Shown piece by piece: positions 1 through 64,000 of a stretch of 64,000 nucleotides of DNA (position 1 is its first letter; every line of letters begins with the position of its first letter). The notes under the pieces were generated by a model. It ran no database searches. It was not told where the DNA came from and saw nothing but the letters and a program-made list of their open reading frames with translations. Origin of the DNA: Acidimicrobiia bacterium (lineage in GTDB: Bacteria > Actinomycetota > Acidimicrobiia > Spongiisociales > UBA11373). The stretch is from contig JBBDMM010000002.1 of assembly GCA_040878325.1 (NCBI GenBank), positions 35,773-99,772 on the forward strand. Reading direction: 5' to 3'. The position numbers and the translations under genes are program-made.

Positions 1-4
1 GATG

Positions 5-25
5 GGGCCTCGCTTTGCGAGGCCC
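5..25 (-). terminator. Hairpin downstream of plsB
   Basis: A perfect 9-bp stem (GGGCCTCGC / GCGAGGCCC) with a TTT loop lies 28 bases beyond the plsB stop codon. There is no clear U-tract, which is common for actinobacterial terminators. It could also serve a gene entering from the left edge. Confidence 0.6.
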
Positions 26-52
26 GCGATAGGCGATAAGCCAGAACTGGGG

Positions 53-2395
53 TCAGCCGGCCCCTCGAGCGATCTGTTCGACCTGGTTCAGGTGTTCCAC
101 GCGCCGTCTGAGTTCCGCGGCGAAGGTTTCGCGTTGGCTGAGGCGCTCTGGTCCTCCGCCGGCCAGCAGGCCGCGGTTGTCGGCGAGGCTGATGGCGTGT
201 TCGAACAGCACGGTCGAGATCGCCTCAGCGCTGGCGATCCGCTTCTGAAGCCGGTACTGCTCCCCGAGGACGAGACAGGTCTTGACCAGCGCCTTCCTGT
301 CGACGTCGCGCCGGTAGTCGGCCTCTACCAGCGCGTCAGCCACCAGGAGATACGACTCGAAAATCGGACGGAGCACCCAGTGGGCCGCGTTGGGACGGAT
401 GGCCCGCAGCACCGATTTGCGGTCACCGGTCGTCAGTGCCTCCCGCCAACCGGGAGCGTGGCCGTCGAGGTCCGCGGCGATCTCCGCACGGAATGCCTCC
501 CGCTCCGAGAAGAAGAACTCGAACTTGAGCATGTCCCGAAGTGCCCGCACCTCATCCCAGAACGACTCGATCGGCGCCGGCTCGTCCTCGGCGGCCGCCA
601 CCACGGCCATCTCGGCGATGGCGGTGGTGATGAAGAAATGGACGATGGTGTTGCGGTAGTACGCCGCCTTCAACGCCTGCTCAGGCCCCACCGCGTAGAC
701 GGTCGCAGTTCCCCCCTCGACCTTTCGGATCACATCGTGGGCGGCGAGCGCGTCGAGAGCGCGCCGCACCGATTCCGCATCGCCGGAATCGAGCCTTTCC
801 GTTACCGGCAGCCCGCGCCGCTCGACGAACGCGGCGAATTCCCGCAGCGAGTCATGGGTTTCGTCGACCGTGAGTGCCCGGTCGCCTGCACCGAGCAGCG
901 CCAGCGTGACCAGCGAGATCGGTGTGATCGGAGTCACCCGATTGATGCGCACCGCCACCTCGAAGGCGAGTTTGGCGACCTCGAGGTGCGACGCCTCGGG
1001 ATCCGGCGTCGTTCCCGGCTCGTAAGGATCGAGGGTCGCTGCCAGCGAGATGGGCTCGCCGAAATTGACATAGATCCGCCCGTAGCGCCGGCGCATGCTT
1101 CGCAGGACGCGCACCATCCATCCGAAGGACTCCTTCTCCTTCGCTGCGCCGCGCTGCTCTGCGGCGTGTGCCCCCACATCTTGAATCTGGTCGTAGGCGA
1201 TCGAGGTGGGTACCAGCACGACGTCCTCGCAGGACCCGCGGCGCCATGAATCGGCGACATAGGCGAGCATCCCGTACTTGGGCTCGCGGAGCTTCCCACT
1301 ACGGCTCCGGCCACCTTCCAGGTACCACTCGAGCGGAAAGCGCTTGGAGAGCAGATAGTCGACGTACTGCTTCAGCACGAACTTGTAGGACTCGTTGTCC
1401 TTGAAGGCCCGCCGGATGAAGAAGATCCCATGGTGCCGCAGCAGCGGTCCGATGGGGAAGAAGTTCATGTTGATGCCACCCGCGGCGTGGTTGGGCGGCA
1501 TCCCGTTCTCATAAAGCACATAGGTCAGCGCCAGATGGTCCATGTTCGACTTGTGGCTCGGGAGATATGCCAGCGAGTGCTGTCGGCCGAGTTCCTCCAA
1601 ACGGGCGAGCGCCTGCTCGTCATAGACGATCCGCTGGTCATATCCCTGCGTGTAGACGAGCCTGATCAGCGCGGCAACCAGGTCGATGACGAAGGTGCTG
1701 GGCGTGGCGGCGATCTCATCGAGGTAGCGAACCGACCGGCGGGCGAGCTCCTCGACGTCCTCCCCGGCCCGGCGCGCCAGGTCGCGCAGCCCCGCCTGGA
1801 ACGATGCCCGGGTGACGAGGTCCTCGCGGAGGAACCGCGGCACCTTGTAACGGTTGCCATGCATCCTCCGCTCGGCGACCTCCAGGGCAAGGGCGCCTCG
1901 CAGGGCAACGAATTCGGCGAATCCATCTCCATCCGGCCGCCCCACTCGCGCCTCCACCCACTGACGCCGCAAGTCGGCCAGTGGAGCCGGTTCACCGGTG
2001 ATCACTCGAGCTCGGTCAGGGCGGAGCCACACGATCAGCCGCTGCAACAGCCGATTGGGATCCCGCGGATCTCCGAGGGTCACCAGGTCGAGCAGCCGGG
2101 GGACGCGACGTCCCCGCAGTGGCGACAGCCAGGCCACCCGCACCGGTACCAGCAGCGGATCGTCGGCTTCGTCTATCGCCCGCTGCAACGCTTCGACACC
2201 TCTTCGGGAGCGGCGCCGGGAGGTCGGAACAACCACGGCTCGGCTATCCCCGCCGGGTGGTCGGTGGGTCTGTAGCCATTGGTCTATCAGCCGGCGCTCC
2301 ACCGGACCGGAAGCGTCGACGAGGAACCATATGGGTCGTCCCCCGGGGTCCGGCCATGGGGTGTCTCCCGGCGGCGGGACGGCGTGGAGAGACAT
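53..2395 (-). CDS. plsB: Glycerol-3-phosphate 1-O-acyltransferase (PlsB family)
   Basis: This is a 780-residue protein, close to the length of E. coli PlsB (about 807). The family transfers an acyl chain to sn-1 of glycerol-3-phosphate at the membrane, the first step of phospholipid synthesis. The acyltransferase motif HKSNMD (HxxxxD) is near residues 280-286, and the substrate-binding EGGRSRSGK block is near 355-365. The flanking sequence IFFIRRAF matches the PlsB/GNPAT signature and separates it from the smaller PlsC enzymes. The N-terminal 250 residues are variable, and the C-terminal helical region is intact. The histidine kinase gene next to it ends 36 bases upstream on the same strand, but no functional link is evident. 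Confidence 0.9.
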   Translation of the reverse strand: MSLHAVPPPGDTPWPDPGGRPIWFLVDASGPVERRLIDQWLQTHRPPGGDSRAVVVPTSRRRSRRGVEALQRAIDEADDPLLVPVRVAWLSPLRGRRVPRLLDLVTLGDPRDPNRLLQRLIVWLRPDRARVITGEPAPLADLRRQWVEARVGRPDGDGFAEFVALRGALALEVAERRMHGNRYKVPRFLREDLVTRASFQAGLRDLARRAGEDVEELARRSVRYLDEIAATPSTFVIDLVAALIRLVYTQGYDQRIVYDEQALARLEELGRQHSLAYLPSHKSNMDHLALTYVLYENGMPPNHAAGGINMNFFPIGPLLRHHGIFFIRRAFKDNESYKFVLKQYVDYLLSKRFPLEWYLEGGRSRSGKLREPKYGMLAYVADSWRRGSCEDVVLVPTSIAYDQIQDVGAHAAEQRGAAKEKESFGWMVRVLRSMRRRYGRIYVNFGEPISLAATLDPYEPGTTPDPEASHLEVAKLAFEVAVRINRVTPITPISLVTLALLGAGDRALTVDETHDSLREFAAFVERRGLPVTERLDSGDAESVRRALDALAAHDVIRKVEGGTATVYAVGPEQALKAAYYRNTIVHFFITTAIAEMAVVAAAEDEPAPIESFWDEVRALRDMLKFEFFFSEREAFRAEIAADLDGHAPGWREALTTGDRKSVLRAIRPNAAHWVLRPIFESYLLVADALVEADYRRDVDRKALVKTCLVLGEQYRLQKRIASAEAISTVLFEHAISLADNRGLLAGGGPERLSQRETFAAELRRRVEHLNQVEQIARGAG

Positions 2396-2431
2396 CGCGC
2401 GAGTGTACGAGGCGTTCGCTGGACCGGACGG

Positions 2432-4735
2432 TCAGACGCCGGGCAACGCGAGCGAGAAGACACTCCACTCGCCGGCCCGCGCGTAGGTGAGTTCGCCCTC
2501 CATCAGCCGGGCAAGATGCCGCGACACAGTGAGGCCGAGGCCCACAGAGTCGGTGCGCCCTTCCACCTGGTGAGCCCGCTGGTAGGGCTCGAAGATGTGG
2601 TCGCGGTGCGACTCGGGCACTCCGGGACCATCGTCGCACACATCGAGCAGCCACATGTCGTTGACGTTCCGCGCCCGCACCACGATCCGGTCACCCCCGT
2701 ATCGGTCGGCGTTGGTCAGCAGATTCCTCACGACCTGACGGACGCGAATCGGGTCGGCCAACACCTTGACCTCTCCAGTGCGTTGGAGGTCGACCAGCTT
2801 GCCAATGCGCCGCCCCCGCAGGACGGAGTCCACCTGGTCCCACAATTCGAACGCCACCCGGTCCACCGGCACCTGGCCGTGGTCAGCACGCGACGCCACC
2901 AGCAGGTCCTCGACCAGGTCGCCCACCTCGGTGGCCTGCTCATCGATGAGGTCGACGAAGGCTTCGATCTCATCCCGTTCCATTGAGGGAGCACGGCCCC
3001 TGAGCTCGTTGGCGAACCCGACGACCGCAGTGAGGGGTGTCCGCAGTTCGTGGCTCACGATCGCCACGAACTGGTCCTTGGACCTGACCAACTCCCGCAG
3101 TTGCTCGGTGGCTCGCACTCGATCGGTGACGTCGTAAGACACCCCGATCACCCCAACGACACTGCCGCCCTCGCGGGTCGGGCTGTAGCGGGTCTCGAGC
3201 ACCATGGACCCGATCTCATCGGTCGCGGTGAAGGTCTCGCCGGCGAGAGCGCGCCGCATATTGCGGATCACCGACGCCGAGTCGCGCCGCATCTCGAAGA
3301 TGGATCGGCCCACCGCCTCACCGGCCGCCTCGCCGAGCGCCTCGAGTGCGTGACCCTCAGAGTGGGTGAACACCCCGTTGGCGTCGACGGCGAACAGCAG
3401 AATCGGCGCGCCCGCCATCACCGTGCGGAGCCGCTGTTCGATACGCCGCAGCGCATGCTCGGCCCTCTGCTGCTCGGTGGCGTCCACAAAGGCCGCCAGG
3501 ACCCCCCTGTAATCGGGACGAACGCCAATCACCGGAACCAGCGACCGCATCGTGCCGACATGCTCCAGGCCGGCGAGGTCGGAGACAGCCGCGCTCCATT
3601 CGGATTGTCGCTCCCCCCGCCGGATTCCTTCGACCAGCCCGGTGAACGCCGAGCGTCCCCCGGCGGCGGCATCGAGTGAAGGCATCGGCCAGCCGTCGGG
3701 AGAGTCGCGCAGCCCGATCAACCGTTTCCCCGCCTCGTTGACGCTGCGAACCGCCACTTCGCCGAGCAACTGATCGACCGCACCGGCGTCGTGTGCCACA
3801 CCGTGGGTCGTCAACACATCGACCACTGCGCTCAGGTCGAGTTCCCACATGGGCACGGGCGATAGGTCGAACAAGCTGCGGTAGTGATCCTCGCTCTGGC
3901 GGAGCAGCGCCTCGCCGCGAACGCGCGCCGAGATGTCGGCGACGTTCACGAACACGAATCCCGGCTGATCGCCCTCGTCGATCATCGACATCCCGACTAC
4001 ACCGTGGGCGGCGCCCTCACCGGCTCCGAACCGGCACTCCTGCTGGATGCTCACCGTCAGCCCGGCGACCAGGGTGTCGAACAGCGCGGCCTGCTCGGCT
4101 CGGTCCTCCTGGTGGACGGTCGCCAGCCACGGGTAGCCGACCAGACCCGACTCTTCGGTGCCCGTCAGCTGGCACATGGCGTGGTTGACGCGACGAATGA
4201 CCCCCTGGAGGTCCACCACCGCCATCGCCACCTGGGTCGTGTTGAACGCGGCGTGCAGGGTGCCCTCGGCCCGGATCAGCCGGTCGACGACATTGTCCCG
4301 CTCGGCGCGGAGTTTGAGGACCGGATGGGCGACGATATACGAAGCGAGGCCTACGGCGAGAAACACCAGTGAGTTGACCGCGGCGTCTTCGAGCGGAACC
4401 CGGGCGAGCCCCAGGTGGGCCACCGCGGTGTACGAAACCGCCACGATGATGGGAGCGAACCTCGAGTGGCGCCGTGCCAGTGAGAAGGGCATCACCGCGG
4501 AGAACACTCCGAGCCAGATGACAAAGCTGAGCGATGAGGCTCCCGAGAACTGTTCGGAGACGAGAACCAGAGTGCCGGCCGCAAGGGCGGTTCGGATGAG
4601 GGCGATCTCCGGATCGCGCTGTACCAGGCCTACCGCGGCGAGAGCGCCGAGAACCAGGAGGATCCCGGCCAGGGACCACTCCCAGACACCGGTATCCCGA
4701 GCGGCCCAGACCCATGCGGCATTCGCCACGAACAA
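2432..4735 (-). CDS. Membrane PAS-domain sensor histidine kinase
   Basis: This 767-residue orphan sensor kinase has several hydrophobic segments in the first 150 residues, then about three PAS-like modules (roughly 160-280, 285-410 and 430-540). The dimerisation/phosphoacceptor motif IVSHELRTP follows near residue 557. The ATPase domain shows an N box (NLLTNADRYGG, about 672), a G1 box (CDDGPGVP, about 700) and a G2 box (VGLGLTVS, about 735). The start is TTG; no ATG, GTG or TTG lies in frame between it and an upstream stop at 4823-4825. No response regulator gene adjoins it, so the partner must be encoded elsewhere. The signal sensed is unknown. Confidence 0.88.
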   Translation of the reverse strand: MFVANAAWVWAARDTGVWEWSLAGILLVLGALAAVGLVQRDPEIALIRTALAAGTLVLVSEQFSGASSLSFVIWLGVFSAVMPFSLARRHSRFAPIIVAVSYTAVAHLGLARVPLEDAAVNSLVFLAVGLASYIVAHPVLKLRAERDNVVDRLIRAEGTLHAAFNTTQVAMAVVDLQGVIRRVNHAMCQLTGTEESGLVGYPWLATVHQEDRAEQAALFDTLVAGLTVSIQQECRFGAGEGAAHGVVGMSMIDEGDQPGFVFVNVADISARVRGEALLRQSEDHYRSLFDLSPVPMWELDLSAVVDVLTTHGVAHDAGAVDQLLGEVAVRSVNEAGKRLIGLRDSPDGWPMPSLDAAAGGRSAFTGLVEGIRRGERQSEWSAAVSDLAGLEHVGTMRSLVPVIGVRPDYRGVLAAFVDATEQQRAEHALRRIEQRLRTVMAGAPILLFAVDANGVFTHSEGHALEALGEAAGEAVGRSIFEMRRDSASVIRNMRRALAGETFTATDEIGSMVLETRYSPTREGGSVVGVIGVSYDVTDRVRATEQLRELVRSKDQFVAIVSHELRTPLTAVVGFANELRGRAPSMERDEIEAFVDLIDEQATEVGDLVEDLLVASRADHGQVPVDRVAFELWDQVDSVLRGRRIGKLVDLQRTGEVKVLADPIRVRQVVRNLLTNADRYGGDRIVVRARNVNDMWLLDVCDDGPGVPESHRDHIFEPYQRAHQVEGRTDSVGLGLTVSRHLARLMEGELTYARAGEWSVFSLALPGV

Positions 4736-4876
4736 GGCGACCGCGATCGGCTCGGCCCGGCTCAGCGCCGAGCCTGCCGTCCTCTTAGAGGCGCTGACGA
4801 CCGTGGCTAACTCCCGATTGCTTCAGGCTTATCGGCGTGCAACCAGGGCGACTGAACGACGGATTGGCCCGACGCG

Positions 4877-5641
4877 CTACTTCGGGCCCATACGGGCACC
4901 GGCGTCGAGCCGGATCACCTCTCCGTTCAAGAGGGGGTTCTCGACGATGTGCGCCACCAGGGCGGCGAATTCATCGGGGTTACCCAGGCGCTTGGGGAAC
5001 ACGTGGATCTGGGCAAGCTGCTCTTTGAGATCGGGACTGGCCGCATCGAGCAGCGGGGTGTCCATGATCCCCGGAGCGATGGTCATCACCCGGATCCCCT
5101 GCGACGCCAGGTCCCGGGCAAGCGGGAGGGTCATCGCGGCGATGCCGCCCTTCGAGGCGGAGTAGGCCGCCTGACCGATCTGCCCCTCGAAGGCGGCGAT
5201 CGAAGCGACATTGACGATCACGCCTCGCTCGCCATCCTGATTCGGCTGGTTGGCGGCCATCACCTTGGCGGCGCGACGAGCCACGTCGAACGAGCCGATC
5301 AGGTTCACCCGGATCACGAACTCGAAGAGCTCGAGCGGGAAAAGGTCGCCGTCGCGCGTGATCACCCGATGAGCGGGCGCCACCCCCGCCGCATTGACAC
5401 ACAGGTCGAGACCACCCAACGCCTCGCCGGCGTGGGCCACCGCAGCCTCGACATCCGCCGGCGAAGTGACATCGGCGGCGACGAACACTCCGCCGAGTTC
5501 AGCGGCGACCGATGCGCCACTGGAAGACTCGAGATCGAGCACACTCACCGAGGCACCGCGAGCTGCCAGCCACCGGGCGGTGGCCCCGCCGAGCCCGGAG
5601 GCCCCGCCGGTGATAAGGGCTCGCAATCCATCGAGTTTCAT
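4877..5641 (-). CDS. SDR-family dehydrogenase, 3-hydroxyacyl-CoA dehydrogenase (HSD17B10) type
   Basis: A 254-residue Rossmann oxidoreductase that probably oxidises 3-hydroxyacyl-CoA with NAD+ in beta-oxidation. It has TGGASGLG cofactor binding near residues 10-17, NAAG near 85, and a catalytic Ser-Tyr-Lys set in NVASIAAF...AAYSASKGG (S about 146, Y about 159, K about 163). The stretch HVFPKRLGNPDEFA and the C-terminal NGEVIRLDAG are typical of the HSD17B10-like subgroup. The ATG at 5641 was chosen because GGAGGATT sits just upstream and MKLDGLRALITGG is the expected N terminus; a longer in-frame extension runs into repeat DNA. Substrate assignment is by family resemblance. Confidence 0.85.
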   Translation of the reverse strand: MKLDGLRALITGGASGLGGATARWLAARGASVSVLDLESSSGASVAAELGGVFVAADVTSPADVEAAVAHAGEALGGLDLCVNAAGVAPAHRVITRDGDLFPLELFEFVIRVNLIGSFDVARRAAKVMAANQPNQDGERGVIVNVASIAAFEGQIGQAAYSASKGGIAAMTLPLARDLASQGIRVMTIAPGIMDTPLLDAASPDLKEQLAQIHVFPKRLGNPDEFAALVAHIVENPLLNGEVIRLDAGARMGPK

Positions 5642-5659
5642 ATGGAATCCTCCCGTATC

Positions 5660-5730
5660 CGGCTCCAGGCTCCAGCTCCAGCCCCGGCCAGACACGATAC
5701 CCGGCGGTCCGACGCGTCTGGCTGGGGCGG
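5660..5730. repeat. Dispersed inverted-arm repeat, copy A
   Basis: Intergenic element with near-perfect inverted arms CCCCGGCCAGAC (5682-5693) and GTCTGGCTGGGG (5716-5727) around a GC-rich centre, preceded by GGCTCCAG-type low-complexity sequence. It is related to copies at 45581-45646, 45852-45893 and 60518-60588. Confidence 0.6.
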
Positions 5731-5767
5731 TGGCAGGGGCCGGGGCTGCCGAGCGCAGCGAGGCTTC

Positions 5768-6718
5768 CTACACGTGCCCTGGCGGCCGAGGAATGTCCGC
5801 GAACGCCCGGCCCCGGTCTTCGAGGATGCCCTCGGCGATCTGTTCCAGCGAATCCATCAGCCACAGGTAGGCGGCCCGGCCTTCGCGGAAGTCAGCTTCC
5901 GCCATGCCCTGGATTCGTCCCTGCTCCTGCAGTTCGCGTACTCCACGGAAGTTGTTCCTGGGCTCCGTGGTGTAGACACCGAGCGTCTTTCCGCCACGCT
6001 CGTTCACGATCGAGAAGGAAGGCACATCGCTAGGACCGTCGGCGATGTAGATCATGTTGCGAATCGGGACCCGACGCTGCTCCTGACCCATGCGGTTGTT
6101 CACATCGATCGTGGGGTTCTTGTTCACGCCCTTGTTGATCTCGAAGAGGGCCCGGGTCTTCGAGGTGTTGTCGATCATGTACGAGACGTGGCTGATCGCC
6201 GCCTTGGCCGCATCGACGTCGAGTCTCTCGCGGTAGCCGGGTGGCGCCTGGCGTTCGATGAAGCTGTTGGCCCAGATCCCATCGAGGTGAGAAGCGAGCG
6301 GGCTTCCCTCGATCATCGGACGGATACCGGTCGACACGACGTAATGCTCGACCGTGATGCCGTCGGCCATGTATCGCGGATCGGTGGCGATTCGCTCCCT
6401 GGTCGCAGTGAGGAAGTCGGGCATGCCCGGAGCGGGGGTGAGATGGCTACCGAGCTCTTTCAGCTTGGCGTTGGTGAGGCCGGAAAACACCCCCGACTCG
6501 ACATAGGACAGGATGTGGAGCAAATAGGCAATGTCGCGGGCGACGATTTCGCCTCGCTTCGCATGGAACTCGACCAGCCCGTCGACTTCCGCCCAGAAAG
6601 TCGGCTCATCGACGCCGTACTCATCGAACAGCACTTCCTGCTGATTGCCCGGGATGAGCGTGCGATCGAAGTCCCACAGGAAGGCGATGACCGTTTGGGT
6701 GAACAGGGGTACCGGCAT
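5768..6718 (-). CDS. HAD-superfamily hydrolase
   Basis: A 316-residue protein of the haloacid dehalogenase superfamily, whose members are mostly phosphatases using a nucleophilic Asp. The first motif is WDFDRTLIPG (nucleophile D15, acid/base D17). A threonine-containing motif II candidate occurs in VVSTGIRPMIEG, and motif IV is suggested by YIADGPSDVPSF (D/S-P-x-D). An insertion between motifs I and II probably forms a cap domain. It is separated by only 8 bases from the small gene upstream, so the two are probably cotranscribed. The substrate cannot be told from sequence. Confidence 0.8.
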   Translation of the reverse strand: MPVPLFTQTVIAFLWDFDRTLIPGNQQEVLFDEYGVDEPTFWAEVDGLVEFHAKRGEIVARDIAYLLHILSYVESGVFSGLTNAKLKELGSHLTPAPGMPDFLTATRERIATDPRYMADGITVEHYVVSTGIRPMIEGSPLASHLDGIWANSFIERQAPPGYRERLDVDAAKAAISHVSYMIDNTSKTRALFEINKGVNKNPTIDVNNRMGQEQRRVPIRNMIYIADGPSDVPSFSIVNERGGKTLGVYTTEPRNNFRGVRELQEQGRIQGMAEADFREGRAAYLWLMDSLEQIAEGILEDRGRAFADIPRPPGHV

Positions 6719-6726
6719 GGCACCCG

Positions 6727-7095
6727 TCAGGGTACTTCGGGGCCCCCGAACCTCACGCTCTCACCGTCGGGCCACCACGGCTGCAGGGTGAGCGGAGTAC
6801 CGCGCAATTCGCGATGCGCCTCGCCCATCCGCGCCGCAGGGACGATCACGGTGATCGCCCAATCGCAGGAAGTCACCCGGGAGGGGGCCGCCAGCGCCGC
6901 CAGCTCCTGTGAATCGCTGGGGAACCATTCGACCAGGCCGCGCTCCGGAGCAAGGACCGCTACCCCGTCGAGGGCGGGTTCGCCGAGGAAGGCTGCCAAC
7001 GGCGTCTCGATCACAGATCCCTCATAGTGGAGGTGAATCGAGGCGGCGGTGGTTGCAGCCATCTGGTGGGAGCGATCGGTTGCTGTGAGAACCAC
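6727..7095 (-). CDS. Hypothetical protein, probable operon partner of the HAD hydrolase
   Basis: A 122-residue protein of unknown function. A GTG at 7095 preceded by GAGGGG with 7-base spacing is the best start; an ATG at 7062 is possible, and the longer in-frame extension to 7155 runs into a heptamer repeat array and is unlikely to be coding. The sequence is mixed alpha/beta, soluble, with motifs such as WFPSDSQELAAL and PWWPDGE, and has no cysteine cluster or membrane segment. It ends 8 bases before the HAD hydrolase, which suggests a shared transcript. I do not recognise the family. Confidence 0.6.
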   Translation of the reverse strand: MVLTATDRSHQMAATTAASIHLHYEGSVIETPLAAFLGEPALDGVAVLAPERGLVEWFPSDSQELAALAAPSRVTSCDWAITVIVPAARMGEAHRELRGTPLTLQPWWPDGESVRFGGPEVP

Positions 7096-7143
7096 TGCCC
7101 ATCCCCTCGTTCGTTGCTTACACCAGTGTAGTTCGATAAGAGA

Positions 7144-7265
7144 GCCAAGAGTCAAGAGTCAAGAGTCAAGAACCAAGAGTCAAGAGTCAAGAGTCAAGAA
7201 CCACGAAGGTCACGCTTCACTCCTAGATCCCCTCTTACTGGAGACTGGAGACTGGAGACTGGAGA
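7144..7265. repeat. Tandem heptamer repeats (GTCAAGA and CTGGAGA arrays)
   Basis: Two arrays with an exact 7-bp period lie between genes. 7144-7206 holds nine units of GTCAAGA (variants GCCAAGA, ACCAAGA, ACCACGA). 7238-7265 holds four perfect CTGGAGA units. They lie between the start of one minus-strand gene and the stop of the next, and are members of a window-wide family. Confidence 0.9.
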
Positions 7266-7270
7266 CTTCC

Positions 7271-7672
7271 CTAGATCCCAAAGACTCCGGTCTCCGTAAC
7301 TTCCAGCTCCATTCCCGTCTTGAGTCGATCGAACAGCGCCCGGTCGACAACGACGACCGGGCAGGTGATCCCGTAGAGCTCCTCGGCGACGATGGCGCCG
7401 ACCAGCACGATGTCGTCGGGGATGGACAGGACGATCGCCGCCGGAGAGGTGCCGAGGCGGATCGCCTCGGCCAGAACGCTGGAGGACGACGATGATCCCC
7501 GGCCTCCGGGCATCACCAGCACCCGCCCGGTGACCACCTCGCTGAGCTGGGGATGGCGGGCGTCGATGATTGCTCCCGTACCCGGGTCGAGGCCTCCCCA
7601 CATCGAAAGCGGCTCGTCGAGCACGAGCGCAAGGCCCGAGGCGACGCCAGGAAGCAGGCTGCGGGTGCTCAT
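7271..7672 (-). CDS. Aconitase X swivel-domain small subunit (DUF126)
   Basis: A 133-residue protein matching the AcnX swivelling domain: DPGTGAIIDARHPQ, followed by GRVLVMPGGRGSSSSSSVLAE and PAAIVLSIPDD. In two-subunit AcnX enzymes this small chain completes the active site of the larger catalytic chain. The ATG at 7672 overlaps the stop of the upstream large-subunit gene by 4 bases, so they are translationally coupled. The Ser-rich loop after PGGRG is the conserved phosphate/carboxylate-binding element of the family. Confidence 0.87.
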   Translation of the reverse strand: MSTRSLLPGVASGLALVLDEPLSMWGGLDPGTGAIIDARHPQLSEVVTGRVLVMPGGRGSSSSSSVLAEAIRLGTSPAAIVLSIPDDIVLVGAIVAEELYGITCPVVVVDRALFDRLKTGMELEVTETGVFGI

Positions 7673-8919
7673 GCCCACACCGACTCGTCGCGTTTGATCG
7701 TCCCGGCAGCCGCGGACGCCACGCACTCCTCGAGGCTGCCGAATGCCACTTCGACTCCGAGGTTTCCCGGCGCGTAGTAGGCCCATTTGCCCGAATTGGT
7801 CATGACCACACCGGTGGCGTCGCGAAGGATCGGCGTGATGTAGGTACAAGTGTCGGTGACGATCTCCACGCCGGCATCCCGCAAGGGGGTCACCAGGCCA
7901 GCGGCCGCCGCTTGGGCGAGAACGTCACGGCTGGTGTTCACGAAGAAGTCGACAACGAACCGTTCCCCGACGACGAGCGGGGCGAGCCGCTCGAACTCGG
8001 CGAGCGAGAAGTGCGGAGTGCCGACACTCACCGCGGCGAGCGGTCCTTCGGTGGCGGTCGACAGATCGTTTCGCGCCTCCCGCAGCATTGCCAGGTCGAT
8101 GTCGACCTCGAGTTTCGGGGTTCCACCACCGAGGGCGGCATCGAGCGTGGGAGCTTCGGGCGTGCGACCGACGGCATGGAACATCGCCACTCCGCCCGAT
8201 GAGGCGGCGGCGGCTCCGAGAGCCTTCAACCCGTCCTCGGGGGCGTCGGAGGGGAGGCCGACGATCGCGGGCAGCAGGCTCCCCGTCATTCGTCCCACCA
8301 GGTGGCCGAGGATCGGATAGAGCAATTCGCTGTCGCAGACGCGTTCGGGAAGCGCCGCGATGCGGAAGACCGCCTCCGCCCTGCGGTGCTCGTCGAGGTG
8401 GAGACCCGCTTCCGGCACCCGGCCGGTGATGGCGGCGCAGATGTCGATGAAGTCGCCATACCGATCGGTGCGCGCCCCGAGCACCGAGTTGGCGAAGACG
8501 ATCGCGTTCGACTCCGCCCAAGCGATGTGCTCGCCCTGCGCCGGACGGGTCGACTGATAGGGGGCGCAGGTGAAGGTCGGTCTGCCCCCCATCGATACAT
8601 AGACCCGCATCAGGCGCCGACCGCGTTCGGCGAGCAACCCGTCCCCTCTGAACAATGCGGGGTGCAGCAGGTCCAGCGAGGAAACGTTGAGCGTGGTGGG
8701 AACCACTACCCGGCCGCCGCTCGCCGAGAGTCGTTCGGCGAAGTCGAGCCCTGCCTCGCCGTGATACAGGCACGAGTCGATGTGGGCACCGGTGACGTCG
8801 ATCATCCGGGAGGCCCTCGCAGCCTCCGCCATCCTGACCAGGATCCGCATGGCGAGAGCGACCGCGTCGCCCCGCTCCCCGCCGAGCATGGCTTGGTCGG
8901 TATCCGTCAGCCTGAGCAT
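7669..8919 (-). CDS. Aconitase X catalytic large subunit (DUF521)
   Basis: A 416-residue catalytic chain of the aconitase-X family. It begins MLRLTDTDQAMLGGERG and carries GAHIDSCLYHGEAGLDFAE and VVPTTLNVSSLDL, all family hallmarks; a C-terminal TDTCTYITPI contributes a cysteine. Characterised AcnX proteins are dehydratases: cis-3-hydroxy-L-proline dehydratase in bacteria and phosphomevalonate dehydratase in archaea. The split two-subunit form here matches the archaeal and some bacterial arrangements. No proline-catabolism or mevalonate gene is adjacent, so the substrate is undecided. Confidence 0.87.
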   Translation of the reverse strand: MLRLTDTDQAMLGGERGDAVALAMRILVRMAEAARASRMIDVTGAHIDSCLYHGEAGLDFAERLSASGGRVVVPTTLNVSSLDLLHPALFRGDGLLAERGRRLMRVYVSMGGRPTFTCAPYQSTRPAQGEHIAWAESNAIVFANSVLGARTDRYGDFIDICAAITGRVPEAGLHLDEHRRAEAVFRIAALPERVCDSELLYPILGHLVGRMTGSLLPAIVGLPSDAPEDGLKALGAAAASSGGVAMFHAVGRTPEAPTLDAALGGGTPKLEVDIDLAMLREARNDLSTATEGPLAAVSVGTPHFSLAEFERLAPLVVGERFVVDFFVNTSRDVLAQAAAAGLVTPLRDAGVEIVTDTCTYITPILRDATGVVMTNSGKWAYYAPGNLGVEVAFGSLEECVASAAAGTIKRDESVWA

Positions 8920-8960
8920 GTGGTCAGATCAAGCATGTCGGGAGTATGGCCCAGCAGTGA

Positions 8961-8981
8961 CCTGCCACCTGCCACCTAACT
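8961..8981. repeat. Short heptamer repeat (CCTGCCA)
   Basis: Two perfect CCTGCCA units followed by a degenerate third (CCTAACT) between the divergently oriented AcnX and GNAT genes. Confidence 0.6.
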
Positions 8982-9002
8982 GACTCACTACCGTCCACGA
9001 AT

Positions 9003-9479
9003 GTGAGTGACTACGAGATCCAGCGGATCGAGGCCGCCGAGGCGCGGCCGCTGCGGCGGGCGCTGCTCCATCCCACCCAGCCGCCCGGCGCGGTCGACTA
9101 CGAGGCCGACCATCAGCCGGTGGCACTCCATGTCGGCGCCTTCAAGGATGGGGTGCTGGTCGGAATCGCATCGGTACATCCCCAGCCGATGCCGGGATCT
9201 CACAGCACCGGGGCGGCATGGCGTGTCCGTGACATTGCCGTCGAACACGGCCACCGGGGCCGTGGAGTGGGGGCGTGGATGCTCGAGCGGTGCCTGGAGC
9301 ACGTGTCCACCAACTCAGGGGTGATCATCTGGTGCACTGCCCGAGTTGGGGCCTACGGCTTCTTCGAGCGCATGGGCTTCGCCCGATCCGGCCCTCCGAT
9401 CGAGGACCCGGCCGAGGGCCCGCAATACACCCTCTATGCCGAGGTTCCGCCGCTCGAGCGGTCCTGGAAGATCGGCTGA
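9003..9479 (+). CDS. GNAT-family N-acetyltransferase
   Basis: A 158-residue single-domain acyl-CoA-dependent acetyltransferase. The acetyl-CoA binding motif A is visible as WRVRDIAVEHGHRGRGVGAW (the R/Q-x-x-G-x-G element), followed by ARVGAYGFFERMGF, the usual motif B. The start is a GTG directly followed by SDYEIQRIEA. It is divergent from the AcnX genes. The acceptor substrate is not predictable. Confidence 0.82.
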   Translation: MSDYEIQRIEAAEARPLRRALLHPTQPPGAVDYEADHQPVALHVGAFKDGVLVGIASVHPQPMPGSHSTGAAWRVRDIAVEHGHRGRGVGAWMLERCLEHVSTNSGVIIWCTARVGAYGFFERMGFARSGPPIEDPAEGPQYTLYAEVPPLERSWKIG

Positions 9480-9524
9480 CGCCGGGCGCCGCGACGTCTC
9501 GGATTGATTCGACCAGTCGGGTTG

Positions 9525-9710
9525 TCAGCTCTTGGTGGGCTGCGGAATGCGGGCGGGCCGGGGTACCGGCTGGAAATGGGTCCAGCAGAGTTCGTTCTTG
9601 TTGTACGACGAGATCCGCGTGGTGCAGCCCTGGTGGATGCACACCCGCTGTCCCCCGTACGTCTTGCGGGGTCGGCCCCCAGTCAACTTCGAGATCGAGT
9701 GTTGGCTCAC
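9525..9710 (-). CDS. Small zinc-binding-like protein (CxxxxC...CxxH)
   Basis: A 61-residue basic protein with VCIHQGC (C-x4-C) and ELCWTH (C-x2-H) about 12 residues further on, which looks like a compact zinc site around the conserved-looking core TRISSYNKNELCWTH. The C terminus is Pro/Arg-rich (FQPVPRPARIPQ). The start is GTG at 9710. Similar short CxxxxC...LSxYNxxxxCxxH proteins occur in actinobacteria to my recollection, with no defined role; a nucleic-acid-binding role is a guess. Confidence 0.65.
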   Translation of the reverse strand: MSQHSISKLTGGRPRKTYGGQRVCIHQGCTTRISSYNKNELCWTHFQPVPRPARIPQPTKS

Positions 9711-9912
9711 GCCCTAACGATGCCATGAACCAGCAAGTTGTTCAAAGTGGCCGGAGGCGCAATGAGCAAAGGGGTGAACGGGTCCGAAGGGGTCTGGGGA
9801 CTCTTGCGGAAGGCGGAGGGCGGAAGGCCGCCCGGACGACATGGGCCGGCCGGCAGCAGAAAGCCCTCTCTTATGGCACAATTCCGCCACGGAGAAAGGA
9901 GGTGGTCCACAC

Positions 9913-9957
9913 GTGATTGACAGTATTCGCAGGACTCCGGAGGTGGTCGGGCGCTGA
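9913..9957 (+). CDS. Possible 14-codon leader peptide with extended Shine-Dalgarno
   Basis: Bases 9893-9908 (AGAAAGGAGGTGGTCC) are complementary to nearly the whole anti-Shine-Dalgarno tail of 16S rRNA, with one G-U pair. Nine bases after the AAGGAGGT core, a GTG opens a 14-residue reading frame (MIDSIRRTPEVVGR) that stops at 9955-9957, where the first of three hairpins begins. No larger plus-strand gene follows, so this may be a free-standing small transcript. Upstream, 9711-9892 shows nothing else I can support. Whether the peptide or the RNA matters is unknown. Confidence 0.35.
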   Translation: MIDSIRRTPEVVGR

Positions 9958-10055
9958 GCGGCCACGGGGTGGCCGCTCCCGGGTGCTGAACCCGGACGTG
10001 GCGACTCCAACCTGGACCACCGGAATCGGGAGGCCCGTGAGCTGGTCCCTCACGG
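9957..10055 (+). other. Cluster of three hairpins (candidate structured RNA or terminator)
   Basis: Three perfect stems follow one another: AGCGGCCAC/GTGGCCGCT (9957-9977, GGG loop), CCGGGT/ACCCGG (9979-9995, 5-base loop) and CCGTGAG/CTCACGG (10035-10055, 7-base loop). The first overlaps the stop codon of the 14-codon ORF by one base. The last reaches the 3' end of the convergent gene at 10050. Confidence 0.45.
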
Positions 10056-10889
10056 CGGCGATGACGCCGAAGTGCCTCCCGGTTCTTCATTTTCAGGGGC
10101 GTGGCGGATTCTCGCCCCCAGGTACAGGGGCACCCCCTGCCACAGCACCATCAGCGCGCCGGCGACCACCAACACCCACCCGGCGATCGGTCGCCAGCGG
10201 TCGAAATCACTCTCGGCCCTTCCCACCGTGCCGCGGGCCTCGTCCACCCCCACCCGGTATTCCTCGAAGAGGACCGCCGCCTCGGCGAACTCCGCCTGCA
10301 TCTGACCGAGGCTCGCCTCGATCTGGTCGAGGCTTTCCCGTACCGCAACCAGGTTCGTGCGCCCCTCATCGAGGAGCCGTCCCTGCTCACGCAGGCTCTC
10401 GGGAACCTCCGCCAGTGAGAGGTCCATCTGCCGGAACGCCTCACCCAGCGTCATCTCGGAGTCGAAGCCGATCCCGAATATCGCCAGTGCCTCGATGGTG
10501 CGGTCGAGCACGTCGGCGACCTCGATCAGACCCGGAAACGACCCCTGTAGCGCGTCGAAGCTGTCCGCAAGGTCTACGCCGATGACTCCGGACATGTCGG
10601 TGAGCGCCGTCTCGAAGTCGATCAGGCCGTTGCGGAAGTCGTCCATCCCCTCATCGACGGAAGCAAGGCCTTCGTCGGCGGCGGAAAGAATCGACTGGGC
10701 CGTATCGATGCCTTCGGCGGTGGACTCGAGGACGTCGGCGACGATGGCGGTGCCGTCACCAACATCGTCGGTCAGGCCCAGCACCACGAAGCCGAGCACG
10801 ACCACCGCGACCCCGACAACGATGCCGGCGATGCCGAGCGCGGTGAACCCCCACCCGAGATAGCGGCCCCCCCATTCGTTGTCAGGCAT
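10050..10889 (-). CDS. Membrane-anchored coiled-coil protein of unknown function
   Basis: A 279-residue protein with one N-terminal membrane segment (about 14-38, GIAGIVVGVAVVVLGFVVLG) and one near the C terminus (about 232-252). The long region between is helical, with repeated Asp/Glu/Leu heptad character (for example LDQIEASLGQMQAEFAEAA). With two membrane segments, the central coiled coil is probably extracytoplasmic and both ends cytoplasmic, or the reverse. No catalytic motif is seen. I do not recognise the family; the architecture recalls septum- or envelope-associated scaffolds, but that is only an impression. Confidence 0.65.
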   Translation of the reverse strand: MPDNEWGGRYLGWGFTALGIAGIVVGVAVVVLGFVVLGLTDDVGDGTAIVADVLESTAEGIDTAQSILSAADEGLASVDEGMDDFRNGLIDFETALTDMSGVIGVDLADSFDALQGSFPGLIEVADVLDRTIEALAIFGIGFDSEMTLGEAFRQMDLSLAEVPESLREQGRLLDEGRTNLVAVRESLDQIEASLGQMQAEFAEAAVLFEEYRVGVDEARGTVGRAESDFDRWRPIAGWVLVVAGALMVLWQGVPLYLGARIRHAPENEEPGGTSASSPP

Positions 10890-10928
10890 GCCTAATCGTA
10901 AGCCGCCGAGCCGCGCTCCGGGGCTCGG

Positions 10929-11915
10929 TCAGAATTGCAGCGCGGCCGCGGCCCAATGGAACCCGGCGCCGAAAGCGGTGAGGATGACCAGGTCGCCGGC
11001 GCCGATGCGGCTCTCCTCACGCGCCTGCGCCAGGGCAAGGGGCACCGATGCCGAGCCGGTGTTGCCGAAGCGATCGACGTTCACGAACATCCGATCCTCG
11101 GCCAACCCGAGCCGGGATCGCACTGCTTCGAGGATCCGCAGGTTCGCCTGGTGCGGAATCACCAGGGCCACGTCGTCCAGTGACTTGCCGATCTTCTCGA
11201 GCAGACTCTCGGTCGAGGCGGTCATCCGGCGCACGGCCTCGCGGAAGACCTCACGGCCGTTCATCACGATGTCGTGCTGGCCACCCTTCTCCGCTTCCGC
11301 GGTGGTGAAGGGGCGCCGGGTCCCCCCGGTCTCGAGGGTGAGGATCCCGGCACGGCTTCCATCGGTACCCGAATTCGCCCCGATCAGTTCGGCTTTGATG
11401 TCGCCCCGGCCGACCACGACCGCCCCGGCGGCGTCTCCGAACAGGACACAGGTGTTCCGATCCTCCCAGTCCATCAGCCGGGAGATGAGCTCGACCCCCA
11501 CCACCAACACGCGGTCGGCCCCGGTCATCACCCGCGACTTCGCCACGTCGAGCCCGAGTACGAAGCCGGCGCAGCCACTCCCTCCGAGGTCGAAGGCCGG
11601 GACCTCACGAGCGCCGAGGCGGTGCTGGAGGAATGCGGCGGTGTCCGGCGTGTACACCTCGGGGGTATCGGACGCCACGATTATCTCGTCGAGATCGGTC
11701 GCCGCCAGACCAGCATCGGCCAGCGCCTTGTCGGCGGCGGCGGCGGCGAGGTCGAGGGTCGTCTCGTCGTCGGCGGCGTAACGGCGCTCCTTGATGCCAG
11801 TGCGCTCGGTGATCCAGGCATCATCGGTATCGACGAGCTTCGACCAGTCGTCATTGGTCATGACTCGCGTGGGGGTGTACGAACCGAAACCCAGCAGACC
11901 GATGCGACTGGTCAC
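10929..11915 (-). CDS. 3-oxoacyl-ACP synthase III (KASIII) family protein
   Basis: A 328-residue FabH-type condensing enzyme; the family starts fatty acid (or related acyl) synthesis by condensing acyl-CoA with malonyl-ACP. The full catalytic triad is present: Cys115 in GGSGCAGF, His255 in IPHQANLR, Asn285 in DRFGNTGSAS. The GTG at 11915 was chosen because GAGGTG precedes it and TSRIGLLGFGSYTP is the usual N terminus; the in-frame extension to 12260 overlaps the divergent gene. No fab cluster adjoins it, so it could be the housekeeping FabH or a specialised KASIII. Confidence 0.85.
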   Translation of the reverse strand: MTSRIGLLGFGSYTPTRVMTNDDWSKLVDTDDAWITERTGIKERRYAADDETTLDLAAAAADKALADAGLAATDLDEIIVASDTPEVYTPDTAAFLQHRLGAREVPAFDLGGSGCAGFVLGLDVAKSRVMTGADRVLVVGVELISRLMDWEDRNTCVLFGDAAGAVVVGRGDIKAELIGANSGTDGSRAGILTLETGGTRRPFTTAEAEKGGQHDIVMNGREVFREAVRRMTASTESLLEKIGKSLDDVALVIPHQANLRILEAVRSRLGLAEDRMFVNVDRFGNTGSASVPLALAQAREESRIGAGDLVILTAFGAGFHWAAAALQF

Positions 11916-12036
11916 TACACCTCTTTCGGCTTCTCCTGGACACGTTACGCCGCCATCGAAGGCCGCGCGGTCCGGCGCGCGAGCACGGATTCGGAATGGC
12001 CGCGGGAGCGGGGGAGAATGTGACCCGGTCAGCCGA

Positions 12037-12564
12037 ATGGAACTCGCACTCACCTCTCTCGGGATCTTCCTCTTGCGCATCGGCGATGTGTCGATCGCCA
12101 GTGTCCGCATCGTCACGCTCATGCGCGGCCGCATCGTGCTGGCTGCAGTGCTCGGGTTCTTCGAATCGCTGTTCTGGGTGAGCGCGGCCGCGATCGTGTT
12201 CACCAACCTCGACAACCCGGTGCGTATCGTCGCGTTTGCCGCGGGATTCGCCGCCGGCACCCTGCTCGGCGGCTACATCGAGCGCTGGTTGGCGATGGGC
12301 ACCGCATTCATTCGTATCGTCGCCCCCATCGACTCGCCCGCGGTCGCCCCCGCCCTACGGGAGAGGGGGTACGCGGTCACCGTCGTCAATGCCGAGGGCC
12401 GCGACGGTGAGGTGCGAGTGACGTTCCTGGTGCTCCCCCGCCGCCAGGCAAGGCTGGCCATGGGGATCATCCACACCACCAACCCGGCGGCGTTCGTGAC
12501 CATCGAAGACATCCGGATCGCCGAGGTGGCGCGGCGATATCGCGCCAGCACGGTCAGGAAGTAG
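12037..12564 (+). CDS. UPF0316/DUF2179-type membrane protein
   Basis: A 175-residue protein with three predicted membrane helices in the first 90 residues (starting LALTSLGIFLLRIGDVSIASVR) and a C-terminal cytoplasmic domain of DUF2179 type (YAVTVVNAEGRDGEVRVTFLVLPRRQ). DUF2179 domains may bind nucleotides, and the family role is undefined. The ATG at 12037 gives the family-typical N terminus; a longer frame overlaps the divergent KASIII gene. It stands alone on the plus strand, 68 bases before the next gene. Confidence 0.78.
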   Translation: MELALTSLGIFLLRIGDVSIASVRIVTLMRGRIVLAAVLGFFESLFWVSAAAIVFTNLDNPVRIVAFAAGFAAGTLLGGYIERWLAMGTAFIRIVAPIDSPAVAPALRERGYAVTVVNAEGRDGEVRVTFLVLPRRQARLAMGIIHTTNPAAFVTIEDIRIAEVARRYRASTVRK

Positions 12565-12632
12565 CCGGCCGGCGGACGGATGCGGTCCGACTCTGGGGGT
12601 CGTAGCATCTAGCATCCACGTACAGGAGGAAC

Positions 12633-13949
12633 ATGCCGACTCGCGTCGTCATTCTCGGGGCCGCAGGCAGGGACTTTCACAACTTCAACGTCCTCTACCG
12701 CGACAACCCCGAGTTCGAGGTCATCGCATTCACCGCCACCCAGATCCCCGACATCGCCGGGCGGAAGTACCCGACTGAGCTCGCCGGCAAGCTGTACCCC
12801 AATGGGGTCGCGATCCATCCGGAGGAGGACCTGGAGAAGCTGATCACAGATCACAAGGTCGATCTCGTCGTCTTCTCCTACTCCGACGTCTCCCATGAGC
12901 ATGTGATGCACCTCGCGGCGCGCTCGGTGGCCAGCGGGGCGGCCTATCACATGCCGGGCGGCGAGACGATGCTCCACTCCAAGAAGCCCGTGATATCGGT
13001 GACTGCCGCTCGCACCGGGTCGGGGAAGAGCCAGACCAGCCGCAAGATCCGGGGAATCGTCGCTGCATCAGGCAAGACCGCTGCCGCCATCCGACACCCG
13101 ATGCCTTACGGGAACCTGGTCAAGCAGCGTCTGCAGCGGTTCGAGACCTTTGCCGACCTCGACAAGGCCGAGGCAACGATCGAAGAGCGCGAGGAGTACG
13201 AGCCCTACCTCCTCGACGGCGCGGTGGTATTCGCCGGCGCCGATTACGCGGCCATCCTCGAGGCAGCCGAGGCCGAGGCCGAGATCATCCTTTGGGATGG
13301 CGGCAACAACGACACGCCGTTCATCGCCCCGAACATCGACATCTGCGTGCTCGACCCGCATCGGGCCGGACACGAACTGCGGTACTGGCCGGGTGAGGCG
13401 AACCTGCGTCGCGCCAACGTGATCGTGATCAACAAGGTGGACTCGGCCAAGCCCGAGGACCTGGAAACCGTTCGCCGGAACATCGCGTATGCCAATCCCG
13501 ACGCCACCGTCATCGAGGCCGAATCGCAAGTGCGGGTGGACGACCCCTCGACGATCAAGGGCAAGCGGGCGCTCGTCATCGAAGACGGCCCAACCACCAC
13601 CCACGGCGACATGGGTTTTGGCGCCGGGCTCATCGCGGCGAAGCGACATGGGGCGTCCGCGATCATCGATCCGCGCAAGTACGCGGTCGGTTCGATCGCC
13701 ACGATGTTCGAGACGTACACCCACCTCGCCGACGTGTTGCCGGCGATGGGTTACGGAGACAAGCAGCGGATGGAACTCCGAGAGACGATCCACGCGGCAG
13801 CCAAGGACGCCGATGTGATCGTGATCGGAACCCCGATCGACCTCGCCCGGGTCCTCGACCTCGAGGTTCCCAGCGTCAGGGTCTTCTATGACCTGGTCGA
13901 GGTGAAGGGCCCCACCCTGGAAGAGGTGCTCAAGCCCCTGCTCGGCTGA
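12633..13949 (+). CDS. Cyclic 2,3-diphosphoglycerate synthetase-like P-loop protein
   Basis: A 438-residue cytosolic protein. The N-terminal 110 residues resemble a Rossmann-like module (RVVILGAAGRDFHNFN). A P-loop GTPase-type core follows, with TAARTGSGKSQTSRK (about 122-136), DGGNNDTPF, and NKVD (about 266-269). This matches the family annotated as cyclic 2,3-diphosphoglycerate synthetase, which in methanogens closes 2,3-DPG into the thermoprotectant cDPG. Bacterial homologues are widespread in actinobacteria and chloroflexi and have rarely been tested, so the reaction is uncertain. A strong AGGAGG lies 8 bases before the ATG. Confidence 0.75.
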   Translation: MPTRVVILGAAGRDFHNFNVLYRDNPEFEVIAFTATQIPDIAGRKYPTELAGKLYPNGVAIHPEEDLEKLITDHKVDLVVFSYSDVSHEHVMHLAARSVASGAAYHMPGGETMLHSKKPVISVTAARTGSGKSQTSRKIRGIVAASGKTAAAIRHPMPYGNLVKQRLQRFETFADLDKAEATIEEREEYEPYLLDGAVVFAGADYAAILEAAEAEAEIILWDGGNNDTPFIAPNIDICVLDPHRAGHELRYWPGEANLRRANVIVINKVDSAKPEDLETVRRNIAYANPDATVIEAESQVRVDDPSTIKGKRALVIEDGPTTTHGDMGFGAGLIAAKRHGASAIIDPRKYAVGSIATMFETYTHLADVLPAMGYGDKQRMELRETIHAAAKDADVIVIGTPIDLARVLDLEVPSVRVFYDLVEVKGPTLEEVLKPLLG

Positions 13950-14020
13950 CCTCCATCGAGGAATCGACCGGGTCGAACAACACCTGGCGGACTTCGGGCT
14001 CACCAACGTGATGCGGTGAC

Positions 14021-17000
14021 CTACTGAGCGCCGCCGACCCCCGTCGGTGGGATGATCGTGGTCACCACCGGCTCCCGCGTCGTGGTGGTCGCGTTCGGGT
14101 CGGTGGTCGTGGTGGCACCGGCGACGGTGGTGGTCGTCGTCGCCCCACCCGACACCGCCGACCGTTCCAGCGACCCGCCGATGGCGTAGACCACGCCATC
14201 GGTGCCGGTGACGAACACGACCCCGTCGAGCACGGCCACCGACGACACGATGGCGTTGCTCGTGTGCCACCTCCAGAACACCTCGCCGGCGGGATCTTCG
14301 GGGTTGAGGGCGAGGGCGAACACCGTGCCCGCGTTGTTGCCGAAGTACACCGTGTCGCCGGCGACGATCGGCGCCGACTGAATCAACGCCCCGGAGTGGA
14401 AGATCCACTCGAACGCCTCCGGGTCGTTGTTGTTCAGGTCGATCGCGACCAGGCTCGGACCGTTGGGCACGAGGAGCAGATCACCCACGATGACCGGGGT
14501 GGCCGACACCCCGCCAGTGAACTGGTAGACGAACCCACGGTTGGCCGGGCCTCGATCGCAGTCACCGAGGTTACGCGGGTACACCTGGCCCTCGGCGGTG
14601 GCTATATAGACGACGCCCCCCGAGATGATCGGGCTGTAGTCGATGTTCCCCAGAGCGGCCGACTCGCAGATCCCCTCGCCCGTTTCTGCGTTGATCAGGT
14701 ACAGGCGACCTTGTGAGCCCCTCGTCGTCACGTAGACGATGCCCTCGTGGTAGGCCGGCGCAGCACGCACCGGCCCCATCGCATCGCCTTCGAACTCGGA
14801 GAAGGTCCACTCGATCTCCCGGCTGAGCGGCAGCATGGAGATGATCTCGGCGGAGTTCGGCCGGCTCGACGCAACGATCACTCGGGAATCCACCATCACG
14901 GGAGCGCCGACGATGCTCCCGTTGGTGGGTACCTCCCAGAAGGGTCCAGTGCCGGCGACCAGCGCGTCGCGGAAATAGACGGTCCCACTGGCGTCGCCGA
15001 ACGCGATGATCGTGCGGGCACCGCCCTGGCCGCCGACTCCCCCCTCGGCCACCCCGCCCACCGCGGGGGTGGCCCGCAGGGCGTCACCGGCCGAGAAGTT
15101 CCACAGCTCCGAGCCGTCGGTCATGTCGAGGGCATACAGCGTGTTGTCAGAACTGGCGATGAACGTCCATTGTCCGAAGGTGATGGGCGAAGCCACGATC
15201 GGATCGGCGGTGGGGAAGGTCCAGTAGGCACCTTCCGCAGTACCGACCCCTCTGGCCGCCGGGCTGACCCCGGATCGACCGTTGTCGACGCCGTAGATCC
15301 AGCTGCCGAGGAACCGATTCTCCGGCGCGGCGAGACGGCGGTCCTCGAGTGCAAGCGTGGTCGTGGTCGTAGTGCCTTCGGTGGTCGAAGCCGCCTCCGG
15401 AGTCGTCGACTCGGGGGCAAAGAGGGTCACCATCGTGAAACTGACGGCACCGGCCAGCGCGACTACCGCCGCAGCCGTGGTGATTCGCCGGGCCCACGAC
15501 GTCACCTGACGCCGGCGCACCAGGCCCTGGGCGCGACGTTGGGCAGGGCTGAGCACCTCGTATCCGGCCAGTCCCGCCTCCGTCACGACCTGGGCCCACT
15601 GGGCGGTGAGGGTGTCGGCCGCGGCCTGGTCGTCGACGACCTCCACGCGCAGAGCGGCAGCGACATGAGGCAGTGAGGTCCACTCGTTTGCCCAAGACTC
15701 GGGCAAGTGGTGCATAACCCCTTGGGCGGCAAAGGCGACCGCCTGGCCACCGGGGTCGGACCACAGCGAAGCGGCATCGGCGGCCCGGATGGCCACCGTC
15801 GGCAGTCCCAGGTCGATGGCCAGGCCCGCAGCGGAGAGGGCGAGCTCGGGATCCTTCTCCCGCTTCGAGCGCTCGATCATCAGCTCGACGGACGGGAGGT
15901 TCCACCTTGCCTGGAGCAACTCGTCGGTCAGATCTTCGACGGCCTTCTTCGGCCACGGCGCATCCTTCGGCAGGGCGAGAAGTCGGACGACCTCGATCTC
16001 CTTGCGCAGCCGAAGACCGTCGACACCTTCAGGGGTCACTGCCAGGGCGGCACCGGCTTCGGCGGACGCCTCGTCGAGTCGCCCGAGCCCGGTGAGCGCC
16101 CGAGCGCGGAGAATCCTGGCGCGGTTCTCCCACGCGGGAAGGTCAGACAAGGCGTACTGCAGGACCCGGTCGGCAGACCCCAAGGCCTCCTCGCACCTCT
16201 CGAAGTACAAGGCTCCTTCGGCGCGGGCGATCGCGGCGAGGAACGAGATGACCGGGGCGCCCAAGTCGTAAGCGGACGCCTCGGCGCGCCCTACTGCTTC
16301 CAATGCCCCCTTGGGGTGCCCTGAGGCAAAAGCGGCTCTCGCCCAGTAGACCTCTTTGTCGGCGTGGGAAAAGGGTCCTTCGAGTTCGAGGGCCTCGCCG
16401 CGGAGCCGGTCGAAGCTGGTCTCGGCGTCTCGTGCCTCGCCACGATCGAGCTGGACCCAAGCGCGATTGACACGCCCGGTGAACCGCTGGCTCTCATTCC
16501 CATACTTGGTCAGGATTTCGAGTCCGGTCTCGAGGACCCGGTCCGACTCGCGGGGGAAACCGATGCGGCTCAGTACTCGACCGCGCAAGGTGAGCATCGA
16601 CCCCGCCTCGGCGGGGGTGCCGGCGGCCCACGCCTCGCCCTCGCCCAGGGCGGCGTAGGTCTCGGCGCGCTGGGACTCCTGGAGGTCGTCGGCAACCACC
16701 GTCGTAAAGCGCAGAGCATCCACTCGCTCCAGTCCTTCGAGCCAGCGGACGGCCAACTCGAGGTCTTGCATGGCATCGTGCGAGCGTCCGGTGGAACGAA
16801 GATGCCGGGCGCGGATGAGGTGGAGCTTCCCCTGAGTAGGCCGATCGAGCCCGGGGGCGTGTCCTTGGGCATCGAGTGCAAGGCCCGCCAGGTCGGCAGC
16901 CGCCCGCGGATCGGCGCCCGCAGCCAGCGCCGCAGAGGCGAGGGGATCGCGCGCCTCCTGCCAGCGTCCGCCGGTCGCATACAAGCGGCCGATGTCGGCC

Positions 17001-17275
17001 GGGCTACCCCCGCGGGCCGCGATCACTTCGGCAAGGGACGCCGCCAGTTGGCCGTCGCGAACCGCTGATGCATCGCTGTCGTCGGCCTGCGAGCCAGGGG
17101 CGAATCCGCCGTCACGGAATTCGAGCTGTTCGCTGGCTACCAGAAGCTCACCCTCATCGACGATCGAACCAACTTCGACGCCGAGTGCCGCCGCCGCTTC
17201 TTCGGGTCTCAACGGGCGGGGTGAGAGGCGCGCGAGCGCCCTCAGGTCACGACTGACATTGGCCAACTTGCCCAC
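14021..17275 (-). CDS. Large TPR-like / membrane / PQQ-type beta-propeller protein
   Basis: This 1084-residue protein has three parts. Residues 1 to about 580 form a helical repeat (TPR-like) cytoplasmic domain with an initial winged-helix-like segment (LRPEEAAAALGVEVGSIVDE). A single membrane helix lies near 600-620 (AAAVVALAGAVSFTMVTLF), followed by a Thr-rich linker. From about 650 to 1045 there are PQQ-quinoprotein-like blades (ALDMTDGSELWNFSAGD, YLINAETGEGIC, VYFGNNAGTVFAL) that should lie outside the membrane. A low-complexity Thr tail ends the chain. The propeller presumably senses or binds something outside and couples it to the TPR half. No ligand is identifiable. Confidence 0.75.
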   Translation of the reverse strand: MGKLANVSRDLRALARLSPRPLRPEEAAAALGVEVGSIVDEGELLVASEQLEFRDGGFAPGSQADDSDASAVRDGQLAASLAEVIAARGGSPADIGRLYATGGRWQEARDPLASAALAAGADPRAAADLAGLALDAQGHAPGLDRPTQGKLHLIRARHLRSTGRSHDAMQDLELAVRWLEGLERVDALRFTTVVADDLQESQRAETYAALGEGEAWAAGTPAEAGSMLTLRGRVLSRIGFPRESDRVLETGLEILTKYGNESQRFTGRVNRAWVQLDRGEARDAETSFDRLRGEALELEGPFSHADKEVYWARAAFASGHPKGALEAVGRAEASAYDLGAPVISFLAAIARAEGALYFERCEEALGSADRVLQYALSDLPAWENRARILRARALTGLGRLDEASAEAGAALAVTPEGVDGLRLRKEIEVVRLLALPKDAPWPKKAVEDLTDELLQARWNLPSVELMIERSKREKDPELALSAAGLAIDLGLPTVAIRAADAASLWSDPGGQAVAFAAQGVMHHLPESWANEWTSLPHVAAALRVEVVDDQAAADTLTAQWAQVVTEAGLAGYEVLSPAQRRAQGLVRRRQVTSWARRITTAAAVVALAGAVSFTMVTLFAPESTTPEAASTTEGTTTTTTLALEDRRLAAPENRFLGSWIYGVDNGRSGVSPAARGVGTAEGAYWTFPTADPIVASPITFGQWTFIASSDNTLYALDMTDGSELWNFSAGDALRATPAVGGVAEGGVGGQGGARTIIAFGDASGTVYFRDALVAGTGPFWEVPTNGSIVGAPVMVDSRVIVASSRPNSAEIISMLPLSREIEWTFSEFEGDAMGPVRAAPAYHEGIVYVTTRGSQGRLYLINAETGEGICESAALGNIDYSPIISGGVVYIATAEGQVYPRNLGDCDRGPANRGFVYQFTGGVSATPVIVGDLLLVPNGPSLVAIDLNNNDPEAFEWIFHSGALIQSAPIVAGDTVYFGNNAGTVFALALNPEDPAGEVFWRWHTSNAIVSSVAVLDGVVFVTGTDGVVYAIGGSLERSAVSGGATTTTTVAGATTTTDPNATTTTREPVVTTIIPPTGVGGAQ

Positions 17276-17349
17276 CCCTTTGGTCCGAGAGGCTCACGAC
17301 GATCATGGGGACATTACTGATTCGCCGGCCTCGCTGGAGCGGGCGCGAT

Positions 17350-17377
17350 GAAGGGGCGGGGATAAGCCCGCCCCTTC
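17350..17377 (-). terminator. Hairpin downstream of the sigma/anti-sigma pair
   Basis: An 11-bp perfect stem (GAAGGGGCGGG / CCCGCCCCTTC) with a 6-base loop lies 15 bases beyond the stop of the minus-strand gene at 17392. It separates that operon from the large propeller gene. Confidence 0.75.
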
Positions 17378-17391
17378 AATCAGCCTTGGGT

Positions 17392-18042
17392 TCAGCCCCC
17401 GAAGAGCTCGGCCCAATGCTGCGCCACCTCGGTGTCGTAGCTATACGAGTAGCCGCAGGCCCACACGAAGCCATCCTCACCTGAGATCAGATACCGCTCA
17501 CCCACTTCGAGCTGGGTGCCTACCAGGGCGATCGACCCGTCGTCGACCAGGATCCCGGCGTCGAGAGTGATCGTGTCGCCCTCGCCGCCCTTGAACCACT
17601 TGTGGACCTCGAAGGTCGCCAGGTTCTGGGGGAAATCGATGTCACCGCTGCCGGGAATCGTCTCCACCGAGACCAGTGTGCCGTCGAAGGCCACATCCAG
17701 ACCGAGGAGGATCGCATCCTCGTACTGAATGCACATCTGGGCGCCACCGCCCAGCGCTGCGCCGACGACGACTTCCTCGGGAGTCTCGTCCTGCCCGAAC
17801 ACCGCGTAAGCGCCCACCGCCATCGCGACGACTGCCGCTGCCGATGCGGCGAAAGCGACGGGGCGCGCCCACGCTCGCTGTCTCCTGATCGGCTCCTGTT
17901 CCATCACATCCATGCTCGTAACCTCCTGGAAGAGGGCCCTTGCCTGGGCCCCACTGGTGTCGTTCGGCACCTCCAGCCGGTTGAGCGGGTCGGCGCGACG
18001 CAGTTGCTCGATGGGATCTCCCTCGAAACCTTGTCTGCTCAT
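17392..18042 (-). CDS. Putative anti-sigma factor with single membrane helix and secreted domain
   Basis: A 216-residue protein whose ATG overlaps the sigma factor stop by 4 bases, the usual arrangement for a cognate anti-sigma factor. The N-terminal 70 residues are cytoplasmic (LRRADPLNRLEVP...), followed by one membrane helix (about 78-95, PVAFAASAAAVVAMAVGAYA). The external domain has about 115 residues with cysteines in QMCIQY and FVWACGYS. Its layout (LVSVE...TFEVHKWFKG...LEVGERYLIS) recalls tissue-inhibitor-of-metalloproteinase/NTR-like folds; this is inference. The zinc-binding HxxxCxxC motif of ZAS anti-sigma factors is absent. Confidence 0.68.
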   Translation of the reverse strand: MSRQGFEGDPIEQLRRADPLNRLEVPNDTSGAQARALFQEVTSMDVMEQEPIRRQRAWARPVAFAASAAAVVAMAVGAYAVFGQDETPEEVVVGAALGGGAQMCIQYEDAILLGLDVAFDGTLVSVETIPGSGDIDFPQNLATFEVHKWFKGGEGDTITLDAGILVDDGSIALVGTQLEVGERYLISGEDGFVWACGYSYSYDTEVAQHWAELFGG

Positions 18043-18629
18043 TCCCGTGTCACCTCTCCCAACTCTGTGCCATTCACCACTCCAGGTGTGCGGATGGCAC
18101 CCTCGGATTTCACCTGATTCGGATTTCTTGTCCCGCGACGCTCCCATTCGCGGGCGAAGCGCTTCTTGGCTCGGTGCAGCCGAACCGCCGCAGTCGTGGG
18201 CGGAATGCCCAGCACCATGGCGATCTCGGGCGAGTCGAGGTCATCCCACACGTTGAGGGTGAGGATCTCCCGGTCGTCCGGCTTCAAGCGGTCGAGGGCC
18301 TCGTGGACCAGCTCGAATCCGCCATCAGATCCCGCCGACTGCTCGCAGAGCCGGTCGTGCAGGCGGTCCCGGCGATCGGCCGAGCGGTAATGGTTCGCCA
18401 GCGTGCGCCGGGCCACGCCGTAGAACCACGGGGTGGCACGCTCATCGGTCGGGATGTCATCGAGCCGGCGCCAGGCGGTGGCGAACACCTCGGCGACGAT
18501 GTCGTCACTCTCGGACATCGACCGAGTCCGCCGGGCGACATAGGCGACGATGCGCGGATAGGCGCCGTCGTATAGGGCGCGGAATCTCTCGACCCGTTCA
18601 AAGTGGGCCGCGCTGATCGTGTCGCTCAC
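18039..18629 (-). CDS. ECF-type RNA polymerase sigma factor
   Basis: A 196-residue extracytoplasmic-function sigma factor. Region 2 covers about residues 12-85 (FRALYDGAYPRIVAYVARRT...DDIVAEVFATAWRRLDDIP). Region 4 covers about 120-172 (LDRLKPDDREILTLNVWDDL and the helix-turn-helix SPEIAMVLGIPPTTAAVRLH). The GTG at 18629 has AAAGGAGG directly upstream, which fixes the start. It is coupled to the following membrane protein and diverges from a small lipoprotein gene 94 bases away, a likely target. Confidence 0.9.
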   Translation of the reverse strand: MSDTISAAHFERVERFRALYDGAYPRIVAYVARRTRSMSESDDIVAEVFATAWRRLDDIPTDERATPWFYGVARRTLANHYRSADRRDRLHDRLCEQSAGSDGGFELVHEALDRLKPDDREILTLNVWDDLDSPEIAMVLGIPPTTAAVRLHRAKKRFAREWERRGTRNPNQVKSEGAIRTPGVVNGTELGEVTRE

Positions 18630-18723
18630 CCTCCTTTGAGTGCGAAACAACGAGTTTGGTTCCCGGGATTGAGCGAGGTCACTTCCGGGTAGGGAAGGGG
18701 GAAATCTTATGGGAGGAACCGAC

Positions 18724-19062
18724 ATGAACCGCAGCCCGATACGACGCGTCCTCGCGGGACTCATTCCCCTGATTCTCGTGTTCAGCCTGAGCGCCTGTGC
18801 GGCGGAAGGCGAAGTGGACGTCACCATCGGCGACGGCGGCGACGGGGGTTCGGTGGACGCTTCTGGCTTCCTGCAGGGGATGCTCGACGGCTTCATCTCC
18901 CCGTTCACCGGAATCGCCTCGTTGTTCGACAACTCGGTCGAAGTCTTCGATGACGGCAACGGCAACGACTACACCTTCGGATTCATCCTGGGTCTGCTGA
19001 TAATCGTGTCGCTGCTCATATCCCTCCTTGGCGGAGGCCGCCGGTACTACTCGCGGAGGTAG
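18724..19062 (+). CDS. Small lipoprotein with C-terminal membrane helix
   Basis: A 112-residue protein with a type II signal peptide (positively charged MNRSPIRR, hydrophobic core, lipobox LSAC with Cys25). A short Gly/Asp-rich mature region follows, then a second hydrophobic helix near the C terminus (GFILGLLIIVSLLISLLGGG) ending in Arg residues. The ATG at 18724 was preferred over an upstream ATG at 18709 because GGGAGG lies 8 bases before it. It is divergent from the ECF sigma gene and may belong to its regulon; function unknown. Confidence 0.7.
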   Translation: MNRSPIRRVLAGLIPLILVFSLSACAAEGEVDVTIGDGGDGGSVDASGFLQGMLDGFISPFTGIASLFDNSVEVFDDGNGNDYTFGFILGLLIIVSLLISLLGGGRRYYSRR

Positions 19063-19077
19063 GCGCGCTCGAGGTGC

Positions 19078-19119
19078 AAAGGTCCACGGGAGGCCCGACA
19101 AAGCCGACCGTGGACCTTT
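19078..19119 (+). terminator. Strong hairpin after the small lipoprotein gene
   Basis: A 12-bp perfect stem, AAAGGTCCACGG (19078-19089) and CCGTGGACCTTT (19108-19119), with an 18-base loop. It begins 16 bases after the stop codon and ends in a short T run, so it is a good intrinsic terminator. It also marks the left border of the accessory region. Confidence 0.8.
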
Positions 19120-19184
19120 CGCTCCCCTCCAGACAGCCGAGGCGGCCCGCGTAAGCTCCCGGTCCGACTGCAAACGGAGGACCC

Positions 19185-19754
19185 ATGGCAAGCCGCCCGT
19201 CCTCGAACTCGATTGCCCTCGCGGGCGAGTTCGCGGTTCTATCCCAACTCGCGATCAACGGAATCGACGGCGGCCTGACACTCGGTAATACCAAGGGTGT
19301 TGACATCCTCGTGTCCGACCCAGACACGAACGACATGTACCAGCTTGAAGTGAAGACGCACTTGGTCGCCGATGGGACTGGCGCAACAGGAACTCGGGGG
19401 TACTGGGGCCACAACTTCGTGTGGTTGATGGACAGGAAGCATGAGAGCCCTGGCTCGAATTCGCTCTTCTACTGCTTTGTGCTGGCACGACGTTCAGAGC
19501 CGTTCCGGTTCTTCGTCGTTCCGTCCGACGTAACGGCGCACTATGTCCGAGGGCAGCACGCCCTTTGGCTGAGCGGCGACGAGAAGCGTAGAGACAACAC
19601 GCGGCGGCAGTTTCGCCTTGCCCTTTCGGAGTCTGGATATCCACTGCCTACACCCATCGCCGCCAGGTACGAGGACAACTGGTCGTTCAGTCGGCAGTCC
19701 TGGCTCACGGCACCGTCACCCGACGCGATGGATCCACAGATACGAACCGATTGA
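19185..19754 (+). CDS. PD-(D/E)XK nuclease-like protein in defence region
   Basis: A 189-residue protein with an arrangement typical of restriction-endonuclease-like folds. AGEFAVLSQLAINGIDGG resembles the helix with an acidic residue that starts the fold, and GVDILVSDPDTNDMYQLEVKTH supplies the D...E-x-K active-site residues (about 45-64). The middle part has FVWLMDRKH and FYCFVLARR beta strands. It converges on the type I restriction operon and looks less GC-biased than its neighbours, in keeping with transfer. The target is unknown; it could be a nuclease or a structural relative. Confidence 0.65.
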   Translation: MASRPSSNSIALAGEFAVLSQLAINGIDGGLTLGNTKGVDILVSDPDTNDMYQLEVKTHLVADGTGATGTRGYWGHNFVWLMDRKHESPGSNSLFYCFVLARRSEPFRFFVVPSDVTAHYVRGQHALWLSGDEKRRDNTRRQFRLALSESGYPLPTPIAARYEDNWSFSRQSWLTAPSPDAMDPQIRTD

Positions 19755-19849
19755 TGTTGCACCCTCACACGTAGAGCGCTACACCTCGGAAGACCATCGC
19801 GGAGACCCAAACTCACACAGAGCATGGATCGGCCGCTGGAATCGCAGAA

Positions 19850-22800
19850 CTACGCGGCCACCTTGAGGAACTCGTCGATTGTCTCGAAGAGTCGGTCCAG
19901 GTCGTCGGCGCCGAACAGAACGTCGGGGCCCTCTGGGGCGTAGGCCGTGAAGGGGGACTCGTAGATGCGGCGCTTCTCGACGAAGCCGTGTTCAGTGAGG
20001 TAGTTGATGATCAGGTTGACGAACTCGATCTGGTTTCTTGTGTACTGGGCCTCATCGAGGAAGTCCGCGAACGCACGCTTCGCGGCCGCGCGATCGAGCC
20101 CGACCAGTGACCGGATGAACAGTCCGAAGCTTCCGACTCGCTCAGCCGCCGTGGCGAACAGCTCCTCATCGCCCAGGCCCGCCTCGAGAAGGGTCCGCTG
20201 GAGTTGTGCCAGGTCTCCGGCGGCAATCGGCTCGCCGTTGCGGACCTTCACTACGGCTGGGGTGTCGAGGTGTTCCTTCAGATAGTGCTGCACCTTCTTC
20301 TCGAATTGGGCGAATCCGCTGCCACCGGCACCGCCTCCAGCTCCGAATATGGCAACCTCGTCGCCCTCACCGATCGCGTCGTCGAAGTCGGAGTACACGA
20401 CGTTCTTGCGTGCCTTCTCGATCAGCGGGACCAGAAGTCGAAGCCGCTTCCTGACTTCTTCGAGCATCGGGTAGGTGGCATCTACCCACCACTCGTCCTC
20501 CTGCACCGCAAGGATCAACTCCAAGTGCTCGGCGATCACCGGGATCGCCTGCTGGTCTTCGAGCAGCCCTGCGATGCGCATGACCATGCCCCTCTGGCGC
20601 TCGAATGGATCGCCTCGAAGGAGCCTGAGCTGCGCGTTGAGGACCAAGACGTCGAACCGCTTGGCGTCTTCGTGCTCGGGGTCGAGCTGGTCGGGAAGAT
20701 CGGCGAGCGAGTCCGCCAGCGAGGCAAGATCCTCCACCGACATGGTCTCCCATGCGTCGGATTCGCGGAACCGTTCGACGAGTTCGAGGTGTGGTCGCAC
20801 CAGAAAGTTGTCCGGGTTCATCGACGCGATCTTGTCGCGGAGCACCTTCGCCAACACAGATCGCTCGTCGTCGTGGACTCCAAGCGCGTCCAGCGCCTGG
20901 ATCAGCTCGAGTCGGGTCTTGAAGATCTGCACACTGAGAGGCAACCCGACAGCGGTCTCCGCGGACCCCAGTGGATGGCTGAAGTACTCGAGGTTCTGGC
21001 AAAAGTCGAAAATGCTGAAGGCGGTCTTGTGCTGGCCCGGGCCGAACAGATCGGGGCACAACCGCGTTCCGCGACCGATCATCTGCCAGAACTTCGTCTT
21101 TGATCTGACCTGTTTGAAGAACACGAGGTTCACGCACTCAGGTACGTCGATCCCGGTGTCGAGCATGTCCACCGAGATCGCGATATGTGGTGACTTCTCC
21201 TTGATCGAGAAGTCGTCGATCAGGCTCTGCGCGTACTTGGTGCTGTGCGTCACAACCCGGGCGAAGTTGCCGTTGTCGAGTGCCGGGAAGTGGGTGATGA
21301 ACCGCTCGTAGATGAACTCCGCGTGTTTCTGGTTCTTTGCAAAGATGATGGTCTTGCCAAGCCGATCGCCCCCGGCAACCTTGAGACCGAAGGTCATCAG
21401 GTGTTTGAGCACCTTGTCGACGGTGTCCTTGTTGAACAGCCACTTGTTGAGTTGGGCGGCCCCCACTTCGCCGGGGGGGTCAAGCACGTTACCGTCCTCG
21501 TCTTCGCCCCAGTCCAACTCGTCCCACTCGTCCTTCTCGTCCTCGGAGAGATCGTCGTACTTGATTCCCGACCGCACGAACTTCAGCGGTACCGACACCG
21601 CCTGAGGCGGAACCAGGAATCCATCATCGATCGCCTGTTCCAGTGAGTACACATCGGTGGGGACGCCTGTCTCGAGGTCGAACAGGTCGTAAGTGTTCTT
21701 GCTGACCTCGTCCTTCGGGGTGGCGGTGAGGCCGACGAGCAGAGAATCGAAGTAATCGAAAATACCCTTGTACTTGCGGTACACCGACCGGTGGGCCTCG
21801 TCGATGATCACCAGATCGAAGTGGCCGACCCCGAAACGGCGGGTGCCGTCGGGCTTGTACTCGTCGATCTTCCCGATCATCGTCTGATACGTCGAGACGT
21901 AGATCCGCCCGTCCTGGTCCCCCTCGGTGACCAGATTGACAGCGGACGAGTGGGGCAACTGGGTCTTGAAGACGTTGACGGTCTGGTTGACCAGGGCTGT
22001 GCGGTCGGCGAGAAACAGCACACGCTTCACCCAGTTGGCACGCATCAGTAGGTCGGCCAACGCAATCACATTGCGTGTCTTGCCGGCACCAGTGGCCATG
22101 ACGATCAGTGCCTTGCGCTGCCGATCATTTTCGAAGTGCTCTGCCACTGCCCGAACAGCACGGCGGTGGTAGTACCGCTCCACGATCTTGCCGTCGATCT
22201 CCACCTCCGCGAGCGGGATTCGAGATTTGCGGCGTTGCACCAGCAGGGCCAACTCGTCCTTGGTGTAGAAGCCCTGGACCGGCCGTGGTGGGTAGTAGGT
22301 GTCGTCCCACAGCCAGTGGTCATATCCGTTGGAGTAGAAGATCACCGGGCGCTGGCCCGTGGTCGCCTCAAGACAGTCGGCATAGAGCTTGGCCTGTTGC
22401 TGGCCAGTTTGCGGGCTCACCAAGGTTTTCTTCGCCTCGATCAGCGCAAGCGGCAAACCGTCATCACCCCACAGGACGTAGTCGACGTAGCCGATGCCCG
22501 AAGCCGACGGCATGCCGTGCACCTCGAACTCGCGGTCCCGCGCATCGGTGAGGCCCCATCCGGCCTCTGTTAACAGGGCATCGATCTTGAAGCGCCGGGT
22601 CTCCGCCTCCGACCAATCGAACTCCTCCGCAGGAATCGCAGCCGCGGCCTTCTTTGCAGCAGCAATCTGGGCGATCAGTGCCGCTCGCTCAGCTTCGAGA
22701 TCCTCAATGGTGCGACCTGCCTCAGCCAGACGCAGCCTTGCCTCCTCAGCGTCGGCTGCCTCGGCCTCCAGCCGTTCTTCGAGCTCCTGACGCTCCTTCA

Positions 22801-23257
22801 ACGATGCGGAGTGGCCGACCTCCTCAGGCTTCAGGAGATTGGGGTCGAACCGAAGACCGTGGTCCGGCTTCTGAGCACGGCCGTAGGTGAACGCCAACCA
22901 GAAACAGAACTGGAAAAGCGCCGACACCACCTCGACCGCTTCAAGACTCGTCGGCGGCTTTGACTCATGGACCGCCCGATTCCCGGCGCGCTGAATCTTC
23001 TTCGCCACACGGAACACATGACCATCGGCGAGCGCCTTGAATGCTGGCTCGTTCACGTACGCGTTCAGGGCAGCCTCGTACGGCTGCGGCAGCTGCCCAT
23101 CATGCGCGTACACCCACTTGACGCCCGACTCCAACGCCCGCCGCGCATGGATCGCCGCCGCCCCCGGATCAGACAGCGCATATCGCTCCGCCTTCTCGGC
23201 TGCCTCAAAGGCAGAAGGGAACTCAGCCCGAAGAAACGAGAACTGCGACTCGCTCAC
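19850..23257 (-). CDS. hsdR: Type I restriction enzyme, R subunit (HsdR)
   Basis: The 1135-residue motor and nuclease subunit of a type I restriction system, which translocates and cuts unmodified DNA. Residues 1-130 match the DUF4145 domain found at the N terminus of many HsdR proteins. A coiled coil (about 165-215) follows. The nuclease core has GIGYVDYVLWGDDGLPLALI then EAKK (about 272). The SF2 helicase has Walker A ATGAGKT (about 387-393), a DEAH box (about 486) and TATPKDE, and a C-terminal EcoEI-type domain completes the chain. The gene overlaps hsdS by 4 bases. No interruption is visible, so it appears functional. Confidence 0.93.
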   Translation of the reverse strand: MSESQFSFLRAEFPSAFEAAEKAERYALSDPGAAAIHARRALESGVKWVYAHDGQLPQPYEAALNAYVNEPAFKALADGHVFRVAKKIQRAGNRAVHESKPPTSLEAVEVVSALFQFCFWLAFTYGRAQKPDHGLRFDPNLLKPEEVGHSASLKERQELEERLEAEAADAEEARLRLAEAGRTIEDLEAERAALIAQIAAAKKAAAAIPAEEFDWSEAETRRFKIDALLTEAGWGLTDARDREFEVHGMPSASGIGYVDYVLWGDDGLPLALIEAKKTLVSPQTGQQQAKLYADCLEATTGQRPVIFYSNGYDHWLWDDTYYPPRPVQGFYTKDELALLVQRRKSRIPLAEVEIDGKIVERYYHRRAVRAVAEHFENDRQRKALIVMATGAGKTRNVIALADLLMRANWVKRVLFLADRTALVNQTVNVFKTQLPHSSAVNLVTEGDQDGRIYVSTYQTMIGKIDEYKPDGTRRFGVGHFDLVIIDEAHRSVYRKYKGIFDYFDSLLVGLTATPKDEVSKNTYDLFDLETGVPTDVYSLEQAIDDGFLVPPQAVSVPLKFVRSGIKYDDLSEDEKDEWDELDWGEDEDGNVLDPPGEVGAAQLNKWLFNKDTVDKVLKHLMTFGLKVAGGDRLGKTIIFAKNQKHAEFIYERFITHFPALDNGNFARVVTHSTKYAQSLIDDFSIKEKSPHIAISVDMLDTGIDVPECVNLVFFKQVRSKTKFWQMIGRGTRLCPDLFGPGQHKTAFSIFDFCQNLEYFSHPLGSAETAVGLPLSVQIFKTRLELIQALDALGVHDDERSVLAKVLRDKIASMNPDNFLVRPHLELVERFRESDAWETMSVEDLASLADSLADLPDQLDPEHEDAKRFDVLVLNAQLRLLRGDPFERQRGMVMRIAGLLEDQQAIPVIAEHLELILAVQEDEWWVDATYPMLEEVRKRLRLLVPLIEKARKNVVYSDFDDAIGEGDEVAIFGAGGGAGGSGFAQFEKKVQHYLKEHLDTPAVVKVRNGEPIAAGDLAQLQRTLLEAGLGDEELFATAAERVGSFGLFIRSLVGLDRAAAKRAFADFLDEAQYTRNQIEFVNLIINYLTEHGFVEKRRIYESPFTAYAPEGPDVLFGADDLDRLFETIDEFLKVAA

Positions 23258-24429
23258 AACTCGCCTCGGAAAGCTCGCTGCTGGAGGGAGGCGAACAGGG
23301 TGTCGAGCCGAGACTCCGAATCACGCAGCTCTGCCACCCGCCGATCGACCGAGCTCTTCGATCCGGCGAAGGACCCTTGCAGTGAAAGCGGAGGCACCGG
23401 AATCTCAGCCCTGCCGATAATGCCCATGTTGAGACCCGGCATCACAGCGCCCCGCGTCGCTCCTAGCTGGCGGCGGACGTCGGGGTGGATGCTCAAGCAA
23501 CCCCAAAGGTAATCAGGAAGGCACCGACCCTGGTCGAGGGTTATGCAACATAGGTGCTTCGTATTGATGGCAGTCGGTATGCCGTCAGGTACAACGGCAA
23601 CTCTCCCGCACGTCGCCATGATGGTCACGAGTACGTCGCCCGGGAACACGGTGTACCGCTTCAGATTCTCGTACTTCTCGTGAGAGATGTAGCGTCGCTC
23701 TCCCCACGCGAATCGGTTCTGGACGGCGTTGTCGATGCCAAGGACGGCAACGCCGGCGTCCGTGAACTCCGAGTGGAGAAGCTGGCTGCCGAATGGACCG
23801 GTCCGAATCGATCCCTTCGTCGGAGCGGCCAGCTCGTCGATGGTGGAGACAGTCCACTCACTCGTGCCGGCCTTGACGAACATGTCGATGAAGATGGCCT
23901 CGGTGAGGGTGTCGAGCTTGGCGATGGCTTGGCGGCGCTTGGCTCGGAGCGCATCTGCCGCGTCCAACACCGCCGCAATCCGCCGCTGCTCCTCAATCGG
24001 CGGCAGCGGGATCTCAAGCTCGGCCAGGCCCCCGTTGGTTATTGCAGGCTGTATGGCCCCGGTGCATAGACGGTCCTTCGCAGTTTGAAACTCGCAACTC
24101 AACAGGTAGTTGCGCAAGTACGCGGGCTCCAAGTGACCCGCCCGCGCTCGCAAGATGACGAATCCCGTGGAGAGGATGAGCAACTCGTCGCTCGCACTGA
24201 ACTCTCGGACCTTCGTTGTGCCGCGCATCCGCGCCAGACAGACGTCGCCAGCTCGGACTTGTAAGTTTGCCCGACTCGGTCGCTGGTCATAGGTGACTGA
24301 AGCGGACTCCAGGCGTCCGTCATCGTGAAGGTCTCCGGTGGCAACGTACGGACGGGTACCTTGAAAAGGCTGCACCCGATCAGGCGCCAGATCAGCAACA
24401 TCCAGAAGTGGCACCTTCAGGTGGGTCAT
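23254..24429 (-). CDS. hsdS: Type I restriction enzyme, specificity subunit (HsdS)
   Basis: The 391-residue DNA-recognition subunit. It has the expected two half-repeats: a first target-recognition domain, then the conserved helix IPLPPIEEQRRIAAVLDAADALRAKRRQ split over two stretches (about 138-165), a second target-recognition domain, and a closing PVPPLSLQ...SSVDRRVAELRDSESRLDTLFASLQQRAF. The central helix sets the spacing between the two half-sites of the recognised sequence. Start and stop overlap the neighbours by 4 bases each. The recognition sequence cannot be read from the protein alone. Confidence 0.92.
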   Translation of the reverse strand: MTHLKVPLLDVADLAPDRVQPFQGTRPYVATGDLHDDGRLESASVTYDQRPSRANLQVRAGDVCLARMRGTTKVREFSASDELLILSTGFVILRARAGHLEPAYLRNYLLSCEFQTAKDRLCTGAIQPAITNGGLAELEIPLPPIEEQRRIAAVLDAADALRAKRRQAIAKLDTLTEAIFIDMFVKAGTSEWTVSTIDELAAPTKGSIRTGPFGSQLLHSEFTDAGVAVLGIDNAVQNRFAWGERRYISHEKYENLKRYTVFPGDVLVTIMATCGRVAVVPDGIPTAINTKHLCCITLDQGRCLPDYLWGCLSIHPDVRRQLGATRGAVMPGLNMGIIGRAEIPVPPLSLQGSFAGSKSSVDRRVAELRDSESRLDTLFASLQQRAFRGEL

Positions 24430-25982
24430 CCGAGCATCGCCCTGAGCTCGTCAAGTCCCTCTTTGATGTCCCCTTCCAGCGCGGCCAAGTCATCGAGGAT
24501 CTCTACCGGCGCCGGATAGTCGATCCCGTCGTACACGATCTCCTTGTAGCGGTTGATGCTCAGGTCGTAGTCGTTGGCCACGATGTCGGTCTTGGGGACG
24601 CAGAATGACTGGTCGGTGCGTGCCCGGGCGCGTTCCGACTCGTCGCGGTCAAACCATCGGGCGAGGGCATCGGGAAGGTTGTTGCGGGCGTGCTCGTCCT
24701 TGGTCAGCGGCACGTCGGGTACGGCGCCGAGCTTGCCTTCCGGGAGCAGCGGGGTGCGCTTGTCGTCAAGGCTGTATCCGTCGGCTTGGAGGTCGTAGAA
24801 CCACACATGGTCGGTGCCGCCTGAGTCGGTCTTGGTGAACAACAGGATGGCGGTGGAGACCCCGGCATACGGCTTGAACACGCCCGATGGAAGCGAAACG
24901 ATGCCGTCGAGTTTCTGGTCCTCGACCAGGATGCGACGCAGCTCCTTGTGGGCCTTGGTCGAGCCGAAGAGCACGCCGTCGGGGACGATGATCGCTGCCC
25001 GTCCGCCCGGCTTGAGGAGGCGCAGGCACAGCGCCAGAAACAGCAGCTCGGTCTTCTTGGTCTTAACCACCTGGAGCAGATCCTTGGCAGTGCTCTCGTA
25101 GTCGAGCGACCCGGCAAAAGGTGGGTTAGCCAATACCAGCGAATACGCCTCGATATCGCCGGCGTGATCCTCGGCCAGGGAGTCCCGATACTCGACCTTC
25201 GGGTTCTGGACGCCGTGGAGTTGCATGTTCATCGACCCGATTCGCAGCATCGTGTTGTCGAAGTCGTACCCGTGGAACATCCCGTTGTGAAAGTGCTTCG
25301 ACTTCTCGGGATCGGTCAGGGCAGACGGGTCAGTGCGCTCGATGTATTCACGCGCTGCGACCAGGAACCCACAGGTGCCACACGCTGGGTCGCAGATCGA
25401 ATCGGTAACAGTCGGCGCCGTCATCTCCACCATCAATCGGATGATGTGACGGGGCGTACGGAACTGCCCGTTCTGTCCGGCTGAGGCGATCTTGGACAGC
25501 ATGTACTCGTAGACATCGCCCTTGGTGTCGCGGTCTGCCATGGGGACCGCATCGAGCCCGTCGACTGCCTTTTGGAGCAGGGCCGGAGTGGGAATGGTCA
25601 GGCGAGCTCCGGCCATGTGCCGGGCATGCGAGCTGTTGGCAGCCCGGGCCTGCAGGAATGGGAACACATACTTGTCTACGAGTTGGTACAGATCCTGGGG
25701 GTTGCCGAGATCCTTGAAGCGAGACCAGCGCAGATCGGAGTAGGGGCGGCCCTCTGCCATCCCGTCGGGCTTGAACTCCTTACCCTCAGGAAAGATCACA
25801 TCATCGAGAGGCTCGCCAGTCCGGTTGGCCTTGTTCTCAGCCAAGGTCTGCCGCTCGTCGAGACCTTTGATGAAGAGTAGGTAGGTGAGTTGTTCCATCA
25901 CCTCGAGGGGGTTGGAGATGCCCCCCGACCAGAAGTCGTTCCAGACGGCGTCGATCTTCTGCTTCAGATCCCCCGTGATCAC
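24426..25982 (-). CDS. hsdM: Type I restriction enzyme, methyltransferase subunit (HsdM)
   Basis: A 518-residue adenine-N6 methyltransferase, the first gene of the operon. The HsdM N-terminal helical domain (LKQKIDAVWNDFWSGG) is followed by the SAM-binding motif DPACGTCGFL (about 194-203) and the catalytic NPPF motif (about 284-287). It pairs with HsdS to methylate, and with HsdR to restrict. The start is a GTG at 25982. Gene order M-S-R with 4-bp overlaps implies one transcript from a promoter in the 433-base region upstream. Confidence 0.93.
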   Translation of the reverse strand: MITGDLKQKIDAVWNDFWSGGISNPLEVMEQLTYLLFIKGLDERQTLAENKANRTGEPLDDVIFPEGKEFKPDGMAEGRPYSDLRWSRFKDLGNPQDLYQLVDKYVFPFLQARAANSSHARHMAGARLTIPTPALLQKAVDGLDAVPMADRDTKGDVYEYMLSKIASAGQNGQFRTPRHIIRLMVEMTAPTVTDSICDPACGTCGFLVAAREYIERTDPSALTDPEKSKHFHNGMFHGYDFDNTMLRIGSMNMQLHGVQNPKVEYRDSLAEDHAGDIEAYSLVLANPPFAGSLDYESTAKDLLQVVKTKKTELLFLALCLRLLKPGGRAAIIVPDGVLFGSTKAHKELRRILVEDQKLDGIVSLPSGVFKPYAGVSTAILLFTKTDSGGTDHVWFYDLQADGYSLDDKRTPLLPEGKLGAVPDVPLTKDEHARNNLPDALARWFDRDESERARARTDQSFCVPKTDIVANDYDLSINRYKEIVYDGIDYPAPVEILDDLAALEGDIKEGLDELRAMLG

Positions 25983-26167
25983 GTCGTCGCCTCCTCCGCC
26001 CCGGCATTGCCTCTGCCTCTACATCGCGCCAACACCAAATCACGCCGTCTTGAGGCTGGCCACCTGGCTCGAAAACTCCGGGTGCCGGCGACGCCAATCG
26101 TGCATTATGACCGTGCCGAGAGCCCTCCATCGGCCCGCACTACCCTCAGCCTCGGCACCGGAACGCG

Positions 26168-26203
26168 TTTCCCGCCAACGAACGCGCGCACCCGCCCTCG
26201 TAG
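26168..26203 (+). repeat. Partial duplicate of the tRNA-Arg 5' flank and first 10 bases
   Basis: This 36-base stretch matches 27913-27948 at 31 of 36 positions. The last 15 bases (CACCCGCCCTCGTAG) are identical and include the first 10 bases of tRNA-Arg(CCT). The two copies form direct repeats about 1.7 kb apart, bracketing the AAA ATPase gene. Confidence 0.6.
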
Positions 26204-26362
26204 GGACGGGCGCGAAACCCGGGATGCGTTGACCGCCTAGCGGCGTGGTCGGGGTCCGGAACGTGGTTCGGCGATTTTCGGAACGCTCAGCACGAGCGCC
26301 AGGGCACAGCCAGCCCCTCAGCTCACATGTGGGAAGGTCGACAGACAAGGCCTCGGACATGG

Positions 26363-26394
26363 CATGCACGGCACTCCTGAGACTGCCGTGCATG
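26363..26394 (-). terminator. Hairpin after the AAA ATPase gene
   Basis: A perfect 11-bp inverted repeat (CATGCACGGCA / TGCCGTGCATG) with a 10-base loop, 22 bases beyond the ATPase stop codon. No T-run follows. Confidence 0.65.
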
Positions 26395-26415
26395 TGGATC
26401 TCCGCCCACGAACGG

Positions 26416-27582
26416 TTACGGGCCGGGGATTGCTCGCTTGAGAAACTGATCGAATAGAGGCACAGTGAATGCGGTGTCACCGTGAGCAGGGCTGTAGATC
26501 ATCCCCTTCTTGATCAACCCAGAGCGCCGCGGGGCCACACTCTCAACCCGCACTCCCAAAGCCTGAGCGATGTCTCCGCTTCGTTGGGGGCCGGGGCCGA
26601 GTTCGGCCATTGCCCGAACGTACTCCCGCTCTTTGGGCGTTAGCCGGTCGAGGCGTACCCGAAAGAAATTCGAGTCCAGCGCCGATTCCACCAGTCGCGT
26701 CGCAGCTTCAACATCCTCGAACTTGATCCTCTCAACGGACGCCGAGTTCCAGGCGTGTTTGCCCCACTCCTGAAGAAAGTAGGGGTACCCCGCAGCCCGG
26801 CGAACCATGGCGGTCAAGGCATCTTCTTCAATCACGACCCCTGCCGCTTCTGCCGGTACCGCAAGAGCTGCCCGCGCCTCGGCGTCCGGTAGGGCGCCGA
26901 TGAGCGGAAACTCGAACAGCCTCTCCGAGTAGGACTTTGCCTCACCCGCGAGTCCAGGCAGCTGTGGGAGTCCGGCTCCCACAAGTACTACTGGCAGGTT
27001 CAACTGGGTAGTCCGGTGGATACCCACGATCAGGGCAGCTAACTCCTCGGAGTCGAGATACTGCACTTCGTCCACCGCGATGAATACCCCGAGTCCGCGG
27101 TCAGCGCCAGCTTCCCCTGTCGCGACCAGCAGCTCGGTCAGATCCTCCGAGAGGACCCCCGAGTCTCCCGTTCCCCGAATCGGGTCCACATCGATCCTTA
27201 TTGAATGACCGTCGGGGAGTGTCAAGGTGAAGCTCCCAAGGACCCCGAGAGCCTTATTGACAGCCCGGGAGACCGGACCGGATGACAACGAAGCAAGGAT
27301 CGCGCGCACCTTCACGGCCAGAAGCGTTGGGAAGCTGCCGGTTTCCGGAGCTTCGAGGAAGCCTGTCTTGTAGCCTTCGTCGCGGGCGATCTCCTCAAAG
27401 CGATTCAGGAGCACCGTCTTGCCCACTCCACGGAGGCCGGTTGGCATCAGGCTCTTGTCCGGAAGCCCGCGCAGCGCACGCCTAATGGTTATCCCGAAGC
27501 TGTTGATCAGTTCGTCTCGGCCAACCAGGGCGGGCGGACTGGTCCCGGCGCCTGGGCGGTAGGGGTTTTCAAGCGGGTCCAT
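26416..27582 (-). CDS. AAA-type ATPase with C-terminal winged helix
   Basis: A 388-residue ATP-binding protein of the Orc1/STAND-like AAA class. It has Walker A TGLRGVGKTVLL (about 47-58), Walker B GVFIAVDEVQYL (about 165-176), a sensor region VVLVGAGLPQLPG, and a lid with AAGYPYFLQEWGKHAWN. The C-terminal winged helix (RSGDIAQALGVRVESVAPRR) probably binds DNA. Such stand-alone ATPases are frequent in accessory regions; the role is unknown. The ATG at 27582 was preferred to a TTG two codons earlier. It is flanked by the tRNA-flank direct repeats and sits directly upstream of a type I restriction operon. Confidence 0.78.
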   Translation of the reverse strand: MDPLENPYRPGAGTSPPALVGRDELINSFGITIRRALRGLPDKSLMPTGLRGVGKTVLLNRFEEIARDEGYKTGFLEAPETGSFPTLLAVKVRAILASLSSGPVSRAVNKALGVLGSFTLTLPDGHSIRIDVDPIRGTGDSGVLSEDLTELLVATGEAGADRGLGVFIAVDEVQYLDSEELAALIVGIHRTTQLNLPVVLVGAGLPQLPGLAGEAKSYSERLFEFPLIGALPDAEARAALAVPAEAAGVVIEEDALTAMVRRAAGYPYFLQEWGKHAWNSASVERIKFEDVEAATRLVESALDSNFFRVRLDRLTPKEREYVRAMAELGPGPQRSGDIAQALGVRVESVAPRRSGLIKKGMIYSPAHGDTAFTVPLFDQFLKRAIPGP

Positions 27583-27938
27583 GGCCAAACCTTATCAAGC
27601 TTATTCGGTGGACGGATAAGGTCTGTTGAGATGTCGAAGCCGACATGAGGGAAGACGAGTTCGGAGCCTCGACTCCGACGAGAACACCCTCGATCACTCC
27701 GTATGGCAGATCCCCGGGCCTCCGCCGCCCACGACCGACGACTCGCGCGCGAGAGCGCCGGTCCACCACTTGCCGAATAAGGCAGGCGCCACTCCTAAGG
27801 CCCGGAAACCAGAAAGAACTATCGGATTCAGATAAGTCCTTAGTAGAGCTCCCGCCACCCCGGAAGACCATCTCGGAGCCATTACCCTCCCCCAGCAGTG
27901 GCCTGGGCCCAGTTTCGCGCCACGAAACGCGCCCACCC
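27583..27938. other. 356-base intergenic region before tRNA-Arg
   Basis: No supportable protein gene: short frames on both strands are Arg/Pro-rich and lack ribosome-binding sites. It contains the inverted repeat next to the ATPase start and presumably the divergent promoters of the ATPase and tRNA genes. It appears less GC-rich than the neighbouring genes, as expected of acquired DNA. Confidence 0.6.
27589..27622. promoter_or_regulatory. Inverted repeat upstream of the AAA ATPase (possible operator)
   Basis: ACCTTATC (27589-27596) and GATAAGGT (27615-27622) form perfect 8-base arms separated by 18 bases, immediately before the ATPase start. This size and place suit a dimeric repressor, perhaps autoregulation by the winged-helix ATPase. 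A further CCGAATAA (rc of TTATTCGG in this spacer) occurs near 27775. Confidence 0.35.
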
Positions 27939-28011
27939 GCCCTCGTAGCTCAGTGGAGAAGAGCAACGGTTTCCTAAACCGTGTGCGAAGGTTCAATTCC
28001 TTCCGGGGGCA
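27939..28011 (+). tRNA. tRNA-Arg (anticodon CCT)
   Basis: A 73-base cloverleaf with a seven-pair acceptor stem (GCCCTCG / CGGGGGC, one T-G pair), D stem GCTC/GAGC, anticodon stem ACGGT/ACCGT enclosing loop TTCCTAA (anticodon CCT, reads AGG), T arm GAAGG-TTCAATT-CCTTC and discriminator A. The CCA end is not encoded. Its 5' end and upstream flank are partly duplicated at 26168-26203. Confidence 0.93.
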
Positions 28012-28056
28012 CCCGCACGCCGTTTCTTGTCACACCCGAGTGGCACATTGCAAGCC

Positions 28057-29199
28057 ATGGAACGGCACTATCTCATCGAGGCGGTCGGGTTTGCCCGTAA
28101 GGCGAATCAGGCGTTGTCGCCTGGCCGCTGTTCGGAGGCTGAGGCTCGGGAGATGCTGGGGCGGTATGCCGAGTTGGAGAAGCTCGCCGCGTTCGGCAAG
28201 ACGGCGTTGGCGGCCCGGCTCGGTGATCCTGGTCGGCTTGCCCGGGCGTCGGGAACGTCGATAGGCAAGGCCCGTGAGGCAATGAAGACGGCCCAGGCGG
28301 CGGAGGCGACGCCCGAGTTGGGGGCGGCGTTGCGTTCGGGGGCGGTATCGCTTGATCAAGCGACGGAGATCGCCCGGGCGGAGTCCGCCGCCCCGGGCTC
28401 GGCCGGACCGCTCCTGGACAAGGTGCGCGCCGGAGCCCCGTTCCATGTGCTCCGCGAAGACGCCCGACGGGTCTGCCTCGAGGCTCAGAGTTCCCAAGGC
28501 CTGGCACAGCGCCAGCACCAGGGCCGATTCCTCCGACACGGGATCACCGAAGACGGATTGATTCGTTTCGAGGCCGAGCTGGAGCCGCATGTGGGGACAC
28601 CGCTGGTGAGCCGTCTCCAGGCCGAAGCCAAGCGGCTATCCCGCCAGGAGAAGGCCTCCGAGCCGTTCGAGCGATATCTAGCCGATGCCCTTCCCGCGGT
28701 TGCCGCTGGTGGCCCGGGCCGGAGCCACACCGAGATGGTGGTCCTGGTCTCCCATGGCGTCGCCGAGCGGGGCTGGCAGGACGTCCGCGACGACGAGTTC
28801 TGCAAGATCCCCGGCGTCGGACCGATCGATCCTGGCGTTGCCCGCACGATCGCCGGCGATGCTTTCCTCACCGGGCTCCTCTACGACGGCGAGGACCTCC
28901 GCCAGGTGCGTCGGTGGGGTCGGCACATCCCGGTCGAGGTTCAGGTCGCTCTCGGCCTCGGCAACCCGCCGGAGTTCGACGGGGTGAAGTGCATCGACTG
29001 TGGCAACCGGTTCTTCATCGAACGCGACCACATCGAACCCCGCGCCAGTGGAGGGGAAACCGCCCTCGACAATCTCACCGACCGGTGCGAACCGTGCCAC
29101 CACCGGAAGACGGCACGCGATCGCGAAGCGGGAGTACTCGGGTCGCGGCCACCCCCGCGACGCAAACACTCGGGAGTCATGGCCAACGGCCCACCCTGA
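28057..29199 (+). CDS. DUF222-type protein with C-terminal HNH nuclease motif
   Basis: A 380-residue protein of the abundant actinobacterial DUF222/HNH family. The N-terminal 250 residues are helical (LGAALRSGAVSLDQATEIA, a typical DUF222 stretch). The C terminus has a zinc-type HNH: KCIDCGNRFFIERDH (about 309-323), then DNLTDRCEPCHHRK. These proteins often lie in mobile or repeated gene families. It starts within 50 bases of the tRNA-Arg end, a classic integration position. The ATG at 28057 is preferred to a TTG at 28027, though neither has a clear ribosome-binding site. Confidence 0.78.
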   Translation: MERHYLIEAVGFARKANQALSPGRCSEAEAREMLGRYAELEKLAAFGKTALAARLGDPGRLARASGTSIGKAREAMKTAQAAEATPELGAALRSGAVSLDQATEIARAESAAPGSAGPLLDKVRAGAPFHVLREDARRVCLEAQSSQGLAQRQHQGRFLRHGITEDGLIRFEAELEPHVGTPLVSRLQAEAKRLSRQEKASEPFERYLADALPAVAAGGPGRSHTEMVVLVSHGVAERGWQDVRDDEFCKIPGVGPIDPGVARTIAGDAFLTGLLYDGEDLRQVRRWGRHIPVEVQVALGLGNPPEFDGVKCIDCGNRFFIERDHIEPRASGGETALDNLTDRCEPCHHRKTARDREAGVLGSRPPPRRKHSGVMANGPP

Positions 29200-29268
29200 A
29201 CCGGAAGTCTGGCCGGGACGAGAACGCTCGATCGAGCCGACACACATCCCCCCAGCCCCGATCAGCGG

Positions 29269-30450
29269 CTACGAGTCCCGGATGGTGCCCATTGCAGCCA
29301 GCGCTGCCAGGAACGGCTCGACCATCGACTCGTCGGTGTGGAGGTGGGCCGAGAGACGCACCTGCAACCGCTTGGAGGCGCGGACGGCCGAGACGCCGAC
29401 CACCACGCCATGCTCGGAGAAGCTCGCGTGAAGCGCCCGTGCCGCCGCAAAGGGGTCTCTCACGGGCGGGCCGATCGTGAAAGCCGCCATCGACCCGACC
29501 ATCGACTCGGGACCTGTCGGCACGAGACCGCTCACCTCGTTCACCCGGGCGCGCATCGAGTGCATGACCGAGCGATTGCGGTCCATGACCTCGACCCATC
29601 CGCCCGGAAGCATCCCGGCAACCGCGCTGATGGAGAAGGGGACCGACAGGTAGGCCGTCGGGTCCGCCGTCCCGCTCCAGTCGAATCGGGCCCGGAACGA
29701 TGTCTGGCCCTCCTTGGCGTGCCCGGCGCCGTGGCTGACCACCAGGGGCCGCGCCCGCTCCTGCCAGGCCTGGTTCATCCAGACGAACGCCGAGCCCTTG
29801 GGGGCGCACACCCATTTGTGCCAGTTCCCGGTGTAAGCCGCGCACCCGATCGCATCGATGTCGAGCGGGAGCATCCCCGGCGCATGGGCCCCGTCCACGA
29901 TCGTCTCCACCCCGCGCTCCGCCAGGGCAGCCACGATCTCGGCCACCGGCAGGATCAGGGCGGTAGCACTGGTCACATGGTCGATCATCGCCAAACGGGT
30001 CGACGGCGTCACCGCCGCCAGGATCGATTCCACGACCTCCCGGGAGCCTTCGACGGGGACCGGCAGGTGGGCGGTGCGAACGGTGACCCCGCGCTCGGCG
30101 GCGATCTCTTCGGCCGCGAGGGAGGCCGCCTCGTACCCGTGATCGGTCACCAGAATCTCGTCCCCCGGCTCGAACACGGCATTGCGGAGCAAGGTGTTGA
30201 CCCCGTGGGTGGCGTTAGGAAGAAAGGCGTAACCGGCGGGGTCCGCGCCGACGAAGGCCGCCGACTCCTCGATCGCCCCCGCCAGCAACTCGTCGTACTC
30301 GCTCGTGACGAACCGCACGGGCTCGTGTTCCATTCGCCGCCGCAACTCGCTCTGGTGGTCCAGCACGGAACGAGGGCAGGCGCCGAAGGAGCCGTGGTTG
30401 AGAAATGTGACCGCCGGGTCGAGCGCCCACAGGTCGCGAAGAGTCGTCAT
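29269..30450 (-). CDS. Class V aminotransferase (isopenicillin-N-epimerase-like)
   Basis: A 393-residue PLP-dependent enzyme. LNHGSFGACP near residue 18 is the substrate/cofactor loop seen in isopenicillin N epimerase-like and cysteine desulfurase-like members. VDGAHAPGMLPLDI carries the PLP-pyridine Asp, and TGNWHKWVCAPKG (about 208-220) carries the Schiff-base lysine. It might be an epimerase, a desulfurase or an aminotransferase; no catalytic Cys loop typical of SufS/NifS is apparent. No partner genes adjoin it. Confidence 0.82.
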   Translation of the reverse strand: MTTLRDLWALDPAVTFLNHGSFGACPRSVLDHQSELRRRMEHEPVRFVTSEYDELLAGAIEESAAFVGADPAGYAFLPNATHGVNTLLRNAVFEPGDEILVTDHGYEAASLAAEEIAAERGVTVRTAHLPVPVEGSREVVESILAAVTPSTRLAMIDHVTSATALILPVAEIVAALAERGVETIVDGAHAPGMLPLDIDAIGCAAYTGNWHKWVCAPKGSAFVWMNQAWQERARPLVVSHGAGHAKEGQTSFRARFDWSGTADPTAYLSVPFSISAVAGMLPGGWVEVMDRNRSVMHSMRARVNEVSGLVPTGPESMVGSMAAFTIGPPVRDPFAAARALHASFSEHGVVVGVSAVRASKRLQVRLSAHLHTDESMVEPFLAALAAMGTIRDS

Positions 30451-30477
30451 GGGGTGATGCTCGCGCGTCGCCGAAGA

Positions 30478-30559
30478 GAATCAAGAATCAAGTCACCAGT
30501 CTCCAGTCACCATCCCCATTCGCCGCCGTCTGACTGGGGACTGGGTACCGGGGACTGGC
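30478..30559. repeat. Inverted heptamer repeat block
   Basis: Heptamers GAATCAA x2 then GTCACCA/GTCTCCA/GTCACCA (30478-30512) face GACTGGG x2, TACCGGG and GACTGGC (30532-30559), so the right half is largely the reverse complement of the left. The block lies between the start of the aminotransferase gene and the end of the next minus-strand gene. Confidence 0.8.
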
Positions 30560-30568
30560 TCAAGAATC

Positions 30569-31822
30569 TCACTTCCGCCAAGGGGATTCGTTCCATTGGC
30601 GGGTCGCCGTCGTGGTCCCCATGGCCTGCACAAGCGCCACCACCACCAGCACTGCGGCGATGAGCAGCAACCAGGGGAGGGAATCGGATCCGCTGCCGGC
30701 GACGCCCTCAGGTGGAAGACAGGCGGCCTGACCGCTCGCCGGCTGGGTCCAGCCCGCGGGGCACGGGCTCTGACCGATGGCTCCGCTGCCCGGGACGAAA
30801 TGTCCCGGGTCGGCCGGGACGCACGCCTGCTGGCCGGGCCGAGGTTGGTAGGTGCCGGGAGGGCACTCGGTCGCGCTGGTCGCCGCAGGGCCGGACACGA
30901 ACGAACCGGGGACCGCCAGAAGGCACTCGACTCCTCCACGATCCGGCTGGAAGGTGCCCGGGGTGCACCCCGTCTGCGCTGCCTGGCCCGCCAGCGGAAC
31001 GGCGTACCCGGGATCGGCCTCGATACACGCCGACGCCCCGCTGGCTGGCTGGTACGAGCCGGGCGAGCAGGGCTGTTGGTTCACCGATCCGGTCCCTGAT
31101 ACGAAGTGGCCCGGTCCGGCGCTTACGCAGCTGTCGGAGAGTCGGTTCGGCTGGTAGGTGCCCGGAGGGCAAGGGATCTCTGCGGTAGCCCCCGACTCAG
31201 CGGCGAAATGGCCGGCCGAGGTCTCCACACACCGAATCGCCCCCGACTCGGACTGGAAGGTCGTCGGCTCACAAAGGATGAATTCGATCGCACCGGCCGT
31301 CGGCACGTGGCTGCCGGGCGGCGCCTCCTCGCAGTGGGATGCCCCCGCCTCGGGTTGGTAGGTCCCGGCGGCGCACAACCGTTGCGTGGCACCACCCGGC
31401 TCTGCCACGAACCGGCCGGGGTCCGCCAGCAAGCAGTAGGTCCCGCCGCCCGAGGGCTGGTAGGTGCCCGCCGGGCATGGCGCCTGGGTCACCGACCCTT
31501 CTGCCGCCACGAAGTGGCCCGGGTCCGCCGCATTGCAGCCGCTGGCACCCGTGGCCTGCTGATACAGCCCCGGCGGACAGGGGGCCTGCTGGATCGCCCC
31601 TTCGTCGGCGACGAAGTGGCCCGCCGCGGACGCGATGCATTCGGTCATCGCCGCGTCGGGCTGATAGGTGCCCGGAGGACAGGGAACGCAGTCGCTGCCA
31701 TCGAACCGTTCCCCGGCGACGCAGTCGGCCTGCTCGGCGGCCGAGGCGGGCGGGGGGTCGACGGCAAGCCAAGCCGTCACCGCCAGGATGATGATCGAGG
31801 CCCCGGCGGTGGTCCTTCGCAT
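30569..31822 (-). CDS. Cys-rich 34-residue repeat surface protein
   Basis: A 417-residue exported protein. An N-terminal signal peptide (cleavage likely after PPASA) is followed by nine consecutive repeats of exactly 34 residues and a partial tenth. Each repeat has the form C-x13-C-x19, with consensus CPPGTYQP....., then C..ADPGHFV...G....P. The paired cysteines and CPPGTYQP motif resemble eukaryotic ephrin-receptor-like (GCC2/GCC3) modules. A C-terminal membrane helix (LLLIAAVLVVVALVQA) and a short basic tail anchor it. It looks like a rigid disulfide-bonded stalk on the cell surface; the ligand is unknown. Confidence 0.8.
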   Translation of the reverse strand: MRRTTAGASIIILAVTAWLAVDPPPASAAEQADCVAGERFDGSDCVPCPPGTYQPDAAMTECIASAAGHFVADEGAIQQAPCPPGLYQQATGASGCNAADPGHFVAAEGSVTQAPCPAGTYQPSGGGTYCLLADPGRFVAEPGGATQRLCAAGTYQPEAGASHCEEAPPGSHVPTAGAIEFILCEPTTFQSESGAIRCVETSAGHFAAESGATAEIPCPPGTYQPNRLSDSCVSAGPGHFVSGTGSVNQQPCSPGSYQPASGASACIEADPGYAVPLAGQAAQTGCTPGTFQPDRGGVECLLAVPGSFVSGPAATSATECPPGTYQPRPGQQACVPADPGHFVPGSGAIGQSPCPAGWTQPASGQAACLPPEGVAGSGSDSLPWLLLIAAVLVVVALVQAMGTTTATRQWNESPWRK

Positions 31823-31829
31823 GCGATCC

Positions 31830-32918
31830 CTAATCGTGCTCGTCGTCGTCGGGGCGGGAGGCCAGATGGAGAAGCATGACCGCCGGCTTGGTGGTCACCT
31901 TCACCAGATCGATCAGGCCGCGTCCGACCACTTTCGGGACCCGATGGAACTTGGGCCCACCCACGAATCCCCGGCGGGCGAAGTACAGCCATAGCCCCAC
32001 CGCCACCACCACCATCGACCCCACCACGATGAAGTAGCCGTACCTGGTCCTCAGCTCCGGCATGTTGTGGAAGTTCATGCCGTAGATGCCGGCCACGAGC
32101 GAGAGCGGCAGGATGATGGCCGAGAACACGGTCAGGACCTTCATCACGTCGTTCGCCCGCTCGGCAACCGTGCTGCGATAGGTCTCCAAGACACTGCCGA
32201 GCAGCAGCCGGGACCCCTCGAGGACTTCGGCGAGCCGGTTGAAGTCGTCGAACACATGGCCGAGGCGGCGAGCCCCCCGGGGGGAGATCCCGGGAAGGTC
32301 GCCTCGGGCGATCACCCGGAAAGCCTCACGCTGGGCGACGACTGCCGACCGCAGGGTCTGGACGTCGCGTCGAAGTGCGAGCACTTCCGCAGGGACAGAC
32401 GCTTTCGCGGCAAGGGCATGATCCTCGAGTTCGTCGATCCGCTCTTCGAGGCCGTCGGCGATCGGTTGAAACCGGGAAGAACCGGCTTCGGCCACCCTTG
32501 CCCAGAAGAGATCTGGGGCGAACTCGGCCATCGCTCCGGTGGCGATGATGTGCTCTCGGCCCCAGATAAAGGCCGGCAGGTCCTCCTGATGGAAGGTCAC
32601 CAGGTAGTCATCGGCGACGAAGATGTCGTACTCGGTGGTTCGCAGCCGATCGGACGCCTCCAGGGACAGCCCGTGCCCGACCACGAAGGTGTACCCCGAA
32701 TGGTCTTCGACCTTGGGATGCTGGCTCCAACTCAGAACGTCTTCTACGGCGAGGGGGTCGAAACCAAAATCGCCCCCCACCTGGTGAACCTCTTCGGGGA
32801 TGAACCCGGTGACATCGAGCCAGACCCAGCCACCAGCGGATCGGACCTCCGCGAGCCGGCCCGGATCCACCTCGACGGCCTCGGTCGCACCGGCAGCAAC
32901 GTGGAACAGGTGGCGCAT
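31830..32918 (-). CDS. corA: CorA-type magnesium/cobalt transporter
   Basis: A 362-residue member of the CorA family of pentameric Mg2+ channels. The N-terminal cytosolic alpha/beta domain and long stalk helix precede two C-terminal membrane helices. The signature YGMNFHNMPEL (GMN near residues 280-282) follows the first helix (AIILPLSLVAGI), and the second helix is FIVVGSMVVVAVGLWLYF. It ends with a His/Asp-rich tail (SRPDDDEHD). It starts 7 bases from the repeat-protein gene and may share its transcript. Divergent from the sugar dehydrogenase gene. Confidence 0.9.
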   Translation of the reverse strand: MRHLFHVAAGATEAVEVDPGRLAEVRSAGGWVWLDVTGFIPEEVHQVGGDFGFDPLAVEDVLSWSQHPKVEDHSGYTFVVGHGLSLEASDRLRTTEYDIFVADDYLVTFHQEDLPAFIWGREHIIATGAMAEFAPDLFWARVAEAGSSRFQPIADGLEERIDELEDHALAAKASVPAEVLALRRDVQTLRSAVVAQREAFRVIARGDLPGISPRGARRLGHVFDDFNRLAEVLEGSRLLLGSVLETYRSTVAERANDVMKVLTVFSAIILPLSLVAGIYGMNFHNMPELRTRYGYFIVVGSMVVVAVGLWLYFARRGFVGGPKFHRVPKVVGRGLIDLVKVTTKPAVMLLHLASRPDDDEHD

Positions 32919-33010
32919 GGCTTCGATTATCGGCCCAATGGCCCCGAGAAAGCGGTCTTTCCCCGGAGAGAGCCAGACGGCCGACCCACCCCATCTGGCA
33001 TCATCAGCGC

Positions 33011-34393
33011 ATGACAGGCACTGATCCGTGGGCGGGTGCCGCCCAACCGCGCCCCGACGCCCCCACGAGCCCCCGCCGCAGCCTGGTTTCAGGCCCCAAT
33101 CTGCCCTATTTGTTCGTGGTCATCATTGCCCTCTCGTCGCTCACGGGCTTCCTGATACTCCAGAATCCATTTGGAGGCGACACGACGGCTGCGGCGCCGA
33201 CGACCTCGGTCGCGAGCGATGCGACGACGACCACCGCCCTGGGGACGACCACAACCGGCGGCGACGGGGGCACCTCGACCACTGGCCCCCAGGAGCCCAT
33301 CGGTGTCCTCGACCACATCGGCCTCGAGCTGCTGACCGACGGCCTGTCACAACCGGTGGGCGCGTGGTCCTTCCCGGGGGATGACCGGGTGTTCGTGATC
33401 GAACGCGGGGGACGGGTGAGGATCGTCGACGAAACCGGGCTCCAGGGGACCCCGTTTCTCGACCTGACCGATCGAGTCAACTCGGGTGGCATCGAAAACG
33501 GCCTTCTGGGACTGGCCTTCCACCCCGACTACCCGACCAATGGTCGCCTGTTCGTCTACTACACCTATACCGAGTCAGGGGACGATTCGCCCGACTCCCG
33601 CATCGCCGAGTTCCGCGCCGCCAACGGGAACGCCTCTACGGCCGACCGCTCCACCGAGAGAGTGATCCTCGAGGTCGAACAGCGGGGGATCCGCCACCGC
33701 GCCGGCATGCTCCAATTTGGCCCGGACGGGAACCTCTGGATCGCGTTCGGCGATGGCGGCCTCGGTGACTACAGCGCCCAGGACCTCGAGAGCCACCAGG
33801 GAAGCATCCTGCGGATCGATGTCGACACAAACGACCCTTACGCCATCCCGGATGACAACCCGTACGCCGCCGGAGGCGGACTTCCGGAGATCTGGACCTA
33901 CGGCCTCCGCAACCCGTGGCGCTTCTACATCGACTCCGTCGACAACCTCATCTACATCGGCGACGTCGGCCAGGCGGGAGTCGAAGAGGTCAACGTTGCG
34001 TCGCTGTCCGACGCCGGGTTGAACTGGGGATGGCCCAACTTCGAGGGTGACAACTGCTACCTGCCCACCGACGGCTGCGACATGGGGGGCTGGGTCGGCC
34101 CTACTGCCTCCTTCGGGCACGAGGACGGGGCATGCTCAGTCACCGGCGGGATCGTCTACCGGGGTGCCGCGATGCCCGAGTTGGTGGGCCACTACTTCTA
34201 CGCCGACTGGTGCATCGGCTTCATCAGGTCGTTCCGCTACGTCGACGGCGAGGCTACCCAGGAGAAGGACTGGACCGCCGACATTGCCGGTCTCGGCACC
34301 CTCCAGATCTCATCATTCGGCTGGGACGGCGACAACGAGCTGCTGGTGGTGGACTCGAACGGCGGGTTGTATCGGGTCGTACCGGTGAGGTAG
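33011..34393 (+). CDS. PQQ-dependent sugar (glucose/sorbosone) dehydrogenase-like protein
   Basis: A 460-residue protein anchored by one N-terminal membrane helix (about 35-52), followed by a Thr-rich linker (about 58-95) and a six-bladed propeller of the soluble-glucose-dehydrogenase/Hhip type. Diagnostic segments are SQPVGAWSFPGDDRVFVIER, GLLGLAFHPDYPTNGRLFVY, LQFGPDGNLWIAFGDGG, YGLRNPWRF and GDVGQ. The family oxidises aldose sugars outside the cell with PQQ, although many homologues have never been tested. No PQQ biosynthesis genes are in the window, so cofactor use is inferred from the fold. Confidence 0.85.
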   Translation: MTGTDPWAGAAQPRPDAPTSPRRSLVSGPNLPYLFVVIIALSSLTGFLILQNPFGGDTTAAAPTTSVASDATTTTALGTTTTGGDGGTSTTGPQEPIGVLDHIGLELLTDGLSQPVGAWSFPGDDRVFVIERGGRVRIVDETGLQGTPFLDLTDRVNSGGIENGLLGLAFHPDYPTNGRLFVYYTYTESGDDSPDSRIAEFRAANGNASTADRSTERVILEVEQRGIRHRAGMLQFGPDGNLWIAFGDGGLGDYSAQDLESHQGSILRIDVDTNDPYAIPDDNPYAAGGGLPEIWTYGLRNPWRFYIDSVDNLIYIGDVGQAGVEEVNVASLSDAGLNWGWPNFEGDNCYLPTDGCDMGGWVGPTASFGHEDGACSVTGGIVYRGAAMPELVGHYFYADWCIGFIRSFRYVDGEATQEKDWTADIAGLGTLQISSFGWDGDNELLVVDSNGGLYRVVPVR

Positions 34394-34417
34394 CCGCCCA
34401 TGTCATCGCGGCGTACC

Positions 34418-34492
34418 GCAATGCGCGATGCGCAATGAGCAACGCGGGTCGGCCGCGACGCGCCGCGCATCGCGCATCGCGCATCGCGGGCC
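34418..34492. repeat. Inverted heptamer repeat block (GCGATGC / GCGCATC)
   Basis: Left half: GCAATGC, GCGATGC, GCAATGA, GCAACGC (34418-34445). Right half: GCGCATC x3 then GCGGGCC (34465-34492), largely the reverse complement. It lies exactly between two convergent genes and could form a long hairpin that ends both transcripts. Confidence 0.8.
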
Positions 34493-34504
34493 GCGGAGCG
34501 AGCT

Positions 34505-35644
34505 TCACACCGGCAGCCCCAGGTCGCGTGAAATGAGCAGTCGCTGAATCTCGCTGGTGCCCTCGCCGATCTCCAGAACCTTGGCATCGCGATAGAGGCG
34601 GGACACGGGGGTGTCGTCGATGAAGCCCGCTCCGCCGAAGATCTGGGTGGCATGCCGGGACGCGGTCACCGCTGCCTCGGATGCGTACAACTTGGCGATG
34701 GCTGCCGCAGCGCGGTGGTCCATTCCTGAGTCGCGCAACCAGGCGGCGCGATAGGTCAGCAGCCGGGCCGCCTCGATCGCGACGTGCATGTCGGCGATGC
34801 TGAACGCCACGGCCTGATTGGCCCCGATCGGCTTGCCGAACGCCTCGCGTTCCTTGGCGTAGGCGAGGCTGTAGTCGAAACAGGCGCGCGCCACTCCCAC
34901 CGACATGGCGGCAATGGCAATGCGTCCCTCGTCGAGAATCGACAGGAACTGACGAAGGCCCTGGCCCCGCTCACCCAGGATGGCGTCTGCCGGCACCCGG
35001 CAATCTTCGAGCCGCACCGGGTGGGTATCAGAGCCGCGCCACCCCATTTTGTGATAGCCCGGCCCCACGATCAGACCAGGGGTGCCGGCCGGAACGATGA
35101 ACGCGGAGATCTCGTCCTGCCCGGTGAGGGCGGTGACGGTCACCAGCGAGGTGATCGCGGTGCCGGAGTTGGTGATGAACGCCTTCTCGCCATTGAGCAC
35201 CCACTCGCCCCCGTCCTGCTGTGCCCTGGTGCGGGTGGCCCTGGCGTCGGAACCGGCGTCGGGCTCGGTCAGGCCGAAGGCGGCCAGGGCGCGTCCGGCG
35301 AGCAGGTCGGGCAACCACCGCGCCTTTTGCTCGGCGGTCCCGAATCGATTGATCGGGTTGGCTCCGAGGCCGACGGCCGCCTCGAGAGTGATCGCCATGG
35401 ATGAATCCGCCCTGGCGATCTCCTCGACCGCGATACAGAACGTGGCGAAGCCGGCGCCCGACCCGCCGTACTCCTCGGGAAACGGCAGCCCGAAGAGGCC
35501 GAGGTCGCCCATCTTGCGGACCACCTCTAGAGGGAACTCGGCCGATCGGTCCCACTCGGCGGCTCGAGGAACGATCTCGGCTTCGGCGAAATCGCGGACA
35601 ACGCGCCGGAAGGCCTCGTGCTCGGGTGAGGGGGAGAAGTCCAA
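34505..35644 (-). CDS. Acyl-CoA dehydrogenase
   Basis: A 379-residue FAD flavoenzyme that introduces the 2,3-double bond into acyl-CoA. The N-terminal helical domain starts DFSPSPEHEAFRRVVRDF. The FAD/substrate motifs AFGLTEPDAGSDA and NGEKAFITNSGTA are intact, the C-terminal domain includes QIFGGAGF, and the closing IGEGTSEIQRLLISRDL contains the likely catalytic glutamate region. The TTG at 35644 is chosen because family members begin at this point; a GTG further upstream would add about 14 unusual residues. It could work with the SDR at 4877-5641 in beta-oxidation, but the two are not linked. Confidence 0.9.
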   Translation of the reverse strand: MDFSPSPEHEAFRRVVRDFAEAEIVPRAAEWDRSAEFPLEVVRKMGDLGLFGLPFPEEYGGSGAGFATFCIAVEEIARADSSMAITLEAAVGLGANPINRFGTAEQKARWLPDLLAGRALAAFGLTEPDAGSDARATRTRAQQDGGEWVLNGEKAFITNSGTAITSLVTVTALTGQDEISAFIVPAGTPGLIVGPGYHKMGWRGSDTHPVRLEDCRVPADAILGERGQGLRQFLSILDEGRIAIAAMSVGVARACFDYSLAYAKEREAFGKPIGANQAVAFSIADMHVAIEAARLLTYRAAWLRDSGMDHRAAAAIAKLYASEAAVTASRHATQIFGGAGFIDDTPVSRLYRDAKVLEIGEGTSEIQRLLISRDLGLPV

Positions 35645-35779
35645 TGCGGGGCGGAGGATAATGGTGAAAGTGATGCTGAGGTTCACGGAGGACGCGCGGT
35701 GGGGGCCCACCGCCTACCGCCAACCGCCAGACGCGCCGGAATATGGCCGCATCTGTTGGGGGAGTCGCGAGTCGCTCCC

Positions 35780-36979
35780 CTATCCCCCGCCTTCTCTCGG
35801 GCCCACTATGGGGCCGGCGAGGCTGGAGAGGGAGCCGTTGATTCCGGCGGCGCGAGTGAGCGGCAGGCCGGTCTCGACGTCCACCAGGACGAAGGTGGTC
35901 GCGGGCCGGATGGCCGCCGGAACAATCTGTACCTCCTCGAGCGAGAACCCCCGCCAGGCAGTGCCCTCGACGACGACTCCCGACGGGAGCGGTGGGGCAG
36001 TGCGGAGCGGCGAACCGGACATGCACCGCACGGCAGGCCGGCCGATCTCGTCGATCAGCACCGCGGTGCCGCGCTGCAACACCGCCAGCCTGGTTGAGAT
36101 GCGACCGTCAAGGTAGCCGTGGTCGGTGACCACCGTGTCGCGCAGCAACACCACCGGGGTCAGGGTCTCGAGCACCGTGGGGATCGCGGCGACGTCGATT
36201 CCGGCCGCGGTGGCCCAGGCCAGCCCGGCCTGTTCGTTCCGGGAGAGATAGGCCGCCAGCGCACCGACGTCACACACGTCGCCCCGTTCGACCGCGCCGT
36301 ACGCCCCAGGACTGGTACCGACCCGGAACTGCGACCCCGTCTGGGTGGTGGCGGGCCCCGAGCAGGGGCCGTAGGGGCTCCAGTCGTATCCGCGCAGCGA
36401 CCCGCCAGCGTCGGGCAATCCGATGGAAATCGCGACCGGACGGGATCCTTCGACGGTTACACACACCGCCGATCCATCGCCTGCTTGCAGCGTGAAACGG
36501 CCGTCGTCGTCGCGGCCATCCCCATCGGTATCGGAGAGATCGTCGAGTGCGGCGGTGGCGCCGAGAACGCGTTCGGCCACCCGTCGAATGTCGGTGACCG
36601 TCAACTCCCCGCTGGCGTCACGCTCCCGCATCAACTCGTGTCCGAAGTCACCCGCCGCCAGTTCGTCGGCCAACGAGTGACGGCGGTGCGGCGACTCGAG
36701 GGCAGCCGCATTGAGCGGGGGCAATGCGATGAGCAGCGGATCGACCGCGAGGTCGACCGCGATGGGGTTGGTGAAAGGTCCCTGGCCCGGGTCGTCGATT
36801 GTCTGCAGCACCACCACGCCGATCCCGCGCCCGATGGCGAACTCGACGCCATTCGACGGTTGACGGTCGCCATGGACCGTCAACACCACCACCCCGGCGA
36901 CGGCGACGGCCAGCCCGAACGCAGTGATCGCGCCGAGCACGCGCAGAAACCCCGCCGACCCGAATTCCCCGTCGCCCAT
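35780..36979 (-). CDS. Secreted/membrane-anchored protein, DUF6777-like
   Basis: A 399-residue protein with one N-terminal membrane helix (about 10-35, VLGAITAFGLAVAVAGVVVL), so the rest lies outside. The C-terminal half (GAVERGDVCDVGALAAYLSRNEQAGLAWATAAGI..., then LRDTVVTDHGYLDGR) looks like the actinobacterial DUF6777 domain; I recall this pattern and cannot verify it. Several cysteines (CVTVEG, YGPCSG, CDVG, RCMSG) could form disulfides. The ATG at 36979 is preferred to a codon 21 bases upstream. Function unknown. Confidence 0.65.
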   Translation of the reverse strand: MGDGEFGSAGFLRVLGAITAFGLAVAVAGVVVLTVHGDRQPSNGVEFAIGRGIGVVVLQTIDDPGQGPFTNPIAVDLAVDPLLIALPPLNAAALESPHRRHSLADELAAGDFGHELMRERDASGELTVTDIRRVAERVLGATAALDDLSDTDGDGRDDDGRFTLQAGDGSAVCVTVEGSRPVAISIGLPDAGGSLRGYDWSPYGPCSGPATTQTGSQFRVGTSPGAYGAVERGDVCDVGALAAYLSRNEQAGLAWATAAGIDVAAIPTVLETLTPVVLLRDTVVTDHGYLDGRISTRLAVLQRGTAVLIDEIGRPAVRCMSGSPLRTAPPLPSGVVVEGTAWRGFSLEEVQIVPAAIRPATTFVLVDVETGLPLTRAAGINGSLSSLAGPIVGPREGGG

Positions 36980-37054
36980 ATGACCAAGAGTAGTTGACAC
37001 GACTACGCATGGTGACAGCGTCCTCCCCTGCCGGCTTCGGCGGGGGGAGGGGGA

Positions 37055-37069
37055 CCGCCCGCAGGGCGG
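37055..37069. other. Hairpin in the 196-base divergent intergenic region
   Basis: CCGCCC-GCA-GGGCGG is a perfect 6-bp stem between two divergently transcribed genes (36979 leftward, 37176 rightward). It is more likely part of a 5' leader than a terminator. The surrounding bases are a G-rich low-complexity run; nothing else is seen. Confidence 0.35.
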
Positions 37070-37175
37070 GACGGAGGGGGCAGCGGAGACAGCGTGCGGT
37101 CCAACGACTGAGCCTCTCCAGAAACCCAGAGGTCAGCTGCCCCCCTACCCCGGAGGCCGCTACTGTCCCGCCACC

Positions 37176-38075
37176 GTGACCCACCTCTCCGCGCTGGTCG
37201 GGATCGTCGCCATCTCCTTCTCGGCGATCTTCGTGCGGCTGGCCGACGTGTCCCCCACTACGGCCGCACTTTTTCGGGCGGCGTATGCGATCCCATTTCT
37301 CTTCGCGGTGCACCTGGCTCGCCGCCACCCCCGGCCGCGACGGGCGCGGGTGTTGGCCTTCTCCGCCGGGGTGCTACTGGCCGTCGACTTGACGATGTGG
37401 CACATCGCCATCGAATACATCGGGGCCGGGCTCGCCACCGTCGTCGCCAACGTCCAGGTCGTCTGGGTCGGCATCGTCGCCTGGATGGTCTATCGGGAGA
37501 AGCCGACCAACACGGCATTTGCCGTGGTCCCAATGGTGCTCGTCGGCATTGCCCTGATCGGCGGCCTCGGCCGGGACGACGCCTTCGGAGCGCGTCCCCT
37601 CCTCGGAGCACTGCTCGCCGCTGGCGCGTCGATCACCTATACCGGATTCCTTCTGCTGTTTCGCGCCTCGAACCGCTCACTTGGCCCCACCGCCGGGCCC
37701 CTTCTCGAGGCAACCGCCGGTGCCGCTCTAGCCATGTTCTTGATCGCCCCTTTCGACGCGGGCTTCTCGCTGAAGGTCGAGTTTCCGGCACATGGATGGC
37801 TCATTGCGCTGGCGGTCATCGGCCAGGTGTTCGGATGGCTGCTGATCGCCGGAGCGCTGCCCCGCCTGCCCGCTCTGGAGACCTCGGTGATGCTGCTGGT
37901 GCAACCAGCGTTGACCGTCTTGTGGGCCCGCCTGCTCTTCGACGAGAACCTCGCGGCCATCCAGTGGACGGGGGTGGCGATCGTGATGACCGGTGTCGCC
38001 ATCGCCGGAGCGCGCGGTTCCGTCCGCCCTCCGGCGGCTACTGAAGTTGCGGAAACCACACTCCCAGGTCCCTGA
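37176..38075 (+). CDS. EamA-family (DMT) transporter
   Basis: A 299-residue inner-membrane protein with about ten hydrophobic helices arranged as two EamA repeats (first from about residue 3, second from about 148). Characteristic pieces are AIFVRLADVSPTTAALFRA, WIGIVAWMVYREKP-like (here VVWVGIVAWMVYREK) and VMLLVQPALTVLWARLLFDE near the end. The superfamily exports metabolites such as amino acids or nucleosides; specificity cannot be read. It begins with GTG. The 3' end overlaps the convergent gene by 38 bases. Confidence 0.85.
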   Translation: MTHLSALVGIVAISFSAIFVRLADVSPTTAALFRAAYAIPFLFAVHLARRHPRPRRARVLAFSAGVLLAVDLTMWHIAIEYIGAGLATVVANVQVVWVGIVAWMVYREKPTNTAFAVVPMVLVGIALIGGLGRDDAFGARPLLGALLAAGASITYTGFLLLFRASNRSLGPTAGPLLEATAGAALAMFLIAPFDAGFSLKVEFPAHGWLIALAVIGQVFGWLLIAGALPRLPALETSVMLLVQPALTVLWARLLFDENLAAIQWTGVAIVMTGVAIAGARGSVRPPAATEVAETTLPGP

Positions 38076-38751
38076 AGAACCGGGACCGCGGCAATGCGTC
38101 GTGGGCCCCCAACGACCGAGCCCGCACCATCGCCATGTCGTCGACGTGGGGCCCAAATGCGATGACCCGCCCGGCGGACCCGGATAGCGCACGGATGGCA
38201 GCGTCGGCGCCGGGTTCCTCCAAGTCGACAAACCCCACCGCCCACGTGACGTCCGGTGGAATTTCGCCGACCACATCGAGCCGATACCCGGCTGAAACCG
38301 CCTGCTGTTCGATCCGGGTGCGATCCATGAGATTGCGGGACACGAGCACGGCCGCGGGCCGAATCGAGGCCGCTTTGGCGGCGCCCCACTGAAGGTGGGC
38401 ACGCCAGGCAGCCTCACCCAGGTCCTGCGACGAAGCCGGGGCGAGTCCGAAGAGGTCACCCGGCAGCGCCACGGCCGCTACCTCGTCTCGAGGGACCGCA
38501 TCGATTCCATGCCGACCGAGCGCGTCCGTAGGAAACCGCATTGCCTCCTGGAAGAGCTCCAGTGGTGATCGTCCCTGTTGAGCGAACGGCAAGGCGAGCA
38601 GCTCCGAAAGCTCACCAGCGAGCCACTCCTCCCCCTCGCCGATCGATTCACCGACCGAGGGCCATCCCGCCGACTCGATCCGACTCTCGACATAGGGCCG
38701 ATAGGCCGCAACGAACGCGCCGACGAGGGCTTGAGCAACCGATTGCACCAA
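38038..38751 (-). CDS. Hypothetical protein with receiver-like C-terminal fold
   Basis: A 237-residue soluble protein. The N-terminal half is helical (VAQALVGAFVAAYRPYVESRI). The C-terminal 110 residues alternate strands and helices (AAVLVSRNLMDRTRIEQQAV, WAVGFVDLEEPGADAAI, RVIAFGPHVDDMAMVRARSLGAH) in an order like a response-regulator receiver domain, but the usual acidic cluster and phospho-acceptor context are incomplete. It could be a pseudo-receiver. It overlaps the end of the EamA gene, so both 3' ends are transcribed convergently. Confidence 0.6.
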   Translation of the reverse strand: MVQSVAQALVGAFVAAYRPYVESRIESAGWPSVGESIGEGEEWLAGELSELLALPFAQQGRSPLELFQEAMRFPTDALGRHGIDAVPRDEVAAVALPGDLFGLAPASSQDLGEAAWRAHLQWGAAKAASIRPAAVLVSRNLMDRTRIEQQAVSAGYRLDVVGEIPPDVTWAVGFVDLEEPGADAAIRALSGSAGRVIAFGPHVDDMAMVRARSLGAHDALPRSRFFRDLGVWFPQLQ

Positions 38752-38906
38752 CCGAGCGTAAGCGAACTACTCCGAGATGTTTCCCCGCGAACCGCCAATC
38801 GCGCCCGAGCGATTCGACGGCCCACATCAAGCCGACGGTGCGTCGGGTGAGCGCCCTGAACGAGGCGGTAGAGTCACCCTCCAATCCCACTTGAGAGAAG
38901 GTAGAA

Positions 38907-39713
38907 ATGCGCCGTCTGATCGTCTTGGCAGCGCTGGTGGCCGTCGTGGCCTCGGCCTGCAAGATCGAGACAAACTTCGGCGTCGTCATCAACGCAGACG
39001 GCTCCGGGACCATCAAGGCCGAGGTCGGCATGGACGACGAGGCCCAGCAGTTCCTTTTGACGGAGGGCGGCGACCCCTTCGAGGGCAACGACCTGTCGGA
39101 GGTGCCTGGAGCCGTTCAGACGACCGAGACCCGAGGCGATCTCGACTATTGGATCATCGAAGTCCCCGTAGCGGACGTGACCCAGATCGAGGAGGATGTC
39201 ACCTCCGCCGAGAACTCGCTGCTGAGCGAGTTCGACGTCGAAGTCACCGACACCCTCATCACGGTCCGGGCCACCGCGGCGGCAGAAGATGCCATCGGCG
39301 AGGACACCGAAGGCTTCGACCCGTCGGTCCTCGAGGATTCGCTCTCCTTCAACGTCCGCATCACGCTCCCCGGCAAGATCCTGGAGCACAACGCCGACAG
39401 CCGCGAGGGCAACACCCTCATCTGGGCAGTGCCCATCCTCGGCGGGACACTCGACGTCCAGGCGCAATCGGATCCGAGCCAGCCCGAAGACGGCGGCGGA
39501 GGCGGCGGGATCCCGATGTGGGTGTGGATCGCCATCGCCGCCGCGGTCGTTGCCGGAGCCGTCTACTACTTCATGCAGCAGCAGAAGAAGGCAGGCGCTT
39601 CACCGGCGGTAACCGGCGAAATGCAGGCCGCCGCCCCGGCGGCCGACGACCCCTTCGCCGTTACCGCTCCGCCGGCGCCCGAGCCGCCTCCCCCACCACC
39701 CGCGAACGAGTAG
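38907..39713 (+). CDS. LppM-like lipoprotein
   Basis: A 268-residue protein with a lipoprotein signal (MRRLIVLAALVAVVASAC, Cys18). An extracytoplasmic domain follows that begins KIETNFGVVINADGSG and resembles the mycobacterial LppM domain (DUF3153). A second membrane helix (MWVWIAIAAAVVAGAVYYF, about 197-215) and a Pro/Ala-rich cytoplasmic tail complete it. LppM in mycobacteria binds phosphatidylinositol mannosides and affects envelope lipids; here the ligand is unknown. GAGAAGG lies just upstream of the ATG. Its stop TAG overlaps the GTG start of the next gene by one base. Confidence 0.78.
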   Translation: MRRLIVLAALVAVVASACKIETNFGVVINADGSGTIKAEVGMDDEAQQFLLTEGGDPFEGNDLSEVPGAVQTTETRGDLDYWIIEVPVADVTQIEEDVTSAENSLLSEFDVEVTDTLITVRATAAAEDAIGEDTEGFDPSVLEDSLSFNVRITLPGKILEHNADSREGNTLIWAVPILGGTLDVQAQSDPSQPEDGGGGGGIPMWVWIAIAAAVVAGAVYYFMQQQKKAGASPAVTGEMQAAAPAADDPFAVTAPPAPEPPPPPPANE

Positions 39714-40162
39714 TGCGACTGGTCGTAGTGGACTTGATCCCGGCCCTCCTCTCGTGGGAGGGCCGGGATCATTCCCGGGACCCCCAGGTGGCCCCCGACG
39801 CGGCTACCGCACTCGGCGACCTGTTCATGCGGTTCCGAATGGCAGGGGTGGTCGACGCCGCGTCCGAAACGAGCGGCAGCCAGCTGCGCGATCACCTCGG
39901 ACGGAACGAATTGCTCGACTATTTCGACATGGTGGGAACGACCGCGGAATTCGGGCCGACGATGTCGCCGCGAGTGATGCGTCGCATCGTCCGGGTGCTC
40001 GGGGGTCCCGACGACCGGACCCTTCTCGTGACCGCCCGATCGGAACTGATCGAATCGTTCTCGCGGTCGCGGATCCCTCTCGTGATCACGACGATGGCTG
40101 AATTCGGGTCGGTGGTGGAAGTCGTCGACGGCCTCCTCGGCGGGGGCCGGATCAACCCGTGA
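39713..40162 (+). CDS. Degenerate HAD-like protein coupled to the LppM-like gene
   Basis: A 149-residue soluble protein that begins at a GTG overlapping the preceding stop (TAGTG). VRLVVVDLIPALLSW looks like the first strand of a HAD fold, and the following helical cap and RTLLVTARSELIESF strand fit. But the second aspartate of DxD is replaced (DLI), so phosphatase chemistry is doubtful. Tight coupling suggests a role together with the lipoprotein. It overlaps the convergent gene by 11 bases. Confidence 0.55.
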   Translation: MRLVVVDLIPALLSWEGRDHSRDPQVAPDAATALGDLFMRFRMAGVVDAASETSGSQLRDHLGRNELLDYFDMVGTTAEFGPTMSPRVMRRIVRVLGGPDDRTLLVTARSELIESFSRSRIPLVITTMAEFGSVVEVVDGLLGGGRINP

Positions 40163-41123
40163 AGACCTGCACGGTCATCAACCCGAGCGGACCCCGGATG
40201 ACCGCGATCCCGACCGTCGCAAACTCGCTGCCGAGAATGTTGGCTCGATGGCCCGGGCTGTCCATGAGACCGTTGTGCACCTCGTTGGGCGTGGCCGCCA
40301 GCGCAAGATTCTCGCCCGCGAGTCGGTAGGAGATCCCCGCGGCACGAAGCCTGTCGCCGACGCTGCCGGTCCGGGGCGACTCGTGGGCGAAGTAGCCCTC
40401 GACATACATCTCGCGCGCGTGTCGCGCCGCCACGCCGGCCAGATCCCCGCTCCACCGCAGCGGCTCGAGGCCGGCCTCGACGCGGGAAGCGTTCACCTTC
40501 TCGAAGATCTCCTCCGCCGTGTCACGATCGCGCTCGAGGTCGTCGGGATCGACCGGAGGGATCTCCAACGACTCTCCGGGGCCGATGACCACCTTCCGAT
40601 CTCCGACCAGTTCCCGGAGGTTCAGCATCGCCTCGACGATCCGGTCGCCGGCGAAATCGGCGAAGACGTCCTGGGGCAGTCCGTCCGGATCGGTGAGGGT
40701 CCTGGCGATCAGCGAGTCGTCGAAGTGGCCGGCAACAGTCGGCGGCATGGGCAGGATCACGCCGATCGTCATTACCAGGGTGGCAACGAACACCCCCCAC
40801 GCGGCAGCCAGGCTCGCCCCACCCGCCCGGTTCACCCCGTTGAGGCCCGGCAAGCGGAACCGCCCCTCGATGAGCCTCGCGGCGATCGCGGCGCCGGCAC
40901 CGACCACGAAGAAGACGACCGAGCCCCCGATCAGCCTTGCCACGGGCTCGGAGAACCCGAACAACGCTGACAACACCGAACCCACCAGGGGGGCGAGACG
41001 GAACGCAAGGATGATCCCGACGATCAGGCCGGCCAAATCGAAAGCCTCGCGTACGAAGCCCCGCGCCCACCCGCGAACGAGCAGGTAAGCGAGCAACAGC
41101 AGCGCAAGGAAGTCGATGAGCAT
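40152..41123 (-). CDS. CvpA-type membrane protein fused to a CAP/SCP domain
   Basis: A 323-residue two-domain protein. Residues 1 to about 145 contain four membrane helices of the CvpA (colicin V production) family: LIDFLALLLLAYLLVRGWARGFVREAFDL is the diagnostic start, cut here to its two halves. A charged linker follows. Residues about 195-323 are a CAP/SCP (PR-1-like) domain with INASRVEAGL-like start (here VNASRVEAGLEPL), HAREMYVEGYFAHESP and MDSPGHRANIL, including both His residues of the cavity. The CAP domain should face outwards. The start codon overlaps the stop of the AlaX-like gene by one base. Confidence 0.82.
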   Translation of the reverse strand: MLIDFLALLLLAYLLVRGWARGFVREAFDLAGLIVGIILAFRLAPLVGSVLSALFGFSEPVARLIGGSVVFFVVGAGAAIAARLIEGRFRLPGLNGVNRAGGASLAAAWGVFVATLVMTIGVILPMPPTVAGHFDDSLIARTLTDPDGLPQDVFADFAGDRIVEAMLNLRELVGDRKVVIGPGESLEIPPVDPDDLERDRDTAEEIFEKVNASRVEAGLEPLRWSGDLAGVAARHAREMYVEGYFAHESPRTGSVGDRLRAAGISYRLAGENLALAATPNEVHNGLMDSPGHRANILGSEFATVGIAVIRGPLGLMTVQVFTG

Positions 41124-41833
41124 CAGGATTCGAGCTCGATGCGCATGCGCTTGTTGCCCTTTCCCTTGCTCTCGGTCTTGACCACCGCCACCCGGCCGAC
41201 CTCCGAGGTATTCGCCACATGGGTGCCACCGTCGGCCTGCTTGTCGATCGTGCCGATCTCGACGACGCGGATCGGGTCGACGGAGTCGGGGATCAAGTTC
41301 ACCTTGGTCCGAATGAGATCCGAGTCCGCCAGTGCCTCGGCCCGGGGGATAAAGAGAACCTGAACCGGGTGGCCCTCGGCCAGGGCACCGTTGAGCCTCC
41401 GCTCGACCTCCTGGCCGAACTCCACCGACATGGTCTCGAGTTCGAAGTCCATCCGGGCAACCCCGGGCTCCATGTTCCCGCCAGTGACCTTCGCCCCCCA
41501 ATCGCGCCAGATGACCGCAGAGAGGACATGGAGGGCGGTGTGGGTCCGCATCAGCCGGTAGCGACGCTCCCAGTCGATCGTCCCGGTGACCGTCGTCCCC
41601 GGCACCGGCGGATCACCATCGGGTAGGTGAACCACCTGCCCCTCGCGCTTGTAGGTATCGGCGATCCGAACCGATCCACCCGCCCATTCGAGCAGGCCGG
41701 TATCCCCCGGTTGTCCCCCGCCCCGCGGATAGAAGACCGTGCGGTCGAGAACGATCCCGTCCTCGGCCACTTCGACGACGATGCCAGCGGCCTCGCGCAG
41801 ATAGGCATCAATGCCAGCCAATTCATCCGTCAT
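41123..41833 (-). CDS. Alanyl-tRNA editing protein (AlaX-like)
   Basis: A 236-residue free-standing homologue of the AlaRS editing domain, expected to deacylate mischarged Ser- or Gly-tRNA(Ala). It has FYPRGGGQPGDTG near residues 34-46, the zinc-binding MRTHTALHVLSAV (HxxxH, about 96-100), and DKQADGGTHVANTSEVG near 197-213. In most relatives the latter reads CGGTH, so one zinc ligand (Cys) is Asp here. The C terminus is very basic (KTESKGKGNKRMRI). It probably shares a transcript with the CvpA-CAP gene. Confidence 0.83.
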   Translation of the reverse strand: MTDELAGIDAYLREAAGIVVEVAEDGIVLDRTVFYPRGGGQPGDTGLLEWAGGSVRIADTYKREGQVVHLPDGDPPVPGTTVTGTIDWERRYRLMRTHTALHVLSAVIWRDWGAKVTGGNMEPGVARMDFELETMSVEFGQEVERRLNGALAEGHPVQVLFIPRAEALADSDLIRTKVNLIPDSVDPIRVVEIGTIDKQADGGTHVANTSEVGRVAVVKTESKGKGNKRMRIELES

Positions 41834-41863
41834 TCGACCTCCTCCAGGTCGCGAAACCAGAAT

Positions 41864-43939
41864 CTAACCGAGGGGGGTGACACGGCGGGCGCGGCGGATC
41901 GTCGTCAGCACGATGAGGGCGATGAGACCCAACCCACCAACCGCAAGCGGCCATATCGGCACCGACCGAGATGACGGCTCGGGTTCTGGCTCCGGAACGG
42001 TTGTCGTCGTGGTCGTCGGAACTGGGGGCGTGGCCAGCTCGATCTCGACGCTCACCGAACCCGAGGGGGTCTCCATCGCAACCAACCATGGCCCGGGTCC
42101 GGCGAGCGGAGTCTCGGGGCACTCGACCATGGTGGGGGCTGAAACGCCCCCCGCAACGATCGAACACGGCAGGGCGGAGCCTCCGTCGACGACCAGCACG
42201 AGTCCCTCGTCGGGCACATCCACCATCGCCCGGATCTCCGCTCCACATGCCACCGAGGCGGTGCCGCGCGTCACCGGCTGACACGACATTACGAGATCGG
42301 CCGGGTCGGTCAGCGCTTCCCTCCCGGTCCACAGCGCCAGGATCGCCTCGACCCGCCTGCGGTTCACGCTGCCGAAGACGGGCATGGACGTCGAGTTCAT
42401 GATGGAGTCGGCCGTCGGCCGCACCGCGTCGTCGCCGTCCGAGTAGCACCCGGAGACCTCATACCCGACTCGGACCCGATCGGTGAAGAATGGGTCCACC
42501 CACAACGACGTTCGCTCCAACGCCGCGATGTACCGGTACACGAAGGGATCGATCTCGCCTTCGAGATCCCCCCACCAGTCCTCCGCAGTCGATTGGTCGG
42601 GGGCACAATTCGGATATCCGTGGGTCACACCCCGCTCTGGCTCGGTGTACTCGTCCCTGAGGTCGAACAGCGAGTGCCCCCACTCATGGGCGAGGGTCGT
42701 AGCCTCGCCCAGCGGCCACTCTCGGGGCAGCGACAGATACGCCCCGGCGAGCTCGAGGCCGTCACGTGAGATCGCGGTCGGCCCATTCGGGCTCGTGAAG
42801 GAGGTCCACCCGGCCTCCGACCGACCGAACCTGCCCACGGGATTGAGATGAAGTGAAGTCACCGCGACGTCGGGCAGGCCGAGGTCGGGTGCCGGCGGGC
42901 CGAAGCCGAACGGTGGGGCCGAGTGGACCAGCGCCCGCGGATCACCCACGAGATCATCAAGCACCCATATGTTGAACCGGTACCGCGCCGAGTCGAGCGG
43001 TTCGATCGAGAAGGGCCCGAACTGGATCGTGGCGATCAGTTCGGGCGGGGTCTCGTCCGACACGGGCCTCCCGTCGAATCCGAGGACCCAGGGCCCGTCC
43101 CAGGTCAGCAGCTGGCGAGCCAACTCGAGGGCATCCTTCACCGACTCGAAGCCGCTCGGGGCGAACACGATGTTGATGCGGTCCGCCTTCGGCCGATTCC
43201 ATCCCGGGACCACCTCGAGCAGTTCACCGGTACCCACCTGGAACAACTGCCCCCCTGGCACAGGCACGCACGACTCGGCGGTGTCACCCAGGCAGGGGGT
43301 CACGCGATAGCGTCCTGGTGGCAGGGAGGCGACGTCGATTTCGATGATCTCGAACGCGTTGCGCTGTACCGCGCCGACCTCCACCATGTGCAGCACTTCG
43401 CTCCCGTCGCGATCGGTCACCAGGGCATACGCGGTGTCGGCGTTCACCGATGACTCGACCCATACTTCGAGGCGATCTCCCTCGATCACATACGGCTCCC
43501 GTCCATAGGTCGGGGTGAAGTTGACCCCGTGAGTCGACCAGTCGACCGCCTCGAACGACGCCAGATATGGCGACAGCTCACCGGAAATGAGGACGCGAAC
43601 CGACCGGTTTCCCGTGAAGTAGTAGGCGTTCAGGCCGAGACACACCAACTCCATGGCTTCGACGACACAATCGGCCTGGTCGTCGTTCGCGTCGTCGAAT
43701 TCGATGTCCTGATCGGCGACATGCGGCCCGAAATACGGGTCGAGCTGTCCAGGGCGAGCGAGGGGAAAGCGGCAGTCGACGAATTGGCCCTCGAGCACGG
43801 TCTCGGGAGAACACGCTCCCTGCATGACGTCATCGATCGTCAGATACCCCTCCACCTCGCCCGCGTCGGCTGGAGCCGGGCCGAGCGATTGGGTGACCAC
43901 GGCACAAACCAAGACGATGGCAAGGCGAATGGGGAACGT
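41864..43939 (-). CDS. Secreted zinc metallopeptidase, M64-like, membrane-anchored
   Basis: A protein of about 690 residues. A signal peptide-like segment (FPIRLAIVLVCAVVTQSLG, then ADAGE) is followed by a large external region. The catalytic motif is LAHEWGHSLFDLRDEY (HExxH, about residue 415), with later metal/fold residues in DSIMNSTSMPVFG (a Met-turn-like stretch). It ends with a Thr/Pro-Glu linker, a membrane helix (PLAVGGLGLIALIVLTTI) and basic residues. The pattern resembles M64/IgA-peptidase-type enzymes. No ATG, GTG or TTG exists in frame between the previous gene stop (43978) and the hydrophobic core; the most plausible initiation is ACG at 43939, 5 bases after GGAGGT. The start is therefore uncertain. 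Confidence 0.75.
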   Translation of the reverse strand, partial: TFPIRLAIVLVCAVVTQSLGPAPADAGEVEGYLTIDDVMQGACSPETVLEGQFVDCRFPLARPGQLDPYFGPHVADQDIEFDDANDDQADCVVEAMELVCLGLNAYYFTGNRSVRVLISGELSPYLASFEAVDWSTHGVNFTPTYGREPYVIEGDRLEVWVESSVNADTAYALVTDRDGSEVLHMVEVGAVQRNAFEIIEIDVASLPPGRYRVTPCLGDTAESCVPVPGGQLFQVGTGELLEVVPGWNRPKADRINIVFAPSGFESVKDALELARQLLTWDGPWVLGFDGRPVSDETPPELIATIQFGPFSIEPLDSARYRFNIWVLDDLVGDPRALVHSAPPFGFGPPAPDLGLPDVAVTSLHLNPVGRFGRSEAGWTSFTSPNGPTAISRDGLELAGAYLSLPREWPLGEATTLAHEWGHSLFDLRDEYTEPERGVTHGYPNCAPDQSTAEDWWGDLEGEIDPFVYRYIAALERTSLWVDPFFTDRVRVGYEVSGCYSDGDDAVRPTADSIMNSTSMPVFGSVNRRRVEAILALWTGREALTDPADLVMSCQPVTRGTASVACGAEIRAMVDVPDEGLVLVVDGGSALPCSIVAGGVSAPTMVECPETPLAGPGPWLVAMETPSGSVSVEIELATPPVPTTTTTTVPEPEPEPSSRSVPIWPLAVGGLGLIALIVLTTIRRARRVTPLG

Positions 43940-43977
43940 GACCGACCTCCGGGTCGGGAGTGTAGGTCGGGGCTGGA

Positions 43978-45144
43978 TTAGCTCTCGGGAGGGTCGTCGT
44001 CGCCGTCCAGGAGCCGGGTGATGAACGTGTCCGGCACCGGATCGTCGTCGATGACGGCTTCGCGCGCCTCTTCCCAGGACTCGCCGAGCATCCTGGTCCG
44101 CCAGTAATGGCCGACGATGATCTTCACCGCCGCCATCACGGGCACTGCGAGGAGAACGCCCCAGAACCCGCCGATCGACGCAGCGGCGATCAAGCCGAGC
44201 ACGATGACGGCGGGGTGGATCCGAACGGTGGCCCGCAAGACGGTCGGGCTGATGAAGTGATTGTCCACCTGCTGGACGATCAGTGCCACCAGCCCGGCCC
44301 ATAGCGCCGTCTGGAAGTCGGTGGTGGCGAGGGCCACCATCACACCCAGAATGCCCCCGACCCAGGGGCCCACGAACGGGATGATGTTGAGGAACCCGGC
44401 GATCATCCCGATCAGGAGCCAGAACGGAAGCCCCACCAGCCAGAAGCCGAAGCTGGTCATCACCCCCACGATGAGGGCAACCAACAACTGACCCCGGAGG
44501 AAGCCGCCAACCGCCGCACCCAGGTCCCGCCCGACAAACGAGATCTCGGCCCGGTGGTTGGGCGGGATCAACTCGAGGGTCTTTCGCCTCACCGTTGGCA
44601 GGTCGAGCAGCACGTAGAACGCGATCACCGGAGCGAGCGTGAGCAGAAGGATGGTCTCGAGCACGCCGAGGGTCACCTCAGTGATCCGGCCGAGGTGTTC
44701 GCGGAAGAACCCGTCCTCGGCGAACTCGTCTTCGAGTCGGTCGTAGTCAGGAAGGTCCACGTTGTCGAGTCCCAGCCCGGCGGCGAGGCTCTCGATGTCG
44801 GCGACGATCTCGTCGTAGATCCGGGGGAAGTCGTCGGCCAGCTCGGCGGCCTGGTCGGCGATGCTGGGGATGACGAGAAAGCCGATCAGTGTCAGCAGTC
44901 CGGCGAGGACGGCATAGGAGAGACACGATCCCAGCCACCGCGCGACGCCGCGTCGAGCGAGGAGGTTCACGATCGGGTTGAGCACGTAGATGATCGCGAT
45001 CGCAAAGACGATCAGCGGCACGATGATCCACACCCGGGTGACGAGCCAAATGAGCGTGGCGATGAGGAAGATGGTGCCCAGCAGGCTCCACGCCACGACC
45101 CCGACCCGCCGGATCCCCGACCCGCGTTCCCGGCGCACCGTCAA
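43978..45144 (-). CDS. AI-2E/PerM-family transporter
   Basis: A 388-residue inner-membrane protein with eight or so hydrophobic helices. The characteristic pieces are FAIAIIYVLNPIVNLLARRG near residue 42, a charged extracytoplasmic segment (IADQAAELADDFPRIYDEI), and the C-terminal IPFVGPWVGGILGVMVAL and AVPVMAAVKIIVGHYW. Family members include AI-2 exporters and Na+/H+ antiporters, so the substrate is open. The TTG at 45144 lies in a 4-bp overlap with the DUF3263 gene. Confidence 0.85.
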   Translation of the reverse strand: MTVRRERGSGIRRVGVVAWSLLGTIFLIATLIWLVTRVWIIVPLIVFAIAIIYVLNPIVNLLARRGVARWLGSCLSYAVLAGLLTLIGFLVIPSIADQAAELADDFPRIYDEIVADIESLAAGLGLDNVDLPDYDRLEDEFAEDGFFREHLGRITEVTLGVLETILLLTLAPVIAFYVLLDLPTVRRKTLELIPPNHRAEISFVGRDLGAAVGGFLRGQLLVALIVGVMTSFGFWLVGLPFWLLIGMIAGFLNIIPFVGPWVGGILGVMVALATTDFQTALWAGLVALIVQQVDNHFISPTVLRATVRIHPAVIVLGLIAAASIGGFWGVLLAVPVMAAVKIIVGHYWRTRMLGESWEEAREAVIDDDPVPDTFITRLLDGDDDPPES

Positions 45145-45398
45145 CCGCCGCGGTGGCCGTCGCCGAGGACCCGATCGACCCGCCGCTGGCGGGCTTGCTC
45201 ACGCACTCGTCGCAGCCGACGAACGATGAGAGGCGCCACCCGCTCGGCAGCCGGGTCGTCCATCAGGCGACGCAGCGCCTGGTAATAGCGGGTGCTGCTC
45301 ATCCCGAGGTACTCACGAATCGCCCGATCCTTCGGACCCGGATACGTCCACCATGATCCCTCGAAATCGAGCACGGCCTTGTCGGCATCTGTGAGCAC
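45141..45398 (-). CDS. DUF3263 protein
   Basis: An 85-residue basic protein with the actinobacterial DUF3263 signature: VLDFEGSWWTYPGPKDRAIREYLGMSSTRYYQAL, quoted here as WWTYPGPKDRAIREYLG and STRYYQALRRLMD. The fold is a helix-turn-helix-like module, so DNA binding is likely. The GTG at 45398 gives the family-typical N terminus; the in-frame extension enters heptamer repeats. It is translationally coupled to the AI-2E transporter. Confidence 0.82.
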   Translation of the reverse strand: MLTDADKAVLDFEGSWWTYPGPKDRAIREYLGMSSTRYYQALRRLMDDPAAERVAPLIVRRLRRVREQARQRRVDRVLGDGHRGG

Positions 45399-45445
45399 AG
45401 TCAGAGGGTAAGGGGGAGGTGGGACAGAAACGGGGATTTGGTCAG

Positions 45446-45473
45446 CAGTCTCCAGTCGCCAGTCTCCAGTCGC
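45446..45473. repeat. Heptamer array (CAGTCTC / CAGTCGC)
   Basis: Four units alternating CAGTCTC and CAGTCGC with an exact 7-bp period, followed by CAACCAG. It lies upstream of the DUF3263 gene. Confidence 0.85.
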
Positions 45474-45580
45474 CAACCAGAAGAAGCCACGGCTCCAGCC
45501 ACAGCTACAGCCAGACAGTCGCAGGCAGCCTCTGCCTCCCGCCCCCGCCTCCAGCCAGAAAGAGCCCCAGCTTCAGCCTC

Positions 45581-45646
45581 GGCTCCAGCCAGAACGCCGC
45601 AACCGGCCCGGAATTGTCTGGCCAGGTCTGGCTGGGGCTGTAGCGG
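45581..45646 (-). repeat. Dispersed inverted-arm repeat, copy B
   Basis: The reverse complement shares a 31-base identical block with 60518-60548 and a 14-base identical end (TTCTGGCTGGAGCC); the centres differ. It is embedded in GCTCCAGCC-like low-complexity DNA between 45480 and 45660. Confidence 0.8.
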
Positions 45647-45664
45647 GGGCGGGTGCTGGGTCGG

Positions 45665-45685
45665 CAATTGCCAATCGCCAATTGC
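45665..45685. repeat. Heptamer array (CAATTGC)
   Basis: Three units, CAATTGC, CAATCGC and CAATTGC, ending 23 bases before tRNA-Thr. The array contains TTGCCA words that could act as a -35 element, and TTTACTCT just downstream could be a -10. Confidence 0.7.
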
Positions 45686-45708
45686 CACTCTGTTTACTCT
45701 GGCAGCGC

Positions 45709-45781
45709 GCCGGGTTAGCTCAGTTGGTAGAGCACCGCTCTTGTAAAGCGGATGTCGTCGGTTCGATTCCGACACCCGGCT
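45709..45781 (+). tRNA. tRNA-Thr (anticodon TGT)
   Basis: A 73-base cloverleaf: acceptor GCCGGGT/ACCCGGC, D arm GCTC...GAGC, anticodon stem CCGCT/AGCGG around loop CTTGTAA (anticodon TGT, reads ACA), T arm GTCGG-TTCGATT-CCGAC, discriminator T. CCA is not encoded. It is flanked on both sides by repeat-rich DNA. Confidence 0.95.
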
Positions 45782-45788
45782 CCGACCG

Positions 45789-45958
45789 GCTCCGGCCACG
45801 ACCACGGCTCCAGCCAGAGCTGGTCCAACCGGCTCCGGCCACCGCCACCGCTCCAGCCAGAGACCGCGGGTTACCGGGTTGCTGGAGCCGGAGCCGGAGC
45901 CGGAGCGAGCAAAGCGGGTCACCGACGCGTGGGCCGGAGCTGGAGCCGTAGCCGGAGC
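45789..45958. repeat. GCTCCAGCC/GGAGCCG low-complexity block with dispersed repeat copy D
   Basis: Tandem variants of CCGGCTCCGGCCAC and GCTCCAGCCAGAG are followed by a GGAGCC hexamer run (45894-45915). Bases 45852-45893, read on the minus strand, match the right half of the dispersed element (CCCGGTAACC then TCTGGCTGGAG). No gene is supportable here. Confidence 0.7.
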
Positions 45959-45959
45959 G

Positions 45960-46706
45960 TCAGGGTTTGGGCCGTTCGGCCCAACCCCTGACCCGCGCCA
46001 CCTCGTACATGGCCAGGGCGGCGGCGACCGAGGCGTTGAGGCTCTCCATCGCGCCGATCAGGGGGATCGACGCGATCACGTCGGCCCTCTCCCGCGCGAG
46101 CCGGCTGACTCCCTCCCCTTCGGCGCCCAGCACCAGGGCAATGGGTTCGGCCAGCAGTTCGAGCCCGAAGAGGGAGCGGTCGCCGTCGGCGTCCAGCGCC
46201 ACCACCCACACGTTCAGCGACTTGAGATCGGAAACGGCGCCGGCGATCGACGACACCTCGGCAATGGCGAGGGCCTCGAACGCGCCGGCCGCCGTCTTGA
46301 ATGCCGTTGCACCCAGAGGGGCGGCCCGATGCCGCGGGACCACGATGCTGGCGATGCCGGCGGCGACCGCAGTGCGGGCAATGGCGCCGACGTTGCGAGG
46401 GTCCTCGACATGGTCCAGGACGACCAGTGCCGGCGGGCTCCCCGCGGCAACCGCTTCTTCCAGCGACACCAGAGGAATCGGATCGCAGGATGCCAGGACT
46501 CCCTGGGGGGCGTCGGTGGTGGCGGAGCGGCGTACGTCTTCGACGACCTCGACGGGGACCCCACGCCGCTCTGCCTCGTCGACCAGATCGGCGAGCCCCT
46601 CGACGCGGCCCCTCTCGACCGTCAGCCGGCGCACCCGACCGGCGTCGAGCGCGGCGCGAACCGCGTGAATCCCCTCGACACTCTCACCGATGCCAGCGCG
46701 TGCCAT
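45960..46706 (-). CDS. rlmB: 23S rRNA 2'-O-ribose methyltransferase (RlmB/SpoU family)
   Basis: A 248-residue SPOUT methyltransferase, most like RlmB, which methylates G2251 of 23S rRNA. An N-terminal substrate-binding domain (SVEGIHAVRAALDAGRVRRL) precedes the knotted SAM domain with LDHVEDPRNVGAIARTA, LVLGAEGEGVSRLARE and IPLIGAMESLNASVAAAL, the three SpoU motifs. The ATG at 46706 follows GGAGGATGG. The gene overlaps the end of cysS by 23 bases, a common actinobacterial cysS-rlmB arrangement. Confidence 0.9.
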   Translation of the reverse strand: MARAGIGESVEGIHAVRAALDAGRVRRLTVERGRVEGLADLVDEAERRGVPVEVVEDVRRSATTDAPQGVLASCDPIPLVSLEEAVAAGSPPALVVLDHVEDPRNVGAIARTAVAAGIASIVVPRHRAAPLGATAFKTAAGAFEALAIAEVSSIAGAVSDLKSLNVWVVALDADGDRSLFGLELLAEPIALVLGAEGEGVSRLARERADVIASIPLIGAMESLNASVAAALAMYEVARVRGWAERPKP

Positions 46707-48081
46707 CGGCACCATCCTCCAGGACGATCCCCATGGCCGCAAGGCGGTCCCTGATCCGATCCCCGGTCGAGAAGTCGCGGGTGGCGCGTGCCTCGGCCCG
46801 TTTGACGATCAGCCGACCGACGACGTCACGCGGTTCACCGCCGGGAATCCCCACCTCGGCTGCCAAATCATCGAGGCGAACGGCGACGTCGCCGAGCGAG
46901 TCGTACGGCTCGTCGATCCCGAGAACGCCCACGATCACATCGAATGCGGCGGTGATCGGCCCGGGGTCCTCGCCGGAATCGAGTAGTCGATTGCCCTCCC
47001 GCACGGCGTCGAAGAGGACGGCGAGCGCTTCGGCAGTGTTGAAATCGTCGTCCATGGCGGCCCGGAAGCGCTCGATCACATCGGCATCCGCACCGCCATA
47101 CTCCCCCGCCCGGCGCCGGAAGGTCCAGAGGCGCGACAGTGACGCCTCGGCATCTGCCAGGAGATCATCCGCGAACTCGATGGGCTGGCGGTACTGCGCC
47201 CGAAGGTAGAACAGGCGGACCGCCTCAGGAGTGTGTGAGTCGAGCGTCTCGATCAACCCCACCACGTTTCCCACCGACTTGGCCATCTTCTCGCCGCGCA
47301 GCGTGACCATGCCGTTGTGGAGCCAGTAGCGAGCGAAGGGTTCGCGCCCCTCGCCGGCCTCCGATTGGGCGATCTCGTTCTCGTGGTGGGGGAACACCAG
47401 GTCGAGCCCGCCCCCGTGGATGTCGAACCCGAATCCGAGGACCTCGAGAGCCATCGCTGAGCACTCGATGTGCCACCCGGGACGCCCCGGGCCCCACGGC
47501 GAGTCCCAGACCGGCTCACCCGGCTTGGAAGCCTTCCATAGGGCGAAGTCGAGCGGATCGGACTTGTCGGGACCCGGCTCGATACGGGATCCACTCCGCA
47601 GTTCGTCGACGTCCCTGCCGCTGAGTTTCCCGTAGGCCGGAAAGGACCGCACCGCGAAGTAGACGCTTCCCCCGGCGGCGTAGGCATGCCCCCGATCCAC
47701 CAGGTTCGAGATGAGGTCGATCATCTGAGGGATGTACTCCGTGGCGTACACCAGCGTGTCGGGTGCAGAGACCCGAAGTCGTCGATAGGAGTCGAGGAAC
47801 TGTGCGGTGGTACGCCGCGCGATCTCGGCAGGAGTGGTGCCCGCTTCGGCGGCCGCGGCAATGATCTTGTCCTCGACGTCGGTGATGTTCGTCACGAACC
47901 GCACCCGGTACCCGCTCCATTGGAGATACCGGCGAATCACGTCGAACGCGACCGCCTGGCGGCCATGCCCCACATGGGGAGCAGACTGCACGGTCGGACC
48001 GCACACATACAGGCTCACCTCGCCCTCGATCCGGGGCTGAAGGATCTCGAGGGTGCGCCCGAGAGTGTTGTGGACCTGCAT
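46684..48081 (-). CDS. cysS: Cysteinyl-tRNA synthetase
   Basis: A 465-residue class I aminoacyl-tRNA synthetase. LYVCGPTVQSAPHVGHGRQ contains the zinc-ligand Cys and the HIGH-type motif (HVGH), GWHIECSAMA and HHENEIAQSEA contribute to the zinc/amino-acid site, and EKMAKSVGN is the KMSKS motif. It lies downstream of ispF and upstream of rlmB. The ATG at 48081 gives the usual MQVHNTLGR start; the upstream in-frame extension overlaps ispF. Confidence 0.95.
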   Translation of the reverse strand: MQVHNTLGRTLEILQPRIEGEVSLYVCGPTVQSAPHVGHGRQAVAFDVIRRYLQWSGYRVRFVTNITDVEDKIIAAAAEAGTTPAEIARRTTAQFLDSYRRLRVSAPDTLVYATEYIPQMIDLISNLVDRGHAYAAGGSVYFAVRSFPAYGKLSGRDVDELRSGSRIEPGPDKSDPLDFALWKASKPGEPVWDSPWGPGRPGWHIECSAMALEVLGFGFDIHGGGLDLVFPHHENEIAQSEAGEGREPFARYWLHNGMVTLRGEKMAKSVGNVVGLIETLDSHTPEAVRLFYLRAQYRQPIEFADDLLADAEASLSRLWTFRRRAGEYGGADADVIERFRAAMDDDFNTAEALAVLFDAVREGNRLLDSGEDPGPITAAFDVIVGVLGIDEPYDSLGDVAVRLDDLAAEVGIPGGEPRDVVGRLIVKRAEARATRDFSTGDRIRDRLAAMGIVLEDGADGTRWHR

Positions 48082-48127
48082 TCGGTCGATGGTATCCGAG
48101 CACCCGGTTCGCCCGGTCGCGCCGGAC

Positions 48128-48595
48128 CTACCGGATCGTGACGACGGCCACTGCAGCGATGCCCTCGTCCCGCCCAAGGAATCCCATGCCATCGGTGGTC
48201 GTCGCCTTGCACGAGACGTCATCGACCGGCAAGCCGAGCACCCCCGCCAGGGAAGCGCGAATCGCCTCGCGGTGGGGTGCAACCCGCACCGTCTCGGCGA
48301 GCACCGTCACGTCGACCGCCGTGGCGGCGAATCCCGCTGACGCCACCCGCCCCACCACTTCGGCGAGGAGAGCCATGGAGTCTGCACCCTGATACCGGCT
48401 GTCCGCCGACGGAAACATCGTGCCCAGGTCGCCGAGGGCGGCGGCGCCGAGCAAAGCATCGGCGACCGCATGGGCTACGACATCACCATCCGAGGTGGCC
48501 GCGACCCCACGGTCGGACGCCACCTCGACCCCGGCCACCAGAACCCGGCCGGTGGCGGTGAACCGGTGGGCATCGAAGCCCCACCCCGTCCTCAT
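48128..48595 (-). CDS. ispF: 2-C-methyl-D-erythritol 2,4-cyclodiphosphate synthase
   Basis: A 155-residue MEP-pathway enzyme that cyclises CDP-ME-2P to MEcPP. It has the zinc-binding GFDAHRF near the N terminus, SDGDVVAHAVADALLGA, DLGTMFPS and the C-terminal TTTDGMGFLGRDEGIAA. Its ATG overlaps the ispD stop by 4 bases. Pairing with ispD is standard, and the product feeds isoprenoid synthesis, including the polyprenyl synthase at the right edge. Confidence 0.95.
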   Translation of the reverse strand: MRTGWGFDAHRFTATGRVLVAGVEVASDRGVAATSDGDVVAHAVADALLGAAALGDLGTMFPSADSRYQGADSMALLAEVVGRVASAGFAATAVDVTVLAETVRVAPHREAIRASLAGVLGLPVDDVSCKATTTDGMGFLGRDEGIAAVAVVTIR

Positions 48596-49194
48596 GGGAG
48601 CAACGCCTCGGCGATCGACAGGTCGCCCGCGTAAGTGATCTTCAGGTTCGACTCCTCGCCGGGCACCATCACGACGGTCCCGCCCCACCACTCGATCAGC
48701 AGAGCGTCGTCGGAGGCATCGTTGTCGTCTGCGGCGTGGGCGGCGCGGAGCGACTCGAGCAGGAAGCCCTGGGGGGTCTGCACGGCCACGAGCGCCGACC
48801 GTTCCACGGTCTCGACCACCGACTCGCCGTCGACTCGCTTGATCGTGTCCCGCACCGGGATCGCCGGCACCACCCCGTCTGCGTCACCGACCGCGAGGCG
48901 ATCGATGACCCGGCGAACGAGAGAAGGTGTCACCAGCGGTCGGGCGGCATCGTGCACCAGTACATGGCTCGCCCCGTACGGAACCGCGGCGAGGCCCCTC
49001 GCCACCGAGTCGCGACGTCGCAGCCCGCCTTCCAGTCCGCCCGCCCCCACGACGACGACCGACGCGGCACCCCCGGCGAGCAGCGCATCACGGCCCCACT
49101 CCCACAGGGCTCGACCGCCGAGAACCACCGTACCTTTGGAGGCGCCGAACCGTGCCCCTGAACCGGCGGCGACCACTATCCCGTGAATGTTCAC
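48592..49194 (-). CDS. ispD: 2-C-methyl-D-erythritol 4-phosphate cytidylyltransferase
   Basis: A 200-residue nucleotidyltransferase that attaches CMP to MEP. It begins with GIVVAAGSGARFGASKG (the CTP-binding Gly-rich loop with its Lys), then LVHDAARPLVT, and VVETVERSALVAVQTPQGF near the C-terminal half. It is slightly shorter than E. coli IspD (236). It overlaps both the upstream PIN/TRAM gene and ispF by 4 bases, so one operon is clear. Confidence 0.93.
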   Translation of the reverse strand: MNIHGIVVAAGSGARFGASKGTVVLGGRALWEWGRDALLAGGAASVVVVGAGGLEGGLRRRDSVARGLAAVPYGASHVLVHDAARPLVTPSLVRRVIDRLAVGDADGVVPAIPVRDTIKRVDGESVVETVERSALVAVQTPQGFLLESLRAAHAADDNDASDDALLIEWWGGTVVMVPGEESNLKITYAGDLSIAEALLP

Positions 49195-50246
49195 GAGATC
49201 AGTTTTGCAAACAACATGCGGCCGACGGAGGTGCGAAGGGCTCCGGCGATCTCGATCTCGATGGTGGAGCCGACCTCGGCTGCTGCCCCCTCGATCACGA
49301 TCATCGTGCCGTCATCCGTGTAGGCGACACCCTGCCCCGGCTCGGAGCCTTCTTTCTCGACCAAGACCTCCATCCGGTCGCCGGTGATCGGACCCGAACG
49401 GAGTGAATCGCCCAATGCTTGGAGGTCGAGCACTGCGATCCCGCGCAAGCTCGCCACCCTTGCCAGGTTGTGATCGGTGGTCACGAGAACGGCATTCAAC
49501 TCGGAAGCCAGCGCCACCACCTTGGCGTCGACGTCGGGGAACTCGGGGAACGAGCGCTCATCGGCCACGAGCTCGACACCGGGCACCCTCCGGATGGCCT
49601 CCAACACGTCTAGCCCGCGGCGGCCGCGGCGGCGGCGATTCGCATCCCCGCTGTCGGCGATGCCCTGAAGCTCGTCGAGCACGAAGATCGGCGCCACCAC
49701 CTCACCACGAACCAGGCCGGCCTGCGCCAGGTCGAGTACCCGCCCGTCGATGGCAGCCGAGGTATCGATCACGAACGACGGGGATCCCTCTTCGTTCGCT
49801 GAAGTGTCCCGAGACTTCAGACCGGCGGCGGCCAGCAGGTCTTCGGATCGGGCCGCAAACACCCGACCGCCATATGAGGCGACCACGATGACCACGAGAG
49901 CTCCTAGCGGCCATCCGACGAAATCCGGAAGCAACAACACGAGGGGAACGGCACCCACCACCCCGACGAGAAGACCGGCGATGAGCCCGAAGGCGCCGGC
50001 GAACAGCTGGGGACCGGTCGCCCGGGCAGCGATCTCGGGGGCCCGGTCGAGCCCACGGCGGACCAGCCTGCCGATCAGGCCGCCGGCGACGTATCCGATG
50101 CCGGCACCGATGACCGCGCCGAGCACCACGGCGGTGTCGGGATCGGCGGCGGACCCGCCCAACAGCTGCGGGGCAGCGGTTCCCAACAGAAAGCCGGCTG
50201 CGGTGACGGCCAGCGTCACAACCAATCGAACGGCCTCGATTATCAA
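49191..50246 (-). CDS. PIN/TRAM-domain membrane protein
   Basis: A 351-residue protein with four hydrophobic helices (about 1-125), then a PIN nuclease domain (SPSFVIDTSAAIDGRVLDLA with its Asp, VVAPIFVLDELQGIAD, and KVVALASELNAVLVTTDHNLA carrying the last acidic residue) and a C-terminal TRAM domain for RNA binding (KEGSEPGQGVAYTDDGTMIV). This matches the B. subtilis YacL family, conserved next to ispD/ispF and disA/radA. The TTG at 50246 follows AAGGA by 8 bases and is taken as the start. Confidence 0.87.
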   Translation of the reverse strand: MIIEAVRLVVTLAVTAAGFLLGTAAPQLLGGSAADPDTAVVLGAVIGAGIGYVAGGLIGRLVRRGLDRAPEIAARATGPQLFAGAFGLIAGLLVGVVGAVPLVLLLPDFVGWPLGALVVIVVASYGGRVFAARSEDLLAAAGLKSRDTSANEEGSPSFVIDTSAAIDGRVLDLAQAGLVRGEVVAPIFVLDELQGIADSGDANRRRRGRRGLDVLEAIRRVPGVELVADERSFPEFPDVDAKVVALASELNAVLVTTDHNLARVASLRGIAVLDLQALGDSLRSGPITGDRMEVLVEKEGSEPGQGVAYTDDGTMIVIEGAAAEVGSTIEIEIAGALRTSVGRMLFAKLIS

Positions 50247-50256
50247 GCCGTGATCC

Positions 50257-51234
50257 TTACTCGTTGTCGTCCTCTGAATCCACACTCGGAAGGGCCTTGT
50301 CGAGGCGCTTCATCGCTTCTTCTTCGGACAAATCGAGCACGAACCGAAGCTCTGAAGAGAGAATCAGCCGAGCCTTGGAAAGCATTCGCTTGAGTGCGGG
50401 GGAAATTCCCTTGGTCTGCTGGGCGAACGTGAGGTCGCGGACGACTTCGGCGACCTGATAGATGTCCCCGCTCTGGATCTTCTCCGTGAGCAGCTTGTAC
50501 CACCTGCTCCAGTTCGCCCCGGCTTCCTCCGGCTCGGTCTTGAACACGGCCAGGACCTTGCGTGCCGCGGTCTTGGAGATCACGGGCCGGACACCCAGGT
50601 CGGCTGCCGACTCGACCGGCACCCGGAGGATCAGCTGGTCGATCGCCACCTCCAGCACGAAGAAGTCGGCGCGGCTGTTGTTGAAGAGGCGGCGCTCCTT
50701 CTTGGTGATCACCGCAGCTCCGTGATGGGGGTAGACCACCTTGTCGCCCACCTTGAACGGCGACACCACCTTTTTCTTCTTCTTCGGCGCTTCTGCCTTG
50801 GGAGCAGGCGCCGCGGCCCGACGGGGCCGAGCAGCGGGCTTCATGACTGCAGGCGCTGCGGGCTTCTTTACCGCGGGCTTCTTGGCGACAGGCTTCCTGG
50901 CGACAGGCTTCTTGGCGACAGGCTTCCTGGCGACAGGCTTCTTCGCCACAGACTTCTTCACCGCGGGCTTCTTGGCGACAGGCTTCCTGGCAACAGGCTT
51001 CTTCGCCACAGGCTTCTTCACCGCGGGCTTCTTGGCGACAGGCTTCTTGGCGACAGGCTTCTTGGCCACAGGCTTCTTCGCCACAGGCTTCTTCACCGCA
51101 GGCTTCTTCACCGCAGGCTTCTTCACCGCAGGCTTCTTGGCAGCCGGCCTCTTGACGGGAGCAGCCTTCTTGGCGGCCGGCTTGGCGGCCCGCTTCTTGG
51201 CCGCCGACGACGATCTGGTCTTCTTCGCGGTCAT
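50257..51234 (-). CDS. carD: CarD-family transcription regulator with long Lys/Ala/Pro N-terminal tail
   Basis: A 325-residue protein. The C-terminal 160 residues are a CarD/CdnL module: FKVGDKVVYPHHGAAVITKKE (RNA-polymerase-interacting domain, quoted here to 20: FKVGDKVVYPHHGAAVITKK), ILRVPVESAADLGVRPVI, and the DNA-binding helical part with WSRWYKLLTEKIQSGD. CarD stabilises the open promoter complex, mainly on rRNA promoters. The N-terminal 130 or so residues are repeats of KKPVA/KKPAV (15-bp DNA unit), like histone H1 tails and HBHA. Ordinary actinobacterial CarD is about 160 residues, so the tail is an addition. The ATG at 51234 follows GAAGAGG. Confidence 0.9.
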   Translation of the reverse strand: MTAKKTRSSSAAKKRAAKPAAKKAAPVKRPAAKKPAVKKPAVKKPAVKKPVAKKPVAKKPVAKKPVAKKPAVKKPVAKKPVARKPVAKKPAVKKSVAKKPVARKPVAKKPVARKPVAKKPAVKKPAAPAVMKPAARPRRAAAPAPKAEAPKKKKKVVSPFKVGDKVVYPHHGAAVITKKERRLFNNSRADFFVLEVAIDQLILRVPVESAADLGVRPVISKTAARKVLAVFKTEPEEAGANWSRWYKLLTEKIQSGDIYQVAEVVRDLTFAQQTKGISPALKRMLSKARLILSSELRFVLDLSEEEAMKRLDKALPSVDSEDDNE

Positions 51235-51333
51235 GCCTCTTCCGGGAGCAGGGGAACCCATACTGTACCGTGAGGTAGACCGGCCCCCGTCAACGATCCG
51301 CAGCGGTCAACGGTCAACGCGGACCCGACGCGT

Positions 51334-51372
51334 GGCCAGCCGAAGGCTGGCCCAAGGCGGCCGAAGGCCGCC
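51334..51372 (-). terminator. Two tandem GAA-loop hairpins after disA
   Basis: GGCCAGCC-GAA-GGCTGGCC (51334-51352) and GGCGGCC-GAA-GGCCGCC (51356-51372) are both perfect. They lie 24 bases past the disA stop codon, just before a CGGTCAA heptamer pair (51304-51317). Confidence 0.7.
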
Positions 51373-51395
51373 CGTTGGCCATCGACTATCGAGCC

Positions 51396-52457
51396 TCAGT
51401 CTTCTTCGAGTTCCCAGCCTCGAGTCGAGTCGAGCAACCGATCGAAGTAGCGGCGAAGTTGCCGCGCGCGGGTGCGACCGACCCCCTCCACCTGATCGAG
51501 TTCACCGACTGAGGCGTAGAGCAGCTTCTGCAAGCCGCTGAAGTGGTTGACCAACGAGGACTTCACGGCATCCGGCAAACGAGGGATTCGCGACAGCACA
51601 CGGAATCCCCGGGGACGAACCGGGCTCTCCATGGCTCCAACGTCGAGAAGGGAAGCAACCCGTGACTCCTCCGAGAGGTGCTCGGTGGACAGCCTCTCGA
51701 GCAAGGCGAGGGGCTGACGGTTCTTCGGCGGAAACTTCCGCGAGTAGTCGGAGTACACCAACTCGGCAACCGTGCCGACACCGGTGAGCAGGTCCTTGAG
51801 CTGGAGCTGAATCAGCCCTCCCTCACCGCCGAGTTCCACGGCATAGTGCTCGAGGTCGGAACCGATCCTCTGCACGAGAGCCGCCCGCTGGAGGAACTGG
51901 ACGACGTCGCGGTTCACCACGATGTCATCCACCTCGAGTTGGGTGAGGCGGTCCTCGTCGTCGGTCAACCGGCGCCTAAAGCGTTCGAGGGTGAGGAGGT
52001 TCTGGTTCGCCTGGGCGAGGAGGGTGGTCGGGCTACGCAGCTCGAAGTGCAGAGCGCCGACATAGACCGTCACGCTTTGACGGCCCTCGCTGACGACGAC
52101 CACCGCCTTCCCGGTCTGAATCGCCACCCGCTCGGCGGTGCGATGACGGGTGCCCGTCTCACTGGTCTCGATCGAAGCATCCGGGATCAGGTGGACGTTC
52201 GCCCGATAGATCACCTCCGCTGCCTCGTCGGTGACCACCGCGCCGTCCATCTTCGCCAATTCGGCGAGCCGGGCAGGCGTGAAGTCGGCACCGTCGAGGT
52301 GAAAGCCGCCGGTGCAAATGGCTTCGATGTCGCGCCCGTATCCGAGCACCAGCAATGCCCCGGTCTCCTGGCGCAGGATCAGCTCGATGGCATTCCGCAG
52401 CCGGGTGCCGGGGGCGAGCGCCCGAAGGACATCGAGGCTTGGGTCGCGTTCCGCCAT
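51396..52457 (-). CDS. disA: DNA integrity scanning protein / diadenylate cyclase DisA
   Basis: A 353-residue enzyme that makes cyclic di-AMP and monitors DNA damage. The N-terminal diadenylate cyclase domain has the catalytic MDGAVVTDEA (DGA about 70-72) and SETGTRHRTAER (RHR about 105-107), both intact. A linker helical region and a C-terminal HhH-type DNA-binding domain follow (ELDQVEGVGRTRARQLRRYF). It adjoins radA, as is usual in actinobacteria. Confidence 0.95.
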   Translation of the reverse strand: MAERDPSLDVLRALAPGTRLRNAIELILRQETGALLVLGYGRDIEAICTGGFHLDGADFTPARLAELAKMDGAVVTDEAAEVIYRANVHLIPDASIETSETGTRHRTAERVAIQTGKAVVVVSEGRQSVTVYVGALHFELRSPTTLLAQANQNLLTLERFRRRLTDDEDRLTQLEVDDIVVNRDVVQFLQRAALVQRIGSDLEHYAVELGGEGGLIQLQLKDLLTGVGTVAELVYSDYSRKFPPKNRQPLALLERLSTEHLSEESRVASLLDVGAMESPVRPRGFRVLSRIPRLPDAVKSSLVNHFSGLQKLLYASVGELDQVEGVGRTRARQLRRYFDRLLDSTRGWELEED

Positions 52458-52477
52458 CCACCGGCGAGGCTAACAAA

Positions 52478-52581
52478 GAATCAAGAGCCACCAGCCACCA
52501 GCCACCAGCAAGAGAGTCAAGAATCAAGAAGCCAGACTCAAGAGCCAGGGGCGGGCTTGTCTTGATTCTTGACTCTTGACT
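52478..52581. repeat. Inverted heptamer repeat block overlapping the radA 3' end
   Basis: Left half: GAATCAA, GAGCCAC, CAGCCAC x2, CAGCAAG, GAGTCAA, GAATCAA, GAAGCCA, GACTCAA, GAGCCAG (52478-52548). Right half: CTTGATT, CTTGACT x2 (52561-52581), its reverse complement. The radA stop lies inside it. Confidence 0.85.
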
Positions 52582-53884
52582 CTCGGATCAGGCCCAAGTC
52601 TCCCAACACCTTCTCGATGCGACCGCTGCCGTTGCCGGTGGGGCCGATGGCGATCGAGAGGCCGAGGCGCTTGGCTTCCGCCGACCGATGCTCGCCGTGG
52701 GCGACGGCCCTGATCTCACCCGTAAGGCCCACCTCGCCCCATGCCGCTACCGATCCGATGCTGCGGCCGAGCAGCGACGAGGCGAGGGCGATGCACACCG
52801 GCAGATCGGCGCCCGGGTCGCGAACTCGGAGGCCGCCGACGACGCTCACATAGACATCCATCGTGGCGAATGAAAGCCCGGCGTGGCGTTCGAGCACCGC
52901 CAGCACCTGATGCACCCGCGCCGCTTCGATGCCCTTGACCGACCGGCGCGGCTGCGGCAGGCCGCCGGCCGCCACCAGCGCCTGCACCTCGACCAGAAGC
53001 GGGCGTCGCCCATCAATGGCCGGGAATACCACGCTTCCGGGGACGTCTCCCAACTGGGCCGAGAGCAGCAGACCGGCCGGATCGGTCACCTCGGCCATGC
53101 CCGATTCCCGCATTTCGAAGAGCCCCACCTGATGGGTGGCGCCGAACCGGTTCTTGAGGCTGCGGAGCACCCGCAGACCTCGCTCGAGATCGCCCTCAAG
53201 GTAAAGCACCACATCGACAGTGTGCTCGAGCAACTTCGGCCCGGCGATGGATCCGTCCTTGGTCACATGGCCCACCAGCACCACCGGAACACCGGACTCC
53301 TTGGCGGCATTGATCAACCTCGCAGCAGACTCGCGGACCTGGGCAACTCCGCCGGGCGCGCCCCCGACCTCCCGGGCGGCGACCGTCTGGATCGAATCGA
53401 CGATGAGCAGGTCAGGCAGCGTCTCCAGTGTCGCCTCGACGATCGCATCGACGTCGCGTTCCGCCGTCAACAGCACCCCGTCGGCGGCGACACCCAGCCG
53501 CCTCGCTCGCAGTCCGATCTGGTCGAGAGACTCCTCGGCCGAAGCCACCAGTGACCGGCCACCTCCGGCGACCACCGAGGCCGCCACCTGGAGCAGGAGA
53601 GTCGACTTGCCCACGCCAGGCTCGCCTCCCACGAGGATGGCGGCACCTGGGACCAATCCGCCGCCGAGAACCCGATCGACCTCGCCGATCCCCACCGGGG
53701 TTCGCACCGGCGCCGACTCGCCGAGGTCGCCCATCGTCACCACCCGGGCGCGATGCCGGGCACCCTTCGCAGACGAGCGCGTTGCCGAGTCGACCATGGT
53801 GAGGGCGCCGTCGGCACGGCACTGGGGGCAGAACCCCATCCACTTGGGGCTCTCGTACGCGCAGACGTCGCAGCGGTATCTCAT
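52538..53884 (-). CDS. radA: DNA repair protein RadA (Sms)
   Basis: A 448-residue RecA-like branch-migration ATPase in homologous recombination. The zinc finger CDVCAYESPKWMGFCPQC (Cys 5, 8, 19, 22) opens the chain. Walker A GEPGVGKST is near residues 85-93, the RadA-specific KNRFG motif near 244, and a Lon-like C-terminal domain follows (SVVGGLRVRDPGADLPV). The C-terminal 14 residues (ESRVKNQDKPAPGS) are encoded by the heptamer repeat block, so the repeat has supplied a new C terminus. Confidence 0.94.
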   Translation of the reverse strand: MRYRCDVCAYESPKWMGFCPQCRADGALTMVDSATRSSAKGARHRARVVTMGDLGESAPVRTPVGIGEVDRVLGGGLVPGAAILVGGEPGVGKSTLLLQVAASVVAGGGRSLVASAEESLDQIGLRARRLGVAADGVLLTAERDVDAIVEATLETLPDLLIVDSIQTVAAREVGGAPGGVAQVRESAARLINAAKESGVPVVLVGHVTKDGSIAGPKLLEHTVDVVLYLEGDLERGLRVLRSLKNRFGATHQVGLFEMRESGMAEVTDPAGLLLSAQLGDVPGSVVFPAIDGRRPLLVEVQALVAAGGLPQPRRSVKGIEAARVHQVLAVLERHAGLSFATMDVYVSVVGGLRVRDPGADLPVCIALASSLLGRSIGSVAAWGEVGLTGEIRAVAHGEHRSAEAKRLGLSIAIGPTGNGSGRIEKVLGDLGLIRESRVKNQDKPAPGS

Positions 53885-53942
53885 CTACAGAGCAGATTAT
53901 CGGCGAGGTATGACGAGGTCCCCGGGGTGGGGGGAGCGGCAG

Positions 53943-54083
53943 CTACTTGCCCGCCGATCGTGACATGGCGAAGACGATCAGCCCCACCGCCAGGGCGAAC
54001 AGCACCTCCGCCCCGATCACGTTGGGGACGGTCCACGCCTCGGTTCCGGTTATTGCCGGGTGAATCGGTGCGATCTTTGCCAT
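53943..54083 (-). CDS. Small single-pass membrane protein
   Basis: A 46-residue frame with one hydrophobic helix (VIGAEVLFALAVGLIVFAMS) between MAKIAPIHPAITGTEAWTVP and SRSAGK. It is divergent from the next gene (53 bases apart) and ends 59 bases before radA. No obvious ribosome-binding site precedes the ATG, but the sequence looks protein-like rather than a shadow. Function unknown. Confidence 0.5.
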   Translation of the reverse strand: MAKIAPIHPAITGTEAWTVPNVIGAEVLFALAVGLIVFAMSRSAGK

Positions 54084-54135
54084 CCGTGGCACAATAACCC
54101 CGCCCGGGCGACGCCCTGTCACCCCGGTTACACCA

Positions 54136-55041
54136 ATGGACGACGAATCCCTCGACACCTTCGACGACCTCTTCGAGCCGTTCGGGCTCGGAGGGGAACC
54201 CCACGACGGCACCCCCGCCCCTGCAGGCAGGGCCCCCCGGGAGACGGTCCCGGTGAGTTCCAACATGCCTGCCGACGACCCGGCGGCCCTCCGTGGGTCG
54301 AATACCTGTGCCTCGTGCGGCAGCCCGAACGATCCGAGCAATCGCCATTGCGATCGATGCGGGGCCCGGATCGTCCGGTCGCAGATGCCGGTGGCGCCTC
54401 AGCCAATGCTGCGAACCACTGCAGGGGCGCGGGCGCTGATCGTGCTCGCCGGGGTGGTGCTGTTCGTGGCGATGCTTGCTCTCGTGTTCAACGCGTTGAG
54501 CGGGTCCGACGATCCCGTCGTCGGATCGACCAGCACCGTCGGCTCCACCGCCCCGGTGGCCACGATCGCCCCGTTGACGCCGTTCCACATCGAATGCAGC
54601 ACAGAACTGGCGTCGTTCCCGTGCACGGCACTTATCGACGGCGATCCGGACACCTCGTGGAACGCCGCCGAGGGAGAAGGGATCAACGCCACGATCACCT
54701 TCTTCTTCAACCCCGCCGTGCAGATCACCGAAATGATCATCCAGAACGTCGCCGACCAAGAACGCTTCCTGCGCAACCAGCGGATCCAGGGAATCGAGGT
54801 GAGCATCGACGACCTGCAGCAGGTCCACGTCGAGCAACTGGCCGACAGCAATGCCGAGCCGCACCGCATCGAGATCCGCAGCCTGCAGACCTCCAGCGTG
54901 GTGATCCGCATCACCAGCGCCTATCCGGGACAATCATTCGATGGTAGGGAGCCGTACCCGGAGCTGGCGGTTCAAGAAATCACCTTCTACGGCCGCCCCT
55001 CCCCCAGCGCGACGCCGAGCACCAGCACCACGGGGGGATAA
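54136..55041 (+). CDS. Zinc-ribbon membrane protein with discoidin-like external domain
   Basis: A 301-residue protein. An acidic N terminus is followed by a four-cysteine zinc ribbon (CASCGSPNDPSNRHCDRCGA, about 56-75), a membrane helix (about 98-120, LIVLAGVVLFVAMLALVFNA) and an external domain of about 150 residues with ALIDGDPDTSWNAAEGEG. The last motif resembles the loop of F5/8-type C (discoidin) and bacterial glycan-binding folds. The zinc ribbon should be cytoplasmic. It may connect something in the cell to wall glycans; this is inference. Confidence 0.72.
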   Translation: MDDESLDTFDDLFEPFGLGGEPHDGTPAPAGRAPRETVPVSSNMPADDPAALRGSNTCASCGSPNDPSNRHCDRCGARIVRSQMPVAPQPMLRTTAGARALIVLAGVVLFVAMLALVFNALSGSDDPVVGSTSTVGSTAPVATIAPLTPFHIECSTELASFPCTALIDGDPDTSWNAAEGEGINATITFFFNPAVQITEMIIQNVADQERFLRNQRIQGIEVSIDDLQQVHVEQLADSNAEPHRIEIRSLQTSSVVIRITSAYPGQSFDGREPYPELAVQEITFYGRPSPSATPSTSTTGG

Positions 55042-55046
55042 GAAGA

Positions 55047-55103
55047 GAGTCAAGAATCAAGAACCAAGAATGCGCGATTCTTGCTCTTGACTCTTGGCTC
55101 TTC
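55047..55103. repeat. Inverted heptamer repeat block
   Basis: GAGTCAA, GAATCAA, GAACCAA, GAATGCG (55047-55074) face GATTCTT, GCTCTTG, ACTCTTG, GCTCTTC (55076-55103), the reverse complement. It lies between two convergent genes and could fold into a long hairpin that terminates both. Confidence 0.85.
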
Positions 55104-55129
55104 CGCTCGCCCCGCTCAGGCGGGGCGGT

Positions 55130-56401
55130 TCAGAGCTCCTGACCCTTTTCGTACGGTCTGCCGTCGGCGGCGGGCATGCGGAGGCGCTGCCCGGCGAACA
55201 CCAGGACGATCAGCACCGTGGCGAACGGCAGTGCGTTCGGAAGCCACGACGGCGCGGTCTCGGTCAACAGATACCAGATCAGGAATCCGGCGGCCATGCC
55301 GCCGGCAAGGAGGGCATCGACTCGCTTCCCCTTGCGGATCGACAAAACCAGCATGGCCGCCAACCCGACCACGATCAGCAACAAAAGGGCATGGGTCGAG
55401 CGACCGTCGAGATCCCGTAGCGCGGTACCGAAGGGATATCCGAACAGGAAAGCCGCAATCAGAATGCCCCCCGGGCGCCAGTTGCCGAAGATCAGTGCCG
55501 CCAGCCCGATGTATCCGCGGCCCTGCACCTGCCCCTCCCGGTAGAACCCGGTCAGCTCCATTGCGATGAAGGCACCGCCGAGGCCCGAGAGGGCTCCGCT
55601 GATGATCACGCCCTTGTACTTCTGCCAGTAGATATTGACGCCCAGCGACTCGCCCGCGGTGGGGTGCTCGCCGGCGATGCGGAGCCGCAGCCCGAACCGG
55701 GTCTTCCATACCAGCCACGCGGTAGCGGGCACCATCGCCAGCGTCAGCAGCGCGAAGATCGTGACACCGGCGACGAATCCCCGCGCGAAGCTGGCCATGT
55801 CCGAGAGCCAGAAGATGTCCCAGCGGTCGATCACCCCGAGGATGTCGGGGGTCTTCCACCCAAAGAGGTCCCCTCCGGCGAGGAATGGGAGGGTGACCGT
55901 GCCGAGACCGGAGATCGAAGGCGATTGGGTGATCGAGCCGCCCGAGTAGTTGACGAAGAGCTCCGACGACATGAACCGGACAACGCCGGGGGCGAGGATG
56001 TTGATCGCGACGCCGGAGACGATGTGATCGACCTTGAAGGTCACCGTGGCGATGGCGTGAACCAGTCCGCCCAGCGCCCCGCCCACCAACCCGTAGGCAA
56101 GACCCATCCAAGGACCACCTTGGATCACTCCCCACGCCCCGAACCAGGTGCCCAGCACCATCATCCCTTCGAGGCCGATGTTGACCACCCCGGCCCGCTC
56201 CGAATAGAGGCCACCGAGACCGGCGAGCAGGATCGGCATTCCCCAGCGCAGCATCGCCCCCGATGCGTTCTGCGAAGTCAGGCGCTCGAGACCGCCCGGT
56301 TCGAATGCCTGCACCGCCGACAACACCAGGATCCCCAACGCGGCGGCCAATCCATAGCGCATCCAGCCGGGAAGGGCGCCAAATCTTCGCGCCATCGTCA
56401 T
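55130..56401 (-). CDS. Nucleoside ABC importer permease (NupQ/YufQ type)
   Basis: A 423-residue inner-membrane permease with about ten hydrophobic helices. LAGLGGLYSERAGVVNIGLEGMM is the signature of the second permease in BMP-type importers, and IAGEHPTAGESLGVNIYWQK and GLAALIFGNWRPGG are other conserved loops that contact the ATPase. It is the last gene of a four-gene importer operon and overlaps the first permease by 4 bases. Substrate: nucleosides or related bases by family. Confidence 0.88.
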   Translation of the reverse strand: MTMARRFGALPGWMRYGLAAALGILVLSAVQAFEPGGLERLTSQNASGAMLRWGMPILLAGLGGLYSERAGVVNIGLEGMMVLGTWFGAWGVIQGGPWMGLAYGLVGGALGGLVHAIATVTFKVDHIVSGVAINILAPGVVRFMSSELFVNYSGGSITQSPSISGLGTVTLPFLAGGDLFGWKTPDILGVIDRWDIFWLSDMASFARGFVAGVTIFALLTLAMVPATAWLVWKTRFGLRLRIAGEHPTAGESLGVNIYWQKYKGVIISGALSGLGGAFIAMELTGFYREGQVQGRGYIGLAALIFGNWRPGGILIAAFLFGYPFGTALRDLDGRSTHALLLLIVVGLAAMLVLSIRKGKRVDALLAGGMAAGFLIWYLLTETAPSWLPNALPFATVLIVLVFAGQRLRMPAADGRPYEKGQEL

Positions 56402-57573
56402 GCGCCCTCCTCCAACGCCGCCAGGGCGGCGGCCGCATGCCGGGTTTCCTCGCGCTCGCGGAACCGTCGAACCGACTCATAGGCGACCACCGCGGCGAGC
56501 AGGATGATGCCCTGCATGATGATGACGATCTCGCGCGTCGCCGACCCGGTGATCTGCAGGATCGGTGATGAGACATCCATGAACGCGAACAGCATCGCCC
56601 CGATGGCTATCCCGACCGCATGGTTCCGTCCCAACAACGCCACGGCAATGCCGGCGAACCCGAGGCCGGGAAGGAAGTCGGCGTCGAAGCGGTGATTGCG
56701 GCTCAGGATGTCGACCATTCCCACGAGGCCAGCCATCGCCCCGGAGTAGACCATCGCCATCACGATCATCCGCCTGGCCGACACACCTCCCGCCCGGGCG
56801 GCGCCGGGGTTATAGCCGCTCACCCGGAGGTCGAAGCCGAGCCGGGTTCGGTTCAGAAAGACGTGGAAGACGATGCCGGCGACAATGGCGAGGATGACGA
56901 CCGAGGACAGGTGGCGGCCTCCTGCGATGGGTCGGGTGAAGATTTCGAGAAGTCCGTTGAGGTCGGGCAGCCGCCCCGACGCCGGAATGAACTTGGTGCC
57001 CGAGTTGGGGGTGAGGGGGCCGTCACGGAGCTCCACCGCCAGCCAGGCGATGATCCCGCCGATCGCAATGAAGTTGAGCATGATCGTCGAAATGACCTCG
57101 TTGACCCCGCGGGCCACCTTCAGCCAGCCCGAGAGCCCCGACCACGCTGCCCCCACCAGCATCGCCACCAGCACGATCATCGTCACGTGGAGGAGAGCCG
57201 GGAGGACGATGTTGGCCCCGATCACCGCGGCAAAGAAGGCCGCCAGCTGATACTGCCCTTCGACGCCGATATTGAAGAGGTTCATGCGAAACCCGATCGC
57301 GGCGGCGATGCCCGACAGGTAGAGCGGCGTTGCCCGATTGATCATGTCGACGATCGTCTCGAGGCGTCCTCCGTTGCGGATCATGTCCCAGTAGGCCGCC
57401 ACAGGGTCGCTCCCCGACATGATGAGGACGATCGACGAAAGAAACACCGCAAACGCCACGGCGATTGCCGGCGCCGCCAGCGCGAGAAGCGCCCGCCTCC
57501 CCAGGCCGGAGATTCCGCGTCCCGGAGGGCGTGGCGGCTTGGTGGGCGAATGGGGCTGAGGGGACTCGGTCAT
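56398..57573 (-). CDS. Nucleoside ABC importer permease (NupP/YufP type)
   Basis: A 391-residue inner-membrane permease. The N-terminal PTKPPRPPGRG is cytoplasmic, followed by nine or ten helices. ATPLYLSGIAAAIGFRMNLFNIG and VEGQYQLAAFFAAVIG are the diagnostic central sequence, and VSGYNPGAARAGGVSARRMI is the coupling loop. It is partner to the neighbouring permease, with a 4-bp overlap on each side. Confidence 0.88.
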   Translation of the reverse strand: MTESPQPHSPTKPPRPPGRGISGLGRRALLALAAPAIAVAFAVFLSSIVLIMSGSDPVAAYWDMIRNGGRLETIVDMINRATPLYLSGIAAAIGFRMNLFNIGVEGQYQLAAFFAAVIGANIVLPALLHVTMIVLVAMLVGAAWSGLSGWLKVARGVNEVISTIMLNFIAIGGIIAWLAVELRDGPLTPNSGTKFIPASGRLPDLNGLLEIFTRPIAGGRHLSSVVILAIVAGIVFHVFLNRTRLGFDLRVSGYNPGAARAGGVSARRMIVMAMVYSGAMAGLVGMVDILSRNHRFDADFLPGLGFAGIAVALLGRNHAVGIAIGAMLFAFMDVSSPILQITGSATREIVIIMQGIILLAAVVAYESVRRFREREETRHAAAALAALEEGA

Positions 57574-59096
57574 TCGCGGCCCCCGCCGAGCGCGGCTCCG
57601 GTCATGTACGACCCGAGGTCACGCGGGGTCACCTTCTCGGGATCAAGCGTCGCCACGATCTTCCCGCGGAGCATCACCACGATCGTGTCGGAAAGGCCGA
57701 TGAGCTCCTCGAGGTCGGCCGACACCAACACCGTGGCCAGCCCGGCGTGGCGAGCCCGACGAAGATCGTTCCAGACGTCTGCCTGGGCGCCGACGTCGAT
57801 TCCCCGGGTGGGGTGGGCGGCGATGAGGATGTCGGGGTTGGAGGCCATCTCCCGGCCGACGATCAGCTTCTGTTGGTTGCCTCCTGACAGCGCGTGGGCC
57901 GCCACATAGATGTTCGGAGTCCGCACATCGAACGAATCGACGATCTCACGGGTGCGGATACGCGCACCCGCACGGTCGAACCAGATGCCTTTCACGAATG
58001 GTCGCGTCGTCTGATGGCCGAGGGCCGTGTTCTCCCACAACGGTGCCTGCAGCAGCAGCCCCTCACGCTGGCGATCTTGCGGCACATAGGCGAGACCGTT
58101 CTCGCGACGCCGCCGTACCGTCCACAGGGTGGCGTCTTCGCCCTTGTACTCGATGGAGCCCCGCGTCGGCACTCTCGTGCCCACCAACGCGTCGATCAAC
58201 TCGGTCTGACCGTTGCCTTCTATGCCGGCGATCCCCAGGATCTCTCCGCGGTGGACGTTGAACGAGACATCGTCGACCACAACGCGTTCACCGTCGTCGA
58301 GCACCGTCAGTCCCTGCACCGAAATCGCCCTCACATCGGTGACGGTCGATTCCTCCGTGTCGGGCTTGGGGAGCTCCGAGCCGACCATCAACTCCGCCAG
58401 GTCGGCGGCCGTGACGTCTTCTGGCTTCACGGTCGCCACGGTGCGCCCTTGCCGCAGCACCGTGATCGTGTCGGCAACCGCCAGGATCTCTTCCAGCTTG
58501 TGGTTGATGAAGAGGATCGTCGACCCGGCTTCCTTCAACTCCCGAAGGTTGCGGAAGAGCTCTTCGACCTCCTGGGGCACGAGCACCGCGGTCGGCTCGT
58601 CGAGGATGAGGACTTTGGCGCCGCGATACAGCACCTTGATGATCTCGACGCGCTGCCGCTCGCCGACCGAGAGGCTCTCGACCAGTTCGTCCGCCTCGAC
58701 CTCGAGGCCGTATGCCTCGCTCACCCGAGCTAGATCCTGGCGGGCCTTGTCGAAGTCGATTCGCCCCATCGCCTTCATGGGCTCGTCACCGAGAATCACG
58801 TTCTCCAGCACCGTGAGCTGGTCGGCGAGCATGAAGTGTTGGTGCAGCATCCCGATGCCGAGGTCGATGGCATCACTCGGGGACTTGAAGTGAACCTCTT
58901 TGCCCTCGACGAACATCTGGCCCTCGTCGGCCTGAAGCATGCCGTAGAGGATCTTCATCAGGGTCGACTTTCCGGCCCCGTTCTCGCCACAGATGCCGTG
59001 GATCTCCCCCTGTTCCACCACCAGGGAAACGCGGTCGTTGGCGACGACACCGGGGAACCGCTTGGAGATACCCCTCAACTCGATGACGACCGCCAC
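57570..59096 (-). CDS. Nucleoside ABC importer ATPase with two nucleotide-binding domains
   Basis: A 508-residue tandem ATPase of the sugar/nucleoside type (NupO/YufO-like). Domain 1 has Walker A GENGAGKST (about 37-45), the signature LSVGERQRVEI and LILDEPTAVL. Domain 2 has a degenerate Walker A (GIEGNGQTE) and a signature LSGGNQQKL. Two domains in one chain serve both permeases. The start is GTG at 59096, preceded by GGGAGGG. A hairpin separates it from the substrate-binding protein gene, so it is probably expressed at a lower level. Confidence 0.9.
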   Translation of the reverse strand: MAVVIELRGISKRFPGVVANDRVSLVVEQGEIHGICGENGAGKSTLMKILYGMLQADEGQMFVEGKEVHFKSPSDAIDLGIGMLHQHFMLADQLTVLENVILGDEPMKAMGRIDFDKARQDLARVSEAYGLEVEADELVESLSVGERQRVEIIKVLYRGAKVLILDEPTAVLVPQEVEELFRNLRELKEAGSTILFINHKLEEILAVADTITVLRQGRTVATVKPEDVTAADLAELMVGSELPKPDTEESTVTDVRAISVQGLTVLDDGERVVVDDVSFNVHRGEILGIAGIEGNGQTELIDALVGTRVPTRGSIEYKGEDATLWTVRRRRENGLAYVPQDRQREGLLLQAPLWENTALGHQTTRPFVKGIWFDRAGARIRTREIVDSFDVRTPNIYVAAHALSGGNQQKLIVGREMASNPDILIAAHPTRGIDVGAQADVWNDLRRARHAGLATVLVSADLEELIGLSDTIVVMLRGKIVATLDPEKVTPRDLGSYMTGAALGGGRE

Positions 59097-59124
59097 TGAC
59101 CCTCCCCAAGCCGGTGTCAGACGA

Positions 59125-59195
59125 ACGAAGCGGGACCGAGCCTAGCCCGGTCCCGCTTCGTCACGCGTAGCTACGCGTGAACCGCCTCTCGGCGG
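59125..59195 (-). terminator. Hairpin cluster between bmpA and the ATPase gene
   Basis: ACGAAGCGGGACCG / CGGTCCCGCTTCGT is a 14-bp perfect stem with a 9-base loop (59125-59161). An 18-base palindrome CACGCGTAGCTACGCGTG (59162-59179) and CCGCC/GGCGG (59182-59195) follow. They lie immediately 3' of bmpA, so they act as an internal attenuator or protect the bmpA mRNA. Confidence 0.8.
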
Positions 59196-59196
59196 C

Positions 59197-60417
59197 TTAC
59201 GCGTCTTCCGGCAGCGTCGGAACGACGATCTCGCCGGAGATGATCATGGCCTTGAAGGCCTCGACCTGGTCGACGATGTCGTCGATGAAGCCACCGGTCG
59301 TGGAGTACCCCACACCGTCCACCGCGAGGTTGTACTCGGTCGGACCAGCGGTGAAGTTCCCCGTCAGGTGGTCGTAGATGGCGTAGAACACGGCCACATC
59401 GACCCGCTTGATCATCGAGGTCAGCACGTAGGGGCGCAGCGTCGCATCGACCGTGTTGTACTGGTCGGAGTCGACCCCGATGCCCCACACCTGCGAACCC
59501 GTAGCCTCGCTCTGCTCCTTGGCAGCGGCGAACATACCCGAGCCGGAGAGGCCGGCAGCGGCGTACACGATGTCGGCACCCTCGTCGTACATCGCCAGGG
59601 CGATCTCACGACCACGGTCCGGCGACTCGAACCCGGCAAAGTCCGGGAACTCGCTGATGTACTGAGAGAGGACCTGGATGTCGGGGTTCACGGCACGAGC
59701 ACCGGCAAGGAAGCCAGCCTCGAACTTCTCGATGAGTCCGATACCACTGACGCCACCGATGAAACCGATGATGTCGGTCTCGGTCTTCAGTGCGGCAATG
59801 ACACCGACGAGGAACGAGCCCTCGTGCTCCGCGAACACCATGCCGCGAGCGTTGTCGCAATATGGCGCCGGCGGATCGAGCGCAAAGTTCAACATGCCGG
59901 AGTCGGTGATCGCGAAGTCGACATCGGGGTTGTTCTCGCACACCGCCGGGAAAGCAGCCTCGAACGAGAAGCCGTTACCGATGACGATCGACGAGTTCTC
60001 GGCCTGCAGCTGCAGGTCGGTCGCGCGGGCAGCGGCGTCCGTCGGAGTGATCTCCGAGGCCGTCACGCTGAAGTAGAACCGCGCCCAGTCGACACCGCAG
60101 CCAGCGGCGTCGTTGAACGACTGGTCGCCTCGGCCGAGCAGGTCGAACGTCAAGCCAACATTCGTGCCTCTGCCCTCCGCCACCGCTTCGGCGGCGCCGA
60201 GAATCTCCGGACAGAAGTCGGGAACGATCACCTCCGGCCGAGGGGCCGAGGTGGTCGTGTCTTCACCGCCATCGGTCGTCGTGGTCCCGGCCGCGGTCGT
60301 CGTCGTCGCGGCGGCGCCAGTAGAGCTGGTGGTGGTCGCGTCGTCGTCACCGCAGGCGGCGACTACCAGGAGGAATGCCGCGAGGAGCGCGGCGATACCC
60401 CAGTGTCTCTTCAACAT
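59197..60417 (-). CDS. BMP-family substrate-binding lipoprotein
   Basis: A 406-residue nucleoside-type binding lipoprotein (BmpA/PnrA family). The type II signal ends in VVAAC (Cys22), then a Thr-rich linker (about 28-60) precedes the two-lobe binding domain: VGLTFDLLGRGDQSFNDAA, DFAITDSGMLNF, GFIGGVSGIGLIEKFEAGF and ADIVYAAAGLSGSGMF are BMP hallmarks. It opens the importer operon and is followed by the hairpins. The N-terminal Thr linker is longer than usual. Confidence 0.92.
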   Translation of the reverse strand: MLKRHWGIAALLAAFLLVVAACGDDDATTTSSTGAAATTTTAAGTTTTDGGEDTTTSAPRPEVIVPDFCPEILGAAEAVAEGRGTNVGLTFDLLGRGDQSFNDAAGCGVDWARFYFSVTASEITPTDAAARATDLQLQAENSSIVIGNGFSFEAAFPAVCENNPDVDFAITDSGMLNFALDPPAPYCDNARGMVFAEHEGSFLVGVIAALKTETDIIGFIGGVSGIGLIEKFEAGFLAGARAVNPDIQVLSQYISEFPDFAGFESPDRGREIALAMYDEGADIVYAAAGLSGSGMFAAAKEQSEATGSQVWGIGVDSDQYNTVDATLRPYVLTSMIKRVDVAVFYAIYDHLTGNFTAGPTEYNLAVDGVGYSTTGGFIDDIVDQVEAFKAMIISGEIVVPTLPEDA

Positions 60418-60432
60418 GAGTGTGATCTCCTA

Positions 60433-60461
60433 TGCATAGTGATGGCCGGGCCTCTGGACAA
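60433..60461 (-). promoter_or_regulatory. Candidate promoter of the BMP importer operon
   Basis: On the minus strand, TTGTCC (60456-60461) and TATGCA (60433-60438) are separated by 17 bases, a good sigma-70-type promoter. GGAGAT lies 7 bases before the bmpA ATG. Confidence 0.55.
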
Positions 60462-60517
60462 GGCCGGCGCATGGGTCAGTGTAGGGGAAGGGACCTCGCT
60501 GCGCTCGGCCCCAGCCA

Positions 60518-60588
60518 CCGCTACAGCCCCAGCCAGACCTGGCCAGACACGTCCGGGCTAGCCCGGTAACCGCATTCTGGCTGGAGCC
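60518..60588 (+). repeat. Dispersed inverted-arm repeat, copy C
   Basis: The most complete copy, located upstream of bmpA and downstream of clpC. Left arm AGCCAGACCTGGCCAGAC (60531-60548), a central 14-base palindrome CCGGGCTAGCCCGG (60553-60566), and right arm TTCTGGCTGGAGCC (60575-60588). The first 31 bases are identical to copy B. Confidence 0.85.
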
Positions 60589-60611
60589 GTGGCTCGAGGC
60601 CGTGGCTCCTT

Positions 60612-60639
60612 CTGGAGACTGGAGACTGGGGACTGGAGG
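60612..60639. repeat. Heptamer array (CTGGAGA)
   Basis: CTGGAGA x2, CTGGGGA, CTGGAGG, the same unit as the array at 7238-7265. It ends 5 bases before the clpC stop codon. Confidence 0.85.
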
Positions 60640-60643
60640 CTCT

Positions 60644-63157
60644 TTACCCCTCGCTGTCGGCCATCTCCACGGGGGGTTGGTCGGGCGCCTCGATGCGGGT
60701 GAAGCTGATCTGCTCGGGGTCGTCGGGGTCGACGTCCACCAGAATCGTGGTGTTGGCGGTGAATTCGCCGAACAGCACCTTCTCGGAGAGCTGGTCCTCG
60801 AGCATCCGCTGCAGGGCGCGGCGCAACGGCCGGGCACCCAGCTGCGGGTCGTAGCCCTTGCTGCCCAGGAGCGCCTTCGCCTCATCGGTGAGCACGAGAT
60901 CGAGCGCCTGCGACTTCAACTGCTCGCGAATCCGCACCAGCATCAGGTCGACGATCGACTTGACCTCGTCCATCGTCAGCTCGTGGAAGACGATGACCTC
61001 GTCGATCCTGTTGAGGAACTCAGGCCGGAACTGCTTCTTCAGTGCCTCAGTGACCTTCTCCTTGATACGGTCGTAGGACAGTTCCTCGGACTCACTGGCG
61101 AACCCGATCGCCTTCCGCTTGAGATCCTGGGTGCCGAGGTTCGAGGTCATGATGATCACGGTGTTCTTGAAGTCGACCGTGCGACCCTGGGCATCGGTGA
61201 GCCTGCCGTCCTCGAGGATCTGGAGAAGCGTGTTGAACACGTCCGGATGGGCCTTCTCGATCTCGTCGAACAGCACCACCGAGAACGGCTTGCGGCGAAC
61301 GGCCTCGGTCAACTGCCCACCCTCGTCGTAGCCGACGTATCCCGGCGGCGATCCGATGAGGCGGCTGACGGTGTGCTTCTCCATGTATTCGGACATGTCG
61401 AGCTGGATCAGTGCGTTCTCGTTCCCGAACAGGAACTCGGCGAGGGCCTTGGCGGTCTCGGTCTTTCCGACGCCGGACGGACCGAGGAAGATGAACGAAC
61501 CGGCAGGGCGCTTCGGGTCCTTGAGCCCGGCGCGGGTCCGGCGAATGGCCCGACTCACGGCCTGGATGGCCTCGTGCTGGCCGACGATGCGCTTATGGAG
61601 TTCGTCCTCCATCCGCAACAGCTTGGCGGTCTCGGCCTCGGTGAGGCTCTGCACCGGGATGCCGGTCCACTGGGCCAGCACTTCGGCGATCTGCTCTTCG
61701 CCGATGATCGAGCCGACGACATCGTTGGGGTCGGCACCGGCTGCCTCCATCTCGGACCGCTCCGTGACCAGGAGCCGCTCCTCGTCGCGCAGCTGGGCGG
61801 CGCGCTCGTACTGCTGGTCCTGTACTGCGGTGTCCTTGCGGGAACGGACATCGGTGAGTCGCTCCTCGAGCGACTCGAGCTCGGGGGTGCCGGGCTTCCG
61901 GTTGATCCGCATGCGGCTGCCGGCCTCATCGATGAGGTCGATCGCCTTGTCCGGCAGTTGACGGTCGGCGATGTAACGGTCGGCAAGGTTGGCGGCGGAC
62001 ACCAGCGCCTGGTCGGTGTATGACGCCCGGTGGTGTGCCTCATACTTCTCGCGCAGCCCGGTGAGGATCTGAATGGTCTCGGCAACCGTCGGTTCCTCGA
62101 CCTGAATCGGCTGGAAGCGACGTTCCAGCGCCGAGTCCTTCTCGAGGTACTTGCGGTACTCCTCGAGGGTGGTCGCCCCGATCGTCTGCAGCTCGCCGCG
62201 GGCCAGCATCGGCTTGAGGATGCTGGCGGCGTCGATGGCACCCTCGGCGGCGCCGGCGCCGACCAGGGTGTGGATCTCGTCGATGAAGAGAATGATGTCG
62301 CCGCGGGTGCGGATCTCCTTCAGGACCTTCTTCAGCCGTTCCTCGAAGTCGCCGCGGTACCGGGATCCGGCCACCAGCGCCCCGAGGTCGAGGGTATAGA
62401 GGTGCTTGCCGGTGAGGGTGCCGGGAACGTCGCCGGCGACGATCCTCTGGGCAAGGCCCTCGACGATGGCCGTCTTCCCGACGCCGGGCTCGCCGATGAG
62501 CACCGGGTTGTTCTTGGTACGGCGCGACAGGATCTGCATCACCCGCTCGATCTCTCGCTGGCGGCCGATCACCGGGTCGAGCTTGCGCTCGCGGGCGTAC
62601 TGGGTGAGATTGCGGCCGAACTGGTCGAGCACCGTCGAACCACCGGCCCCCTCCGAGCCCCCACCGCGGCTGCTGCGGCCGGACGGACCCGAGGATTCGG
62701 ACGATGACGGCTCGTCGCTCTGCGAACCCGAGAGAAGCTGGATGACGGTTTGGCGCACCTTGTGGAGCTCGGCGCCGAGCTTCTGGAGTACCTGGGCGGC
62801 GACGCCCTCACCCTCGCGGATGAGGCCAAGGAGGATGTGCTCGGTACCGATGTAGTTGTGGCCGAGCTGGAGGGCCTCGCGGAGGGAGAGCTCCAAGACC
62901 TTCTTGGCGCGTGGCGTGAAAGGTATGTGGCCGGAGGGAGCCTGAGCGCCCTGGCCGATGATCTCGACGACCTGGCTGCGAACCGACTCGAGGGAGATGC
63001 CGAGACTCTCGAGCGCGCGGGCGGCTACACCCTCACCCTCGTGGATCAACCCGAGAAGGATGTGCTCGGTGCCGATGTAGTTGTGGTTGAGGAGCCGAGC
63101 TTCCTCTTGGGCGAGAACGACCACTCGTCTCGCTCTATCGGTGAACCGTTCGAACAA
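60644..63157 (-). CDS. clpC: ATP-dependent Clp protease ATP-binding subunit ClpC
   Basis: An 837-residue Hsp100 unfoldase that feeds proteins to ClpP. Two N-terminal repeat motifs start [20 protein letters not shown] and [16 protein letters not shown]. The first AAA domain has GEPGVGKT (about 225), an M domain/UVR-like part follows ([16 protein letters not shown]...[13 protein letters not shown]), and the second AAA domain has GPSGVGKTE (about 562). The TTG at 63157 follows AAGGAG. TATAGT about 60 bases upstream may be its -10. Actinobacterial ClpC is essential. Confidence 0.95.
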
Positions 63158-63309
63158 GGTCCCGTCTCCTTAGACGACGATGGCGCTCCAGGTGCAAACC
63201 CAAGGCGCCCCAGTGACTATACCGGCGAGCCTCATCAACAGGGATGAGCCATTGCGGATGCCAGGCATGTAACAAGGGTTTCGGTCATTTCGTTCCCGGG
63301 CTGTAGGCC

Positions 63310-63351
63310 GGCAGCCTTCGGCTGCCTCCGGCAATTCGCAATCCGCAATTC
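63310..63351. repeat. Hairpin followed by GCAATTC heptamers
   Basis: GGCAGCC-TTC-GGCTGCC (63310-63326) is followed by GCAATTC, GCAATCC, GCAATTC (63331-63351). It lies in the 200-base region between the clpC start and a decayed gene. Nothing else is seen there. Confidence 0.7.
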
Positions 63352-63361
63352 GACCGAACGC

Positions 63362-63664
63362 GTCGGAAGCCTCGAACGCGTCTCGCCACTCGCTGATCGC
63401 CAGTCACAGGAGGCCGACGCCTTGTCGATGGAGTTGATCCGGCGGCAGTCGCGCGATGACACGATCGTCATCGCCGTCCTCCATGACCTGAATCTTGCGG
63501 CCAAGTACTCGGACCGCACAGTCGTCCTCTCACAGGGGACGGTGGTGGCTGATGGTCCGCCGTCTGAGGTCCTCACCTCCGACCTGCTCACCGGGGTGTA
63601 CCGCCATCCGATGACGGTGGTCCCCCACCCCCTCAGGCCGGGACCGCTGGTCCTCGTGGGCTGA
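63362..63664 (+). pseudogene. C-terminal remnant of an iron-siderophore/cobalamin-type ABC ATPase
   Basis: An open frame of about 100 codons whose last 80 residues match the end of FecE/BtuD-type ATPases: MELIRRQSRDDTIVIAVLHD, then LNLAAKYSDRTVVLSQG and VVADGPPSEVL. The H-loop (LHDLNLA) is intact, but Walker A, the signature LSGG and Walker B are missing, so it cannot hydrolyse ATP. The first 20 codons (ERVSPLADRQSQ) look like degraded coding sequence. No transport partner adjoins it. It is probably the 3' scar of a deleted importer operon; TTG 63422 or ATG 63428 would be the only internal starts. Confidence 0.7.
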
Positions 63665-63698
63665 CCGTTCCAAACCCGAGTCCGCGTACTATGCCGCA

Positions 63699-64000
63699 AT
63701 GGAACTCCCCGTCCTCCGGGACCTGGTACCCATCGATCGGGTGTGGGCGCGCCTCGAGGAGGTAGAGCGCCGCCTCTATGAGGTTTCGACCTCCGAGAAC
63801 ACTTTCGTAACCGAGATCGCCCAGCATCTCCTCGGTGGCGGCAAGCGCTATCGGCCGATGCTCGCCCAGGTCGCCGCCGAGATCGGTGGCGCCGACGGGA
63901 CCGATCCCGTGGAGGCGGGGGTATCGGTCGAATTGATTCACCTCGGCAGCCTCTATCACGACGATGTGATCGACGAGGCCGGCAGCCGACGCGGGCAGAC
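63699..64000 (+). CDS. Polyprenyl diphosphate synthase (partial, continues beyond window)
   Basis: The first 100 residues of a trans-prenyltransferase that elongates isoprenoid diphosphates, probably for menaquinone side chains or carrier lipid. LLGGGKRYRPML (the GKR substrate-binding motif) and LIHLGSLYHDDVIDEAGSRR (first aspartate-rich motif DDxxD, about residues 88-92) are visible. The reading frame is open to the right edge. Chain length cannot be predicted from this part. Confidence 0.88.
   Translation, partial: MELPVLRDLVPIDRVWARLEEVERRLYEVSTSENTFVTEIAQHLLGGGKRYRPMLAQVAAEIGGADGTDPVEAGVSVELIHLGSLYHDDVIDEAGSRRGQ

Follow-up and report, generated by a model that had tools for sequence, protein, structure and literature searches.

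In the 64,000-nucleotide stretch of DNA that we analysed as a whole (the window), the plus strand carries a small RNA gene of about 200 nt, which is very probably a homologue of the actinobacterial RNA Ms_IGR-5 (Rfam RF02471), and in which a short reading frame preceded by an extended Shine-Dalgarno sequence (SD) is threaded through a complex fold (Table 1). The alignment of the relatives' copies sets the limits of the conserved unit at 9888/9889 and 10088, and the unit is longer than the 9893-10055 outlined in a preliminary description of this DNA. The element has a GC content of 0.68, its region folds better than shuffled sequences do (fold z-score -3.4), and R2, the broader of our two covariance models, matches it with 143.1 bits (E 2e-34) as its sole match in the 64 kb; by blastn and by R1, the first model, the genome to which the window belongs has one copy only. 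Wobble changes such as C-G to U-G are seen among the aligned copies, and on their account the RNA was assigned to the plus strand. In the relatives, a conserved TGTGSCANNAT-like block precedes the element by about 7 nt, and the RF02471 consensus starts at the position equivalent to the transcription start predicted here (ACACAAGGAAGG). The next downstream gene of the window, a membrane-protein ORF (10050-10889), lies on the minus strand, in line with the earlier claim that there is no plus-strand gene to regulate downstream; its 3' end overlaps the 3' domain of the RNA in antisense at 10050-10088. Just upstream of the RNA, also on the minus strand, a 61-codon ORF (9525-9710, MSQHSISKLTGGRPRKTYGGQRVCIHQGCTTRISSYNKNELCWTHFQ...) shows a Cys/His pattern like that of a small zinc-binding protein.

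Table 1. Features of the small RNA locus, numbered from the first letter of the window.
Feature	Position	Strand	Details	Basis
Small RNA gene	9889..10088	+	about 200 nt; probable Acidimicrobiia-type Ms_IGR-5 homologue	covariance model R1, 191.4 bits
-10-like promoter element	9877..9882	+	CACAAT; likely transcription start A9889	inferred
P0, 5' strand	9890..9894	+	partner 9935-9939; encloses SD and start codon	
Extended SD	9893..9908	+	AGAAAGGAGGTGGTCC, complement of the entire 16S 3' tail	duplex prediction, alignment
Mini-ORF, 14 codons	9913..9957	+	GTG start 9913, TGA stop 9955-9957; MIDSIRRTPEVVGR	frame conserved, peptide not
Pseudoknot, 5' strand	9932..9936	+	GGACT, codons 7-8; partner loop 10044-10048	
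P0, 3' strand	9935..9939	+	CTCCG, inside the ORF, codons just before GAG GTG; partner 9890-9894	
P1, 5' strand	9942..9950	+	GGTGGTCGG, inside the ORF	covariation
P2, 5' strand	9952..9956	+	overlaps stop codon; partner 9999-10003	covariation
P3 hairpin	9957..9977	+	perfect, right at the stop codon	in relatives with altered sequence
P4 hairpin	9979..9995	+	perfect, variable among relatives	relatives' alignment, pairs listed
P2, 3' strand	9999..10003	+		covariation
P1, 3' strand	10012..10021	+	CTGGACCACC, A10016 bulged	covariation
P5a, closing helix of 3' domain	10027..10081	+	10027-10034 with 10074-10081	compensatory changes in 8/8 pairs
P5b hairpin	10035..10055	+	perfect; loop CTGGTCC holds pseudoknot 3' strand, 10044-10048	covariation
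P5c hairpin	10056..10069	+	fourth hairpin	covariation

The preliminary description had noted that the SD matches almost the full anti-SD, far beyond what normal genes need, and the pairing is in fact complete: the 16-nt 3' tail of the 16S rRNA is paired throughout (16/16, one G-U among them), with a predicted duplex energy of -27.8 kcal/mol versus -10.1 for the seven-base SD AAGGAGG. The string AGAAAGGAGGTGRTCC occurs only twice in the 2.21-Mb genome, once at this locus and once on the strand antisense to the 16S 3' end; about 0.002 occurrences would be expected by chance. Since the extraction of copies by pattern presupposes the SD and the GAGG, invariance of the SD counts only for the copies found by covariance model. 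In the order to which the window belongs, the lowest-energy fold pairs the SD with GGACCACC and reaches -104.4 kcal/mol, versus -77.3 for the conserved nested fold with the pseudoknot left out, so that in this order the RNA could often be inaccessible to ribosomes; the 3' strand of P1 can pair with the SD instead (GGTGGTCC), mostly in this order. A family-wide switch that would sequester the SD through GGACCACC was considered and rejected: the perfect 8-bp pairing is present in 47 of 209 copies, mostly from the window's order, and we found no covariation of this pairing. Such sequestration is a possibility for that lineage only.

A blastn search with the element recovered it in 45 of 59 relatives of the same order, with one copy in nearly every positive genome, so the arrangement of SD, start codon and hairpins for which the preliminary description had proposed searching related genomes is indeed present there. 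With our first covariance model, R1, a single copy was found in 196/395 genomes of the class and in 91/296 of the phylum, and R2 raised the latter figure to 117 of the 296 actinobacterial genomes sampled (about 40%). About half of the class genomes lack the RNA, among them the single-contig genome G004, of the same family as the window, in both the blastn and the R1 searches; the RNA can therefore be lost and is not essential everywhere.

The helices P1 and P2 and the three-way 3' domain (P5a-c) are supported by the alignment, with 94% of cells paired, 16 pairs showing compensatory change and a covariation score that exceeds every shuffle and every slide; P1, for instance, occurs as GGTGG/CCACC, GGTGA/TCACC and GGTGC/GCACC. 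P0 has at least 5 of 6 positions paired in 177 of 205 copies, compared with a mean of 65 and a maximum of 85 in shuffles that do not preserve relatedness, and it passes a slide control as well, in which 0-15 copies pair at other registers. The pseudoknot, between GGACN and an NGTCC in the loop of P5b, is fully paired in 121/196 copies (mean 81, maximum 98 in shuffles of the same kind), and base 3 of the ACN codon tracks the loop base. The three perfect hairpins reported before correspond to P3, P4 and P5b and are joined by a fourth, P5c; the long-range helices and the pseudoknot, which tie the ORF into the fold, had not been seen, and the covariation check that had been proposed for the stems supports P1, P2, P5a-c, P0 and the pseudoknot. 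As the ORF runs through the pseudoknot, P0, P1 and P2, a translating ribosome has to open them in turn, and its stop is located inside P2, with hairpin P3 adjoining. Variation also occurs in the variable loop of the RNA, where a copy from a Mycobacterium MAG (L243, about 5050-5180) has a tandem duplication (CCGCTGAACGTCAGTGAAGCGGTCGAT..).

The 14-codon frame whose stop touches the first hairpin holds as it had been described, and our analyses show that it is under clear selection as a reading frame of 12-15 codons. In each of 209 distinct copies we looked for a start codon that follows GGAGG by 5-13 nt, in phase with the window's ORF and with no stop ahead of the core, and confined the tests to the stretch outside the SD and GAGG letters fixed by the collecting pattern. 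An ATG, GTG or TTG start stands in the right frame in 163/209 copies, and any of seven start codons in 204/209; the other two frames give 5 and 3 copies with the three start codons and 17 and 4 with the seven, and shuffling of the variable stretch gives a mean of 22 (maximum 37) and of 51 (maximum 71), respectively. The stops TAG, TGA and TAA are all in use, at one structural place. The distance between the SD and the start codon varies with the codon: ATG is mostly found at a spacing of 11, GTG at 10, TTG at 9-10, and CTG and ATC/ATT/ATA at 8. Start strength and spacing are correlated with a rho of -0.80 among 157 representatives, and of -0.69 (P=2e-5) among the 31 representatives left by a coarse identity cut. 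Weaker start codons thus lie nearer to the SD, so that initiation strength looks tuned, which suggests that a moderate rate of initiation is under stabilising selection. S. aureus is known to hold initiation low by an extended SD combined with AUU or AUA starts (PMC13009471).

What is kept in this frame is not the peptide. In codons 2-5, the synonymous share of single-base differences is 0.219, versus a neutral expectation of 0.199. In the xGG and xGC codons base 1 is free and bases 2-3 do not change, the opposite of what selection on a peptide produces, and the fixed positions of the ORF are those of the helix strands. No synonymous change was seen in GAG GTG in 203 copies, a count that the collecting pattern favours, and in one copy (L136) its change to GAG GCG is paired with a change of CACC to CGCC on the opposite strand. 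Four copies (L129-L132) lack the usual frame and, like L317 and L321, read GGAGGTG in another one, with start and stop retained; the resulting peptides, compared by hand from the printed sequences, are unrelated (ISDHSGGGSS, MQQDCGGGSS, MLKTSGGDCR and others). The copies L129, L130, L131, L132, L317 and L321 amount to a natural experiment on peptide independence. The peptide sequence is not selected, and of the peptide gene suggested by the preliminary description the reading frame stands and the peptide does not. A dual-function sRNA with a functional peptide was also considered and rejected, as neither the codon statistics nor the frame-shifted lineages show purifying selection on a peptide.

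To which family does this RNA belong? A search of the window at Rfam gathering scores returned no family, only sub-threshold matches, and RF02471, with a cut-off of 45 bits, misses the element, its best matches in the same genome lying elsewhere at about 10 bits. Nevertheless, R1 finds the distant copies L106 (E 5e-15), L113, L110, L101 and L105, and RF02471 calls the same five at identical coordinates with 45.5-97.9 bits, the highest being L106. The window's RNA shares with Ms_IGR-5 the 5' extended SD, the GGAC..GAGGTGGC..CGCTAG core and the GCGAA(U)UCC box, and it contains every part of the RF02471 consensus core (extended SD, GGAC, GAGGTGG..CGCTRG, GCGA.TCC and a paired 3' domain); it differs in its 3' domain and in P4. 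Since intermediates link it to a family whose cut-off it fails, we file it as a divergent variant of Ms_IGR-5, a kinship to a known RNA family that the preliminary description did not see, and we hold with high confidence that it is a homologue carrying a selected, peptide-independent ORF. Rfam treats the family as non-coding, with a structure that has neither P0 nor the pseudoknot and in which the 3' strand of P1 is left unpaired. Published RNA-seq data include homologues of S. lividans (PMC8079986), one of the small-RNA transcription units of S. avermitilis is a homologue (PMC8780764), and the M. smegmatis homologue overlaps a detected sRNA (PMC10454040). Ribosome footprints cover the homologues of M. 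abscessus and M. smegmatis, with the caution that in the same work many classical ncRNAs were footprinted without clear evidence of translation (PMC4974804). We found no functional study of Ms_IGR-5 in the literature searched.

We propose, as the reading that on balance we favour, that this RNA is a structured mini-mRNA that engages ribosomes and whose fold translation opens; it is probably transcribed and translated in this organism. The SD, held in the loop closed by P0, would pair with the whole 16S 3' tail and capture a 30S subunit. A start that is weak by design (here GTG with a spacing of 10) would then let the ribosome go slowly into the 12-15 codon frame, in whose second half it would open the pseudoknot, P0, P1 and P2, to stop inside P2 beside the hairpin. 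Evolution retains the start, the frame and the stop but lets the peptide drift, and so the useful event would be the capture or the passage of a ribosome rather than the product. What the output might be is a more tentative matter. 6S RNA occupies RNA polymerase until the synthesis of a short throw-away product RNA ends the occupation. The RNA could, by analogy, occupy 30S subunits and free them by making a throw-away peptide, as a ribosome-side counterpart of 6S RNA; the ribosome-binding decoy named in the preliminary description is in this way our preferred output, as a possibility well short of even, and such a decoy must be abundant. Still more speculatively, the synthesis of a fold-melting peptide, by emptying the captured 30S, might make the RNA report or limit the free initiating ribosomes. 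The likeness would reside in the proposed logic alone, which 6S RNA and the mycobacterial Ms1 share, namely a machine that is occupied by substrate mimicry and released by a short product; the machines differ (RNA polymerase for 6S RNA, the ribosome as proposed here), there is no sequence or structural similarity, and 6S RNA (RF00013) has no Rfam match in the window.

The computed data fit equally well a trans-acting regulatory sRNA in which translation of the mini-ORF serves as a sensor, opening P1, P2 and the pseudoknot and thereby exposing or destroying a stretch able to pair with target mRNAs. The threading of the ORF through P0, P1, P2 and the pseudoknot means that translation must alter the fold, and the tuned start and the stand-alone gene would also suit such a regulator; however, the only near-invariant single-stranded stretch in the alignments is the SD itself, with no separate conserved unpaired seed to be seen. 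We therefore consider this sensor a serious but minority reading and prefer the decoy. If the RNA were antisense to the 3' end of the 16S rRNA, as a maturation check or processing aid with an incidental ORF, its complementarity over all 16 nt of the tail, far above the needs of initiation, would be accounted for, but the conservation of frame, start codons and stop does not allow for an incidental ORF, which makes this reading very improbable. Slightly less so, and still unlikely, is a structured mRNA that encodes a functional micropeptide (consensus ..EV(A/T/V)x(R/C)): the frame is conserved and the C-terminal EV nearly constant, but EV is always encoded as GAG GTG, which P1 requires, the other variation tracks RNA pairing rather than amino acids, and neutral codons 2-5 and frame-shifted lineages that keep start and stop with peptides as unrelated as ISDHSGGGSS and MLKTSGGDCR speak against it.

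The short ORF followed by hairpins has the classic layout of a cis-acting leader or attenuator of an adjacent gene, but among 199 loci the ORF that follows the RNA shares its strand in 96 and lies opposite in 93, no neighbour family recurs in more than 20 of the 199, and the window itself has its next gene on the minus strand. We rejected this candidate, to which we leave hardly any weight; the RNA gene is stand-alone, in a neighbourhood that changes freely. This bears out the earlier suggestion of a free small RNA, as do the homologues already published as small RNAs (PMC8079986, PMC8780764). That chance hairpins and a chance SD have met in a GC-rich intergenic region, where a GC content of 0.68 makes hairpins easy to form, is practically negligible in view of the conservation and covariation across the phylum; the preliminary description had taken a lack of conservation of SD, ORF and stems as the result that would speak against its own reading, and the relatives gave the opposite. 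The probability not taken by the decoy and the sensor goes to peptide roles, rRNA-related roles and unlisted alternatives.

Our results show that an RNA found phylum-wide, and filed as non-coding and of unknown function, carries a selected frame with an unselected peptide, behind an SD complementary to the 16S tail over its full length and with start strength and spacing that compensate each other. Together these properties make its function directly testable, and they point to a sensing or limiting of translation initiation. To our knowledge, there is no established bacterial example of such a control. The corrected structure, with P0, P1 and the pseudoknot, also allows family members missed by Rfam to be found.

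Some features of this plan are present in other systems. SgrS/SgrT, RNAIII and leader peptides likewise place a short translated frame in a small structured RNA (translation being predicted here), but SgrT and the RNAIII peptide are conserved, unlike the peptide of the window's RNA, and leader peptides have a downstream gene, which this RNA lacks. A tmRNA would have a tRNA-like domain and a tag ORF, and ARAGORN finds none in the window. The infC (AUA), ccpN (AUA) and cvfC1 (AUU) genes of S. aureus show the same combination of a long SD-anti-SD duplex and a weak start (PMC13009471); there, however, the extended SD starts protein genes, and here a 12-15 codon frame in a stand-alone structured RNA. 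The alphaproteobacterial sRNA CC2171 of Caulobacter (RF01867) has at its 5' end GAAAGGAGGUGAUCCA, the same anti-SD complement, followed by a 3' terminator hairpin. RF01867 scores 15.6 bits on the window (E 0.37, cut-off 75), with equally weak matches elsewhere in the genome and no shared core shown, and CC2171 may show the same plan, by convergence or as a distant case.

Rfam lists the Ms_IGR-5 family as actinobacterial only. In four contigs from Acidobacteriota MAGs (L189, L217, L229 and L237) the SD is accompanied by a frame that starts with ATG and has REVADC or something similar at its end, and by a P1-like partner, and R2 scores three of the four near E 1e-7. As the pattern used to find them already prescribes part of the core, their kinship to the RNA family is likely rather than proven. 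A viral origin of the element was rejected, since all ten IMG/VR matches to the SD-ORF pattern, read individually, proved to be without it. In L189 and L229 a strong terminator follows the mini-ORF. A further contig labelled as an Acidobacteriota MAG (L193) has a typical actinobacterial copy and is probably mis-binned.
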